This document shows, piece by piece, positions 1-64,000 of a stretch of 64,000 nt of DNA (position 1 is its first letter; each line of letters begins with the position of its first letter). Source of the DNA: Reichenbachiella sp. (GTDB taxonomy: Bacteria > Bacteroidota > Bacteroidia > Cytophagales > Cyclobacteriaceae). A program made the position numbers and the translations under genes. The stretch is from contig NZ_JAWPMM010000001.1 of the NCBI RefSeq assembly GCF_033344935.1, positions 1,660,001 to 1,724,000 of the forward strand, written 5' to 3'. The notes under the pieces are model-generated. The model was not told the origin of the DNA. It saw only the letters and a program-made list of their open reading frames with translations, and did not search any database.

Positions 1-185
1 ATAAAACTAATGAATCTGCCAGTGCTTCCAAAGTTTGTAGAAAGCACTGCGTTCAGAAAGTGAAAAATCCTGCGAGCTGAAGAGGGTAGAAAGCACCGCC
101 CTTTCCCAGCTGCTGATTCATGGTGATGTTTGCACTGAATTTTGTAAAATAGCAGTTGGCGCATTCGTGCTAGCGCTTGTTAGCC
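1..185 (-). repeat. Partial attC-like recombination site (left side cut by window edge)
   Basis: On the minus strand this follows the cassette gene at 170-631. The inner core box (GGCTAAC, 179-185 on the complement) lies inside the last codons of the gene, followed by an arm around 150-176. The rest, about 1-150, aligns by eye with the spacer of the complete site at 30588-30821: shared words include GAATCTGCC, CAGTGCGTTCA, TCCTGCGA and AGAAAGCAC in the same order. The matching outer arm and core box would lie left of base 1, so the site cannot be closed here. Confidence 0.5.
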
Positions 186-631
186 TCTTTTTTGTCCGCT
201 ACGAAGAATTTCAGGAATAGTCCATAAGTTAGGCCCGCTCCATACCAGTATGGTATGTTCGTAAGGAAATGTTCTGTTGTGAATTCCTTACCTAGAAACC
301 AGTGAGGCACAGTTGACATGAATAAATACATGATTGTTCCGTATTTCAGTGATTCCATAATCCAGTTCGGTCGATAAGGTTTGGGTTCAAAATCTGGATT
401 TTCTTTCTTGAATTTATCACTTCTGTTGAGTAGGAAAAAAAGTAATGGTGACAACAAAGTTGCCAAGACAATTGATGCACCAATTCCGTAGTTCACATCT
501 CCACGAGTTATGTCTTCAAAACTTGCAGTTGAGTCGATAGTGGTCATTATTATAGTCATTATTATCATTAATGCTGCAAAACCGCCAGCAATAGAAATCC
601 AAATAAGGAAGAATCGTTGTAGTTTTTTCAT
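170..631 (-). CDS. Cassette-borne small membrane protein, unknown function
   Basis: Protein of 153 residues starting MKKLQRFF. The open frame extends upstream to 901, but that part overlaps the end of the next gene and the array boundary repeat, so the ATG at 631 is preferred. Predicted membrane segments lie at about residues 7-28, 48-66, 98-116 and 124-143, with a lysine- and proline-rich loop between (around residues 70-85). I do not recognise the family. The gene has the cassette arrangement: its start lies 13 bases inside a GTTAGCC core box (644-650 on the complement), and its stop overlaps the next attC-like site. It could be a DUF-type inner-membrane protein. Confidence 0.7.
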   Translation of the reverse strand: MKKLQRFFLIWISIAGGFAALMIIMTIIMTTIDSTASFEDITRGDVNYGIGASIVLATLLSPLLFFLLNRSDKFKKENPDFEPKPYRPNWIMESLKYGTIMYLFMSTVPHWFLGKEFTTEHFLTNIPYWYGAGLTYGLFLKFFVADKKEANKR

Positions 632-643
632 GCAGTAAATTGA

Positions 644-716
644 GGCTAACAAATGGCTAACACAATGTGTGTTATCCATTATATGTTTTCCAAATCTAAT
701 GGATTTTTTAGTTAGG
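644..716 (-). repeat. Array boundary element with 23-bp hairpin (copy 1)
   Basis: Two GGCTAAC boxes (644-650, 655-661) are followed by a hairpin at 655-677 with 10-base arms, one mismatch and a 3-base loop, then an AT-rich tail containing TATATG, CAAATCTA and GATTTTTT. The hairpin differs at one base from 31422-31444, and the tails share the same words in the same order. Both copies lie just upstream (minus strand) of the first cassette gene of an array, which suggests a conserved terminal or attI-like site. Confidence 0.6.
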
Positions 717-744
717 AATACACACGATAAAAGACTCTTGATAT

Positions 745-2595
745 TTAAATCTCCGTCAAATCTATAAACAATAATCCTTCTGGATCTCGTCCCATGGCTC
801 GGGCTTGGCGTACCTGTTTTTTGGTTCGCTTTTGTATATAGTTCAAGCTCATATAAGTGTTGTAATAGCTTTTGAAGTTGAGTTTGTCTTGAACCATCCA
901 CTGTTCATAATTCTGCAGTTGGTCTCTGAATTCTGCGTTTCCCAGATTGGGGCTATTCGGACCATCGATATGATAATCTCGTAAGATGGCCAATACGTAG
1001 ATCAGTTTTTGCTGTAGCAGAAAAGTCTGACTTCTCAGTGATCCATATCGGTTCAAATCATTGAACCCAAAGGCGTTGATACCGCCGGCAATTGCTGCCA
1101 TAATACCAATATAAGGTACGGCTTTGTGCGCAGTGGTGCCTTCCGTAAATACATTCCCTGCCGCCGTATAAGTGGCAAAAAGCATAGTCATGACCGATAA
1201 GCCTCTTTTTAGATTTTTTACACTTCCTTCTCTTTGCTCCAAGTCAGCATGCATTTCGTTTAAATGGTCAATTAGAAAAATGGCCTCGTCTCTATAGTTC
1301 AGATAGCTTTGGTAGGTGATTTCAGTGTTTTCACGATGATGAACCGTCAACGTAAATGCCCGCTGGTCGATGGAGCCATCTGGGTCTTCGGCCACCATCA
1401 GCATATCAAATTTCTTTGGTTTTAACTCTATTCCTATGATGTCGTACCCCGGAGTCCAGTTGAGCTCTACGGCATTGTTTTTCGCCTCCCAGGTCATTCC
1501 TTCAGGAGCGCCTATGATGTCAAACTTCAAATCATTGAAATCATCATTGGCATCTTGAATAAAGATGGTTCTATGAAAGGGAAGTCCTTCATGTACATCT
1601 TCGTTTTGTAGGTTGAGAATTTTCGGCGGTTGATTCATGACACTCCGCTTGATCAGGAAGGTTTTATTAATGGAGATGGGGCTTTCATTACCCTGTTCGC
1701 TGACCTCTACATATACTTCAATAGGAAACAGCTTTTTAAGTTGTTCGATCTGATAGGGGTTGAGTTTCCAGTAAAATTTCCCATTAGTGAGTTTAGGATT
1801 ACCAATGGATGTCGGGATATCCATTTTATAAACTAATGAATCTTGGTCTGGATCTACAACGGAAAGATCCACTTCTAAGGCCTCATTGGCATGAAGGAGA
1901 TATTCATCAAGCACTGGGAATTTGAAGTATGGGGATTCATTTTTTCGATTGATGATAAACAAAAAAACATGTTGAGAGTTTTGTCCTTGCGTGTCGTGGG
2001 CATTGACTGTCAAACTGAAATACTTCTGATCCAGATGAATGTCCAAAGGGGTCCATTTGAAAGTGAGCTGGTTGTGAATGATTTCTACCTTGCCGTTGCC
2101 AATATGGTATTCCCCTTTATTGTCATTGAAAAAATGGTCTAGCCTTACTTTAGAGGAATCCTGAGAAGCGTATCCTAGCACAGAAAGTTCAATAGTTTGT
2201 CCGGGATGCAACTGATAAAAGCCATTGGTCAATTCATGGTTTGAATGGATAAAGAATTTAGGCGGATCATAATCAGCTAAAACCTTTATGAAGATAGACT
2301 CAATGTCTATCAGCTTCGCACTATCAATCAAAAAGAACTCTACTGTTATTTTTGAGTCCTCATAACTTTCTGGGATGACCCAAGAAAAAGTACCCTCTGA
2401 AGAAAGAGAAGCTTTCTCAGGTGCATTTTTCATGATAATGCTACCTGGCCCGGTTTGTATAACCTGCACAGAGATACTATCTCCTACTTTTGCTTCAATA
2501 AATTTCTCATTGATAGACAGCGAAGATATGTCTTGTGCCGCGAGTATTTGAGATAGGAATAGCAATAGGTTGAGAAGTGCTAACTTTTTGGTCAT
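745..2595 (-). CDS. Secreted protein with putative Ig/cadherin-like repeats
   Basis: 616 residues with an N-terminal signal peptide (MTKKLALLNLLLFLSQILAAQ). About four repeated modules follow, each ending in an F/W-x-W-x-P/N-type strand (around residues 70-75, 178-184, 274-279 and 378-383) typical of putative Ig (He_PIG-like) domains: FSWVIP, FKWTPL, FYWKLN, LNWTPG. DPDQDS and EDPDGS resemble the Ca-binding or turn motifs of cadherin-like repeats. The last ~190 residues are non-repetitive, with a coiled-coil stretch, a hydrophobic segment (YIGIMAAIAGGINAFGF) and a basic C-terminus. Probably an envelope adhesion or scaffold protein; the role is unknown. It has its own ATG at 2595 and is separated from korB by ~90 bases. 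Confidence 0.75.
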   Translation of the reverse strand: MTKKLALLNLLLFLSQILAAQDISSLSINEKFIEAKVGDSISVQVIQTGPGSIIMKNAPEKASLSSEGTFSWVIPESYEDSKITVEFFLIDSAKLIDIESIFIKVLADYDPPKFFIHSNHELTNGFYQLHPGQTIELSVLGYASQDSSKVRLDHFFNDNKGEYHIGNGKVEIIHNQLTFKWTPLDIHLDQKYFSLTVNAHDTQGQNSQHVFLFIINRKNESPYFKFPVLDEYLLHANEALEVDLSVVDPDQDSLVYKMDIPTSIGNPKLTNGKFYWKLNPYQIEQLKKLFPIEVYVEVSEQGNESPISINKTFLIKRSVMNQPPKILNLQNEDVHEGLPFHRTIFIQDANDDFNDLKFDIIGAPEGMTWEAKNNAVELNWTPGYDIIGIELKPKKFDMLMVAEDPDGSIDQRAFTLTVHHRENTEITYQSYLNYRDEAIFLIDHLNEMHADLEQREGSVKNLKRGLSVMTMLFATYTAAGNVFTEGTTAHKAVPYIGIMAAIAGGINAFGFNDLNRYGSLRSQTFLLQQKLIYVLAILRDYHIDGPNSPNLGNAEFRDQLQNYEQWMVQDKLNFKSYYNTYMSLNYIQKRTKKQVRQARAMGRDPEGLLFIDLTEI

Positions 2596-2683
2596 TCTTT
2601 CCTGGCGATTGAAACAGTAATTAATTTGTACTCTTGGGCTAACTACAAATATAAGACCGAAAAAAGATTAATACGAAGATGCT

Positions 2684-3715
2684 TTAAGCTACTTGCCAGG
2701 GGTTAGGTCCCGAGAGCAATGCATCCAAGTCGCCAGCGCCATTTTTGTCATCTGCTTGTTTCAATTGATCTTCCATATGATCTTCGTAGCTGTACCGCTC
2801 TTCTTGGTAAAACAATCCAAAGGGTCGAGGTAGTGCACCTGGCTCCGCACTGTATTCGAAAAATTGTGTGAGGATGGTGGCTTTTATTCTGTCTGTAGGG
2901 TCATGTATCCAGCACTCTTCAGGAGTATGACCATTAGACAATTCTATGATTTTGGGTTTGAACCCATCTAATGTCACACCTTTGTTCAAATCTGCTCCAA
3001 AAACCAAAGGCTTACCCTCTTCAAGCATCACCACATGATCCTCTTTTATTCCTTTATCTGAAAATGGAGCAAAGCAGCCATCATTAAAGACATTACAGTT
3101 TTGATATATCTCAACAAAACTGGCGCCATGATGATTATGCGCTTGTAGCAGTGTTTCACGCAAGTGTGTGGGGTTTGTATCAATAGACCGGGCAACGAAA
3201 GTGCCTTCAGCTCCCAAGGCCAGCATTAGCGGATTGAAAGGGTAATCCAATGATCCTTGTGGGGTAGAAGCAGATATTTTCCCGATAGGTGAGGTAGGCG
3301 AATATTGGCCCTTGGTTAAGCCATAAATTTCATTGTTGAAAAGAAGGATGTTGACATTAAAATTCCTTCTTAAAAGGTGAATTAAATGATTGCCACCTAT
3401 GGATAGCGCATCACCATCTCCAGTGATGATCCATACATCTAGTTTCGGGTTTGCAGCTTTCAGTCCACTCGCAATGGCTGTTGCTCTACCATGGATACTG
3501 TGCATGCCATAGGTTTCGGTGTAATAAGGAAAGCGCGAAGAACAGCCAATGCCAGAAATAAAAACGATGTTCTCTCGAGCCACACCAATTTCAGGTAAAA
3601 TCTTTTTGACTTGGTTGAGGATACTATAATCTCCGCAACCTGGACACCATCTGACCTCTTGATCTGAAGCAAAGTCTTTCGCGGTATAACTTTTTGGGTC
3701 TGCTACTTTATCCAT
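2684..3715 (-). CDS. korB: 2-oxoacid:ferredoxin oxidoreductase, beta subunit
   Basis: 343 residues. The beta subunit holds thiamine diphosphate and an Fe-S cluster and, with the alpha/gamma subunit, decarboxylates 2-oxoglutarate (or a related 2-oxoacid) with reduction of ferredoxin. Visible are WCPGCGDY (C24, C27), GIGCSS (C58) and YQNCN (C207), four cysteines placed as cluster ligands, and the thiamine-Mg motif GDGDALSIGGNH at about 99-110. Its start overlaps the end of korA by 8 bases, so the two are translationally coupled. No ferredoxin or delta subunit gene is adjacent. The 2-oxoglutarate assignment rather than pyruvate rests on the two-gene fused architecture. Confidence 0.92.
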   Translation of the reverse strand: MDKVADPKSYTAKDFASDQEVRWCPGCGDYSILNQVKKILPEIGVARENIVFISGIGCSSRFPYYTETYGMHSIHGRATAIASGLKAANPKLDVWIITGDGDALSIGGNHLIHLLRRNFNVNILLFNNEIYGLTKGQYSPTSPIGKISASTPQGSLDYPFNPLMLALGAEGTFVARSIDTNPTHLRETLLQAHNHHGASFVEIYQNCNVFNDGCFAPFSDKGIKEDHVVMLEEGKPLVFGADLNKGVTLDGFKPKIIELSNGHTPEECWIHDPTDRIKATILTQFFEYSAEPGALPRPFGLFYQEERYSYEDHMEDQLKQADDKNGAGDLDALLSGPNPWQVA

Positions 3716-5552
3716 GACGCAATTGGTTTAAAATGGCTTCTTTAATCTCCTGAACGGTAAAGGGTACACCTTTAATCTTCGTAACACTTTTGATAGGCAA
3801 TAGGAATTTGTTTCTCAGTACCATCACCAACTGTCCATTGTTCATTTCTGGCACTATGATTTGCTCAAAATGTCGTAATATTTCTCCTAGGTTAGAAGGG
3901 AGGGGATGAATCATTCTCAAATGAACATGAGCAATGTCATGGCCATCCTCTTTTAAGGAAATGATGGCAGACTCTATGGCGCCATAAGTTGAGCCCCAGC
4001 CGATAACGAGCAGTTTGGACTTTTCGCTTCCTTGTTCGTAAGTCTGATCAGGAAAGACTTCAGCCACTTTCTCTACCTTTTCTGCTCTGATCTTTATCAT
4101 TTGCTCATGATTGTCAGGATCATAGCTCACATTACCAGTATCTATTTCTTTTTCCAGCCCACCGATGCGGTGCTCAAGGCCGGCTATCCCAGGAATAGCC
4201 CATTTTCTCACTAGATTTTTGTCTCTTTGATAAGGAAGGAAATGGTCATCGCTTTGTCTTTCTTTAATCAGCGGAGGTTTTATCTCCGCGAGATCTTTGC
4301 TTTCTGGATATTGCCAGGGTTCGGAGCCATTGGCAATGTATCCATCTGTGAGAATCATGACAGGAGTCATATGCTCCAGTGCAATTTTGCAGGCCATAAA
4401 AGTGATCTTGAAACAATCCTTTGGTGTGGCTGGTGCGAATACCGGTAGAGGGGCTTCCCCATTTCTACCGTAGAGTGCCTGGAGGAGGTCGGCCTGCTCG
4501 GTTTTGGTGGGAAGACCTGTAGACGGCCCACCTCGCTGCACATTAACGATAACCAAGGGTAGTTCTAAAATCATGGCCAAGCCCATGGCCTCGCCTTTTA
4601 GGGCGATGCCCGGCCCGGAGGAGGCCGTCGCTCCCAAATTACCCGCAAACGAGGCGCCTATAGCCGAACAGATAGCAGCTATTTCATCTTCTGCTTGATA
4701 GGTTTTGACGCCGTAGTTTTTGTATCTAGAAAGCTGATGTAAAATATTAGAAGCTGGCGTGATTGGGTAGCTGCCATAAAATAGACCCAATCCTGATTTT
4801 TTGGAGGCAGCGACTAGTGCAAGTGCTACGGCTTGGTTACCATTCACATTACGGTAGTGTCCTTTCGGTAATTGGGCTGGTTTGATACTAAACCTTGAAG
4901 TAAAAGTTTCGCTGGTATCGGCAAAGTTGTGTCCAGCTTTTAAGACTTTAATGTTGGCATCTGCTAGTTCTGGCTTGGATTTAAATTTATCAGTTAGGAA
5001 GTTGATCGTGTATTTTAAGTCCTGATTAAACATCCAATAGACAAAACCCAGTACAAACATGTTTTTGCAACGCTCAATTTCTTTTCTATCCATTCCTGTG
5101 TCTACCAGCGCGTCTTGCGTCATTTTTGTGACATCAAAATCATGCACATCGTAATTGTCAAGAGAATGGTCTTCTAATGGGTTGGTTCCATTTTCATATT
5201 TGGCGAGCGTCAGGTTCTTTTTATCAAAGCCCGAAGTATTGGCGATGATCACGCCACCTTTTTTGAGTTGATGAAGATTGGTTTTGAGTGCAGCCGCATT
5301 CATGGCTACAAGCACATCGTATTGATCGCCAGGTGTAAAGACCTTTACACTACCGAGTTTTAATTGAAATCCAGATACTCCGAAGAGTGTACCTTTTGGT
5401 GCTCGGATCTCTGCTGGGAAGTTGGGAAATGTGCTGATGTCGTTTCCGAAAATCTCTACAGTTTCTGAAAACTGACCTCCGGTCAATTGTATACCATCAC
5501 CGGAATCTCCGGCAAAGAAGATAACTGCTTCGTTTGGGGATGTTGCCTTCAT
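3708..5552 (-). CDS. korA: 2-oxoacid:ferredoxin oxidoreductase, fused gamma-alpha subunit
   Basis: 614 residues. The N-terminal ~190 residues form the gamma domain (SGDGIQLTGG, FPNFPAEIRAP). The rest is the alpha domain, with the pyrimidine-binding motif YPITPAS near 260, EDEIAAI, ASSGPG and VQRGGPSTGLPT, all characteristic of KorA. With KorB it forms a ferredoxin-reducing 2-oxoacid dehydrogenase typical of Bacteroidota running a KOR in place of, or beside, the lipoamide-dependent complex. First gene of the korAB operon; ATG at 5552. A 150-bp AT-rich region separates it from the divergent gene at 5704, and no clear promoter could be fixed. Confidence 0.93.
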   Translation of the reverse strand: MKATSPNEAVIFFAGDSGDGIQLTGGQFSETVEIFGNDISTFPNFPAEIRAPKGTLFGVSGFQLKLGSVKVFTPGDQYDVLVAMNAAALKTNLHQLKKGGVIIANTSGFDKKNLTLAKYENGTNPLEDHSLDNYDVHDFDVTKMTQDALVDTGMDRKEIERCKNMFVLGFVYWMFNQDLKYTINFLTDKFKSKPELADANIKVLKAGHNFADTSETFTSRFSIKPAQLPKGHYRNVNGNQAVALALVAASKKSGLGLFYGSYPITPASNILHQLSRYKNYGVKTYQAEDEIAAICSAIGASFAGNLGATASSGPGIALKGEAMGLAMILELPLVIVNVQRGGPSTGLPTKTEQADLLQALYGRNGEAPLPVFAPATPKDCFKITFMACKIALEHMTPVMILTDGYIANGSEPWQYPESKDLAEIKPPLIKERQSDDHFLPYQRDKNLVRKWAIPGIAGLEHRIGGLEKEIDTGNVSYDPDNHEQMIKIRAEKVEKVAEVFPDQTYEQGSEKSKLLVIGWGSTYGAIESAIISLKEDGHDIAHVHLRMIHPLPSNLGEILRHFEQIIVPEMNNGQLVMVLRNKFLLPIKSVTKIKGVPFTVQEIKEAILNQLRHG

Positions 5553-5703
5553 ATCATTTGAAGCATTTGTTGTTACTAAAAGTTACGAAATTTTACGGTC
5601 AATTGATGAAGCAATCGATCATAATCAACTGAATAGTGCCATTCAGACGGTTTCGTTTTTTCTTCTACTTGATTAAGGGCCAATAATTTGATAAATTAGG
5701 TAT

Positions 5704-6249
5704 ATGAATAGAACCCATAAATTTTGTGTTTGTGTACTGATTAGTGTGTTGTCAGTGTTCACAGTTTCGGCTCAGTCTAGATTAACTCAACTGCCATTTG
5801 GGATTACAATTGGACAAACTACCAATGAAGAGATTGAAGACCGAGGGACTTGTGTTAAACAAGTGAAAGAAAATGATGGAAAGGAGCGCTGCGAACAATA
5901 CGATATCGCAGGCAATTTCTTTGTTTTGTCTAGCCAGAATGAAGTAGTGAATAAGGTGTATTTTGATGCGTCAGCTGGTAATCAGTTGCCTAGGCAATGG
6001 CAGGAATTAGGTCTTGGATTTGGTGGGCAAAACAGTTCAGGTACATTAGAGATTGACTTTAGGAATATTATTAAAGCCAATGGTGCCTCTTACATCAATA
6101 CCTCTATGTCCATCAATGCCAAGGAAGAGGAGGGAATACTTTTTAAGTTTGATATTGAAGGGCTTCGATATGCCGCTACCGTAATCACGAATAGTACAAA
6201 GTCTGATAAACTGGGTTTACGCAGCATCACCATCACGGAAGCTTATTAA
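5704..6249 (+). CDS. Small secreted protein, unknown function
   Basis: 181 residues with a signal peptide (MNRTHKFCVCVLISVLSVFTVSAQ, cleavage after AQ-type sequence). The mature part begins with TQLPFGITIGQTTNEEIEDRG, a pattern seen in periplasmic proteins that open with a short conserved segment before a beta-rich domain. Two cysteines (CVKQ, RCEQ) may form a disulphide. No catalytic motif is visible. It stands alone between korA (divergent) and the convergent charged protein at 6266; its stop and that gene's stop are 16 bases apart. Confidence 0.7.
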   Translation: MNRTHKFCVCVLISVLSVFTVSAQSRLTQLPFGITIGQTTNEEIEDRGTCVKQVKENDGKERCEQYDIAGNFFVLSSQNEVVNKVYFDASAGNQLPRQWQELGLGFGGQNSSGTLEIDFRNIIKANGASYINTSMSINAKEEEGILFKFDIEGLRYAATVITNSTKSDKLGLRSITITEAY

Positions 6250-6265
6250 TTAAGGAACCTTCAGG

Positions 6266-7294
6266 TTATGTGTTCATCCAACGCCAGAATCGTTGGAGCA
6301 TATTGCCTGTGGGCTGTTGTTGGACTTGTTTTTTCTTGGCCTTTACTTTCTTAGGTTTCTTTTTTGTGGAGGGAGCTGCAGCTACTGGTTTTGCCACTTT
6401 TTTATAGTGTTGCTCTTTAGCTTTCTTCTTCCGACGCTCTTCTTGTTCCTTGCGTTTTTTCTCTTCCCACTCTTTCTTTTTTCTGGCGGCTTCTAGTGGA
6501 TTGTAGTCCTTGTTGAATTTTTTGCCTTTGTAATTTTTAGGTTTTCTCTTCCTGTCTCTTCTTGGCCCTGTGGTAGTTATGATCTCGTCCGGATCGAATG
6601 TTTTCTTTTCCTCTTTTTTCGGTTCTTCAATAATTTCGGCCTCAACTTTCGGTTCTGGTAGATCGATTTTTCCTTTCACTGTTAGTCCTTGAAGCTTGAC
6701 TTTTACAGGTTTGATCACCTCAATATTTTCATCGTAGGCCAGACGTTCTACATAAGATTCGATTTCTGGATCCAAATCGTCAGGTACTTGAGGAACGTAT
6801 TCCTCTTCTTTTTCTTCGAGTTCCTCTTTTTCTGATCTGGTTTCTTGACTATTTTCTATTTCAGATTGTTCTGGTTCAGCAGCTTCTATTTCCAAAGAGT
6901 CTTCTTCCAATTCATGCGGCAAGGCTATTTCTGCGAAAGATTCCGAAACTTTTGGTTCCGATTCTTCCTCCTTAGTTACTACTTTCTCAGTTCCCTCTTC
7001 TGTATCAGTAAGTTCGGCCTCCGTATCTTTGACTTTTGAAATTACTTCTTCCTCTTGAGTTTCTTCTTCGACAACTGGAGCTTCTTCTTCTTCTGATTCA
7101 GCAATTGGTTCTTCTTCCGGCTCAGGTTTATCTTCTTCCAAGCTAGCGTCGTAATGTGCAAGGACTAATTCAATTTCTTCTTCGGAAAGTTTAGTATTGG
7201 TTCCGCTGGATAGGCCTATGTTTTGTGACTCCAAAAAGGAAGTCAGCTTGGATGGGGTAATGCTTATTTTTCTTGCTAAAGTTCCGAGCCTCAT
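6266..7294 (-). CDS. Highly charged protein with IF2-N-like N-terminus
   Basis: 342 residues. Residues 1-50 (MRLGTLARKISITPSKLTSFLESQ... LSEEEIELVLAHYD) resemble the small helical IF2_N domain of translation initiation factor IF-2. Residues ~55-175 are almost purely Glu/Asp/Pro/Ser/Thr and low in complexity. Residues ~180-225 form a short conserved-looking block (LDPEIESYVERLAYDENIEVIKPVKVKLQGLTVKGKIDLPEP). The remainder is strongly basic (KRKPKNYKGKKFNKD, EWEEKKRKEQEERRKKKAKEQ), a likely nucleic-acid or ribosome-binding tail. Function unknown; a translation- or RNA-associated role is inference only. Confidence 0.75.
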   Translation of the reverse strand: MRLGTLARKISITPSKLTSFLESQNIGLSSGTNTKLSEEEIELVLAHYDASLEEDKPEPEEEPIAESEEEEAPVVEEETQEEEVISKVKDTEAELTDTEEGTEKVVTKEEESEPKVSESFAEIALPHELEEDSLEIEAAEPEQSEIENSQETRSEKEELEEKEEEYVPQVPDDLDPEIESYVERLAYDENIEVIKPVKVKLQGLTVKGKIDLPEPKVEAEIIEEPKKEEKKTFDPDEIITTTGPRRDRKRKPKNYKGKKFNKDYNPLEAARKKKEWEEKKRKEQEERRKKKAKEQHYKKVAKPVAAAPSTKKKPKKVKAKKKQVQQQPTGNMLQRFWRWMNT

Positions 7295-7454
7295 ACTGAA
7301 TAGATATTCTTAATAATTCACAAATATAATTGTCACAGTGTATTCTCTGATATGAAAATGAGTAAACCGTAATTTTTTCTAAAACAAACGGGCTTATACT
7401 ATGGCATGTTTATAACTTGGCAGGAAAAAATAATTTCTAAATCAAATATTAAAA

Positions 7455-7742
7455 ATGATAAGAGTTAAAAAATTCGGGGTGCTTCAAACGGCCAAAGTAG
7501 TAGCCATTATTTATGTTCTAGTATCCCTTATCATAATTTTGCCCTTCGCATTACTTGGCTCCATGCTAACCGGAGAATTCTTTCCTGAGTTTGCTGACTT
7601 TGGTGCCGCTGCATTACTTGTAATTCCCATTTTGTATGGAATCATAGGGTTTATCTTCACTGCTATTGGTTGTGTAGTTTACAATCTAATTGCCTCTTTT
7701 ACGGGTGGTATTGAGATTGAAATGGAGACCGCGACTAAATAA
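7455..7742 (+). CDS. Small membrane protein, DUF3566-like
   Basis: 95 residues with two long hydrophobic segments (about 12-36 and 47-76) and a conserved-looking tail (CVVYNLIASFTGGIEIEME) typical of small bacterial membrane proteins with a DUF3566-type ending. The N-terminus MIRVKKFGVLQTAKVVAIIY also fits this group. Function unknown. The stop abuts the stop of the convergent carrier gene directly (7742/7743). Confidence 0.7.
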   Translation: MIRVKKFGVLQTAKVVAIIYVLVSLIIILPFALLGSMLTGEFFPEFADFGAAALLVIPILYGIIGFIFTAIGCVVYNLIASFTGGIEIEMETATK

Positions 7743-9176
7743 TTAATATTCGATCAGTACGGCCATCGCCAAAAAGATTGCCGATATAGCCATTAACCAG
7801 CCGAATAGGGGAAGGATAAATCTTAACCAGTCTTTGTAAGGAATACCGGCGATGCCTAGCATCGCCATCAATATCCCTGAAGTAGGAATGATGGAATTGG
7901 CAAATCCGTCACCACAGGTGAAGGCAAAAATCGCAGTATTCCTGGTGATGCCTAGCAGATCTGCTAAAGGAACCATAATTGGGATAGTAGTAGCCGCCTG
8001 TCCAGAGCCAGAAGGAATGAAGAAATTTAAAATCGTTTGGAAGATGAGCATGCCTTCTGCGGCTACAATTTTTGGCAAATACTGCAAAGTTCCTGAAGTA
8101 TAAAAGATAATCGAATCCATGATTTGTCCTTCGACTAGCGCCACCTGAATTCCTTTAGCAAAACCAATAACCAAGGCACCGACTATCATCTCTTCCATAC
8201 CGAGAATGAATGCTTTGGTGGCTTCATTGAGAGATAACCTTCCAATTACAGCTGCTACCATACCGATCAATAAAAATCCAGCACCCATTTCTGCCATCCA
8301 CCAGCCTTGGGTTTGAACGGCCCAAAGGATGCCAACAAACAAAATAGCACTCACCACAACAATTTGAATGTGTTTGGCAGTTAGGTCAAAATGAGCCAAT
8401 GATTCGTCTTCTTTATATACATTGTCTGGTTCGAGGTAAGAGTTTGAAAAGTCTTCTTTGAGTTTTTTTCCATACCTCAGCATGTAGATAATTGCAGCGA
8501 TTAGGATCACTACATAGAAAATCAAACGAAACCCCATGCCACTACCTAAAGGTACTTCCGCAATGCCTTGCGCGATTTGTACATTGAAAGGATTAGTGGT
8601 TGCAGAGGCGAAACCGATCTCTGCGGAGACAAATACCAAGGCTAGACCATAAAGCTTGTCGTAGCCCAACTTGTGTGAAACATACAAGAAGACTGGAACT
8701 AGGGGAATAAACTCTTCTCCCATACCGAGCGTGGAGCCAGCGGCAGAGATGGCTAGCATCAATACAACCGTGAGAGCTGTGCCCGAATTACTGAATTTAT
8801 TAATTAATGCTTGAATAACGGCCGTGATCGTTCCGGTACGTTTGATCATGCCGAAGGCCCCACCGATCAGAAAGACAAAGAAGATGATATCCGCACTTTC
8901 TTCCAGACCCAGTGGAATAGCTTTTAAAAAACCAAAAATGCTCACTGGCGTCGCCTTGCCCTCAACTTCATCGCCAACAAATACACCCTTGATAGAATAA
9001 TGCTTTGGGATTTTTTGAAAGGAATTGGGTACTACCACTGTTCGAGTCATTTGACCAACTTGAACCTCCTGGCGTTCATAAGACCCTGAGGGTATGATGT
9101 AGCTAAAGATACTGGCTACCAAAATGATGATAGTCAATAAGGCGAATACGTGAGGGATTTTGATTTTTCCGAGCAT
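7743..9176 (-). CDS. YfcC/DcuC-superfamily membrane carrier
   Basis: 477 residues, about 12 membrane segments. The opening (KIPHVFALLTIIILVASIFSYIIPSGSYER) is the hallmark of the YfcC family of the C4-dicarboxylate/basic-amino-acid carriers. The re-entrant signature regions SAAGSTLGMGEEFIPLVP and FIPSGSGQAATTIPIMVPLAD are intact. Substrate in this family ranges over arginine/ornithine, peptides and dicarboxylates and cannot be told from sequence. The gene stands alone. Confidence 0.85.
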   Translation of the reverse strand: MLGKIKIPHVFALLTIIILVASIFSYIIPSGSYERQEVQVGQMTRTVVVPNSFQKIPKHYSIKGVFVGDEVEGKATPVSIFGFLKAIPLGLEESADIIFFVFLIGGAFGMIKRTGTITAVIQALINKFSNSGTALTVVLMLAISAAGSTLGMGEEFIPLVPVFLYVSHKLGYDKLYGLALVFVSAEIGFASATTNPFNVQIAQGIAEVPLGSGMGFRLIFYVVILIAAIIYMLRYGKKLKEDFSNSYLEPDNVYKEDESLAHFDLTAKHIQIVVVSAILFVGILWAVQTQGWWMAEMGAGFLLIGMVAAVIGRLSLNEATKAFILGMEEMIVGALVIGFAKGIQVALVEGQIMDSIIFYTSGTLQYLPKIVAAEGMLIFQTILNFFIPSGSGQAATTIPIMVPLADLLGITRNTAIFAFTCGDGFANSIIPTSGILMAMLGIAGIPYKDWLRFILPLFGWLMAISAIFLAMAVLIEY

Positions 9177-9258
9177 AATGTAGGGTTAATAATTCGCCAA
9201 ATTACTAGGAATCATTTACAACTTAAAGTAAATGCTTATCGCATTGTGGAATGCCTAT

Positions 9259-11649
9259 TTATTTGCTCAGTAGTTCCACTTTTCTCTGCGCCGATACAAT
9301 TACTTTATGCTTTTTAAGGTTCTCAATGACTCGAATGTTAACCTCATTTTTAACTCTCAAAATTTCGTGAGACACCCAGTAATTGATATAGAACTGATAG
9401 GACTGCTCCTTCACACTTTCGAAATAGGCTTTGTACGGAGGATGCTTGATGACGCCATCAATATCTGTTAAGGCCTCTTCCATCCATTGAATCACCTTTT
9501 CAGGATCAACCTCTGTGGAAGTTTGAATGACTAATTTGATACGCCGGCGTTTATCTGAGAGTGTCCAATTAATCACGTTATTAGAGATGAGTGTAGAGTT
9601 TGGGACAATGAGCTCTGCACCATCATATTGACGTATTTTACTTGCTCGGATACCGATGGCAATCACTTCGCCTTCTATGGTATCTACCGTTACAATATCA
9701 CCAATGGTGATCGGCCGTTCGAATACGAGTATCAGCCCCGATATAAAATTCCCTACAATATTTTGAAGACCAAACCCGATACCTACACCTAATGCACCTG
9801 CTAGTAATCCCAAATTGGCCAGGTCGAATCCCAAGCTGCTTAATGCCATAAAAAAGCCGAGAAACATGATCGCATAATTAGTGATAGATCCTACTGCCAT
9901 GGATACCCCTCTGGGTAGATCTATACGGTCCAGAAATTCTATTTGCAATAAGATTTTAGTGAAATTAGCAATGAGCCATGAAGCAAAAAGAATAATGCCA
10001 AAACTGATGACTCCACCAACAGATATACCAATGCTACCAACGGTAACCCCCCAATTCCATATCTCTTCATAGGCTTCTAATATAGGTTGCCAGAGTAGGG
10101 TGGTTTTGGCTGTGTAGTAGAACCATGTAATTAAATAGAAAAATTTGAGACTCACTTTTATTGTTCGGAAGGTTTGATCCTTGTACAGTGTGAATACCTT
10201 GGATTTTTGGGCTATGTTGGTGTTTAGGGCAAGTAGAACCAGTGTTTTGAGACTGACATACAAAGAGCCAAGAAGCAGTGCCAAAATCGTGGAAGTTAGA
10301 ATCCCATCAGTTATCAGCTGAGAAATGTATATATAGCCAATCGTATTCGCAAGAATGGAAAAAACCATCCCTACCAAAAATAGCGGAGAAACGAAGAATA
10401 GCACTCTGTACCAAATATCTTTAGCTACTCCCTTTTTTTCTTCATGACTTATATTTCTCAAAAGCCAAAAAAAGTAATAAGCCATGGCCGCAGATATGAT
10501 GAGCATCAAAAACCTGTTGGTGTAATCTGAAAGAATCAATATACGGCTTGCGTCTATCAAAATGAACATGCCGGCTAGGAAAAAGATACTCCACCTTAGT
10601 TTTTTGATAATGATGGCAGAAGTCACCGATAAAAAGGGGATTAAGAAAAATAAGCCCAAACCTATTTCGAGGTAAAGGGGGCGGTTGGGCAACAGTGGCA
10701 AACTGGCCATTAAAGTAAAAAGTACAGCTGCACCAATAGGCCTGTGAAGCACTTTCTCTCCTAATGGCAGTTCCGCAAGATCTTTCTCTTTTAATTCAGA
10801 TAGTTTACCTCGCATCCAGAATATCATGCTAATAAAAATTGAAAAGATAACAAGCATAATGAGTAAACTCGAGGCCCTGAGATTGATATATCCTTTGGTC
10901 TCATCTATGGCCATTGGAATCCAAAGTTTGTTATTGGCCAGTGTGTTTTGGTAAGTCGCACTATCTAAATCTGAATGCCATATTGGAGATTGTCGCATGG
11001 AAAGCAAGGTGCTAAACTGTGTTTTTAGCGCCTGGTCCAACTCTTGCGCATAATTGTTAGCTTCCAGTTTTAGGTCAAGGATTTGATTCTGTACATTGAT
11101 GGCCTGAACCAGACTGTCACTCATTGTGTTTTTGAGCTTTTTAATCTGATCTACGGAAAAGAATATTCTGTTGAAAAGCTCATCAGGAATTTCTTCTTTG
11201 TTTGCATATGCCTTTCTGGTGCTTTCCCATAATACTTCTTGTTTGCGTAGTTCTTTAAATATTTCATCTATCCGGGAGGTATGCCCCTTGATCACTACCT
11301 CAGGGACACTCGCTCTTGAGATCAATCGATCCCATTTTTTTACAAAACTTTCTACATATCTGTAAGGAAGGTTTTCTTGCATGATATGATTAGTAATAGC
11401 GGTAATATTGTCTAGTTCCTTTTTGAGTGTATCTGTTTGTTGTTTTACTTGAGATATTATGGGCTTTTCTATTACGGGCTTGTATTCGCTCTCAATCAAC
11501 CTGACCAGTAGCTCTGCCTGAGACGAAACTTCGGGAATGGCGATTGGTTCAATTTTGTCTTTTTCTTCTTCCTTTGTTTGATTTTCCTGTGATATGCCTG
11601 TCAGAGGGAGAAGAATGAATGAAAGAAGGAGAAGTTTAAAAATTTTCAT
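9259..11649 (-). CDS. Mechanosensitive ion channel, large MscS/MscK type
   Basis: 796 residues. Signal peptide (MKIFKLLLLSFILLPLTGIS), a ~220-residue periplasmic coiled-coil domain, then about ten membrane segments. The C-terminal MscS core follows: pore helix LGLLAGALGVGIGFGLQNIVGNFISG (two stretches at about 610-635) and the beta domain starting FERPITIGDIVTV. Gates in response to membrane tension during osmotic downshock; a channel of this size resembles MscK/YbdG-type enlarged members. Single gene with an ATG at 11649 and 100 bases to the divergent acetyltransferase. Confidence 0.92.
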   Translation of the reverse strand: MKIFKLLLLSFILLPLTGISQENQTKEEEKDKIEPIAIPEVSSQAELLVRLIESEYKPVIEKPIISQVKQQTDTLKKELDNITAITNHIMQENLPYRYVESFVKKWDRLISRASVPEVVIKGHTSRIDEIFKELRKQEVLWESTRKAYANKEEIPDELFNRIFFSVDQIKKLKNTMSDSLVQAINVQNQILDLKLEANNYAQELDQALKTQFSTLLSMRQSPIWHSDLDSATYQNTLANNKLWIPMAIDETKGYINLRASSLLIMLVIFSIFISMIFWMRGKLSELKEKDLAELPLGEKVLHRPIGAAVLFTLMASLPLLPNRPLYLEIGLGLFFLIPFLSVTSAIIIKKLRWSIFFLAGMFILIDASRILILSDYTNRFLMLIISAAMAYYFFWLLRNISHEEKKGVAKDIWYRVLFFVSPLFLVGMVFSILANTIGYIYISQLITDGILTSTILALLLGSLYVSLKTLVLLALNTNIAQKSKVFTLYKDQTFRTIKVSLKFFYLITWFYYTAKTTLLWQPILEAYEEIWNWGVTVGSIGISVGGVISFGIILFASWLIANFTKILLQIEFLDRIDLPRGVSMAVGSITNYAIMFLGFFMALSSLGFDLANLGLLAGALGVGIGFGLQNIVGNFISGLILVFERPITIGDIVTVDTIEGEVIAIGIRASKIRQYDGAELIVPNSTLISNNVINWTLSDKRRRIKLVIQTSTEVDPEKVIQWMEEALTDIDGVIKHPPYKAYFESVKEQSYQFYINYWVSHEILRVKNEVNIRVIENLKKHKVIVSAQRKVELLSK

Positions 11650-11749
11650 AAGTATCGGGAATAGACACTAAAGATATGGCAATGTGGAATAAATCACAAC
11701 GAGAAGTTTTTCGTGGCTATTCAACTCTGAAATGCCGTATATTTAATGT

Positions 11750-12028
11750 ATGAATATTGAACAGTTTGATAGGGATAGCAAAGGTTTCTTTAAAGGTATC
11801 GAAGAAGAAAAGGAAGCAGGAAGAATGACTTACTCTTGGGCAGGTGAGGATAGAATAATCATTGACCATACCGAAGTTAATCCCGCATTTAAAGGGAAAG
11901 GGGTAGGGAAGCAGCTGGTTTTAGCAGCTGTTGACTTTGCCAGAGCGAAAAAGATTAGCATCATTCCGTTATGCACTTTTGCCAAGAGTGTATTTGATCG
12001 TGATGAAAGCTTAAGAGATGTGCTTTGA
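11750..12028 (+). CDS. Short GNAT acetyltransferase (YjdJ-type)
   Basis: 92 residues, the length of the minimal N-acetyltransferase group (NAT_SF_3). It begins with a beta hairpin (YSWAGEDRIIIDHTEVNPAFKG) followed by the acetyl-CoA pyrophosphate loop GKGVGKQLV and the closing helix ARAKKISIIPLCTFAKSVFDRD, whose C-x-F pattern is characteristic of this small family. Acceptor unknown. Its end lies 35 bases from the end of the convergent FtsX permease gene. Confidence 0.88.
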   Translation: MNIEQFDRDSKGFFKGIEEEKEAGRMTYSWAGEDRIIIDHTEVNPAFKGKGVGKQLVLAAVDFARAKKISIIPLCTFAKSVFDRDESLRDVL

Positions 12029-12062
12029 GTAGGTTTAGTCCAAGCACATCCCTGCCTACAAA

Positions 12063-14690
12063 TCATTCATACCTTAAGTTATTGGCGGGGTTGGCATGCG
12101 CCACTTTTCTAGTTTGCCAATAAATGGAGGCAAATCCTACTGAGAAAAGGAATGCGATACTAACAATCACCTCAAGGACACCAAGTCCATTGCCATATCT
12201 CAATAAAAAGTATAGAAAAAGCTTGTCATAGAAGACGTAAGAAAACGGAATGGCAATCATGGAAGAAATTAAAATCAAGCTGATAAAATCCTTGGTCAAG
12301 AGAAAGTAAAGGCTTGAGCTCGATGCCCCCATGATTTTTCTAATCGCGATTTCTTTTGTTTTGTTCTCAGTGGTATAGGACACCATGCCTAAAAGCCCAA
12401 GACAGGAAATACTAATAGCAAAAGCACTGAGGAAACTGAAGAATTTGATTTGAATTCTTAAAAAGTAGTACGCCTCTTCTATTTTATCATCCAAAAAGGC
12501 AGGCTCAAAATGAGCTTCTTGATCTATGCTAGACCAGAGATAATCTAAGTCTAAAAGCGTTTGAGTAATGTCCGTAGAATTGATGGTGAGCAAAGCATAG
12601 CTGCTGTTGTCTACAGAATATCTGAATACTTGTGGTCTAATCAATTGATCCAACGGTTCGAAATTAAAGTCCTCCAATACCCCAGCGATTCTACAGCGGA
12701 TGCCATCCTCCAAGGTAAACGTGAGTGAATCTTGCTGAACATCAAAAACCGAAACAGATTTCATAAATGTTTCATTTACAAGCACCATCTCTTGATTCTT
12801 ATTAGACAGATTTAGCCTTTTATCTTCTCCCCATAGCAGCTTCATATCCATCTGTTCAATATAGTTGTCGCCGATAAAAACTTGCTTTATGTCGAGCGTG
12901 TCTATATCGTTCGGTGTAGCTTCAACCCAACTGGGTAGCAGTATGCCGGGAAGGTGAGAGGTGGTCGAAATAGCTTTTACATCTGGGTGACTTTTCAATT
13001 CATTGATAACCAATTGCTTATCAATCTTCTGAAAAGGAATGGAAACAATATGGTTAGAATTAAAGCCATGGTTGGAATTCAATACATAGGCATATTCACG
13101 TGTGATGGTACAAACACCGATTATAAATACTAAAGACAGAAAGAATTGAAAGACCAATAGTCCTTTCTTAATGTGTGAGACGTGTACGGATTTGCTCTGC
13201 AGTCCTCCTTTGAGTGTATGGACTGGGTTGAGGCGTGAAAAGTAGGTCGCTGGAAATATACCGGCCAGCGCACCAATGACTACCGCAAAAAGGATGAATA
13301 TACTGATAAGTCCCAAATTGAGAGAGGTATCTAGTACTTGTGACGACCCCAGGATATCTAAAAACTCTTTTTGTATTCGATCAAAAATGAAGAAGGAAAT
13401 GACCAATGAAAGCAAAGCCAGTAGGATAGTTTCTATTATGAATTGAGACTTGATTTGAAACTTCTCGGCTCCCACCACTTTTCTAATGCCGATTTCTTTT
13501 CCGCGTTTTAATGCTCTGGCGATAGAGAGGTTGGTATAGTTGAAGATGGCAGGCAACAAGATCAAGAGCCCAATAGACATGAAAAATATAAGAGAAGGCT
13601 GGTCCCAACCAATACCAATGGCATTACTGATATTCCAACGTGGAACCGCTTCTGTTAGCACAACAGATTCTAACTCAATAGTCTGATTCTGATGAAACTC
13701 AGTGGCAACTGCTGAAACCTGTTCCAATGAATTTGTTAAGGTCTCTTGTCCTGTTTCGGGTTTCAGCATTGCGTACACATAATTGTTTCGAAAGTTTGTC
13801 CAATCAGATTTGAGGTCGTTGGATTCTTGAATTTCTTCGAACGTCTCATAAGAAGCCAATACTTGAAAAAATAGATGAGTTTGGCGTAAATCAGCCATCA
13901 CTCCCGTGACCGTAAATGAACCCAATTCTGTCTCTAGTACTTTATCTATTGGATCTTCATCTCTGAAGAGTTCATTTGCTGTTGATTCGGTGAGAACTAT
14001 GCTATAGGGTTTGGAGAGCGCTGTTTTTGGATTGCCGCTGATGAGTGGATAGCTAAAAACCTGAAAAAAAGATGCACTGGCAAAGTGGCCATGAAATTCC
14101 ATTTCTCCTGCCTGTCTTTTTACGGTAGGGTCGAAGCCATCCTTAATTTTGACTACTTCAGCGATAAATGGGTAATTGTCCTTCAGATGATCACCTACGG
14201 CGTGGAAAGTAGAACCATAGGTTTTTGTTTTGCTTTCATCACCTATGAAAGTGTTGATCTGATAGATTCGATCCTTATTTGCTTGCCACTCGTCGGATTT
14301 ATAAATGGCATAAGTGAGCGAGAGTACGAGCAAACTGATGGACATCCCCAGAGCAAGCCCTACGACGTTGATGGTCGTGAAAAATTTGTGTTTAGAAAAA
14401 TTGCGTATCGCAATTTTGAAATAATTGTTGAACATGGATATTGAGTTTGAGTTATAAAAAATAGAATAGGAAGCGGACCTTTTACGCTTCCTAAGCGCAT
14501 AAGAGAAGATTAGTGCAAAGGCTTCTTTGAGGTAAATGAGTTGCGCACTGAAAATACCTTTTTCTTCTACATGGTATTCGAAATATTCGTCGAGATCACC
14601 AACGAGATCTTCAATGTCGGCCTTTTCGGACCACCATTGCAATAATCTCTTTGGCCATTTTGGTGCCTGGATACCTTGTTTGCGGTTCAT
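12063..14690 (-). CDS. Two-block FtsX/MacB-like ABC permease with prefix domain
   Basis: 875 residues. The frame opens at 14720, but the ATG at 14690 overlaps the PadR stop as ATGA and is preferred. Residues ~1-75 form a cytoplasmic prefix domain (PPKWPKRL-type opening, IEDLVGDLDEYFEYHVEEKG). A first FtsX block follows, with MacB-like periplasmic domain and membrane helices near 95-115 and 360-480, then a second block with C-terminal helices around 740-870. The motif EIGIRKVVGA and its second copy EIAIRKIMGA mark the coupling helices. Permease half of a MacB-type exporter or mechanotransmission system; no ATPase gene is adjacent. Controlled with padR upstream. Confidence 0.9.
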   Translation of the reverse strand: MNRKQGIQAPKWPKRLLQWWSEKADIEDLVGDLDEYFEYHVEEKGIFSAQLIYLKEAFALIFSYALRKRKRSASYSIFYNSNSISMFNNYFKIAIRNFSKHKFFTTINVVGLALGMSISLLVLSLTYAIYKSDEWQANKDRIYQINTFIGDESKTKTYGSTFHAVGDHLKDNYPFIAEVVKIKDGFDPTVKRQAGEMEFHGHFASASFFQVFSYPLISGNPKTALSKPYSIVLTESTANELFRDEDPIDKVLETELGSFTVTGVMADLRQTHLFFQVLASYETFEEIQESNDLKSDWTNFRNNYVYAMLKPETGQETLTNSLEQVSAVATEFHQNQTIELESVVLTEAVPRWNISNAIGIGWDQPSLIFFMSIGLLILLPAIFNYTNLSIARALKRGKEIGIRKVVGAEKFQIKSQFIIETILLALLSLVISFFIFDRIQKEFLDILGSSQVLDTSLNLGLISIFILFAVVIGALAGIFPATYFSRLNPVHTLKGGLQSKSVHVSHIKKGLLVFQFFLSLVFIIGVCTITREYAYVLNSNHGFNSNHIVSIPFQKIDKQLVINELKSHPDVKAISTTSHLPGILLPSWVEATPNDIDTLDIKQVFIGDNYIEQMDMKLLWGEDKRLNLSNKNQEMVLVNETFMKSVSVFDVQQDSLTFTLEDGIRCRIAGVLEDFNFEPLDQLIRPQVFRYSVDNSSYALLTINSTDITQTLLDLDYLWSSIDQEAHFEPAFLDDKIEEAYYFLRIQIKFFSFLSAFAISISCLGLLGMVSYTTENKTKEIAIRKIMGASSSSLYFLLTKDFISLILISSMIAIPFSYVFYDKLFLYFLLRYGNGLGVLEVIVSIAFLFSVGFASIYWQTRKVAHANPANNLRYE

Positions 14691-15010
14691 AGCGAGAGTT
14701 CTGTTTGAGCGCTTTTCCACAGCTCGTCTCTGAGTGATTTCATCTCAAGCAAAACGGATCTTGCCGAGTTGGTCAGCTGGAAGTACCGCTTTCTTTTACC
14801 GCCGCGTTCTTTGGTAGGCTCTCCTTTATAGGAGGTCAAGTATCCCTTTTCCTCCAGTCGAGTGAGCGTGGAATGTAAAGAACCTATACTTAGGTTGCGA
14901 TTGGTGCGCTCGTTGATGTTTCTAAGTACACCAAGTCCGTAAGCTTCACTGCCTAGATGAGCAATGGTAAGCAAGACCAATTCTTCGAATTCTCCTAAGT
15001 AGCCTTTCAT
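14687..15010 (-). CDS. PadR-family transcriptional regulator
   Basis: 107 residues, winged helix: LGEFEELVLLTIAHLGSEAYGLGVLRNINERT followed by SIGSLHSTLTRLEEKGYLTSY and the wing GGKRKRYFQLT. Characteristic of short PadR-s2 regulators that pair with FtsX permeases in Bacteroidota. Its stop overlaps the permease start by four bases. The 60 bases upstream are AT-rich with palindromic TATAAAT/ATTTATA fragments, a plausible autoregulatory site. A close paralogue lies at 38206. Confidence 0.93.
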   Translation of the reverse strand: MKGYLGEFEELVLLTIAHLGSEAYGLGVLRNINERTNRNLSIGSLHSTLTRLEEKGYLTSYKGEPTKERGGKRKRYFQLTNSARSVLLEMKSLRDELWKSAQTELSL

Positions 15011-15126
15011 ATATTATTCTGGTTTTGAGATATTATAAAATGCAATAATAATTTATATATTTCTATTTTTGAGAAAAAATGATTGAAAAATACCAAAATG
15101 GACTTCTAGTCGCTTTGAAGAAGGGG

Positions 15127-15609
15127 TTAGAGCTTTTTGTACATGATGTGGGTGTCCACCAATCCAAGTGTTTGGTGGCGAAAACCATCGGGTGTGGTTC
15201 CGATAATTTCGAAACCGAATTTCTTCCAAAGTTCAACGGCTGCTTGATTCGTACTGACGACGATATTGAATTGAATGGCGTGATAACCGGCTGATTTGGC
15301 GAAATCGAGTGAGTGCTGACAAAGGAGCTTACCGATTCCTTTGCCCTGCGCATCGGGATGTATCATATAGCTGGCATTGGCGATATGACTACCCAGATCA
15401 GGCTGATTGGGTTTGACGATGTAGGTGCCTAGAACTTTTCCTTCGTCTTCTATCACGAAAGTATCCATATAGTTGGCAAACCAATGTTTTTGCAAATCCT
15501 CGACTGGTGTTTCTGGGTCGAACACATAAGTATCGCCAGTACGGATGACGGCAGAGAAAATATTCCAAACGGCGTCGTAGTCCCTGAGATTAGCTTTTCG
15601 GATGTTCAA
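15127..15609 (-). CDS. GNAT N-acetyltransferase
   Basis: 160 residues. Contains the GNAT core: VIEDEGKVLGTYIVKPNQ (beta strands), motif A YMIHPDAQGKGIGKLLCQHSLDFAKSAG with the acetyl-CoA loop QGKGIG, and motif B AVELWKKFGFEIIGTTPDGF. The only usable start is a TTG at 15609: an in-frame stop lies four codons upstream and no ATG occurs near the N-terminus. That stop is the terminator codon of the preceding gene, 8 bases away, so translation is probably coupled to it. Substrate unknown. Confidence 0.88.
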   Translation of the reverse strand: MNIRKANLRDYDAVWNIFSAVIRTGDTYVFDPETPVEDLQKHWFANYMDTFVIEDEGKVLGTYIVKPNQPDLGSHIANASYMIHPDAQGKGIGKLLCQHSLDFAKSAGYHAIQFNIVVSTNQAAVELWKKFGFEIIGTTPDGFRHQTLGLVDTHIMYKKL

Positions 15610-15617
15610 CTGTTGGC

Positions 15618-15947
15618 CTACTTATATTGATTTGATAATACGGTAGCAACTTCCGTTTCTAAATTCTTCCATTGATTATGAAAAATAATTTCAAACAGAT
15701 AAAGAAAACCTTCAAGCATCAAAAAACTGGATAAAATAGAGGTGAAGACAGATGGTAAGGAGCCTTCAATGATTAATTCTTGCTTACGTCTGGTAATTTG
15801 TACGCCTACAAATGGTGACTTTTTAACCAATATGGTTTTGTAGCAATCAAATCCAAACAATCTAGCCGAGCCTTTAGATAATTTAGAATTAAGTAGGTCA
15901 GCGATTTCCTTCGATTTTGGTGCACTTGAAGTGGTTCTGATTTTCAT
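15618..15947 (-). CDS. Small protein of unknown function
   Basis: 109 residues, basic, with one hydrophobic C-terminal segment (SVFTSILSSFLMLEGFLYLFEIIFH, about 68-92). The N-terminal half (RTTSSAPKSKEIADLLNSKLSKG, FGFDCYKTILVKKSPFVGVQITRRKQELIIEG) has a mixed alpha/beta look. No family recognised. It is followed 8 bases later by a TTG-started acetyltransferase. Confidence 0.65.
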   Translation of the reverse strand: MKIRTTSSAPKSKEIADLLNSKLSKGSARLFGFDCYKTILVKKSPFVGVQITRRKQELIIEGSLPSVFTSILSSFLMLEGFLYLFEIIFHNQWKNLETEVATVLSNQYK

Positions 15948-16010
15948 GATCTCCTCAATTTAAAAAGTGAGCGATTTCTACAAGATAATGAAAATTAAAG
16001 AGATAAGGTA

Positions 16011-16505
16011 TTATTTATACCTATAGACTTCGTGTAGACCGAAGTCAAGCAGATCTACAGTGCCATCGAGTTTTGCTCCTAGTGCCAGGGCCAGTTTTTT
16101 GGATGGTTCGTTTGCTTCATCTATATAGCTCACCAGTGAGTTGAGATTAAGCTCCTTCAAAGCAAATTGCTTCATAGTGAGTCCTGCTTCCACGCCGTAA
16201 CCTTTTCCTTGTGCTTCCGGAAGTAGCCAATAGCCGAGTTCTGGCTCTGGCCAAACTTCTGAATTCCATAGGCCTACGGTACCAATGAGTTGTTGGGAGT
16301 CTTTCGTCTCAACAGCCAGGTAAGAATAGCCAAACAAGGTATAGTGACCGATGTAGGTAGCCATGAGTCGCCAGGCCTCTTCCGGAGTTTTTACACCGCC
16401 AACGTATCGGGCATTATCCGCAATGGAGAAAAAATCAGCAATAGCTTTAAAATCAGATTTTTGCCATTGTCTAAATGTGAGCCGTTCGGTTTCTAGCCCA
16501 ATCAT
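16011..16505 (-). CDS. GNAT N-acetyltransferase, RimJ/RimL type
   Basis: 164 residues. ETERLTFRQWQKSDFKAIADFF at the start is the RimJ/RimL-like (Acetyltransf_3) opening. The acetyl-CoA site is LLPEAQGKGYGVEAGLTMKQFA, with the closing motif YIDEANEPSKKLALALGAKLDGT. Members modify ribosomal proteins, amino acids or small molecules; the target is not determinable. Separated from the Ala/Lys-rich gene at 16515 by only 9 bases, so probably co-transcribed with it. Confidence 0.88.
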   Translation of the reverse strand: MIGLETERLTFRQWQKSDFKAIADFFSIADNARYVGGVKTPEEAWRLMATYIGHYTLFGYSYLAVETKDSQQLIGTVGLWNSEVWPEPELGYWLLPEAQGKGYGVEAGLTMKQFALKELNLNSLVSYIDEANEPSKKLALALGAKLDGTVDLLDFGLHEVYRYK

Positions 16506-16514
16506 AGTGTTCGA

Positions 16515-16838
16515 TTAGGCGGCCTTTTTTCTCTTGGCCTCTTTTTCAGCTTGCTTAGCAGCTTTGGCAGCGGCTTTCGCCTCTTCTGCGGCTTTTTTAG
16601 CAGCTATCTTCGCATCGATTTTAGCTTGTTTCTCAGCCTTTTTTCTGGCAATTTCAGCTTCCTTCTTTGCACGCTTTTCAGCTAAAATGGCCTGGCGTTT
16701 TTGCTCTTCTTTTACCTCTTCAGCAAGCTTCAAAGTTTTGTAAAGCTCGATTTGATTTTCTTTAGAGATTTTAGCGATATATTCTTCTGGTTCTTTTTCG
16801 AATAGACCTTTAAAGAAGTTGCCAATTGATTCAAACAT
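16515..16838 (-). CDS. Ala/Lys/Glu-rich coiled-coil protein
   Basis: 107 residues. After a short amphipathic opening (MFESIGNFFKGLFEKEPEEY), residues ~25-107 are a continuous helix made of K/E/A/Q with TolA-like AKKAEKQAK repeats. Low complexity, no cysteines. Function unknown; the composition suggests a rigid rod or a nucleic-acid/ribosome-associated helix. The reverse frame is also open across this stretch, as expected for such composition, but it has no other support. Confidence 0.65.
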   Translation of the reverse strand: MFESIGNFFKGLFEKEPEEYIAKISKENQIELYKTLKLAEEVKEEQKRQAILAEKRAKKEAEIARKKAEKQAKIDAKIAAKKAAEEAKAAAKAAKQAEKEAKRKKAA

Positions 16839-16917
16839 AGTAGTCGATTTTATTCACTGGTATATTAAGTGGGCAATTATATATCCAACAGGTGAAGAAA
16901 TGAAAGCAATTAATAAA

Positions 16918-17799
16918 TTAATCTAATCCAGCCTGGTCTTTTTTGAACCCGTAGGTATTCTGACCGATAAAATCTTGTGGAAATTTGTCATCTCCCTCAA
17001 ATCCTAACTCAATCGTGCCGCTCTCCTCGGGGATGTAATTCGTTTTGAATAGATAATCCCATAGACTCAAACTGATCCCATAATTGACGCCGTATTTGCC
17101 TGCTGGTAAGTGAAAGGCGTGATGATATAAGTGCATCACCGGATTGTTGAATAGATACTTGAAGGGCCCCCAGGTAATTTTGACATTGGCATGATTGAGG
17201 TGGCCAATGGCAATCGCCATAAAATGCACAATGTAGGCTTGCTCTGGCTCAAAACCTCCCAAAATCATCACCCCAAAAGTTTTCAATGGTTTGTATAGAA
17301 TATTTTCCATCCAGTGATAGCGGAGGTGTGCGGCAAAACCCATCTCTTTCACACTGTGGTGAACTTTATGAAAGTTCCATAAAAAGGGATATCGGTGAAG
17401 TAAGACGTGGGTGAACCACTGTACAAAATCCAGGACGATAAAAAACACGAGCAATTGCGACCACATCGGCCAGTCAGCAATCTCTATAAGAGCCAGACTT
17501 TTTGAGGTGATACCCATATCTGAAAATAACAGATTGAGCATCTGGTAAATGCCACTAATGGCTATAGAGAAGACGAAAAAGTTGAAAAACATATAGAACC
17601 CATCCAGCCAAAAGTCCTTTCGTATGATGGGTTGGTCCTTTCGCCAGGGAAATACAATTTCCAATCCCCACACTACCAAAGAAATTACGATGAGTCCCCA
17701 AAAGTAATTGGTGTACCAGGGCACCTCGAAAAGAATGGACTTCCAGGTCCAATCGACGGTACCGAGAAACGCATTGGTGAATGAATCGATGTATTTCAT
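16918..17799 (-). CDS. Sterol desaturase / fatty acid hydroxylase family enzyme
   Basis: 293 residues, four or more membrane helices. The di-iron histidine clusters are present: HVLLHR (about 132-137), HKVHHS (145-150), and HLYHHAFH near 225. NHANVK and RYHWME provide further conserved positions. The family hydroxylates or desaturates lipids (carotenoids, fatty acids, sphingolipid-like head groups) with O2 at the cytoplasmic membrane face. The substrate is unknown. Ends 118 bases after a gap holding no feature, alone in its transcription unit. Confidence 0.9.
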   Translation of the reverse strand: MKYIDSFTNAFLGTVDWTWKSILFEVPWYTNYFWGLIVISLVVWGLEIVFPWRKDQPIIRKDFWLDGFYMFFNFFVFSIAISGIYQMLNLLFSDMGITSKSLALIEIADWPMWSQLLVFFIVLDFVQWFTHVLLHRYPFLWNFHKVHHSVKEMGFAAHLRYHWMENILYKPLKTFGVMILGGFEPEQAYIVHFMAIAIGHLNHANVKITWGPFKYLFNNPVMHLYHHAFHLPAGKYGVNYGISLSLWDYLFKTNYIPEESGTIELGFEGDDKFPQDFIGQNTYGFKKDQAGLD

Positions 17800-17894
17800 T
17801 GGGGTAAATTTATGTCATTTACTGAAAAGCATAATGAGTTGCAATTTTGAGAGGGGTGTCGATGGAATATTCCTAAAATCGGGTGTAATCGTAT

Positions 17895-18779
17895 TTAATT
17901 AAGAGCTTCTAGATTGTATTTGGAATTAAACAGATTTAATCCGTCAATATTTCGTTGTAATACTTTTTGTACGTCTTCGGTTTTAATATGCCCCAAGATA
18001 CCCCATGGTCCATGGTACCCTTGATCTAATAGCTGTCTAATCATTTCGAATTCATGGTCACCTTGACCGATAGCCAAGATTTGAGGCCCATTCTTATTTA
18101 CTCCATTCAAATTGACATGTGATAAATATGGCTTAATCATTTTTACAATTTCAGAAAACTCATCTACATACTCATGCGCATGATGAAAATTGTAAACCAT
18201 GGTGATAGAGTCTTGGTTCAGTTTTTTCAAAATTTCAACTTGATTATAAGGATCCCCAAACCAACCATGGTGATTGTAAAGGGCTAATTGACAACCCACT
18301 TCATCAGCTTTTATTTTGATATACTTAATCATTTCAATAGACAACGCTATGGATTGCTTTTGATTCAGCTCTTTAAAGAAGTTATCACTGAAACTCAACC
18401 AAATAGTGGGCTTGCTTTCTATTTCAGCTAGATTATTGAGTATTTCTTGGTTCATTGGACTCAATTGGCCTATGCTGTCTCTTTCGGCATTTAACCATAG
18501 AAAAACCGAGATGATCTCAATATTATTTTCTTTAGCCAGATTGAATTCAGCCTTCATTTTGCTCAGGTCTCCTTTTCCCTTATTAAAGCCATACTTGGTA
18601 AACCCCATTTGCTTTAGCATGGCTATTCGCTGTTGCGGTGTCCTATCCAAAGAATCAAAATCTATTATACACCAAGGAGCAACCTCATGAACCTTGATTA
18701 GGTCATTGGTATTACGCTTACAGGCGAAGAGGAATGCAAGAAGTAGTAAAGAAGCAGTGAATCGATAAAGGTATTTCAT
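17895..18779 (-). CDS. Lipoprotein with sugar-isomerase/epimerase-like TIM barrel
   Basis: 294 residues from the ATG at 18779. The frame is open to 18911, but a signal peptide with lipobox (LLLLAFLFAC) follows MKYLYRFTAS, which fixes the start. The mature protein has the xylose-isomerase-like barrel pattern: GFTKYGFNKGKGDL, ENNIEIISVFLWLNA, LALYNHHGWFGDPYNQVEIL, VYNFHHAHEYVDEF, HVNLNGVNKNG and GHIKTEDV. Histidines and acidic residues at the strand ends suggest a metal site. Likely a periplasmic sugar-processing or binding protein; the substrate is unknown. Confidence 0.8.
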   Translation of the reverse strand: MKYLYRFTASLLLLAFLFACKRNTNDLIKVHEVAPWCIIDFDSLDRTPQQRIAMLKQMGFTKYGFNKGKGDLSKMKAEFNLAKENNIEIISVFLWLNAERDSIGQLSPMNQEILNNLAEIESKPTIWLSFSDNFFKELNQKQSIALSIEMIKYIKIKADEVGCQLALYNHHGWFGDPYNQVEILKKLNQDSITMVYNFHHAHEYVDEFSEIVKMIKPYLSHVNLNGVNKNGPQILAIGQGDHEFEMIRQLLDQGYHGPWGILGHIKTEDVQKVLQRNIDGLNLFNSKYNLEALN

Positions 18780-18980
18780 TGGGTTAAAGCTAGTGGATTT
18801 GAGTGAAGAGGTTGTGGTTACGTCCAGATATGGCATGTGCCTCTGGACATATTTAATACTTGCTAAAGTATAGGATTTGCAGAACAGTTTCATATGGCTA
18901 AATAGAGGCATATGCTATATCGTCTGTTGTATGCTGTTTTTTGTAATTCAAGATGGTATTCTAACTGATTTTAAAATTAA

Positions 18981-18996
18981 TTAAACATTTGTTTAA
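18981..18996. promoter_or_regulatory. TetR operator, copy 1 (overlaps -33 box)
   Basis: Perfect palindrome TTAAACATTTGTTTAA. The same 16-bp sequence, as its reverse complement, lies at 19662-19677 in front of the efflux operon. Here it covers the TTTG at 18988-18991, a candidate -33 box for the -7 box at 19015-19022. This arrangement fits autorepression by the TetR protein. Confidence 0.75.
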
Positions 18997-19022
18997 ATCG
19001 TTCGTTTAAAATTCTATATTTG
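18988..19022 (+). promoter_or_regulatory. Bacteroidota-type promoter of the tetR gene
   Basis: TTTG (18988-18991), 23 bases, then TATATTTG (19015-19022), matching TTTG-N(17-23)-TAnnTTTG. Transcription would begin some 10 bases later, leaving a very short leader before the ATG at 19039. Confidence 0.6.
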
Positions 19023-19038
19023 CTTCAAAGTGTATAAA

Positions 19039-19644
19039 ATGAATCCAGATTCATCAGCAGAAGAAAAGATAGTAGAGGCAGCTCGCACCATATTTACGCA
19101 AAAGGGATATGCAGCTACCAAGACACGGGATATTGCCGATAAAGCGGGGATTAATCTTGCGTTGGTAAACTATTATTTCAGAAGTAAGGAAATGCTGTTC
19201 AACAAGATCATGATGGAGGTCATGTCTGTATTCATGAAAAGCATCTTCAGTATTTTTCAGGATAAAGAAACTAGTTTGGAAGAAAAGTTTGAATTGATCG
19301 CGACTAAATACATCAACCGAATTAAGTCGAATCCAGACATTCCAAATTTCATTTTGAACGAGTTAAGATCAAGACCAGAAGAATTTTTTCAAAAGGTGAT
19401 AGCGGGTCGGAAAATGCAAGACTTATACATATATGACCAACTGGTAGAGCGTATGGGTGAAGAAAAGCTCAAAGAGATAAATCCTATACATATCATGATG
19501 AATTTGATGAGTCTAACCGTATTCCCATTTATTGGCAAGCCAATGATAAGAATGGTTACTGGGATTGATAATAAAGAGTTTAACCAAATGATGGAAGAGC
19601 GAAAACAACTGATCCCTCAATGGATAATGCAGATGCTAACGTAA
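19039..19644 (+). CDS. TetR-family repressor of efflux operon
   Basis: 201 residues from the ATG (an in-frame GTG lies 9 bases upstream). The N-terminal helix-turn-helix is clear: EKIVEAARTIFTQKGY, TKTRDIADKAGINLALVNYYF, FRSKEMLFNKIM. The C-terminal ~140 residues are the ligand-binding helical domain (DUF-type TetR_C seen in efflux regulators; LNELRSRPEEFFQKV). It is followed at 55 bases by the efflux genes, and identical operators precede both. Ligand unknown, presumably an exported drug or lipid. Confidence 0.93.
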   Translation: MNPDSSAEEKIVEAARTIFTQKGYAATKTRDIADKAGINLALVNYYFRSKEMLFNKIMMEVMSVFMKSIFSIFQDKETSLEEKFELIATKYINRIKSNPDIPNFILNELRSRPEEFFQKVIAGRKMQDLYIYDQLVERMGEEKLKEINPIHIMMNLMSLTVFPFIGKPMIRMVTGIDNKEFNQMMEERKQLIPQWIMQMLT

Positions 19645-19661
19645 ATTTTTTTGCCTAAAAA

Positions 19662-19677
19662 TTAAACAAATGTTTAA
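19662..19677. promoter_or_regulatory. TetR operator, copy 2 (efflux operon)
   Basis: TTAAACAAATGTTTAA, the exact reverse complement of the operator at 18981-18996, positioned 21 bases before the tolC-like start. A weak TATATTTA box sits at 19682-19689. Confidence 0.75.
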
Positions 19678-19698
19678 AACATATATTTAAAACAGACG

Positions 19699-20976
19699 AT
19701 GAAGATTATTTTAAATAACAGGTATTGGTCAGTAATCTTTCTACTCGTTTTGAGTTTGGAAGCGTGTTTAGCTCAGAGCCAGTGGCCCCTAACATTGGAT
19801 AGTTGCTTGATAATGGCTGAGCAAAACTATCCGCAGATTGCTCAATTTGACCTGATTAGTCAGTCTACTGACTACACCCTTTCCAACGCCCAGAAAGGGA
19901 AGTTGCCGCAATTGAGCATCAATGGCCAGGCGAGTTACCAATCAGAAGTCACTTCCTTCCCAGGAGGCGCAGGAATGGGTGTTCCTGAGTTAAATAAAGA
20001 TCAGTATCAGCTTTATGGTGAGGTTGTTCAACCCTTGACTGGTTTGGCAGTCATTAATCAACAGAAAAAGATCATTCAAGCAGAGGGTGCAATCAGTGAA
20101 GCTGACCTGGAAGCAAAACTTTACGCTATCAAACAGCGTGTCAGTGATCTATTTTTCGGAGTGTTGTTGATTCAAGGGCAACTGAAACAAAGCGAATTAA
20201 CTACGGAGGACCTTCAAGCTGGCCTTTCAAAGGTGGATGCCTCTGTGAAATACGGAACGGCATTGAAAAGCAGTGCGGATGTGCTGAAGGCACAATTAAT
20301 GAATGTAGAGCAACGTGTCATTGAGCAGGAAGCAACCAGGGAAGGGTATTTAAAAATGTTGGGGCTTTATATCGGTCGGGAATTGGATAACAGTGCGGTT
20401 TTGAATTCAACCACAATTATTGATTCTAAACAGCAAATAAATCGTCCGGAATTGGTCCTTTTTGATTACCAAATGCAGGCTATAGCACTGCAAAGTGAGC
20501 TACTTAACAAAACCAATTTACCGCAGTTCAGTCTATTTTTTCAAGGTGGATATGGTCGGCCGGCACTAAACTTTCTGAGCAATGATTTTGAACCCTTCTA
20601 TATAGGAGGATTAAGATTTTCCTGGAACCTTTCCAATTTTTACACAACCAAAGGACAGAAGCAATTATTCTCAATTAATAAAGAAATAATACAATCAGAG
20701 AAGGAAACCTTCTTATTCAACACTCGCCTCAACCTTTCTAACCAGAATATTCAGATTAAAAAAGCTGAGGAACTGATTGAAAAGGATAATGAAATAATAG
20801 CACTCAGAGACAAGATTGTTGCCACATCAAAAGGACAATTAGAAAACGGGGTGATTACAACCTCTGAATATAAGACTGTAGTGATTGATGCAGACGTAGC
20901 TCGACAGAGCCTGACACTACATCAGGTAGAGCTTATGAAACTTAAAAACGATTACAAACTAACATCTGGAAACTAA
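19699..20976 (+). CDS. TolC-family outer-membrane efflux protein
   Basis: 425 residues with a signal peptide ending in ACLAQ. Two OEP repeats carry the usual helix patterns: LTLDSCLIMAEQNYPQIAQFDLIS near the start, and SVKYGTALKSSADVLKAQLMNVEQRVIEQEA and ITTSEYKTVVIDADVARQSLTLHQVELMKLKNDYKLTSGN at the ends of the repeats. Forms the trimeric outer-membrane channel of the tripartite pump encoded by the following genes. The stop is immediately followed by the next start. Confidence 0.93.
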   Translation: MKIILNNRYWSVIFLLVLSLEACLAQSQWPLTLDSCLIMAEQNYPQIAQFDLISQSTDYTLSNAQKGKLPQLSINGQASYQSEVTSFPGGAGMGVPELNKDQYQLYGEVVQPLTGLAVINQQKKIIQAEGAISEADLEAKLYAIKQRVSDLFFGVLLIQGQLKQSELTTEDLQAGLSKVDASVKYGTALKSSADVLKAQLMNVEQRVIEQEATREGYLKMLGLYIGRELDNSAVLNSTTIIDSKQQINRPELVLFDYQMQAIALQSELLNKTNLPQFSLFFQGGYGRPALNFLSNDFEPFYIGGLRFSWNLSNFYTTKGQKQLFSINKEIIQSEKETFLFNTRLNLSNQNIQIKKAEELIEKDNEIIALRDKIVATSKGQLENGVITTSEYKTVVIDADVARQSLTLHQVELMKLKNDYKLTSGN

Positions 20977-21891
20977 ATGAAAATGGCACATATACGTAAG
21001 AATCCGACTTCCACTTTCCTATTGATAGGAATCTTTTACCTGACTTCATGCGCTGATGGTGGACATGAATTTGATGCCACTGGAACCTTTGAAGCTGATG
21101 AGACTGTCATCTCCGCTGAAGCTTCAGGAAAGATCCTCTCATTCAAAATCGATGAAGGTCAACAGTTGTCACGTAACCAATATGTAGGATACGTCGACAC
21201 AACGCAACTTTCACTATCAAAGGCACAGCTTAAAGCTCAGGTCAGAGCTGTTTTAAGTAGGAAGCCAGACATCTCGTCACAACTTGCAGCATTGAATGAA
21301 CAGTTAAAAGCTGCTAAAAAGGAAAAAGAACGAATTGAAAACCTGCTCAAATCAGATGCAGCAACACCTAAACAACTGGACGATGTAGAAGCTCAAATCA
21401 ACCTGATCAATGGCAATATTAGAGGCCTTAGAACCTCGTTGGTTAATAATACCAATAGCCTGGATCAGGAGATTGGCCCATTGGAAGCTCAGGTTCTACA
21501 GGTAGATGATCTAATCATTAAAAGTAAAATCATTAATCCGATACAAGGCACGGTTTTATCAGTATATGCCGAGCCTTACGAGCAGGTTGGGGCTGGTCAA
21601 CCACTCTACCGGATTGCCGATCTGAATGAGCTGACCTTAAAAGTGTACATCTCCGGTGACCAGTTCTCACAGGTAAAGTTAAACGAGAAGGTGTCTGTAT
21701 TTACGGACGATGGAAGTGGTGGCTACCGTGAGACCAGTGGTACGATCTATTGGATCAGTGAGAAGGCCGAGTTTACACCCAAAAGTGTACAAACGAAGAA
21801 TGAACGTGCCAATAAGGTCTATGCCGTGAAAGTTCGGGTGAAGAATGATGGATCCTACAAAATTGGGATGTATGGAGAAGTGACATTCTGA
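20977..21891 (+). CDS. HlyD-family membrane fusion lipoprotein
   Basis: 304 residues with a lipobox LTSC. The lipoyl/barrel halves (TVISAEASGKILSFKIDEGQQLSRNQYVGYVDT and PIQGTVLSVYAEPYEQVGAGQPLYRIAD) flank a ~100-residue coiled-coil hairpin (QLAALNEQLKAAKKEKERIENLL...). This is the periplasmic adaptor between inner-membrane ABC proteins and TolC, of the YhiI/YbhG kind. Start ATG at 20977 directly after the tolC stop; an in-frame Met at 20983 is also possible. Confidence 0.92.
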   Translation: MKMAHIRKNPTSTFLLIGIFYLTSCADGGHEFDATGTFEADETVISAEASGKILSFKIDEGQQLSRNQYVGYVDTTQLSLSKAQLKAQVRAVLSRKPDISSQLAALNEQLKAAKKEKERIENLLKSDAATPKQLDDVEAQINLINGNIRGLRTSLVNNTNSLDQEIGPLEAQVLQVDDLIIKSKIINPIQGTVLSVYAEPYEQVGAGQPLYRIADLNELTLKVYISGDQFSQVKLNEKVSVFTDDGSGGYRETSGTIYWISEKAEFTPKSVQTKNERANKVYAVKVRVKNDGSYKIGMYGEVTF

Positions 21892-21988
21892 GCATGCTGT
21901 TCAACCCAAATATTGAGCTTAATAATTATGACAATCATTGGCAGAGGCAAATTACTAACACCAAAACCATGAAAAAAATGAAGAAGAA

Positions 21989-22888
21989 ATGAAACACGTG
22001 ATCATCGATCATATTACCAAGTCATTTGTGAAGGAAGGAACTCCGGCTTTGCATGAGATCAATTTTGAGGTGGAGGAAGGTGAACTCTTCGGCCTTATTG
22101 GGCCCGATGGGGCTGGGAAAACGAGCTTGTTCCGGATTCTTACCACACTCTTGCTTGCGGATCGTGGAACCGCAATGGTCAATGGGTGCGATGTGGTGAA
22201 AGACTATAAAAAGATCAGGCAACAAGTAGGGTACATGCCTGGTAAATTTTCCCTTTATCAGGATCTTTCAGTGGAGGAAAACCTCAACTTCTTCGCTACC
22301 ATTTTCAATACCACACTAGAAGAAAATTACGATTTGATTAGGGATATCTATATCCAGATCGAACCTTTCAAGAAGCGAAGGGCGGGGAAACTCTCCGGTG
22401 GAATGAAGCAGAAATTGGCACTTTGTTGTGCACTCATTCATAAACCTACCGTGCTATTTCTAGATGAGCCCACTACTGGGGTAGATGCTGTTTCAAGGAA
22501 GGAATTTTGGGAGATGCTCAAGGGACTGAAACAACAAGGCATTACGATTCTGGTGTCCACGCCTTACATGGATGAAGCAAGCCTTTGTGAAAGGATCGCC
22601 TTAATCCAAAATGGAGAAATCCTGTCAATTGATACTCCGGAAAAAATTGTAAATCAGTTTCCGAACAACTTATTTGCCGTCAAAGCTCCAAAAATGAGTG
22701 ACCTGCTTAGGTCTCTTAGGGCTAACGTATCGGTCAAAAGTGCCAATGCGTTTGGGGAATACCATCATATCACTTTGGTCGATGAAGCGATGGATTCAAA
22801 GAAAGTACTTACTGACTTGGGCATAGAAGGCATAGAAATGAAGACGATCAAACCCACCATCGAAGATTGCTTTATAAACCTGATGTAA
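21989..22888 (+). CDS. ABC transporter ATP-binding protein 1
   Basis: 299 residues. Walker A GPDGAGKTS (~38-46), signature LSGGMKQKLALC, Walker B VLFLDEPTTG, and a switch histidine replaced in STPYMDEA (Pro-Tyr in place of the usual THYM). The last ~80 residues form an extra domain. This first ATPase of the YbhF-like half pair drives the ABC-2 permeases. Start ATG at 21989. A tiny frame ATG AAA AAA ATG AAG AAG AAA TGA ends on this start and may couple translation across the 97-base gap. Confidence 0.93.
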   Translation: MKHVIIDHITKSFVKEGTPALHEINFEVEEGELFGLIGPDGAGKTSLFRILTTLLLADRGTAMVNGCDVVKDYKKIRQQVGYMPGKFSLYQDLSVEENLNFFATIFNTTLEENYDLIRDIYIQIEPFKKRRAGKLSGGMKQKLALCCALIHKPTVLFLDEPTTGVDAVSRKEFWEMLKGLKQQGITILVSTPYMDEASLCERIALIQNGEILSIDTPEKIVNQFPNNLFAVKAPKMSDLLRSLRANVSVKSANAFGEYHHITLVDEAMDSKKVLTDLGIEGIEMKTIKPTIEDCFINLM

Positions 22889-22889
22889 T

Positions 22890-23633
22890 ATGACTGAAGA
22901 AATTGTCATCGAAACGAATAAACTCACCAAGCGATTTGGAGACTTTGTGGCCGCCAATGAAATCACATTTCAGGTAAAAAAAGGAGAAATATTCGGATTC
23001 CTGGGAGCCAATGGAGCCGGAAAAACAACAGCCATGCGCATGCTTTGTGGCCTTTCTGTTCCAAGCAGTGGCGAAGGAAAAGTGGCAGGGTTTGATGTGT
23101 ATAAGCAAACCGAAAAGATCAAAGCCAACATTGGCTATATGAGTCAGAAGTTTTCCTTGTATGAGGATCTCACAGTGACGGAAAACATTCGCTTTTTCGG
23201 GGGGATCTATGGGCTTTCCAGAAAGAATATCAAAAGTCAAATGGGGCAATTACTTAAGCGTATTGGTCTGGAAGACCAGAAGGATAAACTGGTGGCAGAT
23301 TTACCGCTAGGCTGGAAGCAGAAATTAGCTTTTTCGGTAGCTGTTTTTCATCATCCACAAATCGTTTTTCTGGATGAACCTACCGGAGGTGTGGACCCGG
23401 TAACCAGGCGTCAGTTTTGGGATCAAATCTATGAGGCATCCGATAGCGGCATTACCGTTTTTGTCACGACCCACTACATGGATGAAGCAGAGTACTGCAA
23501 CCGGATCTCGATGATGGTGGATGGCTATATCAAAGCATTGGACACACCTTCCAACCTGAAAAAGCAATACAAAGCAGCATCGATGGATGAAGTTTTTTAC
23601 GAACTAGCTCGTGGAGCAAAACGAGGAGAATAG
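22890..23633 (+). CDS. ABC transporter ATP-binding protein 2
   Basis: 247 residues. Walker A GANGAGKTT, signature region LPLGWKQKLAFSVA (the canonical LSGG is changed to LPLG), Walker B IVFLDEPTGG, and the switch histidine in TTHYMDEAE. With the preceding ATPase it may form a heterodimer in which one consensus site is degenerate: ATPase 1 lacks the switch His, and this one lacks LSGG. Starts 1 base after the previous stop. Confidence 0.93.
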   Translation: MTEEIVIETNKLTKRFGDFVAANEITFQVKKGEIFGFLGANGAGKTTAMRMLCGLSVPSSGEGKVAGFDVYKQTEKIKANIGYMSQKFSLYEDLTVTENIRFFGGIYGLSRKNIKSQMGQLLKRIGLEDQKDKLVADLPLGWKQKLAFSVAVFHHPQIVFLDEPTGGVDPVTRRQFWDQIYEASDSGITVFVTTHYMDEAEYCNRISMMVDGYIKALDTPSNLKKQYKAASMDEVFYELARGAKRGE

Positions 23634-23635
23634 CG

Positions 23636-24739
23636 ATGAAACAACTTTTCACATTTATAAAAAAAGAGTTTAAGCATGTCTTCAGGGATGAGAAGACCTT
23701 GCTGCTGTTGTTCGGTTTGCCAATTGTTCAGATTGTGCTGTTTGGATTTGCGTTAACCAATGAGATCAAAGATGCAAGTCTTATTGTGGTGGATTATTCA
23801 AAAGACGCAGCGACACAGCAGATCATTGAAAAATTCAGAGCGAGTAGCAGCTTTATGATCGAAGAATCTATTTTGGGAACTGCCGAAATTGAAGAGGAGT
23901 TTAAGTACGGGAAAGTAAAAATGGCGCTTGTCTTTCCTCACGACTTTGAAAAAGATCTTATTAGTGAACGAAAGGCATCAGTCCAGCTCATAGCGGATGC
24001 CACCGATCCTAACACAGCTACTACCTTGGTGAACCATGCTAACGCAATCATCAGAGATCATTTGCAGGAAATTTCACCGGAAAAGCCCAACTTAAATATT
24101 CTAATAGATACCCGAAACATCTACAACCCCGAGTTGAAAGGGACAACCAACTTTGTGCCGGGAGTCATGGCGTTGGTGCTATTGCTCATTTGTGTCTTGA
24201 TGACTTCAGTGTCCATCGTAAAAGAAAAAGAGAATGGCACCATGGAGATATTACTGGTCTCCCCATTCAATCCCTTCATGGTCATCATAGCGAAAGCAGT
24301 GCCTTACTTATTGCTTTCCATCGTCAACCTGTCAATCATACTTTTGCTGAGCGTTTATCTATTGGATATGCCAATAAATGGAAGTATCGCTCTCCTTTTT
24401 GGGGTGAGCACACTTTTGATCATGACTGCTCTTTCACTAGGGTTGCTCATTTCAAACTCTACAGAGTCGCAGCAAGCTGCGATGCTCATATCATTGATGG
24501 GGATGCTACTGCCTACAATGATGTTTACAGGTTTCCTGTTTCCGTTGGAGAACATGCCCATACCTCTCCAGATTATTGCCAATCTAGTCCCTTCCAAATG
24601 GTACTACATCATAGTTAAAGATGTAATGATCAAAGGACTCGGTTTTTCTGCCATCTGGAAAGAAACGTTGATTTTGACAGGAATGACCGTTTTTCTACTC
24701 ATTGTCAGCATCCGGAAATTTAAAATTCGATTATCATGA
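23636..24739 (+). CDS. ABC-2 type permease subunit A
   Basis: 367 residues in the YhhJ/YbhS pattern: an N-terminal membrane helix after FIKKEFKHVFRDEKTLLLLFGLPIVQI, a ~140-residue periplasmic domain (residues ~50-185), then five helices. The motif SIVKEKENGTMEILLVSP is the coupling/elbow signature of ABC-2 permeases. Overlaps the next gene by 4 bases (ATGA). Confidence 0.92.
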   Translation: MKQLFTFIKKEFKHVFRDEKTLLLLFGLPIVQIVLFGFALTNEIKDASLIVVDYSKDAATQQIIEKFRASSSFMIEESILGTAEIEEEFKYGKVKMALVFPHDFEKDLISERKASVQLIADATDPNTATTLVNHANAIIRDHLQEISPEKPNLNILIDTRNIYNPELKGTTNFVPGVMALVLLLICVLMTSVSIVKEKENGTMEILLVSPFNPFMVIIAKAVPYLLLSIVNLSIILLLSVYLLDMPINGSIALLFGVSTLLIMTALSLGLLISNSTESQQAAMLISLMGMLLPTMMFTGFLFPLENMPIPLQIIANLVPSKWYYIIVKDVMIKGLGFSAIWKETLILTGMTVFLLIVSIRKFKIRLS

Positions 24740-25857
24740 AAACATTGTCATTTTTACTTCAGAAGGAGTTTAAGCAGATTTTTAGGAATCCGACTTTACT
24801 GCGAATGATTTTGGCTATGCCGATCATACAGTTGGCCATTTTACCCCTTGCTGCAGATTTCGAAATCAAAAATATCAATGTGGTGATAGTGGATCATGAT
24901 CGCTCTACGTACTCCATCGATTTAGTCAACAAGATCATTGCCTCAGGATATTTCATTCTTGTTGATTACATCAATAGTGAGAGGCAAGGCTTTGACTACC
25001 TGGAATCAGATGAGGCGGATGTGGTCTTAGAGATCCCACTGGATTTTGAGCGAAACCTGATAAGAGAAAATCATGAACAACTTTTTCTTGCCATCAACGC
25101 TATCAACGGTACCAAGGCGAATGTGGGAGGAGGATACTTATCGAGGGTCATAGGGGATTTCAATCAGGAAATACGAATGGAATGGTACCAGAGAGGTAGA
25201 CGTTCCAATGGTCCTACCATTGAAGCGAAGGCAATCAATTGGTTCAATCCACTTCTGAATTATCAATTTTTTATGGTCCCGGGAATACTGGTAGTACTTG
25301 TTACAATGGTAGGTGCTTACATGTGTGCATTGAATATTGTGAAAGAAAAAGAAGTAGGTACGATAGAGCAGATCAATGTGACTCCAATCAAAAAGCACCA
25401 CTTTATCTTAGGCAAGCTCATTCCTTTCTGGATTATAGGGATTTTTGTTTTTACGCTTGGACTTTTCTTGGTTGCCCGACTTATCTATGGGATTGTCGCG
25501 GTAGGAAGTTTAAGTCTTCTTTACGGATACCTTGCGCTCTATCTGGTTGCGGTTTTGGGAATCGGGCTACTGGTTTCTACCTACTCTCAAACGCAGCAAC
25601 AAGCCATGTCGTTAGCCTTTTTTCTGATGATGATTTTTCTGCTAATGAGTGGCTTATTCACCTCCATAGAAAGCATGCCAGGTTGGGCACGGGTCATCGC
25701 GCAGTTCAATCCGGTCACCTATTTCATTGATGTCATGCGGATGATTGTGATGAAAGGAAGTGGATTTCAGCACGTAACAAAACATTTTGTGATTATGACA
25801 GGCTTTGCCCTGGTATTTAATACCTGGGCCATTATTAATTATCGAAAAACGACTTGA
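24736..25857 (+). CDS. ABC-2 type permease subunit B
   Basis: 373 residues, same architecture as the preceding subunit (QKEFKQIFRNPTLLRMILAMPIIQLAI; NIVKEKEVGTIEQINVTPI). The pair forms the transmembrane core of the efflux pump, as in YbhFSR/YhiH-type exporters of drugs or cationic compounds. Confidence 0.92.
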   Translation: MKTLSFLLQKEFKQIFRNPTLLRMILAMPIIQLAILPLAADFEIKNINVVIVDHDRSTYSIDLVNKIIASGYFILVDYINSERQGFDYLESDEADVVLEIPLDFERNLIRENHEQLFLAINAINGTKANVGGGYLSRVIGDFNQEIRMEWYQRGRRSNGPTIEAKAINWFNPLLNYQFFMVPGILVVLVTMVGAYMCALNIVKEKEVGTIEQINVTPIKKHHFILGKLIPFWIIGIFVFTLGLFLVARLIYGIVAVGSLSLLYGYLALYLVAVLGIGLLVSTYSQTQQQAMSLAFFLMMIFLLMSGLFTSIESMPGWARVIAQFNPVTYFIDVMRMIVMKGSGFQHVTKHFVIMTGFALVFNTWAIINYRKTT

Positions 25858-25859
25858 AA

Positions 25860-26276
25860 ATGAAAAATACAATGAAAAATACAATGAAAAAACCGACCAT
25901 CATCGGTATTGGGATCCTTATCGCATTACTTTCCCTAAAAGCCTCAGGCCAAACGAAAGGGGATATAAGTGGCACTTGGTATGCTGAAGAAATGGATCAA
26001 TCGACTATAGAGGTCACTCAACTTTCTGATGGAAGCTACGAAGGGATCATTCGATCTTCTGCCAAAAATGAATTTGTTGGTCATAAAGTCATTTACGATT
26101 TTGAATATGATTCGGACGAAAAAGACTACAAAGGGACTATCAACTCGGCAGCAAGGAATATGGAATTGGACGGAACCATTGTACTTGAGGAAAAAGGCAA
26201 GTTGAAAATTACCGGTAAAAAGTTCTTCATGACCAAAACTTTTTATTGGACTAAAGAAAAAGATTATGAAAAATAA
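25860..26276 (+). CDS. Small secreted DUF2147-like protein in efflux operon
   Basis: 138 residues counted from the ATG at 25860. Two further in-frame ATGs (25872, 25884) come from a tandem 12-base repeat (ATGAAAAATACA), and the one at 25884 would give the cleanest signal peptide (MKKPTIIGIGILIALLSLKASGQ). The mature part reads GDISGTWYAEEMDQSTIEVTQLSDGSYEGII... YEKDYKGTINSAARNMELDG..., a small beta-rich lipocalin-like pattern similar to DUF2147 proteins. Role in the pump unknown. Confidence 0.7.
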   Translation: MKNTMKNTMKKPTIIGIGILIALLSLKASGQTKGDISGTWYAEEMDQSTIEVTQLSDGSYEGIIRSSAKNEFVGHKVIYDFEYDSDEKDYKGTINSAARNMELDGTIVLEEKGKLKITGKKFFMTKTFYWTKEKDYEK

Positions 26277-26808
26277 GGTGAAAATACTCATTGGCTTACT
26301 TGTATTGTTGCTAAGTGCTGTAACATATGGCCAGTCACAATGGGAGATTCGCCAGGACTATTCCATTACATTTTCGGGTACTGGGGCGGAAGGTTCTTTC
26401 AGGGGTCTTGAAGGGAGCATTCAGTTTGACCCTGACAACCTTGACCAATCTCAGTTTAATGTTTCAATTAACCCTGCAACGATCTCCACAGGTAATAAAA
26501 CAAAAAATAAACATGCGAGGGGCGACTCATGGTTTGATGTGGAGAAGTACACAAAGGTTGGTTTTGTATCCGAGGAAATTAAGAAAACTGATGGTGGTTA
26601 TGTTGCCGAAGGCATGCTGACTATGCATGGAGTATCCAATAAAGATCAAATCAATTTTACTTTTTCAAGGCAGCAAAGCAATATGGGTCTTTTCGAGGGA
26701 ATCATGAAGGTCAACCGTGAAGACTATGGCATAGAAGGACCACTGATCTCATTTATGGTTGGCGATGAATTTGAGGTAAGGATTAGTTTGCCAGTGAAAA
26801 AAGAATGA
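26266..26808 (+). CDS. YceI-like periplasmic lipid-binding protein
   Basis: 180 residues, signal peptide ending in TYGQS. The beta-barrel pattern WEIRQDYSITFSGTGAEGSFRGLEGSIQFDPDNLDQSQFNVSINPATISTGNK and TMHGVSNKDQINFTF is the YceI/polyisoprenoid-binding signature, though the first motif is shortened. Overlaps the previous gene by 11 bases and closes the efflux operon. Together with the DUF2147-like protein it hints that the pump handles a lipophilic compound. Confidence 0.85.
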   Translation: MKNKVKILIGLLVLLLSAVTYGQSQWEIRQDYSITFSGTGAEGSFRGLEGSIQFDPDNLDQSQFNVSINPATISTGNKTKNKHARGDSWFDVEKYTKVGFVSEEIKKTDGGYVAEGMLTMHGVSNKDQINFTFSRQQSNMGLFEGIMKVNREDYGIEGPLISFMVGDEFEVRISLPVKKE

Positions 26809-26883
26809 CAAGAAGCATTCTTCATTATATGTGTTCATCAAAATTGATTTTTACTCAATCTTCCATGAGAGCACTGTAATGGC

Positions 26884-27000
26884 ATACAACGACCAACTAT
26901 CATCCGTAAGCTGGTCTTTTCAAATATCCACTAAAGTATCTCATCGCACCAGCCTTTGCAAATAGCTCTGTTTGCTTATGGATGATAGTGTTTGTTATGT
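26884..27000 (-). repeat. attC-like site 4 (array end)
   Basis: Minus strand: core ACATAAC (26994-27000) overlapping the TAA of the upstream gene, arm CTATCATCCATAAGC (26974-26988), spacer, arm GCTTACGGATGATAG (26897-26911), core GTTGTAT (26884-26890). The arms match at 14 of 15 positions. Confidence 0.65.
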
Positions 27001-27768
27001 GTTTTGTATTGATAAAGATTTCGTAGAAAGAAACAGGTCTATGTAATAGCTCTTATTCTTATCGTCTCTTTGCAGTTCAAATTTATTTTGCTCATGTCTT
27101 ATAAAAACGACTCTGTATTCTTGTTCCCAGCTAAAACATTCACGTTTCGTGAAGACTATGAAGCTCAATATTGCATCTATCATGTGAGATTCATCAACCA
27201 AATGAATCTTTTGAGAATCAGATAGTTTTTTGAAGATGGCAATTATTTCTAGAGCCAATAATCTTTGCTCGTCAAAGTCGTAGATTATAAAGCCTTCAAT
27301 GGTTTTATACAATAAATCGGTGTGGTGTAAACGAAATCCATCATTAATTTTTTCTTGATGCCGAGAATTGGATAGTAGGTCAAAGAAGAACTGTTGCTCA
27401 ATTAATATTTGCGTGTCTCCATAGTCTTTATCTTGAAATTTTTTTAAATCCTTTTCTTTGGTGGCACAAAAAACATAACAGTATTTTAAATAGGTTTCGA
27501 TGCTATTGATGAGCCTCAAAAACAATGCTAACGTTGGTTCATTAAGGACTGTTTGAGATTCGTTCGTGAGTATAGAAATTCCAAATTTCAGTTCTTCCTT
27601 ATCTATGAAAGAATCCCCTCTAGTGATTTGAAGATTGTTGGTGGAGACTATGTTTTCTGCGATTTTTTTTGGCTTTACATGATACAGTTCTGAGTCCACC
27701 ATTCTAAAGGACCGAAAGATTGGGATGAATTCATCGTGTTCAGTGAAGATTACTCTCAATGAGGTCAT
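26995..27768 (-). CDS. Cassette gene, DUF2971-like C-terminal motif
   Basis: 257 residues from the ATG at 27768. A frame-open TTG at 27786 lies across the core box and is not used. No clear family over the whole length. The region FTKRECFSWEQEYRVVFIRHEQNKFEL resembles the W-x2-E-x-EYR signature of DUF2971, while residues 40-130 look like a helical regulatory region. Soluble, no signal peptide. The start lies 12 bases inside a core box and the stop is embedded in the next, as expected for a gene cassette. Function unknown. Confidence 0.6.
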   Translation of the reverse strand: MTSLRVIFTEHDEFIPIFRSFRMVDSELYHVKPKKIAENIVSTNNLQITRGDSFIDKEELKFGISILTNESQTVLNEPTLALFLRLINSIETYLKYCYVFCATKEKDLKKFQDKDYGDTQILIEQQFFFDLLSNSRHQEKINDGFRLHHTDLLYKTIEGFIIYDFDEQRLLALEIIAIFKKLSDSQKIHLVDESHMIDAILSFIVFTKRECFSWEQEYRVVFIRHEQNKFELQRDDKNKSYYIDLFLSTKSLSIQNT

Positions 27769-27774
27769 ATTTAC

Positions 27775-27970
27775 ACATAACGCCAACTGTATGTTTTCGT
27801 GGCTGAATTAAAGGTAGTGAAATTTCGGTTTACCACGGAGTCAATCTGCAAGATTGACTTGCTAAATTTGTCCTCCGAAGCTAGTCAATCTTGCAGATTG
27901 ACGGGATTTCAACGAAGAACCAATGCCTCGAAAACCACTAAACAGCCATGAAATATACAGAGTGTTAGGT
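27775..27970 (-). repeat. attC-like site 3 with nested palindromes
   Basis: Minus strand: core ACCTAAC (27964-27970), arm beginning CTGTAT, long spacer, arm ending ATACAG (27787-27792), core GTTATGT (27775-27781). The spacer contains two 19-base words, GTCAATCTGCAAGATTGAC (27840-27858) and its exact reverse complement (27884-27902), each nearly palindromic. Confidence 0.6.
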
Positions 27971-27974
27971 GTAT

Positions 27975-29237
27975 TTATTCTTTCGAGTATAATATTATCA
28001 TTCGAGCTATTTCAGCTATCATTTCCATTTCTACTCTCAAGATATCAATGTTCTTTGGAGTTGGTATAAATGGAATAGCTTTAGTTTCGTCAAAATCTGG
28101 ATTGGAGTGAACGATTGAACACCTTAAGGAATACACGCGTTTTGTTAAATTCTGATAAAAATTACCTTCTTTACCAAAGTCAATAGCAGGAAGGGTTAAA
28201 GGTTTATTGCATTGAATAGTAATGTCCTTTTCGAAATGTTCAATAAGTTCGTATTCATTCAATGCACTTTGAAGCTCCTCTCTATTGATGTATTGTCTTA
28301 AGACACGTTCTATTTTAATTTTATCAGTCGTGTGTTTTTCATTTTCTTTTTTAAAGATATTGATTGCTTGATTGATGTAATGATCTGTTTTAACATGAAA
28401 ATCAGGTTTTAGCATAAGCTTTTTTACTTCATCAGACACAATTTTATAAGCACTTTTGTCGCTGAAATATTCAATAATATGATAATAGGTGATAAACTTA
28501 AATGGTAAGAAATCCACCTTTTCAGCAGTGTGGAAATACTGAATGAGTTCAGGGATGTAGTTTTTATAGATGAGATCAATTTTCTTTTCTGGTAACTCAA
28601 TACCTCTTTTTCTTCTTCTTATACCTCTACGAAGAAGCCCCTCAATATTCATTGTTTCAAATCCTAATTCGTATGTAAATTCGACATCAAATAGCACAGA
28701 GTTAAGAATGTTTCTAATATCATTCATTTGTCCTTCCACCGAAGGTTTCTTAAAACCATGAATTTTAAGAATCGTCACTCTCCTTCTAGAAAACCTTTTT
28801 CCACCACGGAGAAATTCCATAAACTTTGGGAGTGTACTGTCCTCATTCTGTCCTGCCTCAAACACTATGTTTAAGTCGTTATTGAAGTATTTCATACCAA
28901 TTTCTAAAAAGTGGGTATGTGATTCATCTTCATTCTCAGTAGGTATTCGAGATGATCTAAATGATACTGGTATAAGAAGAACTTCGATTACACCATCAGA
29001 TTTGATTGCTAAAAAATCCTGAAATATGAAAATTCCTTTTAGTGTGAGATCAAATAATCGCTGTGCATCTTCTTTTGTTTCAAAGTATAATTGCACGTCA
29101 GGATTTCCTGAATATCCTGTAACGTAGTAAGTTGTACCACTCTCTTCGCTGCCATCAGCCCATCTATAGTTGTAATCTCGAGCTTCAATATTTAAATCAG
29201 GAAATGTTTCTTTAAAATTCTTAAGTATTGCTTCCAT
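27975..29237 (-). CDS. Cassette gene with C-terminal HEPN-like domain
   Basis: 420 residues. The C-terminal ~100 residues, YQNLTKRVYSLRCSIVHSNPDF followed by IDILRVEMEMIAEIARMI, match the pattern of HEPN (Apea-like) helical domains. RCSIVH supplies the R-x4-H motif of the HEPN ribonuclease group. Residues ~60-110 are a short beta-rich block and 200-330 are helical. No signal peptide or membrane segment. HEPN proteins of this kind occur as toxins, abortive-infection and anti-phage effectors; whether this one is an active RNase is inference. The ATG at 29237 lies 14 bases inside a core box. Confidence 0.65.
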   Translation of the reverse strand: MEAILKNFKETFPDLNIEARDYNYRWADGSEESGTTYYVTGYSGNPDVQLYFETKEDAQRLFDLTLKGIFIFQDFLAIKSDGVIEVLLIPVSFRSSRIPTENEDESHTHFLEIGMKYFNNDLNIVFEAGQNEDSTLPKFMEFLRGGKRFSRRRVTILKIHGFKKPSVEGQMNDIRNILNSVLFDVEFTYELGFETMNIEGLLRRGIRRRKRGIELPEKKIDLIYKNYIPELIQYFHTAEKVDFLPFKFITYYHIIEYFSDKSAYKIVSDEVKKLMLKPDFHVKTDHYINQAINIFKKENEKHTTDKIKIERVLRQYINREELQSALNEYELIEHFEKDITIQCNKPLTLPAIDFGKEGNFYQNLTKRVYSLRCSIVHSNPDFDETKAIPFIPTPKNIDILRVEMEMIAEIARMIILYSKE

Positions 29238-29251
29238 TTTGAATCGGTTAC

Positions 29252-29412
29252 ACCTAACGCACAGCTATGATGAGTGGGGATTAGAAAGCACTACCTCTCG
29301 TCTCGCACATAGCCACGCCTTGATTTAAATTTAAAACTTGTGGCGGACTTTCCAATCCCTACGAAAATATCCTGACCGATGAAACCCCATTCATTCATAG
29401 CATATGTTAGCG
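29252..29412 (-). repeat. attC-like site 2, best match to the canonical design
   Basis: Minus strand: core CGCTAAC (29406-29412), arm GCTATGAATGAATGGGG, spacer, arm CCCCACTCATCATAGC, core GTTAGGT (29252-29258, exact GTTRRRY). One arm has a single extra base relative to the other, like the extrahelical base used by integron integrases for strand choice. Confidence 0.7.
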
Positions 29413-29416
29413 AGAT

Positions 29417-30571
29417 TTAGTTAATTCCAATTCTGCCAATTGCAGGGTAAATATGGTTTTTCATTATGGCATATGTATCGTTTTCAATATTCCATTTGTT
29501 ATAGTTTCCCGCTGTGGTGACAACAATTAAATCATTCTCCAAATCCCAATAAATATTCTGGTCTCCATTTCCGTTTGCCGCTACAATTCTTATGTCCTTA
29601 CCTATGATTATATCAGGCCACATCCAAAATTGATAGCCGTATCCATCGTTAAATTCAGTGACATCACTCGGAAATGCTACTTTTTGAGTAAATGATTTAT
29701 TGACCCACTCTGCAGAAAGAACATGCTCATTGTTCCATTTTCCTTTATTTCGATAGAGTAATCCAATTTTTAGTAAGTCTCTTGAAGTAATTCTTAAGCC
29801 CGAAGGAGCAGCAAATTCATCTGCACCATTATAAGCAGAGTACTTATTCCATTCAAATTTTTCAATTCCAAGTGGAAGAAATAAATGCTCATTCACAAAT
29901 CGATCTAATGTAGTGTTTGAAGAACGTTCAATAATTTCCGCAAGTACCTGGGTAGCTCCACCATTGTAGTTAAAATTCACTCCTGGTGAATCATCTAATA
30001 GTTTACTCAATACATATGTTACAGGATTCTCGCTGTAGGTCATTTGAATTTCATCGTTTTCTGGATTGTTATAAGGAACATCTTCGTTCCAAGCCAAACC
30101 AGTAGTCATGGTTAAGAAATGCTCAATTGTCCATTGGGATTTTTCCTCATTAAATTCTATTTCAGGGAAAAAATCAGCTATCTTTTGATCTACTCCTTTT
30201 ATTATTTTTTGATCTATTGCAATGCCAATGCACGCTGATACAATACTTTTGGAAATGCTCCGAACATCATGAAGGGTAGTGTCTGTATGGTGTACAATGC
30301 CAATATCATTTCCATAGTTCTGATCACTTCCTGAGAAATACTTCTCGTAAATTAATGAACCGTCCTTAATCACAAGTAGGCTATGGATATTTGGATAAAA
30401 TTGGGAACGTATTTTTTTTGTTAGATCATTTAATATCGCAGTATCTATTCCAACCTCAGTAGGAGACAATAATGGGATTTCAGGTTCAGAATGGACAATA
30501 TTAGTAGCCTGTTTTGACTTATTTCCTGAACACCCAACGAGTACTATTAAAATTAGGAGTCCTTGTCTCAT
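29417..30571 (-). CDS. Beta-lactamase-family serine hydrolase lipoprotein (cassette)
   Basis: 384 residues with a lipobox (LVLVGC). Class-C-type catalytic motifs: SISK (S-x-x-K) in HDVRSISKSIVSACIG near residue 111, and YNGG (Y-x-G/N) near 200. ITSRDLLKIGLLYRNKGKWN and GYGYQFWMWPD follow the serine-hydrolase (beta-lactamase domain) pattern. Probably an outer-membrane or periplasmic esterase or peptidase; resistance activity is possible but not shown. The stop lies within 11 bases of the core box of site 2. Confidence 0.85.
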   Translation of the reverse strand: MRQGLLILIVLVGCSGNKSKQATNIVHSEPEIPLLSPTEVGIDTAILNDLTKKIRSQFYPNIHSLLVIKDGSLIYEKYFSGSDQNYGNDIGIVHHTDTTLHDVRSISKSIVSACIGIAIDQKIIKGVDQKIADFFPEIEFNEEKSQWTIEHFLTMTTGLAWNEDVPYNNPENDEIQMTYSENPVTYVLSKLLDDSPGVNFNYNGGATQVLAEIIERSSNTTLDRFVNEHLFLPLGIEKFEWNKYSAYNGADEFAAPSGLRITSRDLLKIGLLYRNKGKWNNEHVLSAEWVNKSFTQKVAFPSDVTEFNDGYGYQFWMWPDIIIGKDIRIVAANGNGDQNIYWDLENDLIVVTTAGNYNKWNIENDTYAIMKNHIYPAIGRIGIN

Positions 30572-30587
30572 AGTGGTGAATGATTCT

Positions 30588-30821
30588 CGCTAACGCCTGT
30601 GTATGGCGCTGTGTGCGCCCCACTGGCTAATAGCACTAAAATAGTGAATCTGCCGGTGCTCACAAAGTATCTAAGAGGCAGTGCGTTCATAAGATAAAAA
30701 CTCCTGCGAACTGAGTCTAGCAGAAAGCACAGAAGTTTCCTCAGCGGCAGATTCACGGTCAAGTTTCACTGAAACTGGCAAAACCCTCAGTTCGCACATG
30801 CGTCCATACACAATGTTAGAT
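30588..30821 (-). repeat. attC-like site 1 (long spacer)
   Basis: Minus strand: core ATCTAAC (30815-30821), overlapping the upstream gene's stop, then an arm containing TGTGTATGG, an outer spacer, the arm CCATACACA, and core GTTAGCG (30588-30594). The nine-base arms pair perfectly and continue into CGCATGTGCG / CGCACACAGCG. The spacer shares order and wording with 1-150, including an internal inverted pair around GAATCTGCC / GGCAGATTC. Confidence 0.65.
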
Positions 30822-31394
30822 TGCGTTTTCGCCCTGTCTGCAGGCTAGGAAGTAACTATATTTTTCAAAGTTGAATTGGAGTTCAGCAGCTCCGTTCAGA
30901 TGTTGAAAGTTGTCCGAGTTCAGTTCGTATCCATTGTACATTAAGGGATCATCAGTTGGTGGGTTGAATACAGCTTTTATGTCCTCCAGGTTGAAATGTG
31001 CCAGTGTGAGTTCACCAGCCAATCTCTCATCGGAGTGGTTGAAAAGTTCAATAGTTCGTTCGCTCAAATTCCAGTCATCTCCGTCTTCATAAACGAATCC
31101 TTTTGAATGGAGAAGTTCGAGCGTTTCCCTCAGTTCGTCAGTTGATATTAGATCGCGATTCTTAAAATCAATGTACTCTTGAATTTGTTGAACCGTTGAT
31201 TTGGGTTGAGATGTAAGACTTCCTAGAATCCAATCAGAAGTTGTAATTCGCTCAGTTGCCAAGTTCTTCTTTAAGGCTGAGAGTCGGCCAGCAGATAAGC
31301 CGTATTTCTTGGCGAGTTGGTTAAGAGTTAGGGTTGAAGTGAATGTGAGTTTTGCAATCTCCTTTTCAGCTTCTTTGTTCAAGGTTATCTTCAT
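30816..31394 (-). CDS. Cassette gene with HTH-like N-terminus
   Basis: 192 residues. Residues 15-45 (TFTSTLTLNQLAKKYGLSAGRLSALKKN) look like a helix-turn-helix, and 75-120 (ELRETLELLHSKGFVYEDGDDWNLSERT) like a winged-helix segment. The C-terminal ~70 residues (FNLEDIKAVFNPPTDDPLMYNGYELN, FNFEKYSYFLACRQG) are unfamiliar. No membrane segment. First gene of the array on the minus strand; ATG at 31394, 16 bases inside a perfect GTTAGAT core (31411-31417). DNA binding is inference only. Confidence 0.65.
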   Translation of the reverse strand: MKITLNKEAEKEIAKLTFTSTLTLNQLAKKYGLSAGRLSALKKNLATERITTSDWILGSLTSQPKSTVQQIQEYIDFKNRDLISTDELRETLELLHSKGFVYEDGDDWNLSERTIELFNHSDERLAGELTLAHFNLEDIKAVFNPPTDDPLMYNGYELNSDNFQHLNGAAELQFNFEKYSYFLACRQGENAI

Positions 31395-31410
31395 CTTCGC
31401 TGTGAATGCA

Positions 31411-31490
31411 ATCTAACAACCGGCTAACATAATGTGTGTTATCCACTATATGTCACGCGGTTGTTTCACAAATCTAGTTGATTTTTAATG
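31411..31490 (-). repeat. Array boundary element with 23-bp hairpin (copy 2)
   Basis: Minus strand: tail containing GATTTGTG and CATATAGTG, then a hairpin (31422-31444), a short arm pair CAACCG/CGGTTG, and core GTTAGAT (31411-31417). It matches 655-677 at 22 of 23 positions and shares tail words. A candidate terminal or attI-like site of the array. Confidence 0.6.
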
Positions 31491-31735
31491 TTGACCAACC
31501 TCGAAGATCTAAAGTATATTTCACTTCTTTCTATCATGTTTGAATTGACTCTAAAATAGGGCTATCCAGTTAGTGTACCATGTTTTTATGTTGAAACCGA
31601 AAGGCTTCAGGTCTTACTCACCACCAGATAGTAAAGTGTAAATAAAAAGAAATTCAAACCAGTAGGGTTGTTTATAAACGTGTAGATACGTTTATAAACG
31701 TTTAAATACACGCTTAATTACAACTTAGAGAAACA
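31491..31735. other. Non-coding gap with TTTATAAACG repeats
   Basis: No gene is seen between the cassette array and the aceA terminator (388 bases in all from 31395 to 31782). It holds a palindromic word TTTATAAACG at 31671-31680 and 31691-31700, exactly 20 bases apart, followed by the related TTTAAATACA at 31701. The role is unknown. Confidence 0.5.
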
Positions 31736-31765
31736 AAAAAGGATCGACAATTTGCCGATCCTATC
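31736..31765 (-). terminator. Rho-independent terminator of aceBA
   Basis: On the minus strand, stem AGGATCG (31756-31762 complement) pairs with CGATCCT (31740-31746), with a ~9-base loop, then a run of T's. It lies just beyond the aceA stop. Confidence 0.8.
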
Positions 31766-31782
31766 ATTATGCGGTAGCGACC

Positions 31783-34068
31783 TTAAGCATCTACCAGTTG
31801 AGTTTGTTGTTCTTTATGAATGAGTCTCGAGATTCGGCCTTCGATGTTTACATATGCTCGTACCTGATCTGTAGCTATATCCGCTACGATGATCTGCCCG
31901 ATTTCGTCAGTAAACGCCGCATACAGCTCCATCTTCAACATCGCTTCACACTGTTTGGCGTTGTCGTCCGTCGGCGTGAGGTAATGCACCGTGTCGCACT
32001 GATACCGGTTGATGATGAACAAATGCATCAAGGTCATCAGGCGCTTTTGTCTCAGATTCTCTCTGAACATGTTCTGATCTCTAATCGACAATATCTGCCG
32101 CTTATTTCGGTCCGTCACTGAAGTGAATACCAAATTGGCCACTTTGTCTTCTCCTACTGCGAGAGACAATTCCATCACTGTTGATCCCGGTTTGTGAGGT
32201 CTCAGTTTTACTTGAATCTTATCCTTGATTTTGTAAAACTCGGACCACTCAGCAATCCACTGATCGAGTAGAGTAGTCGGTAGCTCTGTTTGCTTCAAGT
32301 GCTGAAACTGTGTCGAACCTTTGCCCATGGCTTTGGTAGTAGCCGTTCGGCCAGAGCTTGCCGCCAAGGCGCTGTCCAATCTCGGCCCACCTACATGTGA
32401 CTGCGGCGTTTTGTATGGAGAGTCCAATAGTCTCAGTTTGCGCTGAACGCGTGCGAGCGCCAGCATACCTTCGGTCTGTAGTGAATTCGCAAATTCGTCA
32501 GAAGCTAGCCCATCGATCTGGTGACCACCATAGGTAATGAAATTAAACACAAAACCTAGTTTCCCTAATTCGGAGGGGAATTTGGACATTTCTTCCTCGG
32601 TCATGCCTGTGGTATCCCAGTTGAATGAAGGCGATAGATTGTAGGCGAGCATTTTGTCTGGATACACTTCGTGAATGGCCTCAGCAAATTTACGTGCGTC
32701 TTCCAAGTCTGCTGTCTTAGTTTCCATCCATAATAAATCAGCATACGGGGCAACCGCCAATGATTTGGCTATGGCGAACGGTATGCCGCCTTTAGCCTGA
32801 TAGTAGCCTTCTGGTGTTCGTGCCAGATCGCAGTCCCACTTTACATGCGCACCAATTTCATCTGCTTTTTTGCGTGCCTGACTCAAAGAAGCCGTAGCGG
32901 CAAACTGTAGCCACTCTTGATGGCACATCCCGAATTCCTCCCCTTCTTTGCTGCATTCTTCGATGTGATTGGCCACTGCACAGCGGAAGGTGGTTACGCC
33001 GGCGTCGGCTTCCCAGAATTTTACAAATTCGGCAGAGATCTGATCATAAGCCGGCTCAAATCTACTGGCATCATCACTGATCAATTCGTCTTTTAATTGA
33101 GTCAGGAGTGAAGCGAAAGGAGCGTTCAGTATCCATTCTCGGGCGGCAGTTCTGTCTTCTTCGCCTACCTGATACAATTCGTGTCCTTTGATCTGGCTAG
33201 CACCCAATTCGCTGATGCATTGCTGCAAAGCCAAAAAGGCATTTTTGTAAGACGGCGCATTCAGATTAGTGGCGCCCAAAACGAACGGCTGGTCTCTTTC
33301 GTCAGAAATATTTTCGAGCAAGGAAGCGGCTTCGGCGTCGGTACGTGCTACGATAATGCCGGGTACACCCATCACGTCGAGTTGTAATCTGGCGGTGTTG
33401 ATTCTTTTGATTTGCTCGTCGCTAGATACCAGTACTTTTCCGCCCTGATGGCCGCACTTTTTGGTGCCAGGCTTTTGGTCTTCGATGTGGTAGCCAGTCA
33501 CGCCGGCTTCTACAAATCTTCGAATCAGATTTCTTACATGAGCATCTCCTCCGTGTCCGGTGTCAGCATCTGCAATGATGAATGGGCGAAAGTCAAACGT
33601 CTTAGTGCTTTTGCGCTGTTCTTCCGACATTTTCATCCGCTGAAAATGCTGATTGCGATCGGCAGCTATCAATGCTCGTACGATGCCCGCTGCTTCGTTG
33701 GGTACCTGACTGAGTGGGTAGCTGGCTAAATCTGCTCCCGGATCTTCATCAGCCGATCCTTTAGCGGATGTGGCCCAGCCACCCAGGTAGATCCCTTCGA
33801 TACCGGCGCGTTTCATCATCACGGCCTGACCAGGCGTGTAGGGGCCAAACGTCGTAATTTGCTTTTTCTCTTGATGCAATTCGCGTAAGCGTTTGAAAAA
33901 CGCAGCTGCAGATTGCTGAGCCACCGTGTAGCTGGTCGGGATCGTGCCTTGCTGCTCGACGACCTGTCTTGGAGAATACAATCTTTTGATACCATTGAAC
34001 CTGGGCTCATTGAAGTAAGCCTCCATGGCGGCTGTTCTTTCTTTAATCTGTTGGGTCTCGTTTTTCAT
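31783..34068 (-). CDS. aceA: Isocitrate lyase, long form
   Basis: 761 residues, well above the usual ~430-530 and similar in size to the extended ICL2-type enzymes. Cleaves isocitrate to glyoxylate and succinate. Active-site motif KKCGH at about 203-207 (catalytic Cys 205), with DADTGHGG near 169-175 binding Mg and glyoxylate, and [19 protein letters not shown] and [10 protein letters not shown] further along. Starts 4 bases after the aceB stop, so co-transcribed with malate synthase. The extra length lies mainly in the C-terminal ~200 residues (from [28 protein letters not shown] on). Confidence 0.95.
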
Positions 34069-34072
34069 TTTG

Positions 34073-35971
34073 TTATGCGTTTATATGTGTATTGGGTTGT
34101 AAGTCAAGATTTTCAGTAATGCGATGACCGGTAGTGGTCAGCTCCTCATAGTACTTGGCGATTCGCTCTTTGGCAACTTCCAAGTCATTATTGTTGAGAT
34201 TTAGATTGAGCAAGTCAATAAACCACGGGCCTTTGGCTTCCGAATTGACATAGGTTTTGACAATTTCTAGTGAGATAGGAAGGGTAGTGGTCTTCGAATC
34301 GTTGTGTACATCCTTGTCATTGGCTTCAAGTAGCTTTTGATATTCTTCTGTCAGCATTTGATCGAATATTTCTTGAGTGAACAATGCACCATTATTGAGT
34401 AACAGTTCTTCATCTCCTTCGGTCAGTCTCGCGCCTTTGTGTAGCCATTCCCACAATACGCTGAGGCGAATTTCTCCTGTAGCCATGTCTTCCATCAGAT
34501 AGAGGATGTCGTCATTGCCAAAGAAATCAGCCGGTTTTAAAGCCGCAGCCTGAAACCCTTGTAAGAAGGCATTTCCATATTGAAGCGCTACGCTTAATAG
34601 GTTTCTTCCGCCTCGGATAGTTAGTGGCGCATCTTCTAGTTTGATCAGTGCTTGCTGATCCGCTTGGGTGTAAGTCAAGGGTCCAAAATCACGTCCGAGT
34701 TGATTGGTCTCACCAACTTCTTCCCATACAGGGCGAATGATATGCACCATTTTCCAGTGGGCGACCCACTTGCCGGAGGCACCGGCCGCTTGTTCTCTTT
34801 TGGCTCCAGCCAATGCTTTCTCCATACTGGCTTTCACGCCCGCTTCAGAGCCGACGGGTATGTTGGGTTCCATGCCCCCTTGCCATAGACTGTAATTGCC
34901 ATTTTGGTCCGGTGTGTTTACGGCCTTGCGCACTCGATCTTCATAAGCCGCCATGTAGGCGTAAGTCATGGTGATGGATTCAATATTGGGATTGATAAAA
35001 TCATCAATACCACACATGGCATCCGCCACAGCGTTGATGTAGTCCCAGCGACCAGTATTAAAACCTACAAAGTGGAGGCCGAGCGCTGCGCGAATTTCAA
35101 GCAGTTGATAAGTGGCTTCGAGCTGCTCTACCAATACATAGCATTTGATAGTTCCTTTTGCTAAACCTAAATGATGCTCTAGGGTGGAAAGTATAGTATT
35201 CCAAAAGGCGGCCTCTTGCGCGGTTTGAATTTTGGGTAAATAGAGTACCAGAGACGCGCCTTTGGCTTGCAGTGCTTGGTAGTTGTTTACGATAAAAAGA
35301 GTCACGTCCGTGATAGAAGCAGAGAATGATTCTCCATTTTCCATGGTAATGTGTCTGTCGTCCAGATGCAGGCCACGCGCTCTAAAGATGAGTGTGGTGA
35401 AATCTAGCTGGGCTTTCCAATCCGCTATGATCGGTCTGCCTAGAAAATCATTGGCCCAATGATTCATTTCTCCCGCTACCTGCTCAGCAGCTTGCATAAA
35501 AGTGTCGTCTTTATGAATGGCCAGTTTCAAGTTGCGTTGATTGTCCAATGACATAGCATTGATCTGACCGAGTGCATCTTCGCCGTCGAACATCCAGCCA
35601 TCTGCACCAGAGAGCAGGGCATAGGCTACATTTCTTATGCTGGATTCAAGTGTGGTATTAGGCTTGGCGGCAGGGCCTGTGCCTTGGATCCATTGCCGTT
35701 GCAAATCCTCAGGAATGGTACTGCATTCAAAATCTCCTAGTCTGATGTCTGCGACTCTCAGATGGTCTGGGCCGATGCAGGTTTCTTCGGGTAAAAAATC
35801 TAATAGTTGCTTGTTGGCAATTCGATTTACTCTTCTTTGATTTCTTTCTTCCATCAAAGCCTTTTGTTTGGCGTTGAGGGGAGCAAGTGCTTCGAGTGCT
35901 TGCAGAACCTCGTCAGTGTATATGTCCTGGTAGGCTAGCAGTCGTTCTGGTGTAATGTGTAGTTGTGACAT
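34073..35971 (-). CDS. aceB: Malate synthase A, extended
   Basis: 632 residues from the ATG at 35971; upstream residues to 36028 run through the promoter and are rejected. Condenses glyoxylate with acetyl-CoA. Landmarks are [44 protein letters not shown] and [17 protein letters not shown]. Longer than the ~530-residue enterobacterial enzyme, with extra sequence at the C-terminus ([19 protein letters not shown]... ). First gene of the aceBA operon, divergent from the regulator at 36085. Confidence 0.95.
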
Positions 35972-35988
35972 AGTTGCGAATATTTCTT

Positions 35989-35996
35989 CAAATATA
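35989..35996 (-). promoter_or_regulatory. aceB: -7 box of the aceBA promoter
   Basis: On the minus strand TATATTTG, a perfect TAnnTTTG, 18 bases before the malate synthase ATG. The usual -33 region (about 20 bases upstream) is occupied by the palindrome at 36013-36025. Confidence 0.6.
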
Positions 35997-36012
35997 TAAA
36001 AATATTCTAAAA

Positions 36013-36025
36013 GCGGAAATTCCGC
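36013..36025. promoter_or_regulatory. Palindromic operator candidate between aceBA and its regulator
   Basis: GCGGAAATTCCGC, a 6-base perfect arm pair around one A, sits where the -33 box of aceBA would be and ~60 bases before the regulator ATG. An outer inverted repeat GAATATTT (35978-35985) / AAATATTC (36000-36007) lies beside it. Both are plausible binding sites of the divergent regulator. Confidence 0.55.
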
Positions 36026-36084
36026 CAATTAATTTATTTCCTTTTTTTAATCTATTTTAGCTTCATCAAAGAATTGAAAGGCGA

Positions 36085-37551
36085 ATGATCAGCGACAACG
36101 ACATTGTAAAACTTATCCTGGGCTTCAAAATCAAGCATTTGCGCTTGCAGCACAAGGTTTCTTATCAGGAGCTTTCTAAGCAGACGGGATTGTCTGTTTC
36201 TTATTTGAATGACATCGAAAAAGGAAAAAAATACCCCAAGCCGGATAAAATCAGTGCCTTGGCACAGGCTTTTCAGTTGGATTACGACGAACTAGTGAGC
36301 ACCCGAGCCGACAAAAAACTGCGTCCGGTGATTGAGTTGCTTAACTCAGGGTTCTTTAAATTTTTCCCATTGGATGAGTTTGGTATCAGCCCGGACAAGT
36401 TGATCGATGTATTTAGCAATTCGCCTGACAGGATCAGTGCGTTCATTACCACCATCCTTAAAATGGTACGCAGTTATCAAATCGAGAAGGAGCATTTCTA
36501 TCGGATTGCCCTGCGGTCGTATCAGGATATGCACGACAACTACTTTCCGGAATTGGAAGAAGCGGTTCAGCAATTCAAAAAGGAAATGAAGCTGAAGAAC
36601 AAATTGCCTTATGGCTATGATTTGCTGGCTGACTTGTTGAGGCAACAATATGACATTACAATCGACCGGGTGAGCTTAAGTAAGAATAAGAAGCTTCGAA
36701 AATTCCGATCTTATTATCAAGCGGAAAAGAAGGTCTTATATATCAATGAAGGATTGTCTGAAGGACAGGAGTCCTTTATCCTTTCCAAGGAAATTGGATT
36801 CCAATATCTGAAACTGACCGAGCGATCTTATGAAACGCAGTTGAATAAAGAGGCTTCCTTTGATAAGCTCTTGAGCAATTTTAAGGCTTCGTACTTCGCA
36901 GCTGCTTTGTTGATGGATGCTGATGAGTTGGTGAAAGACATAGAACTCATCGCTAGGTCGACCACTTGGAAGCCGAGCCTAATTGGCAAACTTCTGCAGA
37001 AATATCAGGTGACTCCTGAGACGCTTTTGCAGCGATTTACGAACTTATTGCCTCACCATTTCAATATCCGGGATTTGTTTTTCATTCGACTTCAGAGTAC
37101 TAATGATCTGATCAAATATGATATTACCAAAGAGCTTCATTTGTCTCAGTTACATAATCCGTATCACACGGAGTTAGATGAGCATTTGTGTCATCGCTGG
37201 GTGTCTATCAGTTCGATTAAAAATATTAGGAGCAAAAAGGAGGAGTTTCTGATCGATGCGCAGGTGTCAGAATATTGGCAAACCGATAGTTCGTACTTCT
37301 GTATTTCGGTGGCAGAGCCGGACAATTACAAAGGGGATGGTGCCGGCAGTATCACGTTGGGGCTCTTGATGACAGACGCTTTGAAAGGGACGTTTAATTT
37401 CATCAAAGATCCTGAGCTTAGAAAAAAGACGGTCCACACGACCTGCGAAAGGTGCTCTATTCCTGATTGTGATAACCGGGTAGCACCACCCACTTACACT
37501 CATCAAAAGGAAATGGAGGAGGAGTTGGAAAAAGAATTGAAAACTTTATAA
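36085..37551 (+). CDS. XRE/ScfR-type regulator of acetate or glyoxylate metabolism
   Basis: 488 residues. N-terminal XRE helix-turn-helix (residues ~10-65: IKHLRLQHKVSYQELSKQTGLSVSYLNDIEKGKKYPKPDKISALAQAF), followed by a long IrrE/DUF2083-type domain, and C-terminal cysteines TTCERCSIPDCDNR (C-x2-C-x4-C). This matches short-chain fatty-acyl regulators (RamB, ScfR), which control isocitrate lyase and malate synthase. Its divergent placement next to aceBA fits. Activator or repressor cannot be told. Confidence 0.9.
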   Translation: MISDNDIVKLILGFKIKHLRLQHKVSYQELSKQTGLSVSYLNDIEKGKKYPKPDKISALAQAFQLDYDELVSTRADKKLRPVIELLNSGFFKFFPLDEFGISPDKLIDVFSNSPDRISAFITTILKMVRSYQIEKEHFYRIALRSYQDMHDNYFPELEEAVQQFKKEMKLKNKLPYGYDLLADLLRQQYDITIDRVSLSKNKKLRKFRSYYQAEKKVLYINEGLSEGQESFILSKEIGFQYLKLTERSYETQLNKEASFDKLLSNFKASYFAAALLMDADELVKDIELIARSTTWKPSLIGKLLQKYQVTPETLLQRFTNLLPHHFNIRDLFFIRLQSTNDLIKYDITKELHLSQLHNPYHTELDEHLCHRWVSISSIKNIRSKKEEFLIDAQVSEYWQTDSSYFCISVAEPDNYKGDGAGSITLGLLMTDALKGTFNFIKDPELRKKTVHTTCERCSIPDCDNRVAPPTYTHQKEMEEELEKELKTL

Positions 37552-37560
37552 TATGCGCCT

Positions 37561-38049
37561 ATGAAACTTGATAAAATCAAACAAGAGGTGATAGAAGTGG
37601 GTTTGATTACTCTGTATTTCTTCGTCTGTTTCGCCGTTTTTATGATCATCAAAAAACTGTTGTTGATCCAGTATCAGATTTCTTTTTATGGGTGGGCAAC
37701 TACGATCGTTGGTGCGCTGGCTATGGGTAAGGTAGTGTTTCTCATTGACAAGTTACCCATGCATCGCTGGCTTCAAAAACTCAGGCCGATTCGGGAAATT
37801 ACATTGAAAGCTTTGATCTATACAGGAATCACCATTGGTGTTTCAATTTTAGAAAAAACTGTTCATTTCTACCTGGATGAAGAGCCGATGGGGTGGAGTC
37901 AGCAATTATTTGGCGAAAGAAAAGTGGCGCTTTTTCTGGCTCATGGTATTTACCTCTACTTGTGCTTCGTGATCTTTTACTTTTTCCAATACCTCGATCG
38001 CCACATTGGCCGAGAGGTTTGGTTTGATAAACTGATGAAGAAAGGATAA
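37561..38049 (+). CDS. Small polytopic membrane protein, unknown
   Basis: 162 residues, with about four membrane segments (approximately 13-35, 44-63, 76-95, 118-142) and basic ends. Begins 9 bases after the regulator's stop, so it may be co-transcribed. No family recognised. Confidence 0.7.
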   Translation: MKLDKIKQEVIEVGLITLYFFVCFAVFMIIKKLLLIQYQISFYGWATTIVGALAMGKVVFLIDKLPMHRWLQKLRPIREITLKALIYTGITIGVSILEKTVHFYLDEEPMGWSQQLFGERKVALFLAHGIYLYLCFVIFYFFQYLDRHIGREVWFDKLMKKG

Positions 38050-38127
38050 GAAGGAGTTGTTTATCATTTCTTACTTGTCATAACCATTTCATATATCTAT
38101 ATCAGACCCCATTTCACTCTATTTTAC

Positions 38128-38190
38128 TATAATACTTACAAAAGTGAAAAATAAAATTTGATTTTGTGATTATAATACTTACAATTGTGA
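38128..38190 (+). promoter_or_regulatory. Direct-repeat operator before PadR/FtsX pair
   Basis: A 20-base word TATAATACTTACAAAAGTGA (38128-38147) recurs as TATAATACTTACAATTGTGA (38171-38190), with 18 of 20 bases the same and starts 43 bases apart (about four helical turns). The second copy ends 15 bases before the padR ATG. Likely sites for PadR autoregulation. Confidence 0.65.
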
Positions 38191-38205
38191 ATAAAATAAT
38201 TTGCA

Positions 38206-38541
38206 ATGGGTAATTATAAGTTAGGAAGTCTGGAAGAATTGGTCATATTGATTGTGGCGATGCGGTATGATTCGGCCTATTCTGTAGGGATAGTAGAAGA
38301 ATATGAAAAGCAAACGGGCAAAAGCATCAACATCAGTGCAATCCACACTGTGCTATACCGGCTCGAAGAAAAGGGCTTTTTAAAGTCTAGGCTTGGAGAG
38401 GCATCTGGTCAAAGAGGGGGCAAGCGCAAGCGTTTATTTTATATCACCCCAATTGGCAAGAAAGCTATCGATGAGCAAGAGAGTATCCGCGAACAACTGA
38501 GAAGACAAATCCCTGAAATCGCATTCCAATGGAACAACTAG
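38206..38541 (+). CDS. PadR-family transcriptional regulator
   Basis: 111 residues: NYKLGSLEELVILIVAMRYDSAYSVGIVEEYEKQTGKSINISAIHTVLYRLEEKGFLKSR and wing GGKRKRLFYITPIGKKA. A paralogue of 14687-15010. Overlaps the permease gene by 13 bases. Ligand unknown. Confidence 0.93.
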   Translation: MGNYKLGSLEELVILIVAMRYDSAYSVGIVEEYEKQTGKSINISAIHTVLYRLEEKGFLKSRLGEASGQRGGKRKRLFYITPIGKKAIDEQESIREQLRRQIPEIAFQWNN

Positions 38542-41126
38542 ATCAAGATTTTCAGCCACCTAAATGGGCCTACCGCTTATTGAAATGGTATTGTCGCGAA
38601 GACAGATTCGAAGAGCTATCTGGTGATTTGGAGGAATTGTATCAAATCCGATGTGAGCGGGGAAATCGGTGGAAGGCCAACATGCACTACTGCTGGAATG
38701 TACTTCGCTGCTGCAAAGCATATGCAAGAAAAACAGATTATAAAATGAATACATCAGGCGCACTCATCAAATCCTTTTTCAAATTGACACTCCGGCATAT
38801 GGCCAAAAACAAAGGCTATATTGCGCTCAATGTTTTTGGTCTCGGCTTTGCCCTGGCCTTCTGCATTGTTACCTATATGATCTATGGGTATAATCGGGAA
38901 TTTGATGATGTGTATTCTGGAGAGAACATCTATCGAATCCATGCCATGCGACCAGGGGTGGAAGGTTTGGACCGATGGGAAATGTCTCCGTTGGCATTGG
39001 AGAAAGAGTTGCTCAGTGATCATTCAGGAGTAAAACACGCCGTCAGCTACTTGGCAGCGAACATTAGCATTGGAAAAGGTCGGCACTTCATTCCTTCTGC
39101 TTTGTCGTTTGCGTCACCGGATTTTTTGAAAGTATTTGATTTGCCGCTGAAATATGGCTCAAAAGAAAGTTTTGGTCAGCATGGAATTTTTCTGACAGAG
39201 GCTTACGCCTATAAACTTTTTGGAGACGAAATCCCCATAGGCAAAAACCTATCAGTGTACTACTATGGGCGAAAATTTCCTGACGTCGAAGTCTTAGGTG
39301 TTTTCGAAAGGATTCCCAACAACTCTAGTTTTGCTTTCGAAGGATTACTCAATATCGTAAGCTTGCTGACCTATTTTGAACTGGACCGTTCTGATTGGAA
39401 AGTTGATCATTTTCAGTTCGGTCAATATGTGCAACTCAACCGCATAGACCAAAAAGAAGATGTAGAAGCATTTATGCAGCAATACCTCGAACCATACAAT
39501 GCTGCAAATCCGCACAAAGAAATTGAGCAATTTGAGTTGACACCTCTACACGATCCACGCGCTGAAACCACCATCGCCTACACCAACATGCCTATTGAAG
39601 ATGATGCCTTTTTGATCTTTTTAGTGATGTCGATATTGATTCTGGCTGTGGCCTGCTTCAACCTGGCCAATACCAACGTGGCTTTGATATCCAGTCGGAT
39701 AAAGGAAATCGGTGTTCGCAAAACTATTGGCTCCTCCAGTAGGATGATTTTTGTGCAATTCATCTTCGAAACTTTGATGGTTATGATATTGGCCTTTGTG
39801 TTTTCTCTGACGCTCACGAATATCATAAGCGAAGAAATTTTAAGCATGCGGAATCAAAAGTTTCTTTTGACTGATTTGGATATCACAGGTGTGTTGTTTT
39901 TTGTGATCATTTTTATGTTGCTAGTTACAATGATCACAGGGTTGGTTCCGGCCTTGTATGCGCATAGATTCAAACCAGTCACAATCCTCAATCATCGAAT
40001 GACAGCAAAGGGATTTGGCATTACGCATTATATGCTGGCCATTTTTCAATACAGTTTGTCAATTGCGATATTGTTATCCGGCCTTACTTTTATGCAAAAT
40101 GGCGACTTTCTGAAAGCACAGGATTTTGGTTATGATACAGAGAATTTGCTTGTCATCCGTGTGAAGGATGGCAGCGAATATGTTCAACTTAAAACGGTGC
40201 TCGATGAAAAATTGTACACTAAAGAAACCTTCGGGTCCTATCATTACCTAGTGGGTTATAGCCACGATGCACAGATAAAAGTGGATGACTTAGACACTGA
40301 GGTAAGCAACTACAAAGTAGCCGGAACATTTTTACAAAAAATGGGAGTCACTTTCGCTGAGGGCAGGGATTTTATGGATGGTAGTGAAAAGGATGTCACC
40401 GATCACCTCATCGTCAATCAATATTTCGCGGATCAATATTTTCAGGGAGATGCGTTGCATAAGCAGATAATAGTAGACGGAGAAGAAAAAACCATCATAG
40501 GGGTGATCAACAACTTTAGAGATGATGTGTTGTACAGCGACTATGTACCTACTTTGCTAATTTTTACAGCGGTAGGGGAAATGGATAAGGATCATTTATT
40601 TCTGCGTACTAATGGAGAGCCACTTCAAGACGTACAGATGGCCGTAGAAGAAATTTGGATTGATTTATTTGATCGACCGATGGTGTCTCATTGGCAGCAT
40701 GAATATGCCTATTCAGAAATGATCGAAACATCCGATCAGATGGGTAAAATTTTTATGTGGCTGTCTATTATTGCTTTTGTCTTGAGCATTGTCAGTATCA
40801 TGGCGATGGCTGCTTTGCATGTCAACAGAAAAACCAAAGAAATCTGCATTAGAAAAGTTCTTGGGGCCAATGCCAGACAAATCCTTTCCTTTGTGAATCG
40901 TCCATTTGTGAAGATTCTAGCTGCGTCTTTTGTGCTGGGTATTTCGATGGGTTATTTCCTGCCGGATGCGATCTTGTCAACCATCTATTATCAATACATC
41001 GAAGTCTCATGGCTGCAAAGCGCCTGGATTGGATTGGGCATTGTGTCCCTCGCACTTTTCATTGTTTATATTACGGTGCTACGACCCGTACGGGCAAATC
41101 CAGCGGATGGGTTGAGGACGGAGTAG
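38529..41126 (+). CDS. Two-block FtsX/MacB-like ABC permease with prefix domain
   Basis: 865 residues with the same plan as 12063-14690: prefix domain (PPKWAYRLLKWYCREDRFEELSGDLEELYQIRCERG), first FtsX block with periplasmic MacB-like domain, then a second block. Coupling-helix motifs are EIGVRKTIGSS and EICIRKVLGANA. Permease subunit with no ATPase gene nearby. Starts inside the PadR gene, as in the other pair, so PadR and permease form a translationally coupled module. Confidence 0.9.
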   Translation: MEQLDQDFQPPKWAYRLLKWYCREDRFEELSGDLEELYQIRCERGNRWKANMHYCWNVLRCCKAYARKTDYKMNTSGALIKSFFKLTLRHMAKNKGYIALNVFGLGFALAFCIVTYMIYGYNREFDDVYSGENIYRIHAMRPGVEGLDRWEMSPLALEKELLSDHSGVKHAVSYLAANISIGKGRHFIPSALSFASPDFLKVFDLPLKYGSKESFGQHGIFLTEAYAYKLFGDEIPIGKNLSVYYYGRKFPDVEVLGVFERIPNNSSFAFEGLLNIVSLLTYFELDRSDWKVDHFQFGQYVQLNRIDQKEDVEAFMQQYLEPYNAANPHKEIEQFELTPLHDPRAETTIAYTNMPIEDDAFLIFLVMSILILAVACFNLANTNVALISSRIKEIGVRKTIGSSSRMIFVQFIFETLMVMILAFVFSLTLTNIISEEILSMRNQKFLLTDLDITGVLFFVIIFMLLVTMITGLVPALYAHRFKPVTILNHRMTAKGFGITHYMLAIFQYSLSIAILLSGLTFMQNGDFLKAQDFGYDTENLLVIRVKDGSEYVQLKTVLDEKLYTKETFGSYHYLVGYSHDAQIKVDDLDTEVSNYKVAGTFLQKMGVTFAEGRDFMDGSEKDVTDHLIVNQYFADQYFQGDALHKQIIVDGEEKTIIGVINNFRDDVLYSDYVPTLLIFTAVGEMDKDHLFLRTNGEPLQDVQMAVEEIWIDLFDRPMVSHWQHEYAYSEMIETSDQMGKIFMWLSIIAFVLSIVSIMAMAALHVNRKTKEICIRKVLGANARQILSFVNRPFVKILAASFVLGISMGYFLPDAILSTIYYQYIEVSWLQSAWIGLGIVSLALFIVYITVLRPVRANPADGLRTE

Positions 41127-41168
41127 GGGAATTGCAGAAGGCTCGAAAGTTACTTCCGAACTAGGAGA

Positions 41169-41192
41169 TTTGTAGGTGACAACACCTACAAA
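41169..41192. terminator. Hairpin between convergent genes
   Basis: TTTGTAGGTG (41169-41178) and CACCTACAAA (41183-41192) form a perfect 10-base stem with a 4-base loop, between the FtsX stop and the CPBP gene stop. No long T tract follows, so termination is only a suggestion. Confidence 0.35.
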
Positions 41193-41233
41193 GGCGATTG
41201 CCATTACTAAAGAGATTGTTAGGTTTGATTATT

Positions 41234-42053
41234 TTAAGCGTATGGTGTTCCTAGTACGTGAAATACTAAATCAAACGCAATATGTGATAATATGGCAACC
41301 AATAGTCCTCGTTTCCAAAATATCCATCCAAATGTAGTACCCGTAATTAAATTTCCAATCATGGATACGCCGATCGTGAACGGTGTTAGCTCTACAAAGT
41401 TCTTGGATAATGGCAAATGCATGAGTCCAAAAAATAATGCAGAAATTATTATACCCGTCCATACCATTTTTTTCGATGGAAAGTCTGACGCATTAAAAAA
41501 TTGGATTCCTGTTATGATCAAGGACATTAATCCAAGCCTAAAAATTATCTCTTCGGTTATTCCAGCTGAGAAAGAGACCAGTGCGTAAAAAGATTTAGAT
41601 GGTCGCGAAAGCTTATGTGGAACGGGATAAAATTCTTTCTGGATTTCAAATAACCCTAGTAGGGCAACTGCAATTATAACAGCCAAACAAACACTTGACC
41701 AAATGGCCTCTTTTCTAATTATTTGATACATCGACTTTTTCGAAAAAAAACCTGACAATTAATGGTGCTCCCAAATTCGATCTTGATGAAATCCATAAGC
41801 CAATAAAAACTATAAAGACCCCAGTAATTAGACTGCTTATTCCAATAGTTGTAAAGTCAGAGAAAATCGATTCATTCAATTTTATTCCCGTCTCGCCAGC
41901 CTCAATGTTTAATCTTTTTACCTCCCTGCTGAATGGAATATTAAGAATTGCCCCCAAGATAAATAGGAGTAGGACAGTTAATGAAACTTGCCATCTATAT
42001 TTTTTTGCTTCGTCCTTGTCTCGAATTACCGATGATTTTAATAGGTTTTTCAA
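41234..42053 (-). pseudogene. CPBP-family membrane protease, interrupted by a frameshift at A8
   Basis: Two frames together make one CPBP/Abi protease. The 5' part (from TTG 42053 to 41715, 112 residues, two membrane helices, ending at NLGAPLIVRFF) and the 3' part (41758-41234) meet at eight A's (41743-41750). Dropping one base joins them as ...APLIVRFFSKKSMYQIIRK.... The 3' part carries the catalytic motifs: EEIIFR (EExxxR), FFGLMH (FxxxH) and HIAFD. The ORF start at 41758 is a TTG that only exists because of the break. It may be a true pseudogene, a sequencing indel, phase variation or transcriptional slippage. CPBP proteins are intramembrane endopeptidases, some immunity-related. Confidence 0.75.
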
Positions 42054-42090
42054 TTAACTATAAATGTTAAAAGTGAAATGAGTGTATAAG

Positions 42091-43425
42091 CTATTTGTCT
42101 AATGTTCTAAACCTCTCCTGCGGATTATCCGCCCAAAAACCAGCAATGGTGAGTAGTAGGAAAATACCAAAACACAACCATCCTGCCGCACTGTAAGAGT
42201 TCGTACGCGCTAGTGATTCACTAAATACAATTGGCCCAATAGAACTTCCTAATACTACAAAGGTCATCGCCCTACCTGAAATGGCGCCAAGATATCTTGT
42301 TCCATAAAATCGTGGCCAAACCACAGAAAGGAATACCCCATAGAGTCCAAGCAAAATACCATTACCAGTAATCATCACGTGCATCATCCATGGCCATTGA
42401 TCGAGGTAGATTAGTCCTATGGTAGCGATGAGCGATCCAATACCAGATACATAAAGCAAATACTTCAATTTGATGTAGTCACTCAGACTACTTACGGATA
42501 GGGTTACAATAACGGCGATGACCGACGAAGGAACAAATATTGATACGGCTGTGGCTCTGGAGTAATTGGCTGTTTCAAATAAGGATACGACGTTGAAAGT
42601 AAAACCTGTCCAATAGAAAGCTTGGGTAGCCAGCATCATGGCAAATACCCAGAAAGGAAAACTCCTCATGGTTTCCTTTAGGTTGAATTGTTTGACTACT
42701 GGAAAACGATTGGCTCTAGACTTCTTTTCTTTGTAATCTCCATCAGGCTTCAATCCACTCTTTTCTGGGTCATCTCTAAACAGAAATAAAACAATCAAAG
42801 GAAAACCTAGTCCGGCGATAATGGCTATAATCAACCAAGCATCCTTCCATCCATAGTCTAAAATGAGCATTTCGAAAAAGACCGGAGCAGCTGAAAAAGT
42901 CAATGAAGTCACCACATTGGAAAACCCCATGGCAAAGCCTCTTCGCTTTTCAAACCACTTCATCATCATGTTTCTGGAGACAAGCGTCAAAGCCCCCTGA
43001 CCGGTAAATCGCAGAGATGCAAAACCAATATACATAATCAGGAAGTTGCCCACCTGGCCTTCAAGAAAACTAGGCAAGTAGTCTTGTATCACATCCGATT
43101 TACTCATGAAAACCAAAGTGACTGCCATACCCAATGCCGCCAAAATGGCAATGGGGCGTACGCCATGTCGATCATACTTCATACCCACCCAGGTAAGCAT
43201 AGAAGCGCTGGTGACCGTGCCACACATATAAGCAAATCCCAATTCACTTCTACTCATACCTAGCGCTTCAATGAGGCTATCCGTAAAAGTGGATACACCC
43301 ATGGTCTGACCGGGAATACTCATGCATATACCCAAAGTCCCTAAGACAATGATGGCCCACCCGTAATAAAAAGGTGTTTTTGCAGGATGAAAGGGCCAGT
43401 TGGCGAAGGGTGTGTTTTTAAACAT
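42091..43425 (-). CDS. MFS transporter, oxalate/formate or monocarboxylate type
   Basis: 444 residues from the ATG at 43425. The frame extends to 43467 but runs into a repeat element. Twelve membrane segments; FYYGWAIIVLGTLGICMSIPGQTMGVSTFTD is the OFA/MCT-like first helix. A loop of ~50 residues (FRDDPEKSGLKPDGDYKEKKSRANRF) separates the halves, and LGAISGRAMTFVVLGSSIGP occurs in the second half. Substrate unknown, probably a small carboxylate. Confidence 0.88.
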   Translation of the reverse strand: MFKNTPFANWPFHPAKTPFYYGWAIIVLGTLGICMSIPGQTMGVSTFTDSLIEALGMSRSELGFAYMCGTVTSASMLTWVGMKYDRHGVRPIAILAALGMAVTLVFMSKSDVIQDYLPSFLEGQVGNFLIMYIGFASLRFTGQGALTLVSRNMMMKWFEKRRGFAMGFSNVVTSLTFSAAPVFFEMLILDYGWKDAWLIIAIIAGLGFPLIVLFLFRDDPEKSGLKPDGDYKEKKSRANRFPVVKQFNLKETMRSFPFWVFAMMLATQAFYWTGFTFNVVSLFETANYSRATAVSIFVPSSVIAVIVTLSVSSLSDYIKLKYLLYVSGIGSLIATIGLIYLDQWPWMMHVMITGNGILLGLYGVFLSVVWPRFYGTRYLGAISGRAMTFVVLGSSIGPIVFSESLARTNSYSAAGWLCFGIFLLLTIAGFWADNPQERFRTLDK

Positions 43426-43455
43426 AAGGGTGTATATACGGAAGGGTATAAAAAA

Positions 43456-43595
43456 AGACTCCTTCAAAAATCTTTAATACGTCATCACGAGTGAAACGAA
43501 GTGATCTTAATCTTAGGTACGGTACTAAAAATAAGATTGCTTCAGACTTCGCGTCCCGCACCGTTCGCAATGACGGACAATTTTTGAAGGAGTCT
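43456..43595. repeat. REP-like composite hairpin (family 1, with outer arms)
   Basis: Perfect outer arms AGACTCCTTCAAAAA (43456-43470) and TTTTTGAAGGAGTCT (43581-43595) enclose a GTCATCACGAG / CTTCGC...CAATGACGG pair of inner arms. The inner part resembles 53175-53256, sharing GTCATCACGAG, GAA(T/A)CGAAG and TTCGC, and is typical of Bacteroidota GTCAT-type extragenic palindromes. Between the MFS and lpd genes. Confidence 0.6.
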
Positions 43596-43613
43596 AAGTT
43601 TTAATTCTGTTTT

Positions 43614-45008
43614 TTACAAGTGCACCGCTTCACCGTAAGCATCTTCCACTGCATCTTTAATGGCTTCAGACATAGTAGGGTGAGGGTGAACTGCTTTCAT
43701 GATTTCATGTCCAGTAGTTTCTAGTTTTCTGGCTACTACGGCTTCGGCAATCATCTCAGTTACGTTTGCACCGATCAGGTGACAACCCAACCATTCGCCG
43801 TACTTGGCATCGAAGATCACTTTCACGAATCCTTCGGCATTACCACCAGCTTGCGCTTTACCTGAAGCCGAGAATGGGAATTTACCCACTTTGATTTCAT
43901 AACCTGCTTCTTTAGCGGCTTTCTCAGTCATGCCTACAGAAGCAATTTCTGGCGAACAGTAAGTACAGCCTGGGATGTTACCATAGTCTAGTGGCTCTGG
44001 AGATTCTCCACATATTTTCTCTGCACAAATAATAGCCTCAGCAGATGCTACGTGAGCCAAAGCTGGGCCGTGTACGATATCACCGATGGCGTAGATGCCT
44101 GGGATGTTGGTCTTGTAGTAATCATCTACCAAGATTTTGCCTTTGTCGGTCATCACACCTACATCTTCAAGGCCAATGCCTTCGATGTTGGAAGAAACAC
44201 CAACTGCTGAAAGCACGATATCTGCATCGATCACTTCTTCGCCTTTTTTGGTTTTTACAGTCACCTTGCAAGTTTTGCCTTTGGTGTCTACAGAAGTTAC
44301 CTCAGACCCAGTCATGATTTTCAGGCCTGATTTTTTGAATGATCTGGCCAACTGCTTAGAAATATCTTCGTCTTCTACTGGCACTACATTTGGCAAGTAC
44401 TCTACGATGGTCACTTCGGTACCAATCGAGTGGTAGAAGTAAGCAAACTCAACGCCGATAGCACCAGAACCTACAATGACCATTTTCTTTGGTTGCTTGG
44501 GCAAGTTCATGGCTTCTCTGTATCCAATGATCTTTTTGCCATCGATGGGCAAGTTTGGCAATTCTCTTGAACGTCCACCAGTCGCCACGATGATGTTGTC
44601 GGCTGTATAGTTTTCTGACTTACCTTTGTCGTCAGTCACGACTACGGTTTTGTTGGCAGCCAACTTACCGAAACCTAACAGTTGATCGATCTTATTTTTC
44701 TTGAAAAGGAATCGGATGCCCTTGCTCATGCCATCGGCTACGCCTCGGCTTCTTTTTACCATGCCAGAGAAATCCGCTTTGGCATCTTTCACGCTGATTC
44801 CATAGTCCTCTGCATGAGATAGGTATTCAAATACCTGTGCACTTTTAAGTAGGGCTTTGGTAGGAATGCATCCCCAGTTGAGACAGATGCCACCGATTTC
44901 AGCCTTTTCTACTACTGCTACTTTTTTTCCTAATTGAGATGCTCTGATCGCTGCAACGTAACCACCTGGTCCGCTACCGATCACTATAAGATCATATTTG
45001 TTTGCCAT
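43614..45008 (-). CDS. lpdA: Dihydrolipoyl dehydrogenase
   Basis: 464 residues. FAD-binding GSGPGGYVAAIRA at the start, redox-active pair GGICLNWGCIPTKALL (C42, C47), NAD site GSGAIGVEFAYFY near 185, and the catalytic HPHPTMSE near 440. Standard length. E3 of the pyruvate, 2-oxoglutarate or branched-chain complexes or glycine cleavage; its neighbours here are no help. Its presence beside a ferredoxin-dependent KOR in the same window is notable but common in this phylum. Confidence 0.96.
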   Translation of the reverse strand: MANKYDLIVIGSGPGGYVAAIRASQLGKKVAVVEKAEIGGICLNWGCIPTKALLKSAQVFEYLSHAEDYGISVKDAKADFSGMVKRSRGVADGMSKGIRFLFKKNKIDQLLGFGKLAANKTVVVTDDKGKSENYTADNIIVATGGRSRELPNLPIDGKKIIGYREAMNLPKQPKKMVIVGSGAIGVEFAYFYHSIGTEVTIVEYLPNVVPVEDEDISKQLARSFKKSGLKIMTGSEVTSVDTKGKTCKVTVKTKKGEEVIDADIVLSAVGVSSNIEGIGLEDVGVMTDKGKILVDDYYKTNIPGIYAIGDIVHGPALAHVASAEAIICAEKICGESPEPLDYGNIPGCTYCSPEIASVGMTEKAAKEAGYEIKVGKFPFSASGKAQAGGNAEGFVKVIFDAKYGEWLGCHLIGANVTEMIAEAVVARKLETTGHEIMKAVHPHPTMSEAIKDAVEDAYGEAVHL

Positions 45009-45106
45009 AATTTTTTCTTTGTGGATAATAAGTTGGCTTGCCCGTCAGCCTCAAAAAACTAGCGCAAATTTAATCTTTTGGTTTAGAGAAAAAAACTTAT
45101 TTGCAA

Positions 45107-45189
45107 AGTCGGAAGCTAGGAGTCGGAAGTCAGAAGTAGCAACGTAGTTTTTGTAAAGGAATTCTGACTTCGGACTTCCAGCTTCTAGC
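45107..45189. repeat. Imperfect extragenic palindrome (family 2)
   Basis: Purine-rich arm GTCGGAAGCTAGGAGTCGGA followed by a copy of GTCAGAAGT, mirrored by CTGACTTCGGACTTCCAGCT and TCTAGC. About 83 bases in all, between the lpd and helicase genes. Repeats of the GGAAGTC type are widespread as intergenic hairpins in this phylum. Confidence 0.55.
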
Positions 45190-47115
45190 TCACTCCATCC
45201 ATTCAAAAGCACTTCTGTACGCATCGATCTCATTGATGTAGTCGAGAAATTTTTCATAAAACGGATGTTGTCCGATGGTGGCGCTATCGCCGATGACTAC
45301 CAGTTTTTTTCTGGCTCGTGTTAAAGCCACATTCATCCTTCGGGTATCTGATAGAAATCCAATCTCACCATTTTCATTGGAGCGAACCAAGCTAATGTAT
45401 ATCACATCTCTTTCCTGACCCTGAAAGGAATCAATGGTATTTACGGCAAGTTTGTTGGCCATTGATTCTTCTAATTCCATCGCTGCCAGTTGCTCCTGCA
45501 TATTCACTACCTGTGCCTTGTAGGGAGAGATGATGCCTACACTGGTCAGTTCGTCGGCCTTTTCCATGGCATCGAGTGACATGAGGTAGTTGGTCAGATG
45601 CTTGAATAATAAATCAGCTTCCTCTTTGTTGAATGAGCTTCTGGTTTCAGGGTCGACCTCTTCAAAGTATCCGCATCCTGCGGTATCGATAAATTCAACG
45701 GTTTGATCTTCCGAGAATACCTTCCAGTTTTTCACCATTTCATTGGCCATGAGCTGATCTTTATAGAATAACCGGCTGCTAAAATTCATGATGTCTTCAT
45801 GCATACGGTATTGCTCTTGTAGCATGGTGTCTGCCTGATTCCGTTGGATGGCCTTTTCAAAGAGTGTCACTTCCAGTCCTGCCTTGGCAGCTTCAAAAGA
45901 CTTGATGGTAGGAGGGAGTTGGCAATGATCTCCGGCAAAAATCACTCGGTTAGATTTTAGAATGGGAATCCATGAGGCCGGCTCTAAAGCTTGCGCGGCT
46001 TCATCGATAAATACCGTTTCGAAGGTCATGCCTTTCAGCATCTGATTATTGGCTCCGACAAGGGTACAGGCTATGACTTGAGATTGGCTGATGATATCAT
46101 TGACAATGTAATAGTTGAGATGCTCGGCTTGGGCTTTGAGCGCTCTGGCTTCATCGCGAAGTGCTTTGCGTTGCTTTTTCTCCGCATGTCCAAAATTGCG
46201 TTTAAACTTACCGGCCATGGCAAAGTATTCATCTGACTGTTTGCGCAGTGCTTTCAGGTCTTTGAAATCTTTGTGGTTCGCGATTTTAGCATCAAGTGTC
46301 TTACTTAAGATTTCTTCTGTAACTCTGGCTGGATGACCAATACGGAGCACTTCCACTTTTTGCTCACCTAATTTTTCTGCTAACAAATCAACGGCTGCAT
46401 TGCTTGGTGCACAGACGAGCACTTGATCTTCGGATTTGAGCCTTTCCAAAATAGCTTGAACTACTGTGGTCGTTTTGCCAGTACCGGGAGGGCCATGAAT
46501 AATGGCGATGTCTTGTGCATTGTGAATTTGGTGCAAAGCCGCATTTTGGCTGTCGTTTAATCCCAGGTCGCGAATGGTCTCGTGGTTGGTGAATTGGGCA
46601 GCTTGATCACCCAAAAGTATTTTCTTGAATGCAATGATTCGATCTTCTTTGGTATTGAGCAGCGCAGTCAATGTGCGCTCCATTTCGCGATAAGCATTCT
46701 CATCAAAGAGCAATTGTACACCTAGTTGTCCATGGTGCAACCAGGCAGGAAGCTCATCCACATTCATGGTAATGTGCATGTGGGATTTTGTCACATTATT
46801 GACTACGCCATTGACGGCATCTTCATAGTCGCCATTTCCTCCGGCAGCGGAGAAAAGACTAATGAGTTTGCCGGACTGAAAGAGATGAGCATCGGTATGC
46901 TCTGGTGGCCGCGAAATTTTGACAATCAGCCTTTCGCCAGCGTCATACTTGGTTTTTTCCAGATTAATGGGATACCAGCAAACGCCTTGTTTTCTGCGCT
47001 CCTTCAGGGACGTGCCAGCCATTTTTTGGCGGTATTGCTGCAAGTCAGCCTCTTTCTCTTTTTTGATAAGGATGTGGAGGTTCTTAATTTCTTCTTGAAT
47101 GTCTTTCTTCGGCAT
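45190..47115 (-). CDS. SF1 helicase, Upf1/SMUBP2-like
   Basis: 641 residues. N-terminal ~190 residues form an OB/stalk-like region, then the RecA cores: Walker A GPPGTGKTTT (208-217), Q-motif region NDSQNAALH, Walker B VFIDEAAQALEP near 370, motif III AGDHCQLPPT, motif IV QYRMHEDIMNF, motif V NTIDSFQGQERDVIYISLVRS, and motif VI RRMNVALTRARKKL. Unwinds DNA/RNA 5'-3'; in this phylum a replication- or RNA-processing-linked role is unclear. Single gene. Confidence 0.94.
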   Translation of the reverse strand: MPKKDIQEEIKNLHILIKKEKEADLQQYRQKMAGTSLKERRKQGVCWYPINLEKTKYDAGERLIVKISRPPEHTDAHLFQSGKLISLFSAAGGNGDYEDAVNGVVNNVTKSHMHITMNVDELPAWLHHGQLGVQLLFDENAYREMERTLTALLNTKEDRIIAFKKILLGDQAAQFTNHETIRDLGLNDSQNAALHQIHNAQDIAIIHGPPGTGKTTTVVQAILERLKSEDQVLVCAPSNAAVDLLAEKLGEQKVEVLRIGHPARVTEEILSKTLDAKIANHKDFKDLKALRKQSDEYFAMAGKFKRNFGHAEKKQRKALRDEARALKAQAEHLNYYIVNDIISQSQVIACTLVGANNQMLKGMTFETVFIDEAAQALEPASWIPILKSNRVIFAGDHCQLPPTIKSFEAAKAGLEVTLFEKAIQRNQADTMLQEQYRMHEDIMNFSSRLFYKDQLMANEMVKNWKVFSEDQTVEFIDTAGCGYFEEVDPETRSSFNKEEADLLFKHLTNYLMSLDAMEKADELTSVGIISPYKAQVVNMQEQLAAMELEESMANKLAVNTIDSFQGQERDVIYISLVRSNENGEIGFLSDTRRMNVALTRARKKLVVIGDSATIGQHPFYEKFLDYINEIDAYRSAFEWME

Positions 47116-47159
47116 CTGAAATGAGTTGATGGCGAAGATAGGTTAATCTCAAGTCCAGA

Positions 47160-48698
47160 TTATAAACATCCTGTAAATGTTACATCTAGATAATCACTCA
47201 TTTCAGTCCCGTCATTGGTGGTTGCCGTTACACGTACCGTTCCGGTACTGTTAAAGTCAAGCATTCCTTCAGAAGAAATAGTGGCAGTTTCTTCATCATC
47301 AATGCTCCAGGTTACGGATTCGTCAGATACATTTTCAGGGGCAATTGAGGTTTTGAGTTGCATAGAAAGCGTACAATCATTTGGCCCTGAAACAAATTTC
47401 TTCTCAGGGAACGGGATGTCGTCAGAATCAACTATTTCTATATTGGTTGCAAGAATTGGATTTACTGTAATACTGGCTGTACCAGATATGTCTGTTTCGA
47501 TAGCTGCTGTTGCCTTCACTACAATATCAAAAGTCTCTGGAGCTATTCCTGTCACTAATCCAGTCTCTGAAACAGAGGCGTAATCATTCGGGTTTGCATC
47601 TGGAAAACCCGAAGCAAAGTCTATAGACCAAGTCACATTTTTATTGCTAGCATTTTCGGGAAGTATGGTTGCTGTCATTTGTTCTGTGCCTTCCACATCA
47701 ATCGTAATTGACGAAGGATCTAGTGTGATACTCGTAACGTCTACATAAGTAATTTCAACAGGTAGTTCGTCAGAGAATTCTCCTTCAAACGTAGTGGCAA
47801 CGGCAATTAGCCCACATCCATCACAAGGGTTTTTGCTTGTAATGACGCCAGTTCCGGAGTCAATCTCGGCATAATAATCCACGTCTACGGGTACACGAAT
47901 AGGAACAGGGATTTCCTCATTGCGAATGCGGCCTGATTGGTCAAGATACAACGACCAAATGACGGTTTGATTGGTAGCGTTGGACGGCTCTACTGTGGCT
48001 GCCAGCTGGTAGGTTGTACTGCCGGCAATGGAGATGGGGTCATTGTCTATTTTGACACCTGTTACCGCAATGTTTGTTATGGAAACATCGACACTAGCTG
48101 TAAATTCACCATCTTTTGTTTTGGCCGTTACCACTACGTCGCCAGCCGCTATTGCAGTCACTAGACCGGTTTCACTCACTGTGGCAATGTCGGTAGGTTC
48201 ATCTTCACTTGACTTCGACCCGGACGGAAAGGCTACTGACCAGGTGATGTCTTTTTCAGTTGCATCTTCTGGTGAAATCGTGGCGACAAGTTGTAAGGTT
48301 TCCCCAACTTTTAGATTGGCCTCTGATTCGTCAAGGACTACACCCGTTACTGCAATTATATTGGCTATCACCTCTACTTCAATTGAAGCAGTGAGCCCTG
48401 AATTGGCTTCGGTGGCCGTAACAGTTGTAGTGCCTACTTTTTCTGCGGTAAGTATATGGCCTGATACGCTCACTACAGAGGCATCTGAGGAGGAAAAGGA
48501 TATTTCTGCCTGATCGGCATCGCTTCCGGTCACTTCAATGGCAGTAGTCAGGTCATAAGTGAATCCTTCGGTGACAGTTACCTTGTCGCCATCAAATTGG
48601 ATATCCGTAATGTCTATTTCAGGATCATCTTCTGTACATCTGAAGAGAAGAGTGCACAAGAAAATAGCACTCAAAAGGAGAGAATTTGGCTTCATCAT
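47160..48698 (-). CDS. Big_2-type Ig-like lipoprotein A
   Basis: 512 residues, lipobox LLFRC (after LLLSAIFLCTLLFRC). At least four Big_2-like repeats of ~85 residues (ITLDPSSITIDVEGTEQMTATILPENASNKNVTWSIDF, VTGVVLDESEANLKVGETLQLVATISPEDATEKDITWSV). Surface-exposed structural or adhesive protein. Close paralogue of the gene at 50452, with the same first ~110 residues and repeat order. No enzymatic domain. The ATG at 48698 or the second Met (48695) may be used. Confidence 0.88.
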   Translation of the reverse strand: MMKPNSLLLSAIFLCTLLFRCTEDDPEIDITDIQFDGDKVTVTEGFTYDLTTAIEVTGSDADQAEISFSSSDASVVSVSGHILTAEKVGTTTVTATEANSGLTASIEVEVIANIIAVTGVVLDESEANLKVGETLQLVATISPEDATEKDITWSVAFPSGSKSSEDEPTDIATVSETGLVTAIAAGDVVVTAKTKDGEFTASVDVSITNIAVTGVKIDNDPISIAGSTTYQLAATVEPSNATNQTVIWSLYLDQSGRIRNEEIPVPIRVPVDVDYYAEIDSGTGVITSKNPCDGCGLIAVATTFEGEFSDELPVEITYVDVTSITLDPSSITIDVEGTEQMTATILPENASNKNVTWSIDFASGFPDANPNDYASVSETGLVTGIAPETFDIVVKATAAIETDISGTASITVNPILATNIEIVDSDDIPFPEKKFVSGPNDCTLSMQLKTSIAPENVSDESVTWSIDDEETATISSEGMLDFNSTGTVRVTATTNDGTEMSDYLDVTFTGCL

Positions 48699-48888
48699 GG
48701 GAGTGGGTGGTTTGCTTCATTGTATAATTTAATGATTTTCTATCAATTATTTGAGAATATCAGGTTTGAATTATACGGATGTCGCCAAAAGTGAATCAAT
48801 CTATTGGTTTGGAGAATTCAGCAAAACATCAAAATTATGTACTAAAATGACTTTGGCATTTGATGATTTAGATTAGATTTAGTTTGAT

Positions 48889-49683
48889 ATGCAAAAATAT
48901 TTTAGCGCGATTGCCTTAGTTGTATTGTTATTTGCCTCTTCTATTTTATGCGCTCAAGTTCAGGACTCCTCGAGTTATAAAAAATATGATAATTGGAGTA
49001 TTCGAGTGAGTCCTTTTTTTTGGTATATAGGAATAGAAGGTCAAATCAGTGTGCCTCCAGAACCGTCAAATTTCCCTGAAATTGACCCAACTATAGACAT
49101 TGATCTGAGTTTTAATGAGCTTTCTCATTCCATCAAATTTGCCATGATGATTTCTGGAGATTACCGAGGAAAGTGGCTGGTAAGTAAGTTTAATTTTATG
49201 TCATTAATACTTGACACAGATGCTGTTACTCCGTATGATATTTTACTCAGAGATGTCAATTTAAAACTTCACTATTTCAGTGGCGATGCTGCGGTAGGTT
49301 ATTTATTTATGGATAGAAAGAATCTGGATATGGAAGGATTTGTGGGTGTGAAAATCGCGAGTGTTAAGGCAAATGTGAAAGGGACTGTATTAGTTTTTCC
49401 TATGAAAGGCGAAAGGCATACTTTGTGGATTGATCCTATGATCGCCTATCGAGTACGGTATTTTCCACTCAAGAGATTAGAACTTATGGGATACGCAGAC
49501 TATGGCTTGCGCTTCTGGCAGTATCAATCTTACCAGCTCAATTCAGAAACAATTTTTCATTTTTCAAAATTGTTTTATTTGTCTTTGGGGTATAGAGTCT
49601 GGGGAATGAAAACTGATATCGAGGATGCTTCTTATTCAGGAAGGTTAAAAGGATGGATTTCTAGAATTGGCTTTCAATTCTAG
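48889..49683 (+). CDS. Outer-membrane beta-barrel protein
   Basis: 264 residues, signal peptide ending in LCAQVQ. The rest alternates hydrophobic and polar residues with many aromatic girdle residues, ending in a terminal Phe (SRIGFQF) as is typical of outer-membrane barrels. GVKIASVKANVKGTVLVFPMKGERHTLWIDPMIAYRVRYF is barrel-like. The stop abuts the convergent HAD gene. Lies between two paralogous Ig-like lipoproteins. Confidence 0.75.
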   Translation: MQKYFSAIALVVLLFASSILCAQVQDSSSYKKYDNWSIRVSPFFWYIGIEGQISVPPEPSNFPEIDPTIDIDLSFNELSHSIKFAMMISGDYRGKWLVSKFNFMSLILDTDAVTPYDILLRDVNLKLHYFSGDAAVGYLFMDRKNLDMEGFVGVKIASVKANVKGTVLVFPMKGERHTLWIDPMIAYRVRYFPLKRLELMGYADYGLRFWQYQSYQLNSETIFHFSKLFYLSLGYRVWGMKTDIEDASYSGRLKGWISRIGFQF

Positions 49684-50370
49684 TTAGATAAAGAATTTAA
49701 GCAAGTCGGTGATTTTATCCAGTGAATGAAAATTTTCGTGATCGATCTCTCGGTCTACATGCTCATGCGCCCAGGTGACATGATAGGGGATATGAAAAGC
49801 CGTGCCACCTAACTCCAATACGGGGAGGACATCAGATTTAAGGGAGTTGCCAATCATAACGAATTGGTCAGGTTCAATTTCTAATCTTCGTAATAGTTTT
49901 TCATAGTCCAATTCCTTTTTCTCAGACATAATTTCGATATGATGGAAGTATTTGCCTAAGCCAGATTTGGTCAGTTTTCGATGTTGATCAAGTAGATCGC
50001 CCTTTGTTGCCAAAACCAATTTGTATCGGCCATGTAAAGCTTGAAGTACACTTTCCACTTCATTGATCAGTTCTACTGGCATCTGAAGTAACTCTTTGCC
50101 ATAGGTGATGATTTTTTCGATGTCTTGAACTTTGATCGTACCGTCGGAGATTTGCATAGCGCTCTCGATCATAGATAGGGTGAAGGCCTTGATGCCGTAT
50201 CCATATAAATCGAGATTCTGCATTTCTACCCGAAAGAGTTCTTTGGCCAAACTATGCTCGGGCATATACCCTTCGAGTAAAGCGTAAAACTTCTTTTCGG
50301 TTTCTCTAAAGTAGGACTCATTGTGCCAAAGGGTATCATCGGCATCGAAGGCTATGATTTTGGTGTTCAT
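49684..50370 (-). CDS. HAD-family hydrolase
   Basis: 228 residues. Motif I FDADDTLWHNE with the two catalytic Asp residues, motif II LATKGD, motif III K in KSGLGKYF/EKKELDYEKL, and motif IV MIGNSLKSDV. Cap type as in phosphatases of the YjjG-like group (about 140-residue alpha cap after motif I). Substrate unknown. Single gene. Confidence 0.9.
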   Translation of the reverse strand: MNTKIIAFDADDTLWHNESYFRETEKKFYALLEGYMPEHSLAKELFRVEMQNLDLYGYGIKAFTLSMIESAMQISDGTIKVQDIEKIITYGKELLQMPVELINEVESVLQALHGRYKLVLATKGDLLDQHRKLTKSGLGKYFHHIEIMSEKKELDYEKLLRRLEIEPDQFVMIGNSLKSDVLPVLELGGTAFHIPYHVTWAHEHVDREIDHENFHSLDKITDLLKFFI

Positions 50371-50398
50371 AGGTGAAAGATAATAACTGAATAGGCAT

Positions 50399-50431
50399 AA
50401 AAAAAGACCAGCCGGAGACTGGTCTTTTTTT
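50399..50431 (-). terminator. Rho-independent terminator after Big_2 protein B
   Basis: AAAGACCAG and CTGGTCTTT form a strong stem around CCGGAGA, with A and T runs on both sides so that it can act on either strand. It follows the minus-strand gene 50452-51999. Confidence 0.85.
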
Positions 50432-50451
50432 AAATTTTATTCATTTATGCT

Positions 50452-51999
50452 TTAACAGCCATTGTAGTTTATTACAATGTCAATAGAATCGCTTGCTCCG
50501 GCTCCGTCATTAGCTTCTACCGTTACTTTAATTGTCGTATTTAAAGGGAAAGGAGCATTTGGCCCTAACTCGATTACACCATTTTTATCTATAGGTAATA
50601 TATCAGGACTTTCTGAACTCCAGGTCACTGAGGAATTGTAGGGGAATGTAGCACTTATGCTTACTCCTAAATCATATGATCCGCAACCATTAAAGTTGAT
50701 TGAACTTACTGGTTCACCAGTATTATCTAAAATATCTAAAGATTCTACTGGGTTGATTACATCGAATTCAACTGTGGCCGGATCTACCAAATCGGGATGA
50801 TGAGCTCTTACAATTAGATTGTTATTGCAGTCGTCAAAGAAGGAATTCAGCCCAGTGAGTGAGCCATTTTCATCAACCGTGGCATAGGTGTCGAAATCAA
50901 TTGAACTCAACCCACAAAGATCAGGAACACCGGTGTGAGATATATCCCATGAACTAACCGTTTTGTCAGTCGCGTTTTCTGGAAGTATCGTGAAATTTAT
51001 TTGGCGAGTATTTCCTTTGATAATCTCAAATAGTTCATTGGGATCAAGTGTGATACTGGTCACAGGAATATATTTAATCGTGACGCTGATATAGCTGGAT
51101 ACCTCACCATCTTTTGATGTTACTCGTGCGATAAATGCGCATTCATCACATCTTTCTTTCGCTTTTAGCAATCCATCTTGAGAAATTTCTAAATAGTAAT
51201 CTACAGTAGGAGATGCAATTTGTGTTCTGCCGGCTTCGGCATCGAAATCCACCGACCAGGTTACGTCTTTTATGGTTGCATTATCAGGAATTATGGTCGC
51301 TGTGAGTTGAACTGTTTCATTTACATTGACCGTTGCACTTTCTGGTGAAATGGTAATTTGTGTCACCGCGATATTGGTGACTGAGATTGATACACTGGCG
51401 GTAAACTCGCCATCTTTGGTTTTGGCTGTAACTACTACATCACCTGCAGAGAGTGCTTTCACCAATCCTTGATCGGATACGGTAGCAATAGCTGATGGGC
51501 TGTCCTCTGTATTTTTAGAGCCAGAAGGAAAGGTCACGCTCCAAATGATTCCTTTTTCAGTGGCGTCCTCAGGGGCAATGGTAGCTGTCAGCTGTAGCTC
51601 GTCGCCCACTTTTAAATCGGCTTCAGTTTGGTTTAGGGATACGCCTGTTACATCTACTTCTTTGGCCACGACCTCCACATTCACAGTGGCGGTCAATTCG
51701 GAATTGGCTTCAGTTGCCGTCAAGGTGGTATTGCCTGCTTTTACTGCAGTCAGTGTAAATCCATCTACAGAGACAATAGTGGCATCTCCGGATGTGAAAG
51801 ATATTTGTGCCTGATCGGCATCCGCTCCAGATACAGTGAGGACTGTATCTAAATCAACGGTGAAACCTTCTGTAACAGTTACTTTTTCTCCATCAAATTT
51901 GATGTCTGTAATGTCAACCTCAGGTTCGTCTTCCGTACAGCCAAAAACGATGACTGTAGCTAATAAAATGCTGGTTAATAATGTTTTTAATTGCTTCAT
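50452..51999 (-). CDS. Big_2-type Ig-like lipoprotein B
   Basis: 515 residues, lipobox VIVFGC. Four or more Big_2-like repeats (ITISPESATVNVNETVQLTATIIPDNATIKDVTWSVDF). Paralogue of 47160-48698: residues ~20-215 nearly parallel (VTVTEGFTVDLDT vs VTVTEGFTYDLTT, AQISFTSGDATIVSVDG vs AEISFSSSDASVVSVSG). The C-terminal ~250 residues diverge. Probably a surface adhesin; sits with its paralogue around a barrel protein gene. Confidence 0.88.
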   Translation of the reverse strand: MKQLKTLLTSILLATVIVFGCTEDEPEVDITDIKFDGEKVTVTEGFTVDLDTVLTVSGADADQAQISFTSGDATIVSVDGFTLTAVKAGNTTLTATEANSELTATVNVEVVAKEVDVTGVSLNQTEADLKVGDELQLTATIAPEDATEKGIIWSVTFPSGSKNTEDSPSAIATVSDQGLVKALSAGDVVVTAKTKDGEFTASVSISVTNIAVTQITISPESATVNVNETVQLTATIIPDNATIKDVTWSVDFDAEAGRTQIASPTVDYYLEISQDGLLKAKERCDECAFIARVTSKDGEVSSYISVTIKYIPVTSITLDPNELFEIIKGNTRQINFTILPENATDKTVSSWDISHTGVPDLCGLSSIDFDTYATVDENGSLTGLNSFFDDCNNNLIVRAHHPDLVDPATVEFDVINPVESLDILDNTGEPVSSINFNGCGSYDLGVSISATFPYNSSVTWSSESPDILPIDKNGVIELGPNAPFPLNTTIKVTVEANDGAGASDSIDIVINYNGC

Positions 52000-52177
52000 G
52001 AGTAATAAGGTGAATTTGATTTATTGCACAATTTAAAGTTACGTTTGATATATAAGAAGATTAATCGACGATATTAGGCTAAAAGTCGATGATGACGACA
52101 TTACCATCGACCATTGCTTATTGGGGTTTATCCGTTTTTTTAAAAAAAAATCAACAAAATCCAATTTTCTAAAAATG

Positions 52178-52199
52178 CACTGACATAGGGCTGTCAGTG
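52178..52199. promoter_or_regulatory. Palindrome upstream of ABM/GyrI pair
   Basis: CACTGACA (52178-52185), six bases, TGTCAGTG (52192-52199): a perfect 8-base inverted repeat, 52 bases before the first start codon. Candidate operator. The 250-base gap between 52000 and 52250 is otherwise empty. Confidence 0.55.
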
Positions 52200-52250
52200 A
52201 GGGGTGTTTCATTTGTATCAAATCAAATTCAAAATTTAAACTTTATACAA

Positions 52251-52559
52251 ATGACCGATCAAGTGACAGAGTTGGTGATTTACAAAATCAAACCTCACCA
52301 GGTGGAGAATTACCAAACTAAAATCATTCATCATTTCAGGGAACTGGTAAAAAGTTTTGATGGAATGCTAAACTATCAGACCTATCATGCAGTAAAGGAG
52401 GAGGGTCTGTTTGTAGACCAAGTGGAATGGAAGAATCTGGAATGCGCAGAATTCGCCGCTGAAAAAGTAAAAGAAATGCAGCAAGAAGAGCTATATGCGC
52501 CATACCTCTCTGCTTTCGAAGAAGTCAAATTTTTCCTACACGTAAAACAAGTAGCCTAA
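52251..52559 (+). CDS. ABM-like dimeric alpha/beta barrel protein
   Basis: 102 residues from the ATG at 52251; 18 more upstream codons are open but poor. Small ferredoxin-like fold, with VTELVIYKIKPHQVENYQTKII and MLNYQTYHAVKEEGLFVDQVEW resembling the antibiotic-biosynthesis-monooxygenase group. No metal or cofactor site. Its stop overlaps the next start (TAATG). Confidence 0.72.
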   Translation: MTDQVTELVIYKIKPHQVENYQTKIIHHFRELVKSFDGMLNYQTYHAVKEEGLFVDQVEWKNLECAEFAAEKVKEMQQEELYAPYLSAFEEVKFFLHVKQVA

Positions 52560-53158
52560 TGGAAAAGATCAATTTAATCAAAGAATATCCTACCTATTAT
52601 AAAGCAAATAGTCAGCCGGTAGAATTGGATATCGAGCCTATCAACTGCCTAACAATTAGTGGCATCGGAGCGCCGGATGGAGAAGCATTTCAAAGTAGTA
52701 TTGGGGCTTTGTATGCGGTGGCATATACGGTGAAGAAGTATTGTAAATCTGATCAAAATGATTTCGTAGTCCCTAAGTTGGAGGCTTTTTGGTGGGTCGA
52801 GGAGGAATTGATTTTTGAGGAAACCCCGCAGTCCGATTGGCATTGGCAGCTGATGATTCGTATGCCTGAGTTTGTGTCTAATGATCATGTAGACCAAGCC
52901 GTAGAGGAGGTGATCAAAATGAAGAAGTTAATTCTAGCTAACGAAGTACAATTAAAGCCGATTCATGAAGGAAAAAGTGTGCAGGTATTGCATAGAGGCT
53001 CATATTATGAGGAAGCTCCGAGTATCAACAAGATCATGGAGTATATCAAAATGAATGGATTAGAGATGAATGGACATCATCATGAGATTTATATTTCTGA
53101 TCCTACCAGAACTGCTGAAGAAAAATTGAAAACAATTATTCGCTACGCCGTTAAATAG
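52559..53158 (+). CDS. GyrI-like small-molecule binding protein
   Basis: 199 residues, whole length the GyrI/SbmC-like fold: INCLTISGIGAPDGEAFQSSIGALYAVAYTVK, EAFWWVEEE, WHWQLMIRMPEFV, HEGKSVQVLHRGSYYEEAPSINKIMEYI and MNGHHHEIYISDPTRTAEEKLKTIIRYAVK. Members bind hydrophobic compounds or are multidrug sensors; some are hydrolases. Overlaps the ABM-like gene by one base. Confidence 0.9.
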   Translation: MEKINLIKEYPTYYKANSQPVELDIEPINCLTISGIGAPDGEAFQSSIGALYAVAYTVKKYCKSDQNDFVVPKLEAFWWVEEELIFEETPQSDWHWQLMIRMPEFVSNDHVDQAVEEVIKMKKLILANEVQLKPIHEGKSVQVLHRGSYYEEAPSINKIMEYIKMNGLEMNGHHHEIYISDPTRTAEEKLKTIIRYAVK

Positions 53159-53174
53159 AGCTGACCAGTTCTGC

Positions 53175-53256
53175 CGTCATCACGAGGGAATCGAAGCGAT
53201 CTCATACTCTACAAGGAAGGTCGAGATTGCTTCGCCTGTTAGGCTCGCGATGATGG
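53175..53256. repeat. REP-like hairpin (family 1)
   Basis: CGTCATCACGAGGGAATCG...GATCTC pairs with GAGATTGCTTCG...CGCGATGATGG. Same family as 43456-43595 but without the long outer arms. Between the GyrI-like and AlkC-like genes. Confidence 0.6.
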
Positions 53257-53287
53257 TAGTATTTCAACTTTAAACTTACAATTCCAA

Positions 53288-54370
53288 ATGCCTGAACCGC
53301 TTAAAAACGAATACAACGAAACTTTCGTCAATAAACTGGGTGATTTGCTTGCGGAAAGAGACGAATCATTTAACCTCGATGGTTTTGTCTGCTCCATAAT
53401 CAATGACAACTGGGAAGATCGAGAACTCAAAGCCCGTATGCGCCATATCACGAACATGGTGCATGCGCATTCTTCGCTTGATTATCCTGATCAGCTAAAA
53501 ATCATGACTGATATATCATCTCACTTTGGTGGCCTGGCTGGTATGACCTTTCCCGATTACGTAGAAGTTTATGGGTTGGACCACCTGAAGGAGTCGATGG
53601 ATGCCCTGAAGGAAATGACCAAATACTCGTCATCAGAATTTGCCATTCGCCCTTTTATTGTAAAATATGAAAAGGAGGTAATGCGATCCATGCTTGATTG
53701 GAGCCAGGATGAAAATGAGCATGTGAGGCGGTTGGCCTCAGAAGGATGTCGCTCCAGACTGCCTTGGGCCATGGCCTTGCCGGCTTTCAAGAAAGATCCA
53801 GGACTGATACTACCCATTTTGAAAAATCTCAAAGCCGATGATTCTTTGTACGTACGTAAGAGTGTGGCCAACAATATCAATGACATCACTAAGGATAATC
53901 CTGAGGTGGCATTGGCGCTTTGTGAAAAATGGTATGGAAAGAATCCGAATACCAACTGGATCGTTAAACATGGCTTGAGAACGCTATTGAAGAATGGTAA
54001 TGAAAGGGCTTTGCAAATTATTGGTTTTGATGACAAGGCCAGGTTTGAAGTGGAAGCGCTTCAATTGTCCGAACAAAAAGTAAAAATTGGCGATAGCTTT
54101 AGTTTTGAATTTCAAATTTCCAATAAGGAGCCGAAACAAGCTTTTGCGAAAGTGGGTTTCGTAGTATCCTACCAAAAAGCCAATGGCTCTTTGTCTGATA
54201 AGATATTTCACGTCACCGAAAAGGAATTTGCTTCGGTGGATTCGACCACTTTTAATAAGAAACTATCCTTTAAAGACCTAACCACACGAAAACATCATCC
54301 AGGTTTGCATAAGATTGGGGTTCTGGTGAACGGGAAGAAGCTCGCTGAGGAGGAATTTGAATTGTACTAA
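53288..54370 (+). CDS. AlkC-type DNA glycosylase with C-terminal Ig-like domain
   Basis: 360 residues. Residues 1-~250 are HEAT-like repeats with the AlkC pattern: WSQDENEHVRRLASEGCRSRLPWAMALPAFKKDPGLILPILKNLKADDSLYVRKSVANNINDITKDNPEVALALCEKWY, then NTNWIVKHGLRTLLKNG. The last ~100 residues (LSEQKVKIGDSFSFEFQISN... KHHPGLHKIGVLVNGKKLAEEEFEL) form an Ig-like domain, as in the AlkC subgroup that excises alkylated bases without flipping them out. Single gene after a REP-like element. Confidence 0.88.
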   Translation: MPEPLKNEYNETFVNKLGDLLAERDESFNLDGFVCSIINDNWEDRELKARMRHITNMVHAHSSLDYPDQLKIMTDISSHFGGLAGMTFPDYVEVYGLDHLKESMDALKEMTKYSSSEFAIRPFIVKYEKEVMRSMLDWSQDENEHVRRLASEGCRSRLPWAMALPAFKKDPGLILPILKNLKADDSLYVRKSVANNINDITKDNPEVALALCEKWYGKNPNTNWIVKHGLRTLLKNGNERALQIIGFDDKARFEVEALQLSEQKVKIGDSFSFEFQISNKEPKQAFAKVGFVVSYQKANGSLSDKIFHVTEKEFASVDSTTFNKKLSFKDLTTRKHHPGLHKIGVLVNGKKLAEEEFELY

Positions 54371-54383
54371 TAACTAACTTTTG

Positions 54384-54749
54384 ATGATGACTAAACTTAG
54401 ACTTTACCTCACGATCAACTATGCCTTCTCAGCATTCAGCGGCACAACTATGCTATTGTTTTCGGAGCAACTCAACCAAATTTTTCACTTTTCTGATCCT
54501 TTACTGTTTCCGATTATCGGGGCGAATCTTCTGGTATTTGCGGTGTTTGTTTTTTATGTCACAGGTTGGCAAATAGAAAAATCTGGGCTCGTAAAATTGA
54601 TCAGTTTGATGGATGCTGGTTGGGTAGTGGGCAGTGTATTTTTACTTCTTTTCGGTCCTTTTGGGATTAGTCCAATCGGCCTTTGGATCATTGGAATTGT
54701 AGCCGTTTGGATTGGCTTTTTGGGATACAAACAGTATTCAAATTTGTGA
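54384..54749 (+). CDS. Small membrane protein, unknown
   Basis: 121 residues from the ATG at 54384 (a TTG at 54381 and an ATG at 54387 also in frame). Four hydrophobic segments (about 10-28, 40-60, 70-88, 95-115). Begins 13 bases after the AlkC gene. No family recognised. Confidence 0.65.
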   Translation: MMTKLRLYLTINYAFSAFSGTTMLLFSEQLNQIFHFSDPLLFPIIGANLLVFAVFVFYVTGWQIEKSGLVKLISLMDAGWVVGSVFLLLFGPFGISPIGLWIIGIVAVWIGFLGYKQYSNL

Positions 54750-54916
54750 GACTCATGAGGGTAGTTTGTATGTCATAAAGCTTAGAGTTATTATCTGTAG
54801 ATCTATTGAAGAATAATGATTTCTTGATGCATTGATAGGGATTTTAATGTTTAGCTTTTTCTGTTCCAATATTTCACATTTTATTACATTAGTCAATTAC
54901 AAACTATAATTGATTA

Positions 54917-55147
54917 ATGGAAAATATTCGAGAATGGTTAATAGCTAAGATTGCTGAAGAAGCTGAAGTTGATAAGGGTACCGTAGATTGCCATATGGAT
55001 TTTGAAGACTTTGACCTTGATTCTTTGGCCTTAGTTTCTTTGTCCTACGATCTAGAGAGCTTTTTGAATAAAGAAATAAGTCCTACCGTATTTTCGGAGT
55101 ATAACACGATTGACAAGTTAACTACATGGTTGGAAAGTCAAAAATAG
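54917..55147 (+). CDS. Acyl/peptidyl carrier protein
   Basis: 76 residues. DLDSLALVSLSYDLESF carries the phosphopantetheine site Ser 36 in LDSL, followed by the acidic helix II and TIDKLTTWLES. Stand-alone carrier protein; its substrate could be an acyl, aminoacyl or peptidyl group. First gene of a four-gene operon, overlapping the P450 by 22 bases. Confidence 0.92.
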   Translation: MENIREWLIAKIAEEAEVDKGTVDCHMDFEDFDLDSLALVSLSYDLESFLNKEISPTVFSEYNTIDKLTTWLESQK

Positions 55148-56316
55148 TTTGGAACCCACATACTTCTGGGTACTTTGATAATCCATATGATCATCTCAAG
55201 GCTTGTAGAGAGGAAAACCCAATCCATAGAATTTTAAATGACGCGTGGATATTTTTGAGATATTCTGATGTTAGTCAAACGCTGTCATCACAAGATTTTA
55301 TGGTTTCGGAGTTCAGTCAATTTCTTAAAGAGAAGGAACCTTACATATTTAAACACTCCGACACTTGCCCTTACCTTTCGAAAGGCACAAAAATGTGGAC
55401 GATGTATTTGAACGATGAGGTTCATAAAAATGCACGTATTGGAATGACTAAATCACTAAACTTAAATCAGCTCGATGAAGTGATGGCCAATGCAGTGGAC
55501 GAGATAAATGAAAAGCACCAGCTTAAATCGAGTTTTGATCTGGTTTCCTATTGTGGTGAATTTATCTATTTAATCCTAAAGTGGATTTTGGGAATTAGAG
55601 ATTTAGGAAGCTTTGAGACAATCAAAACATACTCGAATATGCTGGCTCGAGTTCAGGATATTTATGTCCCAAAGCAACTGTATCAAAAGATAAATGAATG
55701 GTTCCTCTCTGGTAAAAACATTTTTACAGAATCTGAGTTTAGACAAAACTTAGTCAATTATTCTACGAAGTCGGGTATAAATTATACTGAGGACGAAATT
55801 TATTCCATTACCAGCTTGGTTTTAATGGCGGCCTTCGAAACTTCGAAAGACAATCTATCTGTAGCGTTGTGGGAAATAATGAAAAGTGAAGAAATACAGA
55901 ATCATGTCGAGACTTGCTCTAAAAAAGAATTAAACCTCTTAATTGAAGAGCTATTTCGCTTTTCATCCCCTTTGCAATATACCATTCGAGTGAATAAGAA
56001 TTCTTTGGAGACGGAATCAGGAATAATATCAGCCAACTCGAAAATTTATCTCTCATTAGCTAGTGCAAATCATGATGATACAGTATTTGCAAATCCAGAC
56101 AAAATTGTTGCGGGCAGAACACCAAATGATCACCTGGCTTTTGGAAAAGGTTTGCACTTCTGTCTAGGTGCAACAATAGCTCGATTGGAGCTCAGGTATT
56201 GTCTTAAACCTATGGTGCATTTATTAAAGCAATATAAAGTAGAAGGTTCACCAGATTGGTCCAAACAGATTTTTATGAGGACTATGAATTCCGCGAAGAT
56301 CTCAAAGAACAAGTAA
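55126..56316 (+). CDS. Cytochrome P450 monooxygenase
   Basis: 396 residues. Heme-ligand motif FGKGLHFCLGA (Cys 346), K-helix ELFR (ExxR) in LIEELFRFSSP, and an I-helix AAFETSKDN in place of the usual AGxxT. All core motifs are intact. Bacterial P450s of this length use a ferredoxin partner; none is encoded nearby. Overlap with the carrier-protein gene suggests the P450 acts on a carrier-bound substrate, as CYP enzymes of NRPS pathways do. Substrate unknown. Confidence 0.93.
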   Translation: MVGKSKIVWNPHTSGYFDNPYDHLKACREENPIHRILNDAWIFLRYSDVSQTLSSQDFMVSEFSQFLKEKEPYIFKHSDTCPYLSKGTKMWTMYLNDEVHKNARIGMTKSLNLNQLDEVMANAVDEINEKHQLKSSFDLVSYCGEFIYLILKWILGIRDLGSFETIKTYSNMLARVQDIYVPKQLYQKINEWFLSGKNIFTESEFRQNLVNYSTKSGINYTEDEIYSITSLVLMAAFETSKDNLSVALWEIMKSEEIQNHVETCSKKELNLLIEELFRFSSPLQYTIRVNKNSLETESGIISANSKIYLSLASANHDDTVFANPDKIVAGRTPNDHLAFGKGLHFCLGATIARLELRYCLKPMVHLLKQYKVEGSPDWSKQIFMRTMNSAKISKNK

Positions 56317-56317
56317 T

Positions 56318-57703
56318 ATGGTTGGAGCCAATTTTCTATTTGTAGCAGTTTTCGTAATTGTAACAGCCTCTTTAATAAGGCTTGTGAAACAACCTCATAG
56401 ATGGAAAGTGCTTTTAGCAACTAGTTCAATTTCATATTACTTGCTAATTGGAAATTCAGTTCTGGTTGTACTGTCTCTCGCTGTTATTAGTTATTGGGCA
56501 AGTTTCACAATTTCAAAAAAGACTAGAATTAGTTTTTCGCAAGTGATTGTCATTCTTTTAGCACCTTTAATCATTTATAAATGTGTAACTCCAACTAATC
56601 ATTTTGTCGAATATGGCATAGATACTTTAGGAGGGGGGGATTCCACCGAATGGGTTTCCTTTTTTGAAATACTAGGGCTGTCTTACATTACATTTAATGC
56701 TATTAGTTATTTAGTTGATATTAAAAGAGGCTATGTCGAAGTGCAAAAAAATTTCTGTCTCTTATTGCTCTATTTAATTTATTTGCCAGCTGTCTTTTCG
56801 GGACCACTTCACAGAGCTAAGTACTTATTTTCAGAATTTCAAAAAATTGAGGTTAATGATAAAAATGTTTCTTGTGGGCTGCGTCTAATACTTTGGGGAA
56901 TATTTAAGAATGTAGTATTAGCTCAGACTATATATGATTTATTGATACAATTAAATAAAACTGAAATCGCAGGGGCTTATTATTTGATTGTTGGGTTTAT
57001 GTTCTTCCTCTATCTCTATTGCAACTTCAGCTCGTTTATTGATTTTTTTCAAGGAGTCTCTCAAATTTGGGGAATTACACTGAAAAGCAATTTTTTAAAT
57101 CGAGTTTACCTTTCAACTTCCAGACAACAGTTTTGGAAGGGCTGGCACATTACGCTCAATGAATGGTTTCGGGATTATTTCTTTTTTGTTGCATCAAAAT
57201 ATGACCGAGAGAGAAGGTATGCGAATGTATTGCTTCTTATAACGTTTATTCTGATTGCACTATGGCACGAACTATCCTTAGTTCTTTTGATCTGGGGAAT
57301 GGGGAACGGACTATGGATTGTAATTGAAAAAATGGTACCATTCAAGAATTGGCAGTTTGTAAAGTATAGGAAGGTTTTAGGCGTAGGTTATCATTTGTGT
57401 CTATCTAGTTTGTTGGCATTGGTATTTATTACTCCATCAATTTCAGGTTTTGCTTCCAGACTTTGGGATCTTAGTTATTTCCCGATTTCATTTATTCATG
57501 ATTACCTAACTAGAATACTAATTGTAATTTTCGGTTTTCTTATCATGGATTTTCATTACGCAAGAGCAGGGAAATTAAGATTCGATAACTACCTGGAAGG
57601 TCAGAGTGGAATAACCCGATGGGCAATATATTATAAATTAGCTGCCTTGATTCTAATATTTGGAATTAGTGGCGGGGTAGAAAACTATTATATTCAGTTT
57701 TAA
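56318..57703 (+). CDS. MBOAT-family O-acyltransferase
   Basis: 461 residues, ~11 membrane segments. SGPLHRAKY near 161-169, the motif WHITLNEWFRDYFFF (H277), and the catalytic histidine in ALWHELS (H317). Pattern and size as DltB/AlgI: transfers an acyl or D-alanyl group from a carrier protein across the membrane onto a polymer or lipid. Begins 1 base after the P450 stop. Codon composition is more AT-rich than the surroundings by eye. Confidence 0.93.
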   Translation: MVGANFLFVAVFVIVTASLIRLVKQPHRWKVLLATSSISYYLLIGNSVLVVLSLAVISYWASFTISKKTRISFSQVIVILLAPLIIYKCVTPTNHFVEYGIDTLGGGDSTEWVSFFEILGLSYITFNAISYLVDIKRGYVEVQKNFCLLLLYLIYLPAVFSGPLHRAKYLFSEFQKIEVNDKNVSCGLRLILWGIFKNVVLAQTIYDLLIQLNKTEIAGAYYLIVGFMFFLYLYCNFSSFIDFFQGVSQIWGITLKSNFLNRVYLSTSRQQFWKGWHITLNEWFRDYFFFVASKYDRERRYANVLLLITFILIALWHELSLVLLIWGMGNGLWIVIEKMVPFKNWQFVKYRKVLGVGYHLCLSSLLALVFITPSISGFASRLWDLSYFPISFIHDYLTRILIVIFGFLIMDFHYARAGKLRFDNYLEGQSGITRWAIYYKLAALILIFGISGGVENYYIQF

Positions 57704-57713
57704 AGAGATTTAG

Positions 57714-58679
57714 ATGAAAAGTAGTCTTCTCAAACTAGGAATATTTCTTTTGACCATGCTTGCGTTTTATGTAGCATTGAAAAATATCAAACTTGATCAA
57801 CAAGTTGTTGAAAGTAAAACTGAATTTTCAACCAAAGCTTTAATTGATGTTGATAATACCTCTCTATTTTTCATAGGTTCTAGTCGGGTTCAGAGGGCCA
57901 TAGATCCTCATTTACTTGAGTCTGAGTTGAAAAACTATTCGATTAATAATTTGGGAATATCTGGATCGACGTTTTTGGGAAATTGCGTAGTAGCAGATCA
58001 TATATTGAGGTTGCCAGGAAAGAAGGTGATTTTCATTGAACTTTCTCCACTCAAGCATGACATTCCTTCGGGAGTATTCAAATTTGGAGAAGTGGAAAAA
58101 TTTAATGTACTGTCAAAAGTGTTTCAACTGACAGAGAATTTGGGATTGTCAACGCAACTAATGCTAGTGTTGGATGTTCTTAATACAAGAATGTTTTCAC
58201 AGATTTCACTAAAGAATGATGTGAAGAGAATATTTAGATATAAGCAAAGTATTGAAAAAGATAATCAATGGATAGGTTATCGTCCGACTAATTTACAGTC
58301 CAGAGATAAACTTATTCGATTTTTGAGGTCTTCAGATGTGGAGGATTCCTGTTTTAGCAACTACAAACTCTATATTGAGATGATTAATGATTTGGATGAA
58401 TTGGCTTCATTCTCTGATGGAGAAATTGTTTTCTTTTTACCTCTGACTTATTTGAAAGAAACTGAAGTGCGTATTGCAACCGACTTGTTTGCCATTTTAC
58501 CAGAACGAATGAAATTAAGATTTTCTGATCGATTTATACAATCATGTAGTTCAGAAGACTATATGGCCGACAAAAATCACTTCAATAAAAAGGGGGCTAC
58601 TAATTATTCGAAAGGAATGATTCATCAAATTCAAAACTATTTTCAAGAGAAAAATAAAAAGGAAAATTCAAATTTGTAA
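57714..58679 (+). CDS. DltD/AlgJ-like SGNH-fold protein
   Basis: 321 residues, N-terminal membrane anchor (residues 4-22), then an SGNH-like pattern: FIGSSRVQRA (Ser 56/57), NNLGISGSTFLGN, FIELSPLKHD and the terminal ADKNHFNKKGATNYS (D...H). Partner proteins of MBOAT acyltransferases (DltD, AlgJ, AlgX) have this fold and help acyl transfer at the outer face. Last gene of the operon; 10 bases after the MBOAT stop. Confidence 0.82.
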   Translation: MKSSLLKLGIFLLTMLAFYVALKNIKLDQQVVESKTEFSTKALIDVDNTSLFFIGSSRVQRAIDPHLLESELKNYSINNLGISGSTFLGNCVVADHILRLPGKKVIFIELSPLKHDIPSGVFKFGEVEKFNVLSKVFQLTENLGLSTQLMLVLDVLNTRMFSQISLKNDVKRIFRYKQSIEKDNQWIGYRPTNLQSRDKLIRFLRSSDVEDSCFSNYKLYIEMINDLDELASFSDGEIVFFLPLTYLKETEVRIATDLFAILPERMKLRFSDRFIQSCSSEDYMADKNHFNKKGATNYSKGMIHQIQNYFQEKNKKENSNL

Positions 58680-58682
58680 ACC

Positions 58683-58883
58683 ATGTCCGACGGAACCATA
58701 AGAAAAAACATCCACGTAGGTGCAGAAGTGGAAATTGTACAGAAACATCATCAGCGATCTGGTGAGCTGACCAACGGTATTGTCAAGCGTCTTCTTACAA
58801 AATCCCCCAATCATCCCCACGGCATCAAAGTGCAATTAGAAACCGGGGAGGTGGGTCGAGTGAAGCAAGTTCTGTCAGTATAA
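58683..58883 (+). CDS. YwbE-family protein
   Basis: 66 residues, the whole length conserved: GTIRKNIHVGAEVEIVQKHHQRSGELTNGIVKRLLTKSPNHPHGIKVQLETGEVGRVKQVL. Function unknown. Three bases after the SGNH gene but with different composition; its stop falls within the first hairpin of the transposase element. Confidence 0.9.
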   Translation: MSDGTIRKNIHVGAEVEIVQKHHQRSGELTNGIVKRLLTKSPNHPHGIKVQLETGEVGRVKQVLSV

Positions 58884-58914
58884 CCCTAACAGGGTTTCAA
58901 ACCCTGTTAGGGTT
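58882..58914. repeat. REP hairpin left of RAYT
   Basis: Perfect inverted repeat with 16-base arms around a single C; identical to 59564-59596. Confidence 0.85.
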
Positions 58915-58929
58915 AATTAATTCAATTTT

Positions 58930-59556
58930 ATGAAAAATACCGACCAACTTCAACCTAGTACATACTATCATATCTATAATCGTGGGATCAATGGTGAAGT
59001 AATTTTCAAAAAACCTGAAAATTATGCTTATTTTCTTCGGAAATTCAACTTATATATTTCGCCTGTAGCGGATACATTTGCCTTTTGTTTGCTCAAGAAT
59101 CATTTTCATTTTTTAATACAGACTAATAGTGAAAGTGAGATAGACGAATTCAAATTAATTCAACCTAAATTCAAAGAAAAAAAGGCGAATCAGGTGCTAA
59201 GCTTGCAGTTTGCACATTTTTTTAATGGGTATTCACAGGCTATCAACAAGCAAGAGAAAAGAACTGGCAAGTTGTTTGAATTGCCATTTAGGAGAGTTGC
59301 AGTAGCGGATAATTCTTATTTCACCCGTTTGATTTATTATATTCATGCTAACCCAGAACGTCATAGACTGGTCGATGATTTTAAGATTTATCGATATTCT
59401 TCATATATGAGTCATTTGAGTCATAAGTCCACAAGACTTCAAAGAGATAAGGTACTCGAATGGTTTGGAGGAGTAAAATTGTATAAGAAATTTCACCAAG
59501 AACTTCAGATTGATAGTAAGTTGTCTGGTCATGATTTTCAAGATTTTGATTGCTAA
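58930..59556 (+). CDS. REP-associated tyrosine transposase (RAYT, Y1 type)
   Basis: 208 residues. HUH motif NHFHFLI (H58, H60) and catalytic tyrosine region FFNGYSQAINKQEKRTGKLFELPF (Tyr 101), with the Y1 signatures YHIYNRGIN and YYIHANPERHRLV. Intact. Such proteins cut and move single-stranded REP hairpins. Flanked by matching hairpins. Confidence 0.92.
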   Translation: MKNTDQLQPSTYYHIYNRGINGEVIFKKPENYAYFLRKFNLYISPVADTFAFCLLKNHFHFLIQTNSESEIDEFKLIQPKFKEKKANQVLSLQFAHFFNGYSQAINKQEKRTGKLFELPFRRVAVADNSYFTRLIYYIHANPERHRLVDDFKIYRYSSYMSHLSHKSTRLQRDKVLEWFGGVKLYKKFHQELQIDSKLSGHDFQDFDC

Positions 59557-59563
59557 AACATTC

Positions 59564-59596
59564 AACCCTAACAGGGTTTCAAACCCTGTTAGGGTT
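59564..59596. repeat. REP hairpin right of RAYT
   Basis: Identical to 58882-58914, 8 bases after the transposase stop. Confidence 0.85.
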
Positions 59597-59652
59597 AGTT
59601 TGGGGTTAATACTCATTTTTAGGTATTTATATACTGACGAGTGTCTTTCATC

Positions 59653-59685
59653 TTTGAAAGGGTTAAATTGTATTTTGTAAATTTG
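59653..59685 (+). promoter_or_regulatory. Bacteroidota-type promoter of the two-component operon
   Basis: TTTG (59653-59656), 21 bases, TAAATTTG (59678-59685): an exact fit to TTTG-N(19-21)-TAnnTTTG. The GTG start follows 30 bases later. Confidence 0.7.
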
Positions 59686-59715
59686 AATGTAGTGCTACTA
59701 TAGAGTTATACTTTC

Positions 59716-60504
59716 GTGGATCAAACAAACTCGCTAAATACCGAAATGATACTGGTACTTGGTACTAGCGGAATGCTTCTACTCACTACTGCTATTGTAC
59801 TTTTCATATATCTCTATCAACGCAAACTCATCAAGCGCAAGCAAGAGTATCAGGAGATCGAAGACTTACTCAAAAAACAGGAATTAAAATCGGCCTATAA
59901 TATTCTTGAAGGGCAAGACCGAGCCTATAAACAAGTGGCTGAAGAGTTGCATGATAATTTGGGTAGTATGCTAGTTACCCTGAATATGCTGTCCGATACG
60001 TTACCCAAAAAAACTGACCCGGAATCGATGAAAAATCTGGCAGCAAAGATTAGTGAAATTGCTGCTCAAGCTACAGAGGCCACACGAAAAATTTCTCATA
60101 GTTTGCACTCAGGTTTGCTGAAGCATTTTGGATTGACTGCCGCCATTAATGAATTGATAGATGCCCTGAATGAGGCACACACCATACAGGTGACCAGCCA
60201 TATCGATTTGGGTGAAGAGATGGACAGCCAAACAAATGTACAGGTCTATCGAATTATTCAGGAGTTAGTGAATAACACACTAAAGCATGCTAAGGCCAAC
60301 AACATCAACATTGATTTATCCCTTACCGCAGATCACCTCACGCTTATATTTGAAGACGATGGGGTCGGATTTGATGCCAATCAAGAGGAAAAAGGGCTTG
60401 GGTTAAAAAATCTAAGGTCTAGAGTAGATCGGATGGACGGACACTTGACCATAGAAAGCAATAAGGGCAAAGGGGCCACCACAATAATTGAACTACCACT
60501 ATGA
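59716..60504 (+). CDS. NarL-type sensor histidine kinase
   Basis: 262 residues from a GTG at 59716 (internal ATG at 59746 also possible). One membrane helix near 14-34, a short linker coiled coil, HisKA_3 phosphorylation helix EELHDNLGSMLVTL (His 79), then HATPase with NNTLKHAKANN, FEDDGVGFD and GLGLKNLRSRV. No sensory domain beyond the membrane helix, so it probably senses through the membrane segment. Overlaps its response regulator by 4 bases. Confidence 0.92.
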   Translation: MDQTNSLNTEMILVLGTSGMLLLTTAIVLFIYLYQRKLIKRKQEYQEIEDLLKKQELKSAYNILEGQDRAYKQVAEELHDNLGSMLVTLNMLSDTLPKKTDPESMKNLAAKISEIAAQATEATRKISHSLHSGLLKHFGLTAAINELIDALNEAHTIQVTSHIDLGEEMDSQTNVQVYRIIQELVNNTLKHAKANNINIDLSLTADHLTLIFEDDGVGFDANQEEKGLGLKNLRSRVDRMDGHLTIESNKGKGATTIIELPL

Positions 60505-61118
60505 ATACGATAAAAGTTTTAATTGCCGATGATCATTCGATTGTTATGGAGGGACTTCAGGTGGTATTGAGTGCCGAAGAGGAACTAGAAGTAGTAGGCA
60601 CGGTTCTCAATGGCGAAGAAGTCATGATTTTTGTAGCCAAACATGAGGTAGATGTAGTAGTTCTGGATATCAATATGCCCGTGATGGACGGTATCACCTG
60701 CGCTCGCAAATTGAAAAAGGAATATCCTAATATTAAGATTATCATACTAACCATGTATGCACAAAGATCCTTCGTAGACGAAATTGTAAAAATTGGTATC
60801 GATGGATGCTTACTCAAAAACAACACAGGTAAAGAATTGACTACCGCAATCTTCCGAGTAATGAATGGTAGCCAATATTACGACAGGTTAAAGAATTTCA
60901 ACTCATCAGAAGAGGAAATCAAACAATACAAGCTGAGTGCGAGAGAGTTGGATGTGATTAAATTGGTAGCAGAGGGACTCACCAGTCAAGAGATTGCTGA
61001 TCAGTTATTCATCTCAGAGTTGACCGTGCAAACCCATCGAAGAAATGTGATGCGTAAGCTCGACCTTAAGAATAGCATGCAAGTGGTTCAGTTTGCTAAG
61101 GATAATGAGCTGATTTGA
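60501..61118 (+). CDS. NarL/LuxR-family response regulator
   Basis: 205 residues. Receiver domain with Asp 56 (VLDINMPVMDG), acidic pocket IADDH, and signaling residues in LTMYAQRS and LLKNNTG. C-terminal LuxR helix-turn-helix (LSARELDVIKLVAEGLTSQEIADQLFISELTVQTHRRNVMRKLDLKN). Partner of the preceding kinase. Confidence 0.95.
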   Translation: MNTIKVLIADDHSIVMEGLQVVLSAEEELEVVGTVLNGEEVMIFVAKHEVDVVVLDINMPVMDGITCARKLKKEYPNIKIIILTMYAQRSFVDEIVKIGIDGCLLKNNTGKELTTAIFRVMNGSQYYDRLKNFNSSEEEIKQYKLSARELDVIKLVAEGLTSQEIADQLFISELTVQTHRRNVMRKLDLKNSMQVVQFAKDNELI

Positions 61119-61224
61119 CTCGCTCGATGGAAGATGTTGTTTACCTCTGATAAGTGACTCGATTCAATTTGCAGGATTTTGGAAGTTAAGGTATCTTTCA
61201 TTGGTATAATCTAAACTTCCATTT

Positions 61225-62058
61225 ATGCAATTTGTACCTCATAACACAAGTGGTCATTTAAGTCCATTTATCCAATCAATTTTTCACATTAGCCAATTTG
61301 TACCCGACCATTCCATTCAGAGAGTGGTACCCACAGGGCACATTTTTATCATATTTGAGCTGGATGGTTTTGTTCGCCATACTTATGACAATGAAACCTT
61401 GAAAGAACAAGACAGCTTTACAAAAGTCTGGATTTCAGGCATGCATAGAAACTATATTTCAATATCCGCCCATCAGCAATCTGAAATGTTTGTGATTCAG
61501 TTTAAGCCTTTTGGAGCCTATCCATTTTTTCATTTTCCATTGGAGGAATTGAATGAGAAAGTAGTGCAAGCCGAAAAGGTTTTAGGACCAGAGATATTGG
61601 ATATTCGCGAAAAACTATATCTAGCAAAAACTTCTCAAGATAAATTCGCAATAGCAGAAACTTGGCTTACTGAGCGGTTTGATAGTCAAAAGGTACCAAC
61701 TAATGATTTATATGTCGTTTCTAAAAAATTGCAACAGGAGTCTGTTACAGATTATGCTGAAGCCATAGCCGATTATCCGAATACACAAAAACACCTAATA
61801 GATCAGTGTAAAAAATACCTAGGACTGACTCCGAAGTATTTTCAGCGTATCCTCAGGTTCAATGAGTTGTTGCAGCAGATACAAGAAAAGAAAAGTGTGC
61901 CATGGTCTCAAGTAGCTTACCAATGTGGCTATTCTGACCAGTCACATTTCATCAAAGAATTCAAACATTTTTCTGGATTTAATCCGAAAGAATACATTGA
62001 GCAAGAGTATAATCAAACCAGTGATCCTAATTTTTTTCCATTAGATAAGAGAGGTTAA
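61225..62058 (+). CDS. AraC-family regulator
   Basis: 277 residues. N-terminal ~140 residues form a DUF6597-like sensor (VPTGHIFIIFELDGFVRHTYDN); C-terminal AraC helix-turn-helix (PNTQKHLIDQCKKYLGLTPKYFQRILRFNELL... WSQVAYQCGYSDQSHFIKEFKHFSGFNPKEY). Target genes unknown, perhaps the following DUF1761 gene. Confidence 0.93.
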   Translation: MQFVPHNTSGHLSPFIQSIFHISQFVPDHSIQRVVPTGHIFIIFELDGFVRHTYDNETLKEQDSFTKVWISGMHRNYISISAHQQSEMFVIQFKPFGAYPFFHFPLEELNEKVVQAEKVLGPEILDIREKLYLAKTSQDKFAIAETWLTERFDSQKVPTNDLYVVSKKLQQESVTDYAEAIADYPNTQKHLIDQCKKYLGLTPKYFQRILRFNELLQQIQEKKSVPWSQVAYQCGYSDQSHFIKEFKHFSGFNPKEYIEQEYNQTSDPNFFPLDKRG

Positions 62059-62114
62059 TTTTTTACAATACTCTTTTCTAAGGCTTGCTTAAAATTGTTG
62101 AAAAAAGAAAAAAC

Positions 62115-62525
62115 ATGGATTTATCAACAACTTTTGGAGCCATAGGATGGGGCTCAGTAATTGTGGCAGCGATATCATCATTCCTAGTGGGTGGGATCTG
62201 GTATGGGCCTCTTTTTGGGAAAGCATGGATGGAAGCTTTTAATTATTCAGAGGAGGATTTGAAGTCAAGAAGTATTCCTAAGACATTTGGACTTTCCTTG
62301 TTATTGGCTTTTATAGCTGCAATAACATTAGAGATGTTCATTGGTAGCGAAGCAACACTGGCTTTTGGTGCAATGGCTGGCTTTTTAGCGGGTTTTGGGT
62401 GGGTAGCAACTATGCTTGGTATTCTTTATTTATTTGAAATGCAATCATTGAAGGTCTACCTTATCAATGCGGGCTATTGCGTGGTGTCTCTTACACTTAT
62501 GGGACTTATTTTGGGGGCTTGGTAA
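62115..62525 (+). CDS. DUF1761 membrane protein
   Basis: 136 residues from the ATG at 62115. Four membrane segments; opening IGWGSVIVAAISSFLVGGIWYGPLFGKAWMEAFNYSEED is the DUF1761 signature. Function unknown. Comes 56 bases after the AraC gene. Confidence 0.88.
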   Translation: MDLSTTFGAIGWGSVIVAAISSFLVGGIWYGPLFGKAWMEAFNYSEEDLKSRSIPKTFGLSLLLAFIAAITLEMFIGSEATLAFGAMAGFLAGFGWVATMLGILYLFEMQSLKVYLINAGYCVVSLTLMGLILGAW

Positions 62526-62535
62526 AATTATCATT

Positions 62536-63066
62536 ATGGAAAAAGGACTACTAGAAAAGACCGGAAAATCATTGAAGCAATGGGTTGAAGTTGTGAAAAT
62601 TGCTAAAATTGATAAGCATAAAATGATTATTGACTTTTTAAAAAAGGAACATGGGTTTACGCACGGTTATGCAAATTTTGTAGCCCTAAAGGCTAGAAAG
62701 TCCGATGCAGCGTCTATAGATGATCAGGATCTGCTTTATGCTCAATATAAAAATAAAGAAGCGCTGAAGCCGATTTATGAAAAGCTGGTTGACGAAATAG
62801 AGAAGTTTGGGGCGGACGTTACTAAAACACCGAAAAAAGATAGTGTGAGTATGATTCGAAAGAAGCAGTTTGCACTTGTCAAACCAGCTACAAAAACTCG
62901 AATAGATTTGGGTTTAAAACTCAAAGGAAAGCCTGTTGATGCGAGGTTACAGGCATCGGGCCCTTTTGGGACAATGTGCACGCATCGAGTTTTGTTATCT
63001 GAGATAAGTGACGTGGATGATGAATTAATTGACTGGCTTAGGGAAGCTTATGAAGCCGCAGTATGA
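62536..63066 (+). CDS. DUF4287/DUF5655-containing protein
   Basis: 176 residues from the ATG at 62536. N-terminal DUF4287 (GKSLKQWVEVVKI..., KMIIDFLKKEHGFTHGYANFVALKAR) and C-terminal DUF5655 (VSMIRKKQFALVKPATKTRIDLGLKLKG, GTMCTHRVLLSEISDVDDELIDWLREAYE). Function unknown. Starts 10 bases after DUF1761 and overlaps the next gene by 4 bases. Confidence 0.88.
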   Translation: MEKGLLEKTGKSLKQWVEVVKIAKIDKHKMIIDFLKKEHGFTHGYANFVALKARKSDAASIDDQDLLYAQYKNKEALKPIYEKLVDEIEKFGADVTKTPKKDSVSMIRKKQFALVKPATKTRIDLGLKLKGKPVDARLQASGPFGTMCTHRVLLSEISDVDDELIDWLREAYEAAV

Positions 63067-63932
63067 TGAGGTTCTTGGTTTTAATTATTTTGATGATTGC
63101 ATGCCAAACGAATAAAAAGAAACCTTATGATCTTCCTAATTCAGTTCACGGCTCGGTACTTTTTGATTCTGGAAAAGTAAAAACTAGTAATGGTATTTGT
63201 TTTTCATCAGATGGGAAAAATCTTCTGATCTCAGAGTCCATTGACCAATCATTTAGTAGTGGGAAATCAATGATGGGTATCCGGGCTTATCATTTTGAAA
63301 ATGAAAAGTGGACAAGAGGAAATCTATTGGATATTGCCATAGATGCCTACCACCCTGTACTTAGTTATGCCGGGGATACCCTATACTTTAACTCTAGAGC
63401 TCATCCTGACTCTTTAGAGTATGAGACACCACACAATATTTGGTTTAGCATAAAAGAAGGTGATGGTTGGAGTAGTCCTGTTCTTCATGGGGTGGTTAAC
63501 TCTTTATCATACGATTCTTATCCGTCCGTTGCAAAAAGTGGGAACCTGTACTTCAATTCAGATCGCGAGGGAGGTTTGGGAGGAATGGATGTTTACGTTT
63601 CTGAATTAAAAGGCGGTGAATATCAAATGCCTGTTTTGTTGCAGCAAATAAATTCTGAATACGTTGAAAACGACCTTGTGATTGACCCGAATGAACAGTT
63701 TATTATTTTCAATAGATATGTTTTCACTACGCAGTCCATAGACATGTATATTTCATTTAGAAAGAATGGTCATTGGTCGGATGCAATTCCATTGACATCA
63801 ATCAATGAACCGGATCAATGGGAATTGACACCAACACTTTCACCAGATGGCAAGTACTTTTTCTATGAAGTAAACAGTCAAATATGGCAAATCAAAGTGT
63901 CAGATTTGTTTGAAGAATTAGAAGGTGGTTAA
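63063..63932 (+). CDS. WD40-like beta-propeller lipoprotein (PD40)
   Basis: 289 residues, lipobox LMIAC. Repeats with the TolB/PD40 pattern: ISESIDQSFSSGKSMMGIRAYHFENEKW, YFNSRAHPDSLEYETPHNIWFS, YFNSDREGGLGGMDVYVSEL, TPTLSPDGKYFFYEV. Envelope-associated propeller protein, role unknown. Overlaps the DUF5655 gene by 4 bases. The window ends ~70 bases later with no further feature. Confidence 0.85.
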   Translation: MMRFLVLIILMIACQTNKKKPYDLPNSVHGSVLFDSGKVKTSNGICFSSDGKNLLISESIDQSFSSGKSMMGIRAYHFENEKWTRGNLLDIAIDAYHPVLSYAGDTLYFNSRAHPDSLEYETPHNIWFSIKEGDGWSSPVLHGVVNSLSYDSYPSVAKSGNLYFNSDREGGLGGMDVYVSELKGGEYQMPVLLQQINSEYVENDLVIDPNEQFIIFNRYVFTTQSIDMYISFRKNGHWSDAIPLTSINEPDQWELTPTLSPDGKYFFYEVNSQIWQIKVSDLFEELEGG

Positions 63933-64000
63933 CAGTAAGGTTATATTCAAAAAGTCATGGGCAATTAGTTTTTAATTCTTAATTCTATTTGACTTGTGTT

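Follow-up and report, generated by a model that had tools for sequence, protein, structure and literature searches.

Known MBOAT-SGNH systems either use acyl-CoA directly or, in Dlt, depend on a carrier protein and the DltX microprotein, as described in the excerpted portion of PMC12148441. According to the same excerpt, PatAB/alginate-type systems operate without a carrier protein and use acyl-CoA, and FXYXXF is the acyl-shuttle motif of both DltX and PatA (PMC12148441). We have investigated a four-gene set that combines features of these systems with a cytochrome P450. No prior description of this gene set was found in the open-access literature among the titles of the matches listed.

Four tightly packed open reading frames, all on the + strand, occupy positions 54917-58679 of the window, the whole 64,000-nucleotide stretch of DNA analysed. 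The first codes for an acyl carrier protein (ACP; 54917..55147, 76 aa; PF00550, 46.2 bits), in which Ser36 of D35-S36-L37 is the phosphopantetheine attachment site. In the ORF map this gene overlaps by 22 bases with that of a cytochrome P450 (55126..56316, 396 aa; PF00067, 60.3 bits), followed after 1 base by a DltB-like MBOAT acyltransferase with a C-terminal acyl-shuttle-like NYYIQF (56318..57703, 461 aa; PF03062, 40.2 bits) and, after 10 bases, by an SGNH-like protein with an N-terminal hydrophobic helix (57714..58679, 321 aa). Pfam scores of the ACP (PP-binding), P450 and MBOAT each exceed the family cut-off. The packing reported in a first-pass annotation of this DNA is thus confirmed by open reading frames and Pfam, the fourth protein being without a Pfam match. 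The AT-richness reported there is also observed, as GC content is 34.4% in the operon vs 40.3% in the window; only two of 241 sliding windows of operon length are equally low, both overlapping the operon, and a near-equal minimum of 34.6% occurs in a stretch beginning near 26.75 kb. Likewise, no ligase lies nearby: a profile search of the genome placed none of its six AMP-binding genes (E<=0.001) in the window, and the ORF list of the operon contains neither a redox partner nor a ligase. None of the four proteins has a PADLOC match and a defence function was rejected on this basis.

The operon resides within an extra segment of ~4.3 kb (54371..58682), located between a HEAT-like gene and ywbE, which is missing from two genomes of the same genus, G796 and G833. 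The empty site is observed in both, with the HEAT gene and ywbE adjacent (126 bases apart in G796). A HEAT-gene search of eight genomes matched four and gave no match in the other four, and at the HEAT-gene loci of G777 and G859 ywbE is not alongside. The segment also contains a membrane-protein-like ORF of 122 aa in the ORF map (54381..54749, + strand), a candidate partner of the operon, which has no Pfam match and no counterpart between the HEAT gene and ywbE in G796.

The earlier designation of the set as dlt-like stands with respect to the logic of a carrier-fed MBOAT-SGNH pair and fails with respect to operon identity, as DltA and DltX are absent and Dlt models score below cut-off. There is no DltA-type ligase in the window; four of the genome's AMP-binding genes were scanned against NCBIfam and score best as CoA ligases among the best 25 matches, the remaining two being acetyl-CoA-synthetase-like and MenE-like by eye. 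The ACP scores 15.6 bits against the DltC model NF003464 (cut-off 68), having a generic PP-binding match only, and the MBOAT 116 bits against the DltB model TIGR04091 (cut-off 375). The MBOAT family profile matches two PDB sequences, both DltB, at E 1e-32. With intergenic gaps of 1 and 10 bases, the operon has no space for an ORF encoding a DltX microprotein, and DltD (PF04914) has no match at E<=1 in the window genome. Among 18 genomes, the sole PF04914 match within a cassette occurs in G201, at 15.1 bits against a cut-off of 22.7; scores over the cut-off are observed outside the cassette in G047 and G102, and 3 of 14 control genomes also contain matches. By the tested features, the window set is not a dlt operon.

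All four genes occur together in 38 genomes representing nine genera and three families of one order. Order and strand are the same in 36 of these, in eight genera, while two genomes of the ninth genus (G692 and G751) carry divergent ACP-P450 and MBOAT-SGNH pairs. The 36 operons were chosen for holding all four genes, with order and strand compared afterwards; the first selection favoured collinear operons, and the divergent sets, which surfaced among five left-over P450 loci, stand outside the trees and residue counts. The 36th collinear operon, in G777, and both divergent sets were found via their P450s. Sets were gathered by MBOAT or P450 similarity using profiles in which the window copy is itself included; the ranking is therefore partly by construction, and gene context is the part independent of it. 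In the order sample, the top 15 MBOATs are all accompanied by ACP and P450 (15/15), compared with 0/15 loci taken from the next 17 and 0/3 loci from the phylum. Of 38 MBOATs at E<=1e-95, 35 reside in a collinear four-gene operon and three do not, the latter (G986, G988 and G991) being near relatives found as MBOAT-SGNH pairs without ACP or P450. P450 and MBOAT profiles detected no further set outside the order in 395 genomes of the phylum, the genome searches scoring few candidates per genome (4-7 in profile searches). A plasmid search returned P450s only, all at <60% identity, and a contig scan with weak peptide patterns gave four loci with remote P450s, a result uninformative on spread.

Gene-tree distances of the four genes are correlated with r of 0.92-0.98, a value reached in 0 of 999 permutations, host kinship being uncorrected. 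In addition, all four genes of G950 and G926 (genus g69) group with those of G959 (g348), apart from the remaining copies in g69, with support of 0.91-1.0, suggesting transfer of the cassette as a unit. The trees disagree in places: the window copy and G777 do not form a clade in the ACP and MBOAT trees, the SGNH tree does not recover core clade I, and the P450 tree does not recover type III. Gene spacings, taken from the nearest ATG, are approximate for clades II and III; for example, G950 gives -4 by nearest ATG, while its ORF map shows an overlap of 25 nt. As read from these trees, the cassette evidently moves between genomes as one unit. Chance adjacency is ruled out by the 38 genomes, the contrast within the order sample, the tree correlation and the divergent sets; as the latter retain the four genes as neighbours in a changed order, the link outlives rearrangement. 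The separation of the four genes elsewhere, which would have counted against the first-pass annotation, was looked for, and 36 collinear and two divergent sets were found instead.

Putative catalytic residues are retained across the collinear operons. MBOAT H317, Y458 and F461 are invariant (36/36) and a C-terminal Y-x-x-F is always present, matching the FXYXXF of DltX and PatA as given in the excerpt of PMC12148441, with the first Phe replaced by Asn in 9/36, including the window copy, and by Ala in 3/36. The MBOAT marks of an MBOAT-SGNH envelope pair, a catalytic His and a C-terminal Tyr, are both present, the first motif Phe being variable. In the SGNH-like protein S57, N79 and H289 are invariant (36/36) and D286 is found in 33/36. 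The SGNH label derives from these invariant residues and the position beside the MBOAT, without a family match, as no Pfam match was obtained at E<=0.1 and the relatives' alignment gave only E>0.1. Matches to the PDB were weak with alignment A3 (E 0.0026) and absent with A5, and DltD (PF04914) matched 1/10 members in A3, at E 0.011, and 0/13 in A5. A single-sequence AlphaFold model had a pLDDT of 36, the N-terminal helix being the only confident part. The fourth gene likely encodes an SGNH-like acyltransferase passing an acyl group to an acceptor.

The proposal that the P450 stands in place of the ligase fails as a general rule, since a fatty-acyl-AMP ligase (FAAL) gene is located upstream of ACP, with the P450 retained, in 16/36 collinear operons. 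The search for a co-occurring adenylation gene suggested by the first-pass annotation yielded, besides these 16, two further collinear operons in which the SGNH gene has an acyl-CoA ligase as its neighbour. An adjacent FAAL is absent from 8/22 clade II operons, and locus L159 contains a weak FAAL-profile match (E 2.5e-9) 4.6 kb beyond the SGNH gene. In the window genome, a 502-aa AMP ligase matches positions 18-544 of the FAAL query at 31%, and its gene adjoins a beta-ketoacyl-ACP-synthase-III gene and, by eye, an SDR-like gene. Among the best 25 NCBIfam matches this enzyme scores best as CoA ligases; it was considered as a hidden loader and not adopted, although it may still have that role. 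It shares 28-29% identity with the 492-aa ligases of G201 and G269, and the FAAL query, applied to nine relatives, gave a best g72 match of E 2.5e-19.

We propose, with a probability of roughly 0.6, that the four genes form a self-contained trans-membrane acylation cassette, in which an ACP-bound acyl group would be oxidised, moved via the MBOAT tyrosine and passed by the SGNH-like protein to a surface glycan. The acyl group on the ACP would probably derive from a fatty acid or a related carboxylic acid; the adjacent FAAL would load it in 16 of the collinear relatives, and in the window it would come from fatty acid synthesis or an unlinked enzyme. The P450 would oxidise the ACP-bound chain, most simply by hydroxylation. 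By analogy with DltX and PatA, the MBOAT would then move the acyl group from ACP onto its own Tyr458 via His317, and the tyrosyl-bound group would pass to Ser57 of the periplasmic SGNH-like protein and on to an acceptor at the cell surface that is probably a polysaccharide. With flanking genes identified by eye unless a family search is named, Wzi-like genes flank the operon on both sides in G242, sugar genes lie near the operons in G242 and G245, and GT2, DegT and FdtA genes occur about 4-6 kb downstream in G248.

Natural-product clusters commonly contain FAAL, ACP and P450. It is conceivable, though unlikely, that the set is instead a small secondary-metabolite pathway without a surface polymer, in which ACP and P450, with FAAL where present, make an oxidised lipid, a small molecule is acylated by the MBOAT, and the SGNH protein is an esterase or transfer partner. 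Several literature titles associate these enzymes with such clusters, inspection by eye showed no recognisable polysaccharide locus around the window copy, and by eye the neighbours are diverse for those clade II cassettes that lack FAAL, all of which fits this scheme. Against it, a condensing or release enzyme was not recognised by eye among the listed neighbours, and the MBOAT and the putative SGNH protein bear traits of envelope acylation pairs, among them the shuttle Tyr in every collinear operon.

The substrate of the P450 is a separate issue. The heme Cys (C346), ExxR (E275/R278) and acid-alcohol pair (E238/T239) of an active P450 monooxygenase are present in 36/36 collinear operons, E238-T239, E275xxR278, H344 and C346 being invariant in the alignment, as are ACP D35 and S36. 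The P450 gene adjoins the ACP gene in 38/38 genomes, and the 22-nt overlap is exact in 9/9 core clade I operons. PksS is a P450 that uses a carrier-bound chain. Among solved structures, a clade II P450 matches PksS best and P450BioI next; PksS is also the best such match for the window P450, at 1e-27, with BioI well below at 3e-19. The link to a carrier-bound substrate made in the first-pass annotation is plausible from this overlap and kinship, and the P450 plausibly acts on such a substrate. A P450 that modifies the sugar or lipid acceptor, or the free acid prior to its loading, seems a poorer prospect. P450s elsewhere usually lack a neighbouring ACP, with no ACP-profile match beside any of 33 other P450 loci scanned (L018-L034 and L058-L073), as this alternative would lead one to expect; the constant adjacency and exact overlap argue against it, as does the persistence of ACP-P450 pairs without MBOAT (4/4 g13 genomes having the P450 and both g339 genomes). 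These same pairs mean that the P450-ACP link is no proof of a link to export. The nearest solved relatives also take carrier-bound substrates, which for BioI are ACP-linked fatty acids according to the excerpt of a review (PMC10741444). A BioI-like pimeloyl route, in which the P450 cleaves acyl-ACP to dicarboxylyl-ACP for biotin, is highly improbable, as, despite P450BioI ranking second among the solved structures matched by a clade II P450, this route leaves the MBOAT and SGNH protein without a role and no biotin gene was recognised by eye beside the operon.

If the trans-membrane acylation reading is correct, bacteria could decorate glycans with oxidised fatty acyl groups, and the combination of carrier protein, fused Tyr shuttle and dedicated oxidase would broaden the chemistry exported by MBOAT-SGNH systems. 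The chances appear evenly balanced that the set represents a new branch of trans-envelope acylation, in which a mobile cassette delivers a P450-tailored acyl chain to a surface polymer through a carrier-fed MBOAT bearing its own Tyr. As four small co-moving genes are involved, the model is directly testable, and the cassette may serve in production of oxidised glycolipids or glycans.

Compared with known systems, the cassette shares with P450BioI (CYP107H1) and PksS, the solved P450s that a clade II member matches best, a P450 predicted to act on a carrier-bound chain, whereas those enzymes are remote in sequence and have no tie to membrane transfer. It resembles FAAL-ACP loading pairs (FadD32-type and others) where FAAL is upstream of ACP, but FAAL is missing in the window and no polyketide synthase was recognised downstream. 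With Dlt, as outlined in the excerpt of PMC12148441, it shares a carrier protein that would feed an MBOAT resembling DltB, whose partner is a putative SGNH-type protein; it differs in lacking DltA and DltX, in having the shuttle motif fused to the MBOAT, in its constant P450 and in an upstream ligase that, where present, is FAAL-type. The C-terminal Tyr motif on the MBOAT, a separate, putative SGNH-type protein and the absence of DltX are shared with PatAB/alginate-type O-acetyltransferases. Unlike these, as portrayed in the same excerpt (PMC12148441), an ACP gene and a P450 are found in all 38 genomes, the ACP gene in 36/36 collinear and 2/2 divergent sets, in place of the Pat/Alg-subtype trait of no carrier protein, the carrier donor being read from the genes alone. 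On this gene content, the cassette joins the carrier protein of Dlt, without DltX, to a fused shuttle of the Pat/Alg type.

The operon at window positions 54917-58679 (plus strand) is one copy of a mobile and conserved cassette in which a carrier-fed MBOAT-SGNH pair is joined by a dedicated P450. Four packed open reading frames were confirmed, encoding an ACP (54917-55147), a P450 (55126-56316), an MBOAT (56318-57703) and an SGNH-like protein, protein 4 (57714-58679), with a 22-base overlap followed by gaps of 1 and 10 bases. ACP, P450 and MBOAT each match Pfam over cut-off and no match to protein 4 was observed in the Pfam search. The first-pass annotation had also described the region as AT-richer than its surroundings; GC content is indeed 34.4% compared with 40.3% for the window, but the GC content of another stretch, near 26.75 kb, is only slightly higher. 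This other AT-rich stretch (~26000-30500; 34.6% GC over 3.8 kb from 26751) contains ORFs. Elsewhere, on the minus strand, 47160-48698 and 50452-51999 encode two similar proteins with repeated Ig-like units, recognised by eye, and a HAD-like ORF and an outer-membrane-protein-like ORF sit between them.

The gene set is maintained in near-constant order. A MBOAT profile search of 291 genomes of the taxonomic order yielded 15 matches at E<=1e-155, followed by a drop to 2e-83, and ACP-P450-MBOAT-SGNH is present at all 15, while neither ACP nor P450 was detected within 1.5 kb at any of 15 loci fetched from the next 17 MBOAT places. One set, in genome G777, came from a P450-profile search of a 245-genome family sample, and 20 further sets from 222 genomes of the family of genome G248. 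The same order and strand of the four genes is observed in a total of 36 genomes, which represent eight genera in three families. In a ninth genus (G692 and G751), ACP-P450 and MBOAT-SGNH form divergent neighbouring pairs, the MBOATs ending FYYFQF and FYYFKF; the four-gene association therefore survives changed order. The genes are kept together in 36 collinear sets, that of the window among them, and in 2 divergent sets. Across 395 genomes from the phylum, no cassette was found outside this taxonomic order. Among MBOATs at E<=1e-95 in the order sample and the G248 family, 35 of 38 lie inside the set, the remainder (G986, G988, G991) being accompanied by SGNH only. These MBOAT-SGNH pairs (loci L163, L166 and L165, respectively), the cassette's nearest MBOAT relatives lacking ACP or P450, end FFYYQF and possibly represent the ancestral state.

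The cassette is co-inherited. Between the trees built for the four genes, distances are correlated with r of 0.92-0.98, not corrected for host relatedness, a level reached in 0 of 999 permutations. All four genes of G950 and G926 (genus g69) group with those of G959 (genus g348), with support of 0.91, 0.995, 0.97 and 0.998. Some finer groupings disagree between trees: the window and G777 copies do not form a clade in the ACP and MBOAT trees, core clade I is not recovered for SGNH, and neither is type III for P450. In G796 and G833, of the same genus as the window, the HEAT-like gene and ywbE which flank the window operon directly adjoin, and no match to the P450 profile at E<=1e-30 was detected in any of the seven other genomes of this genus. 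The simplest interpretation is that the window lineage acquired the cassette, although the other genomes may have lost it. Just downstream of ywbE, a REP-associated tyrosine transposase-like ORF (58930-59556; NF047646, 47.6 bits, cut-off 80) has the same palindrome on both sides, at 58884 and 59566 (span 58884-59594).

The proposal that the P450 stands where an adenylating ligase should be does not hold as a general rule: of the 22 clade II operons (genus g69), 14 have both the P450 and a fatty-acyl-AMP ligase (FAAL) gene upstream of ACP, as do both third-type operons (G989, G1005), with the ligase family checked in two of these operons. Two genomes (G102, G047) carry a CoA-ligase-type gene after the SGNH gene; the remaining 18 of the 36 operons, window included, had no recognised ligase gene next to them. 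The P450 is present in all; it is therefore core and the activating enzyme variable, the FAAL being optional. In G924, the FAAL reading frame beside the operon (L181:7043-8709) consists of two overlapping pieces and is perhaps decaying. The ACP/P450 overlap is exactly 22 nt in 9/9 core clade I operons, whose P450s share just 41-60% identity with that of the window. Among solved structures, the window P450 best matches PksS, which works on a carrier-bound chain; a clade II P450 best matches PksS, then P450BioI. BioI is described as cleaving ACP-linked fatty acids (PMC10741444). ACP-P450 gene pairs lacking MBOAT occur in genera g13 and g339, perhaps representing another conserved P450-carrier pathway; recurring similar ORFs, by eye PAPS-reductase-like and epimerase-like, lie beside the pair at L042, L043, L184 and L185, and a second ACP downstream of it at L115 and L116.

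Polysaccharide-type neighbours are observed in several genomes: Wzi-like genes on both sides of the operon, together with sugar epimerase and heparinase-like genes, in G242; preceding glycosyltransferase and polysaccharide-synthesis genes in G245; and GT2, DegT and FdtA genes ~4-6 kb downstream in G248. None were recognised beside the window copy or FAAL-less clade II copies. The acceptor is inferred most likely to be a surface glycan, to which an acyl substrate, putatively oxidised on the ACP, would be transferred. S57, N79 and H289 of protein 4 are invariant, a residue pattern compatible with an SGNH acyltransferase, although neither family models nor fold confirmed protein 4 as SGNH.

The cassette was judged to fit the MBOAT-SGNH envelope acylation kind, as a new variant of it, and not to be a dlt operon by the features tested. 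The window MBOAT scores 116 bits against TIGR04091 (DltB), below the cut-off of 375; searched against solved structures, the MBOAT family profile matched two sequences at E<=0.001, both DltB. Catalytic residues are conserved in the cassettes, and the MBOAT C-terminus is x-[FY]-Y-x-x-F, with Y458 and F461 invariant, in 36/36 collinear cassettes. The 15 MBOATs fetched from non-cassette loci of the order end FIYFQF. FXYXXF is described as an 'acyl shuttle' motif: in Dlt, which is carrier-fed, it sits on the microprotein DltX, and in systems supplied by acyl-CoA, such as PatA, which are stated to have no carrier protein, it is fused to the C-terminal end of the MBOAT (PMC12148441). Like Dlt, the cassette has a carrier protein, but it lacks DltX; like Pat-type systems it has the shuttle motif fused to MBOAT, but differs in having a carrier protein. 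With its ACP gene and C-terminal MBOAT motif, the cassette therefore unites a Dlt-type carrier and a Pat-type fused shuttle.
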